A stretch of 20,059 nt of DNA from a virus. The notes under the pieces are model-generated. The model saw nothing but the letters and a program-made list of their open reading frames with translations, did not search any database and was not told the origin of the DNA. Below, one piece after another: positions 1 to 20,059 of this stretch. The stretch is taken from IMG/VR virus record IMGVR_UViG_3300030331_005568, positions 15,909-35,967 of that record; one strand, given 5' to 3'. Made by a program: the position numbers and the translations under genes. How positions within the stretch are numbered: the stretch's first letter is position 1; every line of letters begins with the position of its first letter.

Positions 1-1464
1 TTTATAGCAGGATTAACAAATGGTGTTCAAAATTTTGGTCATACATCCTTCAACAATAGTTATCATGGTTTAGTACATAGTTTCACTGGCTCAATGAGAA
101 TGAGTGGTTCAATCACTGCTCACTCAATAGGTCCTGGACGAATGGATGGTAGCACTGATTCAAGAATTGAGTTTGCTCTTCCCAATAGTTTTGATGATGG
201 GACTTTTAAATTCATATCAGCTACTCGTGAATTATTTAGAATATCAGAAAGTGCACATGTGATTGTTGGTGATGGTGGTGATGTTGACTTTCAAGTTAGA
301 ACGAATGGTGATGATAACGCTATATTTGTATTGGGTAGTACTGATAATGTTGGAATTGGAACAGCTACTCCAACTTCAAAATTACAAGTAAGTGGTGACA
401 TAACTGCGACAAACATAACCGCAAGTGGAAACATAAGTTCAAGTGGAACAATTATTTCAAATGCAACAAATACAATTGGAAATATAACCGCAAGTGGAAA
501 CATTAGTGCGAGTGGTGATATATTTGCTGATGATATAACTGTTACAGATATGGTTCAAGGAGGAAGATTATCATCACTCGGAAATATAACCGCAAGTGGA
601 AACATAAGTGCAAGTGGAATCATAACTGGTGAGGGATTAGTCATAAGTGATGACGCTTTAATCACAGATGACTTAGAAGTTCAAGGAAACATAAGTGGTT
701 CATCAATAACTGCTTCAACTGATTTCAAAATTGGTGGTACCGTTATAACTGATGGTCAAATTGCAGATGATGGTAATTTAACTATGGATTTGGCCGGTGA
801 TTTAGCAATCAATGTAGATGGTGGTGACGTATCAATTCTTGATAATACAACTCATATTGCCAACATAAATAGAACACAAGTTAGTGGTTCTGCATTATCA
901 ACTGGTTCATTTGGAGCTGGTTTCTTTAATAATAAAGTTGGTATTGGAACAACAAGTCCAGGCCAACATTTAGAAGTAGTTGGAAACATTAGTGCAAGTG
1001 GTGATATATTTGCTGATAGAGTTGGTATCGGAATACTTGGCACAAGTCCAGGTGAAGCATTAGAAGTAGTTGGAAACATAAGTGCTAGTGGAGTTGGTGA
1101 TTTTGGTAGTTTAGATGTAAATGGTGATGTGGATATTGATGGAACAACTCAATTAGACAACACAGTTATTACTGGTTCTTTAAAATTAAGTGGTGAAGTA
1201 AATATAGCTGGAAGTGGTCAAGGACACATAACTGCGAGTGGAAATGCACATGTGGGTGGTAAAATTAGCGCGACAGGTGACTTACTCATTAGTGGAGACA
1301 AAGTAGACTTCACATCTTTACCAACATCATCTGCAGGAGCAAACACTAAAGGATTATTTACACAACTTGGTTCTGAAATTTTAGGTAGTGGAAGTGCTGG
1401 TTCGGATGAAAGAGTTAAGTTTAATAATTTTTCTGCTTCAAAATTTGTATTAATTAAGGAGTAA
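1..1464 (+). CDS. Repetitive phage tail-fibre-like protein, 5' end outside window
   Basis: The reading frame is open from base 1, so the gene starts upstream; 487 codons are visible. An internal ATG at 94 is not a credible start because the same composition continues before it. The visible part begins with a beta-rich segment and then carries VGIG-type motifs (VGIGTATP, VGIGTTSPG, VGIGILGTSPG), each followed by a short (L/A)-x-V-x-G segment. Between them are many copies of a six-residue pattern close to I-T-A-S-G-N / I-S-A-S-G-D. Such VGIGT-SP plus repeat arrangements are common in trimeric phage fibres and in proteins upstream of peptidase S74 chaperone domains. No S74 domain is seen here; the protein ends FSASKFVLIKE. 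The likely role is a distal or side fibre contacting the host surface. Class is fairly sure; exact position on the virion is unknown. Confidence 0.8.
   Translation, partial: FIAGLTNGVQNFGHTSFNNSYHGLVHSFTGSMRMSGSITAHSIGPGRMDGSTDSRIEFALPNSFDDGTFKFISATRELFRISESAHVIVGDGGDVDFQVRTNGDDNAIFVLGSTDNVGIGTATPTSKLQVSGDITATNITASGNISSSGTIISNATNTIGNITASGNISASGDIFADDITVTDMVQGGRLSSLGNITASGNISASGIITGEGLVISDDALITDDLEVQGNISGSSITASTDFKIGGTVITDGQIADDGNLTMDLAGDLAINVDGGDVSILDNTTHIANINRTQVSGSALSTGSFGAGFFNNKVGIGTTSPGQHLEVVGNISASGDIFADRVGIGILGTSPGEALEVVGNISASGVGDFGSLDVNGDVDIDGTTQLDNTVITGSLKLSGEVNIAGSGQGHITASGNAHVGGKISATGDLLISGDKVDFTSLPTSSAGANTKGLFTQLGSEILGSGSAGSDERVKFNNFSASKFVLIKE
415..1250 (+). repeat. Dispersed in-frame direct repeats in the fibre gene
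   Basis: Several near-identical DNA repeats lie here. A 26-bp exact copy occurs at 478-503 and 580-605, offset 102 bp (34 codons). A 24-bp exact copy occurs at 415-438 and 586-609. A 36-bp copy with one mismatch occurs at 496-531 and 982-1017. Weaker copies sit near 1069-1090 and 1227-1245. All keep the frame and encode the GN-I-(T/S)-AS hexads. They could allow repeat number to change by recombination. Confidence 0.85.
937..1094 (+). repeat. Tandem duplicated VGIG unit in the fibre gene
   Basis: Two adjacent diverged copies, 937-1020 and 1021-1094, each encode VGIG, then TSPG, then a short linker, LEVVGNISASG and a tail. The DNA stretch tagaagtagttggaaacat is present in both. An older single relative (VGIGTATP...LQVSGDI) begins at 349. 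This is consistent with fibre growth by segmental duplication. Confidence 0.8.
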
Positions 1465-1466
1465 AA

Positions 1467-2717
1467 ATGCATCATTTTATATTCCCAACACAAGATACAT
1501 GGATTTCAAGTGGTTCATCTACTGTAACTGGTGAAACTTTTACAGACCAAAATTTTGGAAGAGACCAAATACTTGAACTTAAAAAAGAATTTTTTAATGA
1601 TTCTTTTCATTATCCAAGTAGAGTGTTAATTAATTTCGCAGGTGATGAATTTAATGATTTAAAATCTTTAAGGACTGCCGGAACAATCCCAAACAATGCA
1701 TCATATAGTTTAAATTTATTTGAAGCTGAGGGTAATTCTAGTTTATCATCAACCTATGAAATACATGCATTTCCTGTATACCAAGCTTGGAAAGAAGGTA
1801 CGGGTAAGTTTGGTGATAACCCTAAAGTTACAAATGGATGTAGTTGGGAAAATAGAATTAATGAACCAGGTTTACCACCCCTTTCTTGGTCTGTTGATTT
1901 TGCAACTGATGAAGATGATGATGGTATAGAATTTCAAGAATATTTTGCTTCCTTTGGTAGTGCTGGACAAACTTTTTCTAACATAACAGAAAGTGCTTTT
2001 CACGGTGGTGAAACTAACAATGGTGGTATTTGGATATCGGATAATGTTTTTACTGCATCGCAAAATTTTGATTTACAATCTCCTGATGTGAATATGAATG
2101 TAACAAACATTATGAACAAATGGTTTGATAATATTATTCCTAACTATGGTTTTATTTTAAAATTTAGTGGTAGTGCTGAAACTGATTCACAAACTTTTGC
2201 TAAATTAAAATTCTTTTCAAGAAATACTCATACAATTTACTCACCAAAAATAGAAGTAAAATGGGATGACCATTTACCTTGTACAGGTTCTAATACTGGT
2301 AGTTTAACTGAGTTGGATACAAGTGGTGAGGTTGATAACTTTTTATACATAAAAGGAATGAAAGAGAGTTATAAAGTAGGTGAAAGAGTTAAATTTAGAA
2401 TTGGTGCTAGAAAAAGATACATACAAAAATCTTTCACAACTTCAGTTCAAGAAGTAACTGGTTCATATATACCTGAGGGTAGTGGTTCATATGCAATTAA
2501 AGATGTTGCTACGGATGAGTTCATTGTTCCATTTGAAGATATTAATGGAATTAGTTTTACTAAACTAAGTTGTGATTCAGACTCAAATTACTTTAACCAA
2601 TTTTTAGATGGATTTTATCCTGATAGGGTGTATAAAATTTTATTAAAATTAAAATATGACGATGGTCAAGAACAAATATTTGATGATGATTTTGAATTTG
2701 TAGTTAAAAGGAAATAG
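1467..2717 (+). CDS. DNRLRE/CBM96-like beta-sandwich virion protein
   Basis: This 416-residue protein starts with HHFIFPTQDTWISSGS and then QNFGRDQILEL, the usual opening of DNRLRE-type domains (a strand, then 'D-T-x-I', then 'N-x-G'). Residues 103-130 contain VYQAWKEGTG and a later SWENR, matching the 'W-x-E-G-T-G ... W' pattern. Residues 209-267 contain VTNIMNKWF, PNYGFILKFSG and SPKIEVKWDD, matching the 'DVT-W-x-N-x-G-x-L ... P-x-L-x-V-x-W' ending. Residues 290-416 form a separate beta-rich tail (FLYIKGMKESYKVGERVKF) with no family I recognise. The start is set by AAGGAG at 1456-1461, five bases before ATG and overlapping the end of the preceding gene. DNRLRE domains in bacteria occur in secreted and surface proteins and some bind polysaccharide. 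In a phage late operon an adhesion or structural role is inferred. No signal peptide or membrane segment is seen. Confidence 0.7.
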   Translation: MHHFIFPTQDTWISSGSSTVTGETFTDQNFGRDQILELKKEFFNDSFHYPSRVLINFAGDEFNDLKSLRTAGTIPNNASYSLNLFEAEGNSSLSSTYEIHAFPVYQAWKEGTGKFGDNPKVTNGCSWENRINEPGLPPLSWSVDFATDEDDDGIEFQEYFASFGSAGQTFSNITESAFHGGETNNGGIWISDNVFTASQNFDLQSPDVNMNVTNIMNKWFDNIIPNYGFILKFSGSAETDSQTFAKLKFFSRNTHTIYSPKIEVKWDDHLPCTGSNTGSLTELDTSGEVDNFLYIKGMKESYKVGERVKFRIGARKRYIQKSFTTSVQEVTGSYIPEGSGSYAIKDVATDEFIVPFEDINGISFTKLSCDSDSNYFNQFLDGFYPDRVYKILLKLKYDDGQEQIFDDDFEFVVKRK

Positions 2718-2720
2718 GTT

Positions 2721-4511
2721 ATGGCATATACTACTGAAGAAAACGAAAGTTATCAAGAGCCTGAACTCACAACTGATGAGTATCAAAGTGGATTAACTTC
2801 TTTAAATCTTGAAATACTATTTGATTTTATAGCGCAAAGATTAATAGAGAGTCCATTTGTTAACAAAACAATTGTAGAAAACAATCAAACATTTATTCGT
2901 AATGGTAAACTTGAACAAGGTGCCGGTGAAGGTGTTTTAGCACTTTTTCAAAAAGATTTAAAAGCTAATGAAGCTGACTTGAATCAAACAACCACATTAG
3001 ACACTGGTGAAACCATAAGTCAATTACAAAATATAATTAATCAAGTTGTTAATGTTAATAGTTTAAATGTAGCTGTTTCACAAGGGCAAGATGAATCTAT
3101 AAGTATAAGTCTTGTAGGTGGAGGGCTTCCAGATGGTGCAATAAATATTACAAATTTAATTATTGGTGATGGTAATCCTTTAAATGTAAGTCAATTTATT
3201 CCTTTAAGTCAAAAACAATCAAATGTAGATATTGACAAAGCAGAAGAATTTCTTGACACGAATATATTTGAATTACTACCATCAGGAGATACAAGACAAT
3301 CAAGAATCATTAGATTTTTTCAAGAGTTAAATGCTTTACTTCCACCAAACCCACCTGAGTTTGATTTAGATAATGATAATAGAGTTGACAGAGGAGCTGA
3401 TAATAATTGGACTGGTTCACTTCAATATCAACAAAACAATAGTATTTCATATGCTCAAGATAACACGGATGGTAATATTGATGAAGAAGATGCATTTATT
3501 CACAGATTAAAGTCAACAGCTAATGATACAAATTCAACAAGAACCATTGAGGATATTTATAACACTATTCTTCCTTATTTAACAGATATGTTGGAAGATG
3601 AAATTTTACCACAAGATGATAGACCTATATATCAAAATCAATCATCAGGATATTTAAAATTTAGAAATTTAAATCAAGGTATTATTATAAGAAATACAAA
3701 TCAAGAATTTGTTCAAGGATTAGACCCAAACAATCTAACGTATTTAGATGATGGCTTTACCATTACAATGTGGGTTAGGTTTTTAGATAAAGTATCTACT
3801 GGAACTTTATTTAATTTTGGAAACCCAACAAGAGGGCAAGATGACCCTAATTGGAACAGAACTTCAGAGGAAGGATTTGGTTTTAAATTAGAAACATTTA
3901 TTATAAATAAAGATGATAGAACTGGTTGGGGTGGTACTGAACCGGGTGATAATAATTATACTTTTGGTTCATTTAGTGATTCCCTTATTAATAATAATAG
4001 GCCTGATGGATATATATCAAAAGATTCTAATAAACCTATTTTCGGAAATACAGATTCTGCTCGTTTTGTAAGATTAGTTGTAAATGCAAAAGATACTAAT
4101 GGGGGTGGTAATTGGTTAAGAAGTTCAGAAGCTGGAAATAGTGCTTTTACTAAATATACTTGGAACTTACCTGAATTACCAGGTAATTTTAATCCTGATA
4201 ATCAACAATGGGATGAATTATTAGCACTTGGAGCTACACACATTCCTGAGGACTTTAATGAATGGTATTTCATATGTGCTACTTATAACCCTAACATAAT
4301 TGAGCCTGATAAATATAATGTATTTGGTGATAATGAATCTGGATTAAACCCTATTTATGATGCATATCAATATAATTTTGATTTTTGGATGAATCGTATA
4401 AATCCAGACCAACCAGATACACTTGTAGCTAATTCAGGTTATGGAAATCAATGTAAAGTAGAAATCATATCACGAACTGATTTATTAAAAGCTCGTGGTT
4501 TTAAGGTATAA
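2721..4511 (+). CDS. Virion protein with C-terminal concanavalin/LamG-like fold and EF-hand-like loops
   Basis: This is a 596-residue protein. Residues 1-200 contain an N-terminal helical part (SLNLEILFDFIAQRLIESP) and a Leu/Asn-rich stretch. Residues 205-260 hold two acidic loops resembling EF-hands: DLDNDNRVD at 215 and DNTDGNIDEED at 247. Residues 308-570 resemble a LamG/concanavalin-like sandwich: YLKFRN, then FTITMWVRF (347-354), TLFNFGN, and NEWYFICATYNP (513-524), the usual 'W-x-F/H-x-x-x-T/A-Y' strand. Long insertions between strands are unusual. It lies three nucleotides after the DNRLRE-like gene, with AAGGAA at 2708-2713 as ribosome binding site. The role is inferred to be a structural or receptor-contact subunit of the tail apparatus. 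Ligand is unknown. Confidence 0.65.
   Translation: MAYTTEENESYQEPELTTDEYQSGLTSLNLEILFDFIAQRLIESPFVNKTIVENNQTFIRNGKLEQGAGEGVLALFQKDLKANEADLNQTTTLDTGETISQLQNIINQVVNVNSLNVAVSQGQDESISISLVGGGLPDGAINITNLIIGDGNPLNVSQFIPLSQKQSNVDIDKAEEFLDTNIFELLPSGDTRQSRIIRFFQELNALLPPNPPEFDLDNDNRVDRGADNNWTGSLQYQQNNSISYAQDNTDGNIDEEDAFIHRLKSTANDTNSTRTIEDIYNTILPYLTDMLEDEILPQDDRPIYQNQSSGYLKFRNLNQGIIIRNTNQEFVQGLDPNNLTYLDDGFTITMWVRFLDKVSTGTLFNFGNPTRGQDDPNWNRTSEEGFGFKLETFIINKDDRTGWGGTEPGDNNYTFGSFSDSLINNNRPDGYISKDSNKPIFGNTDSARFVRLVVNAKDTNGGGNWLRSSEAGNSAFTKYTWNLPELPGNFNPDNQQWDELLALGATHIPEDFNEWYFICATYNPNIIEPDKYNVFGDNESGLNPIYDAYQYNFDFWMNRINPDQPDTLVANSGYGNQCKVEIISRTDLLKARGFKV
3357..3500 (+). other. Two EF-hand/dockerin-like loops within the 596-aa protein
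   Basis: Loop 1 reads PPEFDLDNDNRVDRGAD, with Asp at loop positions 1, 3, 5 and 9 but Ala at position 12. Loop 2 reads QDNTDGNIDEED, with Asn3, Asp5, Gly6, Ile8, Asp9 and Asp12 but Gln at position 1. The loops start 31 residues apart, a spacing reminiscent of paired dockerin repeats. The lead-in LLPPNPPEFD resembles the LPFP-x-Y-x-x-EFD lead-in of the modules in two later genes. Both loops are imperfect, so calcium binding is only a possibility. Confidence 0.4.
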
Positions 4512-4514
4512 ATT

Positions 4515-7500
4515 ATGTCATTTATCACAGAATCAATATCAAGTGGATTCGGTGTAGATGGTGTTGAAATAAAACAAACACTTTCATCATCTTATGACGC
4601 TTTTTCAGGATTGGATTTAAATACAAATTCTTTTCAAAACACATTGTCTTCTTTAATTAATTTTGATAACGATAAAAGAGAATCTCTTGGAATGTTTTTT
4701 TTTAATGAAGACAATATATCTCAAGATAGTTTTCCTGATGTGTTATCATTTCCATTCATAGGATTGAACAAACCAAATCTTGTTAACAATGGAAATTGTA
4801 AATTTACTAACAATTTTTTGTTATCAGATGTAGTTGTAGAACCACAAGGTAAATGGCATTATATGGGATTAAGGGGACAATACAATGTCCCATCCTCTCA
4901 AGATAGATTTAATTCAAATTTTATACAACATAATAATGGTCAAGGAACTCCTGATAGTCAAGGTTTTTTGGGTTATGGTGGATTTTTTCAATATATACCA
5001 ATACAAGGTGAAATTGATTCATATTATGATGATATGGATAATACCCGTAATTTTCGAAAACATTTTTTATTTTTAACTAATGGAAACGATAAAATAACAC
5101 AAGAAGATTTTAATTCTCACCTTACTGGTGAACAACCAATACCAGATACAACACCTGGTTCTATTGCTTCTGTAAGAAGTTTGTTAACAGTACTATATAA
5201 TGAGAATTTATCTCTTAAATATCCAACAATAGCATCTTGGATACAAACTGATGAAGCGTATTCATATGATAGATGTTTATGTTTTATAAATTATGAAATT
5301 TGGAATGCAAATCATATTTTAAATTTAATAACAAATGGTGATACAAGTACAAAATATATTTTTAATACATTACTTCCATATGGCTATGCAACAAATTCAA
5401 AATTAGACGACGCTTATTCAACATCCGATGTAGAATACTTTACAGAAAATCAATACAGAGTGCTAAATCAAGTACAAAAAATTTATGATAAGTTTAATGA
5501 TGATGTTATTAATCCCTACACTTCTTTTAAAGTAAGATTTAAAATGAAAACTACACATGTTCTTCCACCATCTAATTATTTTACAGATGCGAATGAAAAA
5601 CAATTATTTATAGAAAATCCATTGAATGAGGAATTAGAAATGGCACCTCAAGTAGAGGTTGGTATTTTAACCAATCAAGCACATGAAACACCATTTCCTG
5701 GAGTGAATAATATTTGGACTGAACAAAATTCATATTCTGATGTGATTGGGAGAAGAGATATCTATTTTGATGCAAAAGGATTTTTTAATTCTGATAGGTA
5801 TTCAGATGCTAACACATTTGCAAATAAAAAGTTTTCAAATTTTGGAGGTATGGGTAGATTCCAAAACTCTGTTATAAATGAGTGGGAAACATTTGAATTT
5901 AATTTTAATTTAACTGAGGAACATAATAATAGAGGAATGATATATGGAGTTCGGTATGGTGGAGTTTTTGATGATGAAAAAAATGGAGGACCTGTAGAGA
6001 TACAATTAAATACTATTTTCACCGATGCTCAGCCTGGTCAAAATTTAGGAGAGATTCATTTTAAAGTGAGAAATGCATCTATTGAGGGAACTTTACCAAA
6101 TGGTGAACCTGCAGATAGATTTTATATAACAGATCCTGGTGGACTTAGCAGAGTTGTTGCACATGAACCTTTTAGTACGGATGAGAATGGTGATGCAACT
6201 AATACTATTGCAAGTGGTTTGGGTGATGAGGATAATGTAGAACAAGCAACCAGTGACACTCTTGAAGCTTACATAATGTATGTTGGGCAAATAGCGCAGG
6301 CAGAAGGAATCAGTATGGAGGTGGATAATTATGATATTCCTGACTTAGTTGTTGCATATTGGGATGGTGAAAGGTGGAGTTATGATAATAATCGAGGATA
6401 TGATTCAAGCCGACAATTTAATCCAGATGAAACTTGTTTTATAATCGCAAGACTTTATTCTGATGAAGCAGGTGCTTCAGGTATTACTTCTATGGAACAA
6501 TACATTAGTAATGAAAATGCATATCCAACTGATGGTGTTGGTAATTTATATTTATTTTTACAATCTGGAAATAATTTTAATGGTAGGGTATTGATTGATG
6601 ACATTGAATGTTATGAGTCTTATGAATTTTATCCTGATGTGGATGTTAGAAAAAAAATATCCAATGGTGTTTATGGTTCAGGTGATTTAACAAACTATTA
6701 TGATAAAGAATTGCAAAACAACGAATATAAGGATTCAACTGCTCCGTTAGAAGCACAATTTTATTTTTATCCTCAATACCCAACCAATGAAATACTTGAT
6801 GTGGAAAGAACACCAATATACAGTGATTTCAGAAGTGGTTTGTTTTACATTTATGATGTGGATTGGGGTGATGGTACTCCAAATGAATTTTCAACTCCTG
6901 AACAAATTGATGAACAGAAAGCTATCTATCACACATATGAAACTAATGGTGTGTTTGAAGTTACAGGAACGATGTTAAGAGTAAAAGTTGATGAAAACAA
7001 TAATATTTTAGGTGTCGCACACAATAAAAAATTTAAATTAAGAATAAACATCAATGAAGGGTTAGATGAGGAATTTCAATACTTTGGTAGTGATGGATAC
7101 TCATTTATTCCATATAAAAACACCACACCTATAATTGGTGGTATTTCTAAACAAAGTAGTTATTATAAAAAAATAAAAAGACAATTAGGTTTTATTGGTA
7201 ATGAAAAAATTAATATAACTTTTAAAAACAATAGTGATAAGTTAAAAACCGAATTAGCATTATTAAAAATGGATTCTGAAGAACAAGACAAATTTGAAAT
7301 ATTACCAAGTTATTTAGAAAATAGATTTTTATCTCCAAATGGTGAACTTATTAACGATGGTATATCAGTAAATAAACAAGAATTAGGAAAATCAATTGGT
7401 GATTGTGATTTAGCAAACATAAAATTTTATAACACTGGTTCTTTATCTATACATCAACTTTTGGGATTTGAAGATGAACAAAGTAATATACCTGATAATC

Positions 7501-7967
7501 CGAGATATTGGAAAAATATTATTTCAGAAAATGATTCTATATTAGATAGACAAGGTATTGATTTACAATCAAATCCATCAATAGACGTTCATTCTGAGCA
7601 AGATTGGTTGGGTGATTATTATTATCCTGTATTACCAAAGTATGGTGCTAATGGTAGATTTGTAAATATTGAAATGGATGAGGATAACAATGTTATAAGT
7701 GGTTATCCTTCAATAGATGGCGTTTTAAAAATACCATTTCCATTAGAAGGTCCTATAACAGATGAAAATGAATCAAATGAAAACTTGATAATACATATAA
7801 TAAATGATAAAGTAGAAACTGATGTGTTACAAGACAAAAGTGGTAATGAAAATAAAGGTTTTGCAATTAAAGATTTTAGTCCAAAGTTTGAAAATGAAAC
7901 ACTAAGAGTTAGAAAATCAAAAATAACAAGTGTAATAAAAACATCTACAAATAATGGAGCATTTTAA
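4515..7967 (+). CDS. Large virion protein with PKD domain and C-terminal module shared with the next gene
   Basis: This is a 1150-residue protein. Residues 87-125 (NLVNNGNCKF...) and 680-700 (GRVLIDDIECYESYEF) resemble the opening and closing strands of carbohydrate-binding jelly-roll domains, with several hundred unassigned residues between them. Residues 708-775 (VDVRKKISNGVYG ... PLEAQFYFYPQYP) lead into a PKD-type Ig-like domain at about 771-845: WGDG at 784-787, YHTYETNGVFEVTGT at 805-819. Residues 871-1150 form a C-terminal region with landmarks TPIIGG, GKSIGDCDL, QLLG, DKSGNENKG and final NNGAF, mirrored in the next protein. PKD domains mediate protein or glycan contacts outside cells. 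Here a structural role in the tail or fibre complex is inferred. The ATG follows the previous stop by three nucleotides; AAGG at 4503-4506 is a modest ribosome binding site. There is no catalytic motif. Confidence 0.65.
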   Translation: MSFITESISSGFGVDGVEIKQTLSSSYDAFSGLDLNTNSFQNTLSSLINFDNDKRESLGMFFFNEDNISQDSFPDVLSFPFIGLNKPNLVNNGNCKFTNNFLLSDVVVEPQGKWHYMGLRGQYNVPSSQDRFNSNFIQHNNGQGTPDSQGFLGYGGFFQYIPIQGEIDSYYDDMDNTRNFRKHFLFLTNGNDKITQEDFNSHLTGEQPIPDTTPGSIASVRSLLTVLYNENLSLKYPTIASWIQTDEAYSYDRCLCFINYEIWNANHILNLITNGDTSTKYIFNTLLPYGYATNSKLDDAYSTSDVEYFTENQYRVLNQVQKIYDKFNDDVINPYTSFKVRFKMKTTHVLPPSNYFTDANEKQLFIENPLNEELEMAPQVEVGILTNQAHETPFPGVNNIWTEQNSYSDVIGRRDIYFDAKGFFNSDRYSDANTFANKKFSNFGGMGRFQNSVINEWETFEFNFNLTEEHNNRGMIYGVRYGGVFDDEKNGGPVEIQLNTIFTDAQPGQNLGEIHFKVRNASIEGTLPNGEPADRFYITDPGGLSRVVAHEPFSTDENGDATNTIASGLGDEDNVEQATSDTLEAYIMYVGQIAQAEGISMEVDNYDIPDLVVAYWDGERWSYDNNRGYDSSRQFNPDETCFIIARLYSDEAGASGITSMEQYISNENAYPTDGVGNLYLFLQSGNNFNGRVLIDDIECYESYEFYPDVDVRKKISNGVYGSGDLTNYYDKELQNNEYKDSTAPLEAQFYFYPQYPTNEILDVERTPIYSDFRSGLFYIYDVDWGDGTPNEFSTPEQIDEQKAIYHTYETNGVFEVTGTMLRVKVDENNNILGVAHNKKFKLRININEGLDEEFQYFGSDGYSFIPYKNTTPIIGGISKQSSYYKKIKRQLGFIGNEKINITFKNNSDKLKTELALLKMDSEEQDKFEILPSYLENRFLSPNGELINDGISVNKQELGKSIGDCDLANIKFYNTGSLSIHQLLGFEDEQSNIPDNPRYWKNIISENDSILDRQGIDLQSNPSIDVHSEQDWLGDYYYPVLPKYGANGRFVNIEMDEDNNVISGYPSIDGVLKIPFPLEGPITDENESNENLIIHIINDKVETDVLQDKSGNENKGFAIKDFSPKFENETLRVRKSKITSVIKTSTNNGAF
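6825..7049 (+). other. PKD (Ig-like) domain segment
   Basis: The translation contains YDVDWGDGTPNEF followed about 17 residues later by HTYETNGVFEVTGTM. The pair 'D-W-G-D-G' and 'H-x-Y-x-x-x-G-x-F/Y-x-V' is the hallmark of PKD domains. It is a single copy, about 75 residues long, flanked by phage-specific sequence. Confidence 0.8.
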
Positions 7968-7969
7968 AA

Positions 7970-10900
7970 ATGAATGCTCAAAAAATAATAATACCTAATA
8001 AACCTAAATTTGGAGATTTAGGACAATACAATTTTCCAAAAGATTTAGGACCTGAGTTAAATCCTGGAGGTTCTATCACGACAGAAAATTGGCAATTAGC
8101 TAGTGTAGATGACCCACCCCAACTTGTTCTCCAAGATGGACTTGTCATATGGTCACCAGCTGTTCAAGATAATCCAGATGCTTATGCACAACTACGACTT
8201 AATCAAAATTTAGAATTAGGTGCTGTGTATCAAATAAGTTTAAATGTTGTATCCAATGATGGAACTTTATTTGATGAAACAAAAAATCCTAATAGAACTG
8301 TAAGTGGTAGAATCAATATAAATCAAAGTGGTGCTGGTGACCCAGCGCTTAATTATTATCCACAAGTTGTACCGCCTGGCGGAGTAGGGTTATTTACAAT
8401 AGATTTCATACCTTTAAATCAATCTGAACTTAGAATATATAATCCTCAATATAATAATAATATAGTTGTTGATTTTATCTCTATCAGAAAATATGAAACC
8501 GCACCTACAAATACTTTCATAACAACGATAAACAAACCTCGTTTTAGATCTTCACATATGAATTCTGGTGAAGGAGGAGCTCTTGAAGAAGCGATGGAAG
8601 GACGCCCAATTGGAGCCTATAATCCTGAAATAAATCAACTTATGGTAGAATACGCAGAACTTTTTGGAAAATCTAGCATTGGCACACAACTAATATCCAT
8701 TGAAACAAGAACAAAAAGTGCAGGTACAGATATTGTTCGTTGGGACACTTCTGATGATGAATGGTTGTACATTCCATCATCAAATAATAATGAAGAATAT
8801 ATAGAAAAAATGAAAATCGTGTTTAGTGATGATTTGTCAAATTATAATGAAATGGAGGAATTTTTAAGTAATGCTTATGCTTATGAAAATTCTAATAGTT
8901 TACCAGAAAATTGGGATAAATTTCAAAACAAAGATTTGTTTACTAAATCTGTTGGTGATACAACTAATGAAAAAATAATTGAAGCAAATCTTAAATTTCA
9001 AGGTGATACTTTTATTAAAATAGATAACTTAGAGATTAAAAACACTGGTGTTGGTGGAACAACTAAGAATAATCGTGTAAGGGTTTTTATATTTTCTCAA
9101 GAAGCATATGGTTCAGACCCAACAACTGATTCATACAATTCTATAGATGATAAATTAAATAATTCAATTGAAATATATGATGAAACATTTGGAAATAAAT
9201 CAGAGGGTAAAGATTTAGGTAATATGAGTGACATTGAAGGTATTCCAATTATATCTAATTTTGGTGTAGAATCTGATGCGCCACTTGTAGAATTTTTTGA
9301 GGGTGATAAAGAATTTGATTATGAAGAAGCATTTCAACTTTCATCTTCACCAGATCCAGATTTACAAACAAGTATTTTTAATCAAAATGCTTCAAATCCT
9401 ATATACATTATAGTTTGGATGAGGGGTGATAAAAAAGTTGGTTGGCCAGTAAACACAGATAAAAGAAAAAGAAAGTATTCAATATTTAGAATTAATAACG
9501 ATGAATTATTTGACAAAGTTGGTAATTCTTATCAAGGTAAAAGTACAGTATTTGATTTCACTTCAACAACAAAAACTAAAACCGGAGGTGGTGGAGGTGG
9601 GGGAGCTGAAAAAGCTGCTTGGTATGTATCATCACTTAAAGTTTCAATAAACACGGCAGCTGGAGTACAAAATCAATTTTCTGAAGCAGCTAATTATCAA
9701 GATGTAATCCCATTAGTTCAATCCAAAACTCCAATAAATGAAAATACACTTGAGACTTTTGATTGGTTGAGAATATTAAATCCAGCAAATCAACTTGATA
9801 ATTTACAAGCAGCTAATAATCAAGGTTCAAATATAGCTGCTGATAGACATCTTGATTTTTTTCCATTAACGACATTTGGTTACTCAGTAAACAACGATGA
9901 TGGTGATATTAATTTTGGAAATAATTTTGTCGATTTACAATCATATTATAAAGATTTTAATTCAATTATGAAAGCTTCTTCTCCATTAAATGTTACTTTT
10001 AAATTCGATATTGTTGATGTTGAAGGAAATGAATTACCACAATATGGTACAAGTGGGGAAACAGAATATTATTATTTTGTAATTGATTGGAATGATAAAG
10101 ATAATAAGTTTAAAACTGTTAATGATTATTTTGAAAGCAGGCCAATTGATAGATTTAGATATTTAGAAAAGCAAAGTCAGAATTTATATTTTATAACTAA
10201 AGTTGGTACTAATAAAACATTATCTAATGTTTATACCACTCCTGGAATTAAAAATGTAAAAATAATAATGTTTAGTGTATTTAAAGGAAATGGAGCTATA
10301 GCTTCACCTTCATTTGAAGTTGGTAGATGGAAACTTATTACATCAAGATTTTATTTAGATATACCACCAAATCAATATCCTGATTTTTCTGATGTTGGTG
10401 GTAGTAATTATACCACTTTACCTTGGCCATACACAACTGCAATAATAGGGGGTGTGGATAATAACTCAAAATATAAAATAAGTGTAAATAATACTTTATC
10501 TGGTGGTAAAATAGGAGAGTTGGATATAATTGATGAAAAACTTTTAGTTAATGATTTAGATAATGATGAAATGGGAAAATCAATACTTTCCTTTGATTTA
10601 GAACAATGTAGATATTTTGATAAACCATATGATATGAATCAACTTTTGAAAATAACTAATATTCAACCATTTAATTCTTCAGAATATTATATTGAAAATT
10701 TAGATAAATTTCCATTTTATTTTGAAGAGTTTGACGCAGTTCAAGATGGTATAATTGATTCATTAGATGTTGTTTATTGGATAAATGTTGATAGGCCTGA
10801 TATAGCAGAATATATAGGGGATTTATTGGGTGATGGTTCTTGGTTAAATTTACCACGATATTCTAATTTTAATAATTATAATGATAACACATATTGGAAT

Positions 10901-11176
10901 GGTTTAACACCTGAAACAACTTTTTCAGAGGAAAGTTCAGTCGGACAGATATTTATAAGTGATAATCAGGACAAAGACTTGAAACAAAGTTGTAAATTAG
11001 AATTAAATACTGGTAACTTGACTGGTAAATCTATTTCAGATACAAGTGGAAACTCAAACAAAGGATTATTAATAGGTGATTATAAAGTTAAAAAAGCCAG
11101 AAAAGGTGAACCAATGAGAAGAGATTCATTTATAAAAGTTCCTAAAAAAACAGGCAATAAAAAAGGAGCATTGTAA
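7970..11176 (+). CDS. Large virion protein: galactose-binding-like N-terminus, Gly hinge, dockerin-like module
   Basis: This is a 1068-residue protein. Residues 25-175 (LGPELNPGG ... NWQLAS ... YQISLNVVS ... VVDFISIRKYE) match the pattern of galactose-binding-like/CBM4_9 jelly rolls, which end in 'v-x-(I/F)-D-x-(I/V)-S-(I/V)-R/K'. Residues 176-535 are unrecognised. Seven consecutive glycines (539-545) form a likely hinge. Residues 675-790 look like a degenerate PKD-like block (YFVIDWNDKDN ... VYTTPGIKNVKIIMFSV), at the same relative place as the PKD domain of the preceding protein. Residues 823-1068 share landmarks with that protein's C-terminus (TAIIGG, GKSI, QLL, DTSGNSNKG, KKGAL). A dockerin-like block (FPFYFEEFDAVQDGIIDSLD, from 914) is inserted within this shared part. 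GGAG at 7956-7959, inside the preceding gene, precedes the ATG by ten bases. The stop TAA shares its last A with the ATG of the next gene. Role inferred: structural, possibly glycan-binding. Confidence 0.65.
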   Translation: MNAQKIIIPNKPKFGDLGQYNFPKDLGPELNPGGSITTENWQLASVDDPPQLVLQDGLVIWSPAVQDNPDAYAQLRLNQNLELGAVYQISLNVVSNDGTLFDETKNPNRTVSGRININQSGAGDPALNYYPQVVPPGGVGLFTIDFIPLNQSELRIYNPQYNNNIVVDFISIRKYETAPTNTFITTINKPRFRSSHMNSGEGGALEEAMEGRPIGAYNPEINQLMVEYAELFGKSSIGTQLISIETRTKSAGTDIVRWDTSDDEWLYIPSSNNNEEYIEKMKIVFSDDLSNYNEMEEFLSNAYAYENSNSLPENWDKFQNKDLFTKSVGDTTNEKIIEANLKFQGDTFIKIDNLEIKNTGVGGTTKNNRVRVFIFSQEAYGSDPTTDSYNSIDDKLNNSIEIYDETFGNKSEGKDLGNMSDIEGIPIISNFGVESDAPLVEFFEGDKEFDYEEAFQLSSSPDPDLQTSIFNQNASNPIYIIVWMRGDKKVGWPVNTDKRKRKYSIFRINNDELFDKVGNSYQGKSTVFDFTSTTKTKTGGGGGGGAEKAAWYVSSLKVSINTAAGVQNQFSEAANYQDVIPLVQSKTPINENTLETFDWLRILNPANQLDNLQAANNQGSNIAADRHLDFFPLTTFGYSVNNDDGDINFGNNFVDLQSYYKDFNSIMKASSPLNVTFKFDIVDVEGNELPQYGTSGETEYYYFVIDWNDKDNKFKTVNDYFESRPIDRFRYLEKQSQNLYFITKVGTNKTLSNVYTTPGIKNVKIIMFSVFKGNGAIASPSFEVGRWKLITSRFYLDIPPNQYPDFSDVGGSNYTTLPWPYTTAIIGGVDNNSKYKISVNNTLSGGKIGELDIIDEKLLVNDLDNDEMGKSILSFDLEQCRYFDKPYDMNQLLKITNIQPFNSSEYYIENLDKFPFYFEEFDAVQDGIIDSLDVVYWINVDRPDIAEYIGDLLGDGSWLNLPRYSNFNNYNDNTYWNGLTPETTFSEESSVGQIFISDNQDKDLKQSCKLELNTGNLTGKSISDTSGNSNKGLLIGDYKVKKARKGEPMRRDSFIKVPKKTGNKKGAL
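8042..8497 (+). other. Galactose-binding/CBM4_9-like domain segment
   Basis: It runs from LGPELNPGGSITTENWQLAS to VVDFISIRKYE, roughly 150 residues. The start 'G-x-E-L-x-x-x-G', the central YQISLNVVSNDG and the closing 'D-F-I-S-I-R-K' fit the jelly-roll fold seen in carbohydrate-binding modules. Binding residues cannot be assigned by eye. Confidence 0.5.
10712..10819 (+). other. Dockerin/EF-hand-like module, copy 1
   Basis: The translation reads FPFYFEEFDAVQDGIIDSLD and continues with a helix-like segment ending RPDIAEYI. The loop D-A-V-Q-D-G-I-I-D-S-L-D has Asp at positions 1, 5, 9 and 12 and Gly at 6, close to EF-hand/dockerin loops, but has Val at position 3. The same lead-in and trailing helix recur twice in the next gene. 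Confidence 0.6.
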
Positions 11177-11178
11177 TG
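11163..11178 (+). promoter_or_regulatory. Ribosome binding site inside the preceding gene, with TAATG stop/start overlap
   Basis: AAGGAG (11163-11168) lies in the codons for the terminal KKGAL of the 1068-aa protein. It is seven bases from the ATG at 11176, whose A is the last base of the upstream TAA. This arrangement favours translational coupling of the two large proteins. Confidence 0.75.
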
Positions 11179-14100
11179 CCTGATTTTGAATTTGAATTTA
11201 ATCAAAATGATAAAGACTTAATTGTTAGTCAACAAGATGCTGTATTTGGTGAATCTAATTCGGATTATATTCGTTTAACTATTTATCCATCTGAAGCGAT
11301 TGATAACATTGTAACACTTCAAGATAATAGTCAGGCTATATTTTATTCTTCTTTAAGTCCCACACCTTTTAACATCAATGTATCACCATTTGGAGTGGGT
11401 TTAGATGAACTTAAAATAAAAACAATTGGTGGCTCTTTTGCTGATATAAATGATTTTAAAATTTATAAAACAGATTCAAATGAAATTTATATAAAACCAA
11501 ATGAAATATTTAATAAATTTGAATTACCTGAAGGTGATTATAAAATACAAATAGATTTTTTAAATCAAGTAACACCAATTAAAATAGAAGACTTACCTTT
11601 TCCTGAATACTTACAAGAATTTGATATAGAACAATCAGGTAATAGTCAAAACACTATTGACGTACAAGATGCCGTACGGTGGACTGAAGTAAATAGATTA
11701 GATATAGCTGATTATATTGTAGGTAATGTGTTAGGTGGTGGTGTGGTTATACCCACTGCTATGTCAAAAGCACAATATTTAGAAACTTTACCATTTCCAC
11801 AATACTTTGAAGAATTTGATATTAACGCTGATGGTGATATAACTTCGATTGATGTAACGGATTGGGTAGCTGCAGGAAGAATTGACATTAGTGAACATCT
11901 CGAATCCATTATAGAAAATGGCACTGTAGATGAAATTCCAAAAGCTTCTGATACAGATGAAGAACTTGCAAGTCCTCCTGAAGCATATTTTCCTGATTTA
12001 GAAATTTTAGAATCTTATTCAGATGAAGAAATTGAAATAAGACCCATTGAAAATTTTTATGCAACTGAAGATTTATCAGCAGCAGGTCAACATTATCAAT
12101 TTATTATAAAACAAATTTCTACTTCAAGAAAAGAAATTAGATTAAAATTAATTAATACTAAAATTTTTAACGACTCATCAATAATAAGTCAATTAACAAC
12201 CGAATTTAATCAAGGATTGGATAAGTATCAATTCAAACATGTATTGAATACTGGAACTGGTGACCATATTCCAATAATGAATTATCAGTTTGATAAAATA
12301 ACTGATGGTCGTGATAATCAATCCATAATATTAAAATTATATGAACCATTACCAACTAGTGTTGGAAATTTATCAATGGTTACAATTGAGAAAGAAGTTT
12401 TAACAACACAAGTTCAAAACATATTTTATTTTTCTGATGTGCCTGATGTATTTTTCGGAGATGGTTTACAACCAGACAATCAAGAAAGATGGATTAATAA
12501 TGATGGGGAAATTCCTACTTTTCAAAGTTTAGATGAATTAGCCATATCAGCTTCCATAGGTGATATTGAAGTTGACTCTTTAGTTTCAGCGAGTGATTAT
12601 GGTTATCCTAATTTAAATACAGATTTTAATGAATATTCAAATCATACATTTTTTGGTTCTGCTAAAAAGAAATTAGAAAACTTTAAAACAAAAGTAGAAA
12701 CTATACAAAGTTATTATTCTGAAATATCAAGTTCACTAAATGTTTCAAGTTCAATTCAAGGTGATTCAACTTTTGTGATACAAAAAAGAGATGATTTATT
12801 TAAAAAAATAAATGAAGAGTTTAAAAACTTTACACCATATGAAAGATTTTTATATTTTGATGCTCAAACTGATTCAACAGCTTCAGCTCCAAGTTTAAAA
12901 AATTATGCGGACACATTACCAGTTACACTACAAGGCCATGTTGGTTCTTCTGTAGAGGGAATTGAATTAAACCAACATAATGGATTTAATGTTGTGTACA
13001 AACATTCATCTGAAAAAATATCAGGCACTCATAATCAATTCATAGATTTATTTACAGACAAATATAAAGTAGAAAACAAACCATTTTTTAATTACAGTAG
13101 TTCAATTTATTTATCATTTTTATTACAGGGTGATAGTGGTAGTTCATTAACTTGGGGAAATAGACAAAAACAACATAGTCCACCTTATCCTATAGATACT
13201 TTACACCAAAATACTATATCGAATCCTAACATAACAGGTAGTGAATATCAAAGATATATTTTTGAAGCTTCTCAATCTTACTTCATACCAAATACTAGAG
13301 ATACAGGTTCAGTTCATGATATGGCTGATTTGGATATAACTGATTTTGATGCAAACTCAACTAAAATTACTATTTTAAGTGGTAGTAATAAAACAGGTTC
13401 TTATCAAATTAAAGATTCAACTAATAAATATCCAACTACAGTAGTAAGTCATAGTGGTGTTCCATTTTCTGGATCAGTAATGCCAGCTGGAGAATTGTTT
13501 AGAATATTTACAAAAAACAATTTATCATCAAGTCTACTTGCTTATTATGACTATCAAGGTGTAACGATTGATGATAATAACTTTGAAGTATTTGATAGAA
13601 GTGGAAACAACAATACTTTAGAATTTGCAGGTAAGGGTGCTTCACCAGATGGATTTACATCAGCTTCAATAACAACTGGTGTTCAAGGTGGTGATGCTTT
13701 TGCATTTACAACAACTGGTAGTGAAGGTAATGCTCAAAGTGGAAGTATATTCTTAACAACAAACCAATCAGATGCTCCAATTGAAACCGCTCCAATATCA
13801 ATGTCTGCAGTTGCAGGTGATGCTGTTACTGGTTTCACTATGGCGACTTATTATAAATCAACTTCTACTAAAAATAATACAACCATACTGGCTATGGATA
13901 TTAAATCAGGTTCAACTGATGTTAATGGTTGGAGTCTTCAAAGATTAGGAAACACTATAGCAGGTGAGGTGACACGAGAAGGAGTGGATATATTAGATGA
14001 TGATACTTCAGAAGATGGATTGAAAACAGGTACTCTTACTCCAAGAGATGGTAACTTCCATCACATAGCTATGACTTATGATAATTTGACTGGTACGGGT

Positions 14101-17100
14101 TCAGTATTTTTTGATGGTGTGTTACAAAAACAAGGAAATGCAAGAGGACTTATAACTGGTAGTAATCAAATTTATAGATTAGTTGTTGGGAGTGGTGCTG
14201 GTGGGTCACAAGGTTTTGATGATGATACATTTGATGAAACAAGATTTTATACAAGAGCGTTAACACCTTCTGAAATAAATCAATTGTTTTTACATCCTGA
14301 TGGAAAAACAGAAACAAAAATCACAGATGTAAAGTTAACATTAAAAAATCCAACTGATGTTTTACCATTTGATACTATTTTTAAAACAACGTCTACTGAG
14401 TTTACAAATTGGTACAATAATGCATTAACGACAGCTGAAACATTTGACACTAACAATATACATTCATTTGAAAATAATTTACCTCTTTATATACAAGAAA
14501 GTTCCGAATATAAAGATATGAAAGATTTTTTAAATCTACAAGGTGAACAATATGATTTAATTAGAAATCATATTGATTCGTTAGGTACATTACATAAAAG
14601 AGGATATAAAAAAACCAATTCACCACCAGACAATACTTTACCAATGTTATTAAATAATATGGGGTATCAGGCTGTTAATCCATTTAGTGGTAGTTTAACA
14701 GATTCATTAGGTGCTTATTTAAGTGGTATAACTTCAATTGATGATATAAAAAATGCCACTTGGAGAAAAACACTTAATAATTTAATTTACATTTATAAAT
14801 CAAAAGGTACAAAAAATTCAGTAAGAGGATTACTAAATGTTTATGGTTATCCACCTGATGTGTTAAAATTTGAAGAGTTTGGTTCAACACCACAAGCAGA
14901 TGATGCGATTGTGTTTTCGGATGAAGTACCTGCCATTAATCCACCATCCAACAATTTTGATTTAAATTTAAATACGCAAACTGGAAGTTTTGGATTTACC
15001 AATCAAACTAAAAAACTTTATAGGTATATTTTTAATGCAAAATCTAATAGGATTTTAAATTTAGATTGGTGGATGGATGATGCGAATATCAATACATTTG
15101 AATTTGTATATAAACATGCACAAACAACAAATACACAAACAATAGTAAAATCAAGTGGTAGTGGTGCACAGTCTCTTTGGGATTTAAGATTAATACCTAG
15201 TTCAGATGGTTTAAGTTCATCCTTTGAATTTAGATTAAATAATTCACAAAGAGGTGGAACTGCTATTGCTAGTAGAGGTTTTTCAATGTCATTAGCATAC
15301 AATGAAATGACTGATGGTCAGTTATGGAATGTAATGATTCAAAGAATGACTGGAAGCACAGATGGTCCAGGAACAATTGAATATCGTCTACACTCCGCTT
15401 TACAACAAGAAAGTGCTATTGAAACGTATAGTTTTGTATCTATGTCAATTAGTGGTGGTTTAACGGGTGACTCGACAATTGAAGGTAAGGGATTTTTTGC
15501 TAATCAAAATTGGCAGTCAAGTGGTTCTAGAAATCATTCAGCATCAGCTAATCTATTTATTGGTGAAACATTTAGTGGTTCACTAGCAGAAATAAAAGGT
15601 TGGTCAACAGCTTTAAGTGTTTCTAAATTTAGACAAAGAACATTAAATAAGTTCTCAACTGCTGGAAATTCAATTTCATCACATTGTAAAGAATTAATTT
15701 ATCATTTTAAATTAAATGAAAACTATAATAGTTCATCAGTTTCAAGTTCTACGCAAAACTTATCAATTATTGATGCTTCACCAAATTTAATTTATTCAGA
15801 TTATTCATTTACAGCTTCTGGACAACTATTTGTAACTTCTTCAATTTATGGTTTTGATTTTATTAATGTGACAACATTAGCTTTACAAGATAATTTTAGT
15901 CAGAATAGTGACAATAATATTTTTATAAATCCAACTCAAACATTGGTTGGTAATTTAAATCCAAATCAATCAGCAGTTGACTCACTACAATCTTCGGTTG
16001 GAAAAAAAGAACAAATTAAAACATCACCTAAATTAGAACTATATCGTTCACCACAAACATTTATTGATAATTTTATTTTAGACAAAGTAAGTGGATTTAA
16101 TTTAGAAAAACTATATGGTAATCCAAAAGAATACTATTCTCAATCATATGATGAGTTCAATACTTTTAGAAAAGAGTTTTTTGATTGTTATGAATTTTCT
16201 ACAAATATAAATACTTTTATCAGAGCTCAAGAAAGTATGTTTAATGATTCAATCGCTGAGGGCGTTAAATCAATAGTTCCAGCTCGTTCTACATTTGGTG
16301 ATGAAAATTCAAACTTTGGTGTTGAAATAAAACCAACATTATTAGAAAAACAAAAATATCAAAATGAAAAACAATCAGTAGAAGCTAATCCAAATACAGC
16401 TGAAGGTATTTATAATGTAAATGTTAAATTATCAGATAAATTTGCTAATACAGAATTACTAACAATTTATGATTCTGTAAAAGAGGGTGAAGTATTAAAG
16501 CCAGTTTCAATAAGTAGTTCGCTAGAAGATACAATTATGATAACTTCTTCTATTAGTTTAGGTAATACATATCAGGCAAGCACTGGATATATTCACCCAC
16601 CATTTTTACAGCCAGGCGGATATTCCGCATCAATAGAAATTCCTAATCAAATTTCAGGCGGTTTGAGTTATTTACCAGCTGTAACTGGTTCTATTGGTAC
16701 TGATGATACAAAAACAGGTTCAATAGATTATGCTTCAATAGCGAATGAATCATATGAAAGTGTTCATAAAAATTGGGGAGTTGGTACAGATAATATATAT
16801 TTTATAAATTATTTTAACACTGGTTCAGATGGTACATTTAATACTTATCATATAGATACACGATTTGTATTTCATATGATTGGAGATACGGAATATTATT
16901 CAGCTTCATTTGGTAATAGTTCAGATTTTATGAATCCAAATAGATTTTATAATAGGTTATTAATTAATAATGATTTTCATTCTGATGTAAAATATGAATC
17001 ATTTATAACTGATAGCACTGGAGAGCAAGTTGGAAGAATGATAGGTAAAACAAGATATTTTACAACGGGTTCAACTGCACATGGAGAAATTATTTTACCA

Positions 17101-17316
17101 ACAAATCATGTTACTAAATTTAGTCAACCATTTAAAGAGCAAATGTTTAATGGAGCACAAAACACAAATCCAGGATTTTTAAACGTACAATATGAAGATT
17201 ATTCAAGCGCATCATTTTATTCAGTTACTGTAACTGGTGGTGAAAATCAAATTATTATTAAAGGTGATAGCTCTGCTGACTTGGATGATAATAGTAGAAT
17301 AATGTATGATGATTAA
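11176..17316 (+). CDS. Giant multidomain tail/fibre protein: dockerin-like pair, LamG, tail-protein-like core, second concanavalin-like domain
   Basis: This 2046-residue protein is the largest in the window. In order: two dockerin-like modules at 140-242; unassigned residues 270-490; a helical, probably coiled segment at 495-556 ending FTPYERFLYFDAQT; a LamG-like domain at about 787-1040 (LAYYDYQ ... FDRSGNNNTL ... FTMATYYKS ... FHHIAMTYDN ... GSVFFDGVL ... DETRFYTRALTPSEINQLF); a core at about 1105-1236 (MKDFLNLQGEQYDLIRNHID ... WRKTLNNLIYIYKSKGTKNS ... RGLLNVYGYPPDVL) like phage tail proteins that carry the 'K-x-K-G-T-x-x-S-(I/V)-x-x-L-(L/I)-x-x-(Y/F)-G' motif; a second concanavalin-like domain at about 1283-1490; and a C-terminal region (1669-2046) with VPARSTFGDE and GVEIKPTLLEKQKYQ. 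AAGGAG at 11163-11168, seven bases before ATG, and the TAATG overlap with the preceding gene fix the start. It is likely a baseplate-linked or fibre-scaffold protein; the tail link rests on the central motif. Confidence 0.7.
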   Translation: MPDFEFEFNQNDKDLIVSQQDAVFGESNSDYIRLTIYPSEAIDNIVTLQDNSQAIFYSSLSPTPFNINVSPFGVGLDELKIKTIGGSFADINDFKIYKTDSNEIYIKPNEIFNKFELPEGDYKIQIDFLNQVTPIKIEDLPFPEYLQEFDIEQSGNSQNTIDVQDAVRWTEVNRLDIADYIVGNVLGGGVVIPTAMSKAQYLETLPFPQYFEEFDINADGDITSIDVTDWVAAGRIDISEHLESIIENGTVDEIPKASDTDEELASPPEAYFPDLEILESYSDEEIEIRPIENFYATEDLSAAGQHYQFIIKQISTSRKEIRLKLINTKIFNDSSIISQLTTEFNQGLDKYQFKHVLNTGTGDHIPIMNYQFDKITDGRDNQSIILKLYEPLPTSVGNLSMVTIEKEVLTTQVQNIFYFSDVPDVFFGDGLQPDNQERWINNDGEIPTFQSLDELAISASIGDIEVDSLVSASDYGYPNLNTDFNEYSNHTFFGSAKKKLENFKTKVETIQSYYSEISSSLNVSSSIQGDSTFVIQKRDDLFKKINEEFKNFTPYERFLYFDAQTDSTASAPSLKNYADTLPVTLQGHVGSSVEGIELNQHNGFNVVYKHSSEKISGTHNQFIDLFTDKYKVENKPFFNYSSSIYLSFLLQGDSGSSLTWGNRQKQHSPPYPIDTLHQNTISNPNITGSEYQRYIFEASQSYFIPNTRDTGSVHDMADLDITDFDANSTKITILSGSNKTGSYQIKDSTNKYPTTVVSHSGVPFSGSVMPAGELFRIFTKNNLSSSLLAYYDYQGVTIDDNNFEVFDRSGNNNTLEFAGKGASPDGFTSASITTGVQGGDAFAFTTTGSEGNAQSGSIFLTTNQSDAPIETAPISMSAVAGDAVTGFTMATYYKSTSTKNNTTILAMDIKSGSTDVNGWSLQRLGNTIAGEVTREGVDILDDDTSEDGLKTGTLTPRDGNFHHIAMTYDNLTGTGSVFFDGVLQKQGNARGLITGSNQIYRLVVGSGAGGSQGFDDDTFDETRFYTRALTPSEINQLFLHPDGKTETKITDVKLTLKNPTDVLPFDTIFKTTSTEFTNWYNNALTTAETFDTNNIHSFENNLPLYIQESSEYKDMKDFLNLQGEQYDLIRNHIDSLGTLHKRGYKKTNSPPDNTLPMLLNNMGYQAVNPFSGSLTDSLGAYLSGITSIDDIKNATWRKTLNNLIYIYKSKGTKNSVRGLLNVYGYPPDVLKFEEFGSTPQADDAIVFSDEVPAINPPSNNFDLNLNTQTGSFGFTNQTKKLYRYIFNAKSNRILNLDWWMDDANINTFEFVYKHAQTTNTQTIVKSSGSGAQSLWDLRLIPSSDGLSSSFEFRLNNSQRGGTAIASRGFSMSLAYNEMTDGQLWNVMIQRMTGSTDGPGTIEYRLHSALQQESAIETYSFVSMSISGGLTGDSTIEGKGFFANQNWQSSGSRNHSASANLFIGETFSGSLAEIKGWSTALSVSKFRQRTLNKFSTAGNSISSHCKELIYHFKLNENYNSSSVSSSTQNLSIIDASPNLIYSDYSFTASGQLFVTSSIYGFDFINVTTLALQDNFSQNSDNNIFINPTQTLVGNLNPNQSAVDSLQSSVGKKEQIKTSPKLELYRSPQTFIDNFILDKVSGFNLEKLYGNPKEYYSQSYDEFNTFRKEFFDCYEFSTNINTFIRAQESMFNDSIAEGVKSIVPARSTFGDENSNFGVEIKPTLLEKQKYQNEKQSVEANPNTAEGIYNVNVKLSDKFANTELLTIYDSVKEGEVLKPVSISSSLEDTIMITSSISLGNTYQASTGYIHPPFLQPGGYSASIEIPNQISGGLSYLPAVTGSIGTDDTKTGSIDYASIANESYESVHKNWGVGTDNIYFINYFNTGSDGTFNTYHIDTRFVFHMIGDTEYYSASFGNSSDFMNPNRFYNRLLINNDFHSDVKYESFITDSTGEQVGRMIGKTRYFTTGSTAHGEIILPTNHVTKFSQPFKEQMFNGAQNTNPGFLNVQYEDYSSASFYSVTVTGGENQIIIKGDSSADLDDNSRIMYDD
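11593..11901 (+). other. Two dockerin/EF-hand-like modules, copies 2 and 3
   Basis: Copy 2 reads LPFPEYLQEFDIEQSG, followed by IDVQDAVRW and RLDIADYI. Its loop has one extra residue and Ser in place of the usual Asp at position 5, so it is degenerate. Copy 3 reads LPFPQYFEEFDINADG, followed by DITSIDVTDW and GRIDISEHL. Its loop D-I-N-A-D-G-D-I-T-S-I-D is a canonical EF-hand/dockerin loop (1, 3, 5, 6, 8, 9, 12 all satisfied). A spacer rich in Gly/Val separates the copies (residues 183-200). Confidence 0.65.
13534..14295 (+). other. LamG/concanavalin-like domain segment
   Basis: Residues 787-1040 of the 2046-aa protein show LAYYDYQ, FDRSGNNNTLEF, FTMATYYKS, WSLQRLG, NFHHIAMTYDN, GSVFFDGVLQ and DETRFYTRALTPSEINQLF. 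This is the usual strand order of Laminin_G_3-type domains, including the 'D-E-(V/T)-R-x-Y-x-R-A-L-(T/S)-x-x-E-I' ending. Ligand is unknown. Confidence 0.85.
14488..14883 (+). other. Tail-protein-like core segment
   Basis: Residues 1105-1236 contain YIQESSEYKDMKDFLNLQGE, LPMLLNNMGY and WRKTLNNLIYIYKSKGTKNS, then VRGLLNVYGYPPDVL. A helical segment followed by 'Y-K-S-K-G-T-x-x-S-(I/V)-x-x-L-(I/L)' and a Tyr-Gly-Tyr/Ile-Pro turn is common in tail proteins of the P2 gpI kind and in large marine-phage tail proteins. The assignment is by motif memory only. Confidence 0.5.
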
Positions 17317-17396
17317 TCTTAATTAAAAAATACTATATTTTTTCATTTTATTAATATTTATATATGAATTAAAGTATTTCTACATAGGAGAAAACA
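17317..17396 (+). promoter_or_regulatory. Only substantial intergenic region; possible promoter and strong ribosome binding site
   Basis: This gap has 80 nt, against 2-3 nt between most upstream genes. After the AT hairpin it contains ATATTTATATATGAATT (17354-17370), a plausible AT-rich promoter element, though no clear -35 box or T4-late TATAAATA is found on the + strand. AGGAG at 17386-17390, six bases before the ATG at 17397, is a clear ribosome binding site. The promoter is inferred mainly from context. Confidence 0.4.
17325..17343 (+). terminator. All-AT hairpin with T run after the giant gene
   Basis: An 8-bp perfect inverted repeat (AAAAAATA / TATTTTTT) with loop CTA lies nine bases after the stop codon of the 2046-aa gene; the right arm ends in six Ts. 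There is no G-C pair, so intrinsic termination would be weak. It sits in the only substantial intergenic gap, which supports a transcript-boundary role, but chance is possible in such AT-rich DNA. Confidence 0.35.
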
Positions 17397-18101
17397 ATGG
17401 GATATTTAGACAATACATCAATTACAGTTGATGCTGTTTTAACAAAAAAAGGAAGAGAAATTTTAAAAGATGGTGGAAGTTTGAATATAACTTCTTTTAC
17501 ACTTTCTGACACGGGAGTGGATTATACACTTTGGAATCCAGACCATCCAAGTGGTTCAGCTTTCTATGGTGAAGCAATAGAAAATTTACCTATGTTAGAA
17601 GCCAGTGTTCACGCTGAATATAATTTAAGAAATAGACTAGTTAGTTTAAATCAGAATACAATAGCAGTTCCTGCTTTAGTATTGGGTAATTTAGATACGG
17701 CTGGTGGTACGGTTTTAACATTTAATGAAGGTGATGAAAATAGTGGAACTATAAATGTTGAATTAGTTGGATATTCATCAAATCAAACTATTGGTGATAA
17801 TGGATTTCCATATTATTTTGTTATACAAGATCCATCAATTATATCAACTAATGCTAGTTTAATGAATGGATTAAGTGGAACAAGTAGACAATTTTTACAA
17901 GAACAAGATATTCCATTCGCTCAACAATATGGATTTAATGGAACTAGTTTTCAAATAACACCAATTCAGCAAGATATTGTTGGTAAATCTACAAATGTGT
18001 ATGTAGTTCACGTTGAAACTGGAGCTTACAATTCATTTACCGTAACAAATAACATTACTAAGAACCAGAGAGCTGTATTATCAACTGGTGGTGCTGGATA
18101 A
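17397..18101 (+). CDS. Conserved phage virion-type protein of unknown function (234 aa)
   Basis: The protein begins MGYLDNTSITVDAVLTKKGR and continues EILKDGG, then ITSFTLSDTGVDYTLWNPDHPSG and a later EAIENLPMLEA. I recognise this opening as a recurrent type in uncultured marine phages, where it lies beside structural genes, but I cannot name a characterised homologue. The pattern 'T-V-D-A-V-L-T-K-K-G-R-E' resembles proteins beginning with a helix that caps an assembly, followed by beta-rich sequence. There is no signal peptide, membrane segment or catalytic motif. AGGAG six bases upstream fixes the start. It is the first gene after the 80-nt gap and may head a separate transcription unit with the two following genes. 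Role inferred: minor structural protein. Confidence 0.75.
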   Translation: MGYLDNTSITVDAVLTKKGREILKDGGSLNITSFTLSDTGVDYTLWNPDHPSGSAFYGEAIENLPMLEASVHAEYNLRNRLVSLNQNTIAVPALVLGNLDTAGGTVLTFNEGDENSGTINVELVGYSSNQTIGDNGFPYYFVIQDPSIISTNASLMNGLSGTSRQFLQEQDIPFAQQYGFNGTSFQITPIQQDIVGKSTNVYVVHVETGAYNSFTVTNNITKNQRAVLSTGGAG

Positions 18102-18123
18102 TCATAAATTAGGAGATTTATAA

Positions 18124-19245
18124 ATGGCTATAGCAGGAGGAAACATAGTATTAGATTCAACGGAGGGTATGGATAAAGTTACTCAGACTGAAAAAGTAAC
18201 AAGTCCTTATTTTTCTGATGGTACAACAATACTTACACAAGGTGGAATTATATCAACATCACTTAGTGATACAAATGAAAAATATTTTTTTGGAATATCA
18301 AAAACTGGATCTGCAACTACTGAAGAGTTTAATGTTACATTTGGAAGTACAAATGGGTTTGGTGCTAATGTTGAAGCAAATACTAAATCAGAAACAGAGG
18401 TTATTTATAAACAATACGCTAATTTACTTCTGGCTCCTACAGAAGTAACTGGTGGATTTAAAATAGCTATAGGTGGTTCTGATCCTGCTAAAGGTAATGA
18501 TGCTGGAGTATTAACTGGAAAAGATACTGAAATATTTGTTCTTTCTGCTAGACGTTCTAATATGAAAGATAGATTGAATAAAGGAACTTGGGAAATTAGA
18601 CTTGGAGGAACTAGTGGAACATTAACACCAGCAGGATTAAGTTTAATAGATGATAGTAGTACAACTGAACCAACTGCGACACCTGTTGGTGATAGATACA
18701 ATATTGTTAGTGGTACAGCTGCGGCTGGAGTATTCACATCCTCAAAACACTATGGTCATTTTTATCCTGATATGGGAATATTAGTATTTAGTGCAGCTGA
18801 ATTATCCGCGTCAATACCTGGTCAAGCTAATATGCCTGCGACAGCAACAATATTTAATTCAGGTTCTCAAGGGGGATTTGACTATTTAAAAACAACAAAC
18901 TTGGATTCAAAACCAGCTCTAAGATTTATAAATAGTTTAGTAACAAGCTCAGCTGGAGGTATACTTCCAGGACTAACATTTAGAGATGAAGAGGACCAAG
19001 TAAGTGCTCAATATTTTTGTAGAGTTAGAAGTGGACAAATGAATTTTTCAAATAATCCAACATTTGTATCGGGTTCTTTAAATGAATTAAGACAATCTAC
19101 AATGAAGGGTAATCCAAATACATTTATTTCATCAGTTCAATTATACAATGATGCTGGTGATATGGTTGCAGTTGGTAATCTTTCAACACCATTAAAGAAA
19201 AACTTTAGTTCAGAAGCTACAATAAAAGTTAAATTAACTTATTAA
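18124..19245 (+). CDS. Beta-rich phage structural protein, tandem paralogue of the following gene
   Basis: This is a 373-residue protein, MAIAGGNIVLDSTEGMDKVT onward. Landmarks are VIYKQYANLLL (94-103), IFVLSARRSNMKDRLNKGTW (137-156), YGHFYPDMGILVFSA (210-224), LTFRDEEDQVSAQYFCRVRS (284-303), MNFSNNPTF and ISSVQLYNDAGDMVAVGNLS (335-354), ending IKVKLTY. The order and spacing of the last five landmarks are mirrored in the next, incomplete gene. Proteins of this type recur in marine phage structural regions, to my recollection, without known function. AGGAG at 18111-18115, eight bases before the ATG, fixes the start. No enzymatic motif. Inferred to be a virion component. Confidence 0.75.
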   Translation: MAIAGGNIVLDSTEGMDKVTQTEKVTSPYFSDGTTILTQGGIISTSLSDTNEKYFFGISKTGSATTEEFNVTFGSTNGFGANVEANTKSETEVIYKQYANLLLAPTEVTGGFKIAIGGSDPAKGNDAGVLTGKDTEIFVLSARRSNMKDRLNKGTWEIRLGGTSGTLTPAGLSLIDDSSTTEPTATPVGDRYNIVSGTAAAGVFTSSKHYGHFYPDMGILVFSAAELSASIPGQANMPATATIFNSGSQGGFDYLKTTNLDSKPALRFINSLVTSSAGGILPGLTFRDEEDQVSAQYFCRVRSGQMNFSNNPTFVSGSLNELRQSTMKGNPNTFISSVQLYNDAGDMVAVGNLSTPLKKNFSSEATIKVKLTY

Positions 19246-19257
19246 TGATGGGTTGTT

Positions 19258-20059
19258 ATGTATGTATTCGGAGAGATTGATAAATCATCGATTGTAATTG
19301 AAAGTAGTGTTGTAAATTATACTCAAAACCTTACTACTGCTTCTGCTGGTATTCAGTCAGTAAAAATAGTTTCTGGCTCAATAAACACCTCACATTGGAA
19401 CTCACTTAATGTTTTATTTTACACAAGTGGTTCTCCACTGTATGCTGGAGAGAATAAATTTAATTATAATAATTTATCAACTCAACCAACAAAGGGAGAA
19501 TTACACTTAACAAAATATCATGGATATCCAAGTAGTTCACTTGTTGTTATACCATCGGAATACTATGGTGAAAAAATAAAAGAAAAAAGTTTTAAACTTA
19601 CAGAAGTAGATGTTACTGATGGTGGTGGTAATAATCCAATTATTATAGATGATGGGTTTGGTAACTTATATTCAACTAATGCTCACCATTCTCAAAGTTC
19701 TACCAATGCATCATCATCAGAAAATTATGTTGGTAATATATTTTATGACAAAGGTTTAGCAGTAATTACAGAAACAGGTTCTTGGAGTAGTAGTGTAAAT
19801 TATTCAGATTTAGGAACAAACTATAAACTTCAATTTGATTCATTTAATACAATTACAACTAATGAGTATAATGTTACTTTAACACCTGAGTCATATAATT
19901 TGACTACAAATTATTCAATTAGAAATGTTTTATCAACATCTTCAGAATCTTTAAAATTGTCCACATCCACTTTAGCAGCCACATTTACAAGTAGTGATTT
20001 TCAACCATATATCACAACAATAAATTTATATCAACAAGGTGATTATGACACACCAGTTA
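19258..20059 (+). CDS. Phage structural protein, 3' end outside window; paralogue of the preceding gene
   Basis: The frame runs open from ATG 19258 to the window edge, giving 267 codons. The translation begins MYVFGEIDKSSIVIESS and contains HWNSLNVLFYTSGSPLY (46-62), LHLTKYHGYPSSSLVVIPSE (82-101), EKIKEKSFKLTEVDV, IIDDGFGNLYS, VGNIFYDKGLAVITETGSW (158-176), YKLQFDSFNTITTNEYNVTL (189-208) and YITTINLYQQGD (251-262). The layout parallels the preceding 373-aa protein. The start has only a weak upstream GATGGG (19247-19252); no better in-frame start is near. Type recurrent in marine phage structural regions; function unknown, probably virion. Confidence 0.75.
   Translation, partial: MYVFGEIDKSSIVIESSVVNYTQNLTTASAGIQSVKIVSGSINTSHWNSLNVLFYTSGSPLYAGENKFNYNNLSTQPTKGELHLTKYHGYPSSSLVVIPSEYYGEKIKEKSFKLTEVDVTDGGGNNPIIIDDGFGNLYSTNAHHSQSSTNASSSENYVGNIFYDKGLAVITETGSWSSSVNYSDLGTNYKLQFDSFNTITTNEYNVTLTPESYNLTTNYSIRNVLSTSSESLKLSTSTLAATFTSSDFQPYITTINLYQQGDYDTPV

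Follow-up and report, generated by a model that had tools for sequence, protein, structure and literature searches.

Recombination between conserved motifs in phage fibre genes is known, and the case described here belongs there. Tetart et al. reportedly described in 1998 such recombination in the fibre locus of T-even phages, where short conserved motifs inside the tail-fibre gene act as points of segment exchange. The gene described below resembles that locus in this respect. It differs in that its motif codes for a six-residue unit (hexad) and is present in up to about 25 copies per gene, in that change is confined to the middle of the gene and spares its two ends, and in that the fibre has no sequence match to a T4 fibre family.

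In lytic Escherichia coli phages, DNA motifs around the receptor-binding domain are conserved across genera and have been proposed as recombination hot spots (PMC10408124). In that study, motifs of 44, 95 and 20 nt flank one domain, and its authors found the presence of motifs to be uncorrelated with the number of recombination events. The likeness lies in conserved DNA motifs as possible sites for exchange of receptor-binding modules; the difference is that here the motif lies inside the fibre and breakpoints are enriched at the motif.

New here are the many motif copies in one gene, the hexad-coding word, the conserved ends on both sides and a test on breakpoints. Our literature search, which left most subscription journals outside, found no description of such hexad-coding joints. 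The case bears on the old question of how phages can remodel their receptor-binding fibres and still keep the reading frame intact: a presumed length-variable repeat would become a module-exchange system, and a multi-copy, in-frame DNA joint common to many uncultured viruses, at which mosaic breakpoints lie, leads to the prediction that synonymous recoding of the hexads lowers exchange.

The fibre-like gene and its hexads

The window, by which we mean the whole 20,059-nucleotide stretch analysed, comprises bases 15,909–35,967 of a 35,967-base virus record (IMG/VR record IMGVR_UViG_3300030331_005568); coordinates on the record are written L003. Its first open reading frame (ORF) had been taken in a sequence-only reading for a fibre gene. 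It does belong to a fibre-like gene in a tail/baseplate operon but is only the 3′ third of it (Table 1). The whole gene, L003:13182–17372, starts 2.7 kb upstream of the window and has ~1,396 aa, a length that holds only if the frame is continuous across a run of 10 Ns directly preceding the window start; because of this run, continuity of the frame upstream of the window is assumed. In the close relative L005 the fibre is a single unbroken ORF of 1,272 aa with the same two ends.

The gene takes a baseplate/tail operon position, directly 3′ of genes for a gp25-like protein (Pfam GPW_gp25, E 2.4e-12) and a gp6-like wedge protein (Baseplate_J, E 1.4e-5; PHROG baseplate wedge, 6.8e-25). Neither part of it (window 1–1461; L003 13182–15896) matched a Pfam family at cut-off, or the Peptidase_S74 domain or the Hexapep model at E ≤ 0.1. 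Against PHROGs it has weak matches at best (tail protein, E 0.003; minor tail protein, E 0.012), and the window fibre had no match in a collection of 50,697 phage records at E 1e-5 or 1e-2. Short stretches of a related fibre, that of L006, match by tblastn proteins of the marine phages and cyanophages CRP-212, Melnitz, S-TIM5 and P-HM1, some of which are annotated as tail fibre or baseplate, over 2–4% of the L006 query. The window gene is probably the fibre gene of an uncultured myovirus, its product long, tail- or baseplate-attached, modular and trimeric.

Among 81 loci that have the gene lying downstream of the fibre in the window, the gp6-like gene is directly adjacent to it, with no fibre between, in 76; the exceptions are L003, L005, L006, L007 and L081. 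The fibre is therefore an accessory gene in this slot. Hexad ORFs of other phages adjoin major head, PhoH or tail-sheath genes (three of the nine neighbours tested).

Near-identical in-frame DNA repeats coding for six-residue units are present as the sequence-only reading described them. The longest is a 36-bp repeat (496/982) with a single mismatch; the exact repeats have 26 bp (478/580), 24 bp (415/586), 21 bp (511/997) and 20 bp (970/1060; 415/484). All spacings are divisible by 3, all repeats are in frame, and they code for hexads of the I-T-A-S-G-N/I-S-A-S-G-x type (ITASGN/ISASGD). The flanks of the repeat copies agree at 14–21 of 45 positions; being so unlike, they show that no larger unit was duplicated, and a tandem 34-codon unit was ruled out on the same ground. 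In the part of the gene upstream of the window, a 187-nt segment is present twice at 78% identity (L003:14001–14187 and 14604–14790).

Nine hexads were found in the window, at 415, 433, 484, 502, 586, 604, 988, 1078 and 1228. The earlier description of a hexad-repeat fibre shaft was right about the hexads and overstated the shaft: they are isolated sites of one or two units that make up 54 of the 279 residues of aa 139–417, and the hydrophobic autocorrelation at lag 6 is only 0.21. Left-handed beta-helices of the LpxA hexapeptide-repeat type have long tandem hexads and a Hexapep match, whereas the hexads of the window are isolated or paired and have none.

Table 1. Features of the fibre-like gene and its slot (window coordinates unless marked L003)
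Position	Strand	Feature	Remarks
1..1464	+	Fibre-like gene, C-terminal 487 aa and stop codon	Rest of the gene lies upstream
1..1256	+	Part of the variable middle	No collinear counterpart in close relative L005; middle begins at L003:13946
349..414	+	VGIG-x-KLxVxG element	Directly precedes the first hexad; related by profile to Bdellovibrio MAT fibres
415..450	+	Hexad pair ITASGN-ISSSGT
484..519	+	Hexad pair ITASGN-ISASGD	Inside the 26-bp and 36-bp repeats
586..621	+	Hexad pair ITASGN-ISASGI	Inside the 24-bp and 26-bp repeats
937..1005	+	VGIGTTSP...LEVVGN element	Hexad ISASGD at 988
1021..1095	+	VGIGILGTSP...LEVVGN element	Hexad ISASGV at 1078
1104..1265	+	Module at a different position in L087	82% DNA identity; first part also resembles a stretch of L090
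1222..1244	+	23-bp exact repeat GGACACATAACTGCGAGTGGAAA	Hexad ITASGN at 1228; twin at L003:13914, close to the 5′ border of the variable middle
1256..1461	+	Conserved C-terminal end	68 aa, 97% identical to L005; start of renewed homology
1464-1467 and L003:13109-13182		Gene slot of the fibre	Between the gp6-like wedge gene and the next gene

Module borders between related alleles

Both ends of the gene are conserved; its middle consists of modules, and close relatives differ in what these modules contain, in how many there are and in how they are ordered. The fibres of L003 and L005 are homologous over the N-terminal ~250 aa and the C-terminal 68 aa, with DNA flanks ~91–93% identical (93% up to L003:13946; from L003:17164, window 1256, 91%). 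The ~3.2 kb between these points (L003 13946–17164) is not collinear with L005 and constitutes a replaced middle; the fibre gene differs greatly between relatives. The alleles switch at hexads or right beside them: the 5′ switch, at L003:13946, lies within or just after the hexad-coding GHITASGNI.

A second relative, L087, follows L003 at 95.8% DNA identity to L003:14184, which is inside a hexad. Beyond this point it has the module that the window gene carries near its 3′ end (Table 1), fused at GHITASGN to a second copy (86%) of the segment that follows the first GHITASGN. One border, L003:14600/L087:6487, is not at a hexad, the distances being 30 and 78 nt. A scan for a second close allele of window 1–1239 found none, giving only L090, over 51 residues.

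The hexad at the 5′ edge in L003 is worded like the one at the 3′ edge (CAC ATA ACT GCG AGT GGA) and unlike its orthologues in L087 and L005, and its flanks are well conserved. It is a conversion-like patch, compatible with conversion between hexads. Of the ongoing conversion proposed in the sequence-only reading, this single compatible patch is what was found.

Module borders fall at hexads far more often than chance. The breakpoint set comprised 151 fibre-like ORFs (at least 250 aa and at least three hexads) from 116 loci, six cellular-genome loci included; L001, L002, L004, L088, L089 and L153 were excluded from the ORF sets as duplicates or pieces. In these data, whose breakpoints are not all independent (L006/L007, L093/L096/L149), 36 of 92 mosaic breakpoint positions lie within 15 nt of a hexad, where random positions in the same ORFs gave 11.1 and the highest of 500 shuffles 21.

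When allele pairs are compared, 23 of 53 breakpoints are at hexads on either side (null mean 12.4), a count not beyond all 1000 shuffles, the highest of which gave 24. The repetitive pair L136–L183, with 14 breakpoints, was set aside in one of two counts, after the data had been seen; without it 23 of 39 breakpoints are at hexads on either side (null 10.5, highest 20). Hexads are present on both sides at 21 of the 53, against a null of 1.1 that is too lenient because it treats the two alleles as independent. Control sites showed no clear excess on either side of the 53 breakpoints (VGIG, 3 vs 1.5; TGSF, 1 vs 2.4; GD[VIL], 5 vs 5.5). A replication planned beforehand, using a second pattern, yielded 18 breakpoints with at least one new ORF; 11 of these are at hexads on either side (null 4.0, highest of 1000 being 10) and 9 at hexads on both sides (null 0.3).

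From these comparisons we consider it probable that the hexads act as short shared joints, and that whole fibre segments are swapped between related viruses, rather than forming a tract that grows and shrinks. Through their shared wording the hexads would offer short stretches of homologous DNA in frame, where two phages in the same cell could recombine, by a homologous or homology-assisted route, and join modules with the frame kept. Such exchange would in turn keep the hexads alike within a common gene pool, and the fibre would change its length and exposed surfaces, and perhaps its host contacts, via module swaps rather than by gain or loss of single hexads. We infer both the exchange mechanism and any effect on host range. 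Crossovers at hexads are suggested by comparative patterns, no crossover having been observed, and the clustering of breakpoints could alternatively arise if hexads are tolerant linkers where any join survives.

Codon wording of the hexads and its explanations

Hexads share their DNA wording, synonymous codons included, across many phages; the sequence outside the hexads does not. The 19 hexads of the complete gene have a codon identity of 0.613. Redrawing their codons from the gene's own usage outside hexads gives 0.386 (sd 0.032), and none of 1000 draws reached the observed value. The suggestion that the DNA identity goes beyond codon bias was therefore borne out. Four other fibre genes have the same excess (observed/expected: L005, 0.726/0.414; L087, 0.704/0.415; L006, 0.748/0.400; L090, 0.904/0.402; each 0/1000), so the identity is real and not special to the window gene.

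Searching IMG/VR for the codon-agnostic pattern ITASGNISASG gave at least 119 stretches in at least 80 loci, and searching 84,980 cellular genomes gave six stretches, five of them with other codons or another peptide and the sixth, on a contig binned as Candidatus Pelagibacter, with window-like wording. Counts were based on 106 of 116 motif matches, in 71 of the 80 listed viral loci, after dropping 10 with another peptide; L171–L209 were not used. Among the matches listed, codon identity between the 71 loci is 0.618 vs 0.404, and between 29 clusters, each represented by one locus per group sharing a match of at least 300 bp, it is 0.562 vs 0.399 (highest of 300 draws, 0.460). The serine codons also speak for exchange at shared joints: AGT encodes the last serine in 358 of the 412 ISASG copies of 132 ORFs, the serine in 92 of 364 ITASG copies and that in 38 of 99 non-hexad ASG, and serine before glycine outside hexads is AGT in 607 of 1704. 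Neither codon preference nor neighbour context can produce this pattern.

In 14 independent new clusters the wording is weaker: AGT at the two serines has frequencies of 0.64 and 0.57 vs 0.21 expected, ATA 0.64 vs 0.33 and GCA 0.43 vs 0.43, and all four consensus codons are present in 4 of 14 vs 0.19 expected. Replication in 39 further loci of the first scan gave only two usable ORFs, too few. In phage isolates, the DNA search for the motif returned short chance-like matches only, and the peptide search matches at E 1 or worse.

Two of the cellular entries call for a remark. The Candidatus Pelagibacter contig, L212 (from GTDB), on which the window-like wording is part of a hexad ORF, has 1,279 bp in common with IMG/VR contig L161 at 100%; either the bin contains a phage contig or the match hints at the host. 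L213, from a Sulfurimonas MAG, has at about 300–439 tandem 18-bp units reading NITACG in a short ORF, which are probably a chance relative of the search pattern.

The foremost rival to exchange at shared joints holds that hexads are structural linkers only, that illegitimate joins occur anywhere with only those at linkers folding as a trimer, and that the shared codons are leftovers of common descent. As linkers would, hexads adjoin VGIG-KLxVxG elements, and of the 275 occurrences of the exact 14-mer ATAAGTGCAAGTGG, all but one (274) are read as ISAS within an ORF of 80 aa or longer. Grouping by hexad-masked protein similarity leaves only three clusters (69, 1 and 1) of the 71 listed loci, so the fibre ORFs are broadly related, and the linking of 69 of the 71 means that shared descent explains part of the wording. 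Plain descent, however, should preserve the codons of other words too, and the control words VGIGT and TGSFG (14 loci each) hardly do, with little codon excess (z 2.1 and 1.0). Wobble conservation, moreover, drops to background within about two codons of the motif, and the patch in L003 is worded like a distant hexad. Against exchange at shared joints, the hexad words GHITAS and HITASG have a small excess, of 0.12–0.16. We regard the linker explanation as unlikely.

Slightly less likely again, in our judgement, is that the hexad DNA is a dedicated combinatorial joint, a short in-frame word present many times over in the fibre genes of numerous uncultured viruses, its wording maintained because it promotes exchange, with modules drawn in any order and number from a common pool.

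The wording might instead be under direct selection at the DNA or RNA level, whether because it sets the codon rhythm during folding, carries an mRNA signal or is recognised by a dedicated recombinase. For this speaks the serine codon of A-S-G, which, inside this one tripeptide, depends on position: among the listed loci it is TCA in hexad 1 (44 of 71) and AGT in hexad 2 (64 of 71). ISSSG is mostly worded AGT-TCA-AGT. Against such selection, the single copy of ATAAGTGCAAGTGG outside a long ORF lies in a shorter frame and still codes for ISASG, so there is no out-of-frame use of the DNA; other codons are frequent in independent clusters, 10 of the 14 being without the full consensus; and all but one of the six cellular-genome matches have another wording or peptide. 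We find it improbable.

Recent duplication or ongoing conversion inside the gene, with fibre length shifting by loss and gain of repeats, is the least probable explanation, and a very doubtful one: three neighbouring copies (415, 484 and 586) have the rarer ACC codon in common and L003 has its one conversion-like patch, but copies with ACC are present also in L087, L006, L090 and L212, repeat flanks are not duplicated, adjacent copies are no more alike than far ones, and aligned alleles have no hexad indels. Within a gene, identity of adjacent vs distant copies is 0.667 vs 0.729 for ISASG and 0.628 vs 0.641 for ITASG; copies from different loci have 0.641 and 0.501, respectively. With nearby copies no more alike than distant ones and with unmatched flanks, recent tandem duplication is not needed, and the local duplication that the sequence-only reading had proposed is unsupported, on both counts and given the presence of the same wording in other phages.

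The same reading suggested that fibre length could vary as repeats are lost and gained. None of 25 aligned stretches (at least 600 bp, at least 93% identical) among fibre ORFs has an indel that adds or removes a hexad, which speaks against this as a source of variation; the test is weak because many pairs are identical contigs or the same virus, and larger indels would split alignments and so go uncounted among the 25. Two of the 25 rows share one 3-nt difference (L006/L007 family), and one pair differs in having 7 vs 8 hexads without a change in length.

Predicted fold and other genes of the window

A profile of 18 VGIG-hexad rows matches Bdellovibrio MAT fibres over about 50 residues (PDB 8ol4, E 3.2e-5; 8ond, E 0.0013). 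In MATs, adhesive domains sit on intertwined trimeric beta-prisms (PMC10769870). The window fibre is like them in its VGIG-KLxVxG element, which by the profile match is homologous to a trimer-forming element of the MAT superfamily, and in its modular make-up. It differs in that MATs are surface fibres of bacteria, classified by whether they have an S74 domain, whereas the window fibre is without that domain and matches over these residues only.

Two single-chain models have middling confidence (mean pLDDT 73.4 and 71.6), and the last ~50 residues of the conserved 68-aa C-terminal end have low confidence. At E ≤ 0.001 Foldseek found nothing similar to model 1, and for model 2 it returned no match of any kind. 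With VIA-align, the best match of model 1 is the R2 pyocin spike at Z 4.2, which is below the informative level of the tool and too low for a fold claim; also listed are several spikes and fibres of phages that are trimeric, as well as three MAT entries at Z 2.1–2.3. The models being middling and without a significant fold match, the trimeric beta-structured shaft is putative.

Elsewhere in the window, two adjacent genes at 17397–19242 have no Pfam or PHROGs match at E 0.1. A 2,046-aa gene at 11176–17316 has a Laminin_G_3 domain (aa 884–1035, E 3.8e-12) and weak dockerin-like repeats (Dockerin_1, E 0.1, below cut-off), and the gene at 7970–11176 has a similar acidic segment near its C-terminus.

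Follow-up and report, generated by a model that had tools for sequence, protein, structure and literature searches.

The domains closest to the module described here are the EF-hands (PF00036, PF13405 and PF13202), which usually function in pairs, and the type I dockerins (PF00404) of secreted enzymes, which carry a duplicated loop-helix repeat in a domain of about 60-70 residues. Among the titles and abstracts listed in searches of open-access literature, none described such modules in the baseplates of phages. In lactococcal 936 phages, optional carbohydrate-binding modules inserted in virion proteins (evolved Dit, TpeX and neck passage) can act as host-surface binders and are sugar binders characterized by binding assays (PMC6669499). 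The module described here is likewise optional and carried by more than one structural protein among related phages, but it is an unrelated small domain, predicted to be helical.

The window, that is, the whole stretch of 20,059 nucleotides analysed, covers the final 20 kb of an IMG/VR viral record 36 kb long, and coordinates are counted from its start (Table 1). PhoH is encoded in the part of the record preceding the window. Baseplate wedge proteins of the gp25 type (PHROGs 261/43) and the gp6 type (PHROG 219) are also encoded upstream, and because these genes precede the window, its large genes could be assigned to the baseplate block of a T4-like myophage. Among isolates, the closest relatives of the gp6-type protein belong to Microcystis phage Mel-JY01 and Flavobacterium phage immuto (31-36% identity). 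In Mel-JY01, as in an uncultured 484-kb phage, the best match to residues 1068-1727 of the 2046-aa protein lies downstream of gp6 at a distance of a few kb, a position that would fit a wedge-type protein; from its KGT motif, we take the 2046-aa protein to resemble the P2 gpI/T4 gp7 group. The prokaryote genome search revealed no relatives of this protein, and neither the 1068-aa nor the 1150-aa protein had a match among the isolate phages searched. A 416-aa protein encoded at 1467-2717 of the window showed a weak CBM96 match (E 0.026). At the start of a contig (L002:1-759), a 5'-open ORF of 252 aa reads like a porin-like outer-membrane beta-barrel and had no Pfam match.

Table 1. Genes and EF-hand-like segments of the window; module E values are from the profile built without the window's copies.
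Feature	Position	Strand	Description
Two-loop EF-hand-like segment, 596-aa protein	3300..3515	+	About residues 194-265; loops DLDNDNRVDRGA and QDNTDGNIDEED
1150-aa neighbour	4515..7967	+	No module in the window; 1-3 modules in most orthologues
1068-aa protein carrying a module	7970..11176	+	Large baseplate-block protein; 0-2 modules in orthologues
EF-hand-like module 1	10688..10831	+	1068-aa protein, residues 907-954; loop DAVQDGIIDSLD; insertion site A, from alignment with module-free orthologues; E 4e-14
2046-aa protein carrying modules	11176..17316	+	Baseplate-block protein; LamG domain at residues 884-1035; C-terminal half partly matches Mel-JY01
EF-hand-like module 2	11587..11727	+	2046-aa protein, residues 138-184; degenerate loop with 4-residue insertion; absent from most orthologues; E 2.7e-14
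EF-hand-like module 3	11776..11916	+	2046-aa protein, residues 201-247; canonical loop DINADGDITSID; E 5e-20; pLDDT 92; Dockerin_1 E 0.003, sub-threshold

The original prediction placed three copies of a dockerin/EF-hand-like pattern in two adjacent large ORFs, of 1068 and 2046 aa, overlapping by 1 nt. Both ORFs and all three copies could be confirmed. When a profile of 48 copies, all from other contigs, was applied to the whole 36-kb contig, exactly these three copies were recovered (Table 1), and the best E value after 50 shufflings of the contig ORFs was 0.08. The motif first described was correct in its essentials, the family consensus (47 copies) being YLxxLPFPxYFEEFDIxxxGxxxxxDxxxWxxxGRPDIAxxI. 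The description of one loop as canonical and the others as degenerate also held: the copy at residues 201-247 has a full EF-hand-type loop with the strict pattern (ligands at positions 1, 3, 5 and 12, hydrophobic residue at 8), and the other two window copies depart from it, the 1068-aa copy having no usual ligand at position 3.

A search with the 2046-aa protein yielded 20 loci, to which a motif search added further ones, and an iterated profile collected 52 distinct copies from 33 IMG/VR contigs, the window's copies included. All contigs of the family are fragments. Every one of the 52 copies sits in an orthologue of the 1150-, 1068- or 2046-aa protein, and the three protein types are adjacent wherever contigs show them together. 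Beyond what had been predicted, relatives carry the same domain elsewhere in the 1068- and 2046-type proteins and in the third neighbour, the 1150-aa orthologues. No relative of the module passed in a search of 84,980 prokaryote genomes, nor was it found in 50,697 phage records, in which no match was better than E 0.1; an NCBIfam search gave nothing relevant. From the prokaryote and phage-record searches, the module seems, within the limits of the searches run, to be restricted to a single uncultured clade of T4-like phages.

AlphaFold prediction from 47 aligned copies produced a confident model (pLDDT 92) with helices at 5-11, 18-21, 31-39 and 43-55. The EF-type loop (22-33) lies between the second and third of these, with a helix on either side, that at 18-21 being short. 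The model has a helix-loop-helix with an EF-hand/dockerin-like loop, together with a third helix beyond it. In the prediction of residues 1-377 of the 2046-aa protein, the flanking strands were of fair-to-good confidence and module 3 formed a separate confident globule on low-confidence tethers. Foldseek searches of PDB and BFVD with the 67-residue module model revealed no relative, small domains being hard for this tool, and gave nothing usable for the N-terminal 377 residues; the EF-hand assignment therefore rests on the sequence profile and secondary structure instead of fold matching.

Profile comparison against dockerins and EF-hands gave consistent matches of sub-threshold strength, with E values down to 2e-4 for the Pfam Dockerin_1 and EF-hand models. 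The best E value for Dockerin type I across copies was 2.5e-4, and the best window copy scored 18.2-18.3 bits, below the Pfam cut-off of 22.9. PDB EF-hand proteins were matched at E 1.8e-4 by profile A1 but only at 0.12 by the wider profile A3. Two of the 47 module copies matched phrog_3617 (E 6.7e-4 at best), which, with just two members matching, probably reflects a generic EF loop. EF-hands provided the best profile matches and share with the module the 12-residue loop D-x-[DNS]-x-[DNSG]-G-x-[ILV]-x-x-x-D, flanked on both sides by a predicted helix; in contrast to them, the module is single and not paired, has a short E helix after LPFP and a conserved third helix (RPDI), and its loop is often degenerate or enlarged. 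With type I dockerins it shares the D at loop position 12 and weak profile matches, but it occurs within loops of virion proteins, the stretch beyond RPDI is a helix without an acidic loop, and the duplicated loop-helix repeat is absent. No cohesin (PF00963) match was obtained in nine related records, incomplete ones, including the window's own, in which neighbouring genes had been proposed as the place to look. The EF-hand-like part of the predicted identity therefore stands on the profile matches, the loop consensus and the confident helix-loop-helix, whereas its strict dockerin part is unsupported because each module has a single loop and no duplicated pair and no cohesin was detectable. 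At most, the module would work like half a dockerin, and it was not classed as one.

Analysis of the copies revealed a conserved frame around a variable loop. In the numbering of the 67-residue model, P15, R42 and D44 are invariant and L12, F21, W37 and I45 nearly so; of 47 copies, 45 have D or N at loop position 22, 40 have D at position 33 and 43 have I, L or V at position 29. Plausible residues at loop positions 1, 3, 5 and 12 are retained in about 20 of the 52 copies and the strict EF pattern in about 15, so that over half of the copies are without the full ligand set. The remaining copies have degenerate or enlarged loops within the conserved LPFPxYxEEF...W...RPDI frame. Insertions lie either within the loop or in the stretch from W to R, and the spacing from EEF to RxD(I/V) ranges from 19 to 50 residues. 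Across the three protein families (approximately 119,000 residues), 14 strict EF loops were located within modules and none outside; shuffling over the full lengths predicts approximately 2.5. A role of the module as a hypervariable-loop scaffold was rejected: in five close orthologue pairs the module was no more variable than the remainder of its protein, with one exception at the 6th percentile.

The modules form clean insertions in loops, at roughly ten sites over the three proteins. The site in the 2046-aa family lies between the strands YKIQIDFLNQ and FIIKQISTSRKEVRLK; in the window, the modules are bounded by YKIQIDFLNQ (122-130) and FIIKQIS (309-315). The insert is present in five of the 24 orthologues in the tree of this family, including the window protein with its two tandem copies, and most of the orthologues have a short turn at the site, of a few residues in some. 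In the 1068-aa family, the main site A follows DLEQxRYFNKxYDMxxLL, a second lies in the loop after QNLYKI and a third near the N-terminus. The 1150-aa family has about six or more places, the exact columns of which hinge on a gappy alignment. On the tree of the 2046-aa proteins, presence at two sites requires at least four and at least five changes by gain or loss, three of the latter being forced by well-supported branches. When copies were compared across contigs, 24 of the 52 matched best to one in a different protein, and a 98-aa cassette in an 1150-type protein of one phage is 62% identical to that in a 1068-type protein of another.

Of the 23 genomes in which the required genes are present, 10 have two recognisable modules, 7 have one, 4 have three and 2 have none; the no-module count of L006 is less certain because a gap of approximately 366 bases without an ORF call between its 1150- and 1068-type genes (L006:7735-8099), where relatives have a few bases, may be a frameshift. 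In none of the 23 did all three proteins carry a module at once. Concerted evolution within a genome was considered and discarded, as modules of the same genome were no more alike than those of different genomes. Some 1150-type proteins (L009, L044 and L038) have N-terminal extensions with GCTDPxAxNYxxxAxxxDGSC repeats not far from the module. Two 1150-aa orthologues (L045:4976-11356 and L046:3438-9857) contain a Hint/intein-like segment near the N-terminus, at about residues 90-255, which starts with CFVAGTKV, ends with THNS and has Gly-rich flanks; that of L045 matched Pfam PT-HINT (8.5e-10) and Intein_splicing (3.7e-5).

The EF-hand-like segment of the 596-aa protein keeps its position in nearly all orthologues, with loops that decay in some, and its best member matched EF-hand_8 at E 1.3e-3. 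Its homology with the mobile module was not supported: hhalign gave a probability of 23 with the loop region alone aligned, and the leave-window-out E value was 2.3.

That the module is an EF-hand-like domain and that it is mobile, taken by themselves, we regard as highly probable. The reading favoured as a whole, at a probability of about 0.5, is that this domain is an accessory insert which would act outward from the baseplate and aid the hold on the host surface. The unit is predicted to be an autonomous helical domain of approximately 45 residues, with a helix, a short E-type helix, a 12-residue EF-hand-type loop, an F-type helix and a third helix from RPDI. Over evolution it shifts between loops and between the three adjacent baseplate-region proteins, and it can be lost. 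Copies with intact loops may bind calcium, which would pin the two loop-flanking helices together, and ligand-less copies may be held by the conserved hydrophobic frame. The domain would point outward as an add-on gripping the host surface, and would not be a required clip between subunits. Outward action seems most likely because many proteins and sites are tolerated without a fixed partner pattern, and an essential clip is disfavoured because of the movement between unrelated sites, the loss in some genomes and the same lack of a partner pattern. The attachment role is thus argued in part by analogy, being favoured because optional virion modules elsewhere, such as those of the 936 phages, can be host-surface binders.

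Ranked after the attachment aid, and rather unlikely, is a calcium-stabilised spacer, a compact filler that would hold long inserted linkers or neighbouring inserts and have no specific ligand of its own. Such a filler would agree with conservation chiefly at the likely core residues named above, other positions varying, with the low-confidence tethers on both sides of module 3 and with some copies that adjoin other large inserts; however, a strict LPFP/RPDI frame across very different sites exceeds the needs of a spacer, and many orthologues manage without an insert at the same sites. A frame conserved over non-homologous contexts would suit a domain with one common partner, as in dockerin-like docking, where each module would bind a cohesin-like receptor, carried by an enzyme or by a different virion subunit, as a new pair. 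The strict copies indeed have dockerin-type loops, with D and not E at position 12, and Dockerin_1 is among the best Pfam matches. We nevertheless consider docking doubtful in view of the single loop, the lack of a cohesin match in the nine records searched, the zero to three modules per genome without a fixed pattern and the lack of greater likeness within genomes. A mobile, dispensable accessory domain fits the data better than dockerin-cohesin docking. The original proposal that the modules dock virion subunits or confer calcium-dependent assembly was not demonstrated; as a required step it became less likely, given that no module is recognisable in two relatives possessing all three proteins, that seven carry just one, and that the sites vary freely. 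Placed last is a homotypic pairing, quite improbable to us, in which single EF-hands of neighbouring subunits would form an EF-hand dimer and clip the subunits with calcium. Paired action is usual for EF-hands, and in the window, as in one relative, tandem copies are spaced by 63-69 residues, but the genomes with a single copy or none speak against it and loops with large insertions could hardly pair. We also give little credence to a further possibility, that the mobile 45-residue domain is a standard baseplate plug for a single shared partner, either a subunit of the phage or a structure on the host surface, repositioned among the three proteins to rearrange the adhesion apparatus.

The locus clearly illustrates how a tiny domain has moved from loop to loop in baseplate-region proteins, some relatives having it and others lacking it at the same sites, and so how surface parts of myophage baseplates may be acquired and lost. 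The module family also allows the decay of calcium loops within a conserved frame to be tested. Should there be a common partner, the module would be the very small tag of a new adhesion or protein-protein pair, and if the module does act as a standard plug, this docking or adhesion pair would be unrelated to cohesin-dockerin.
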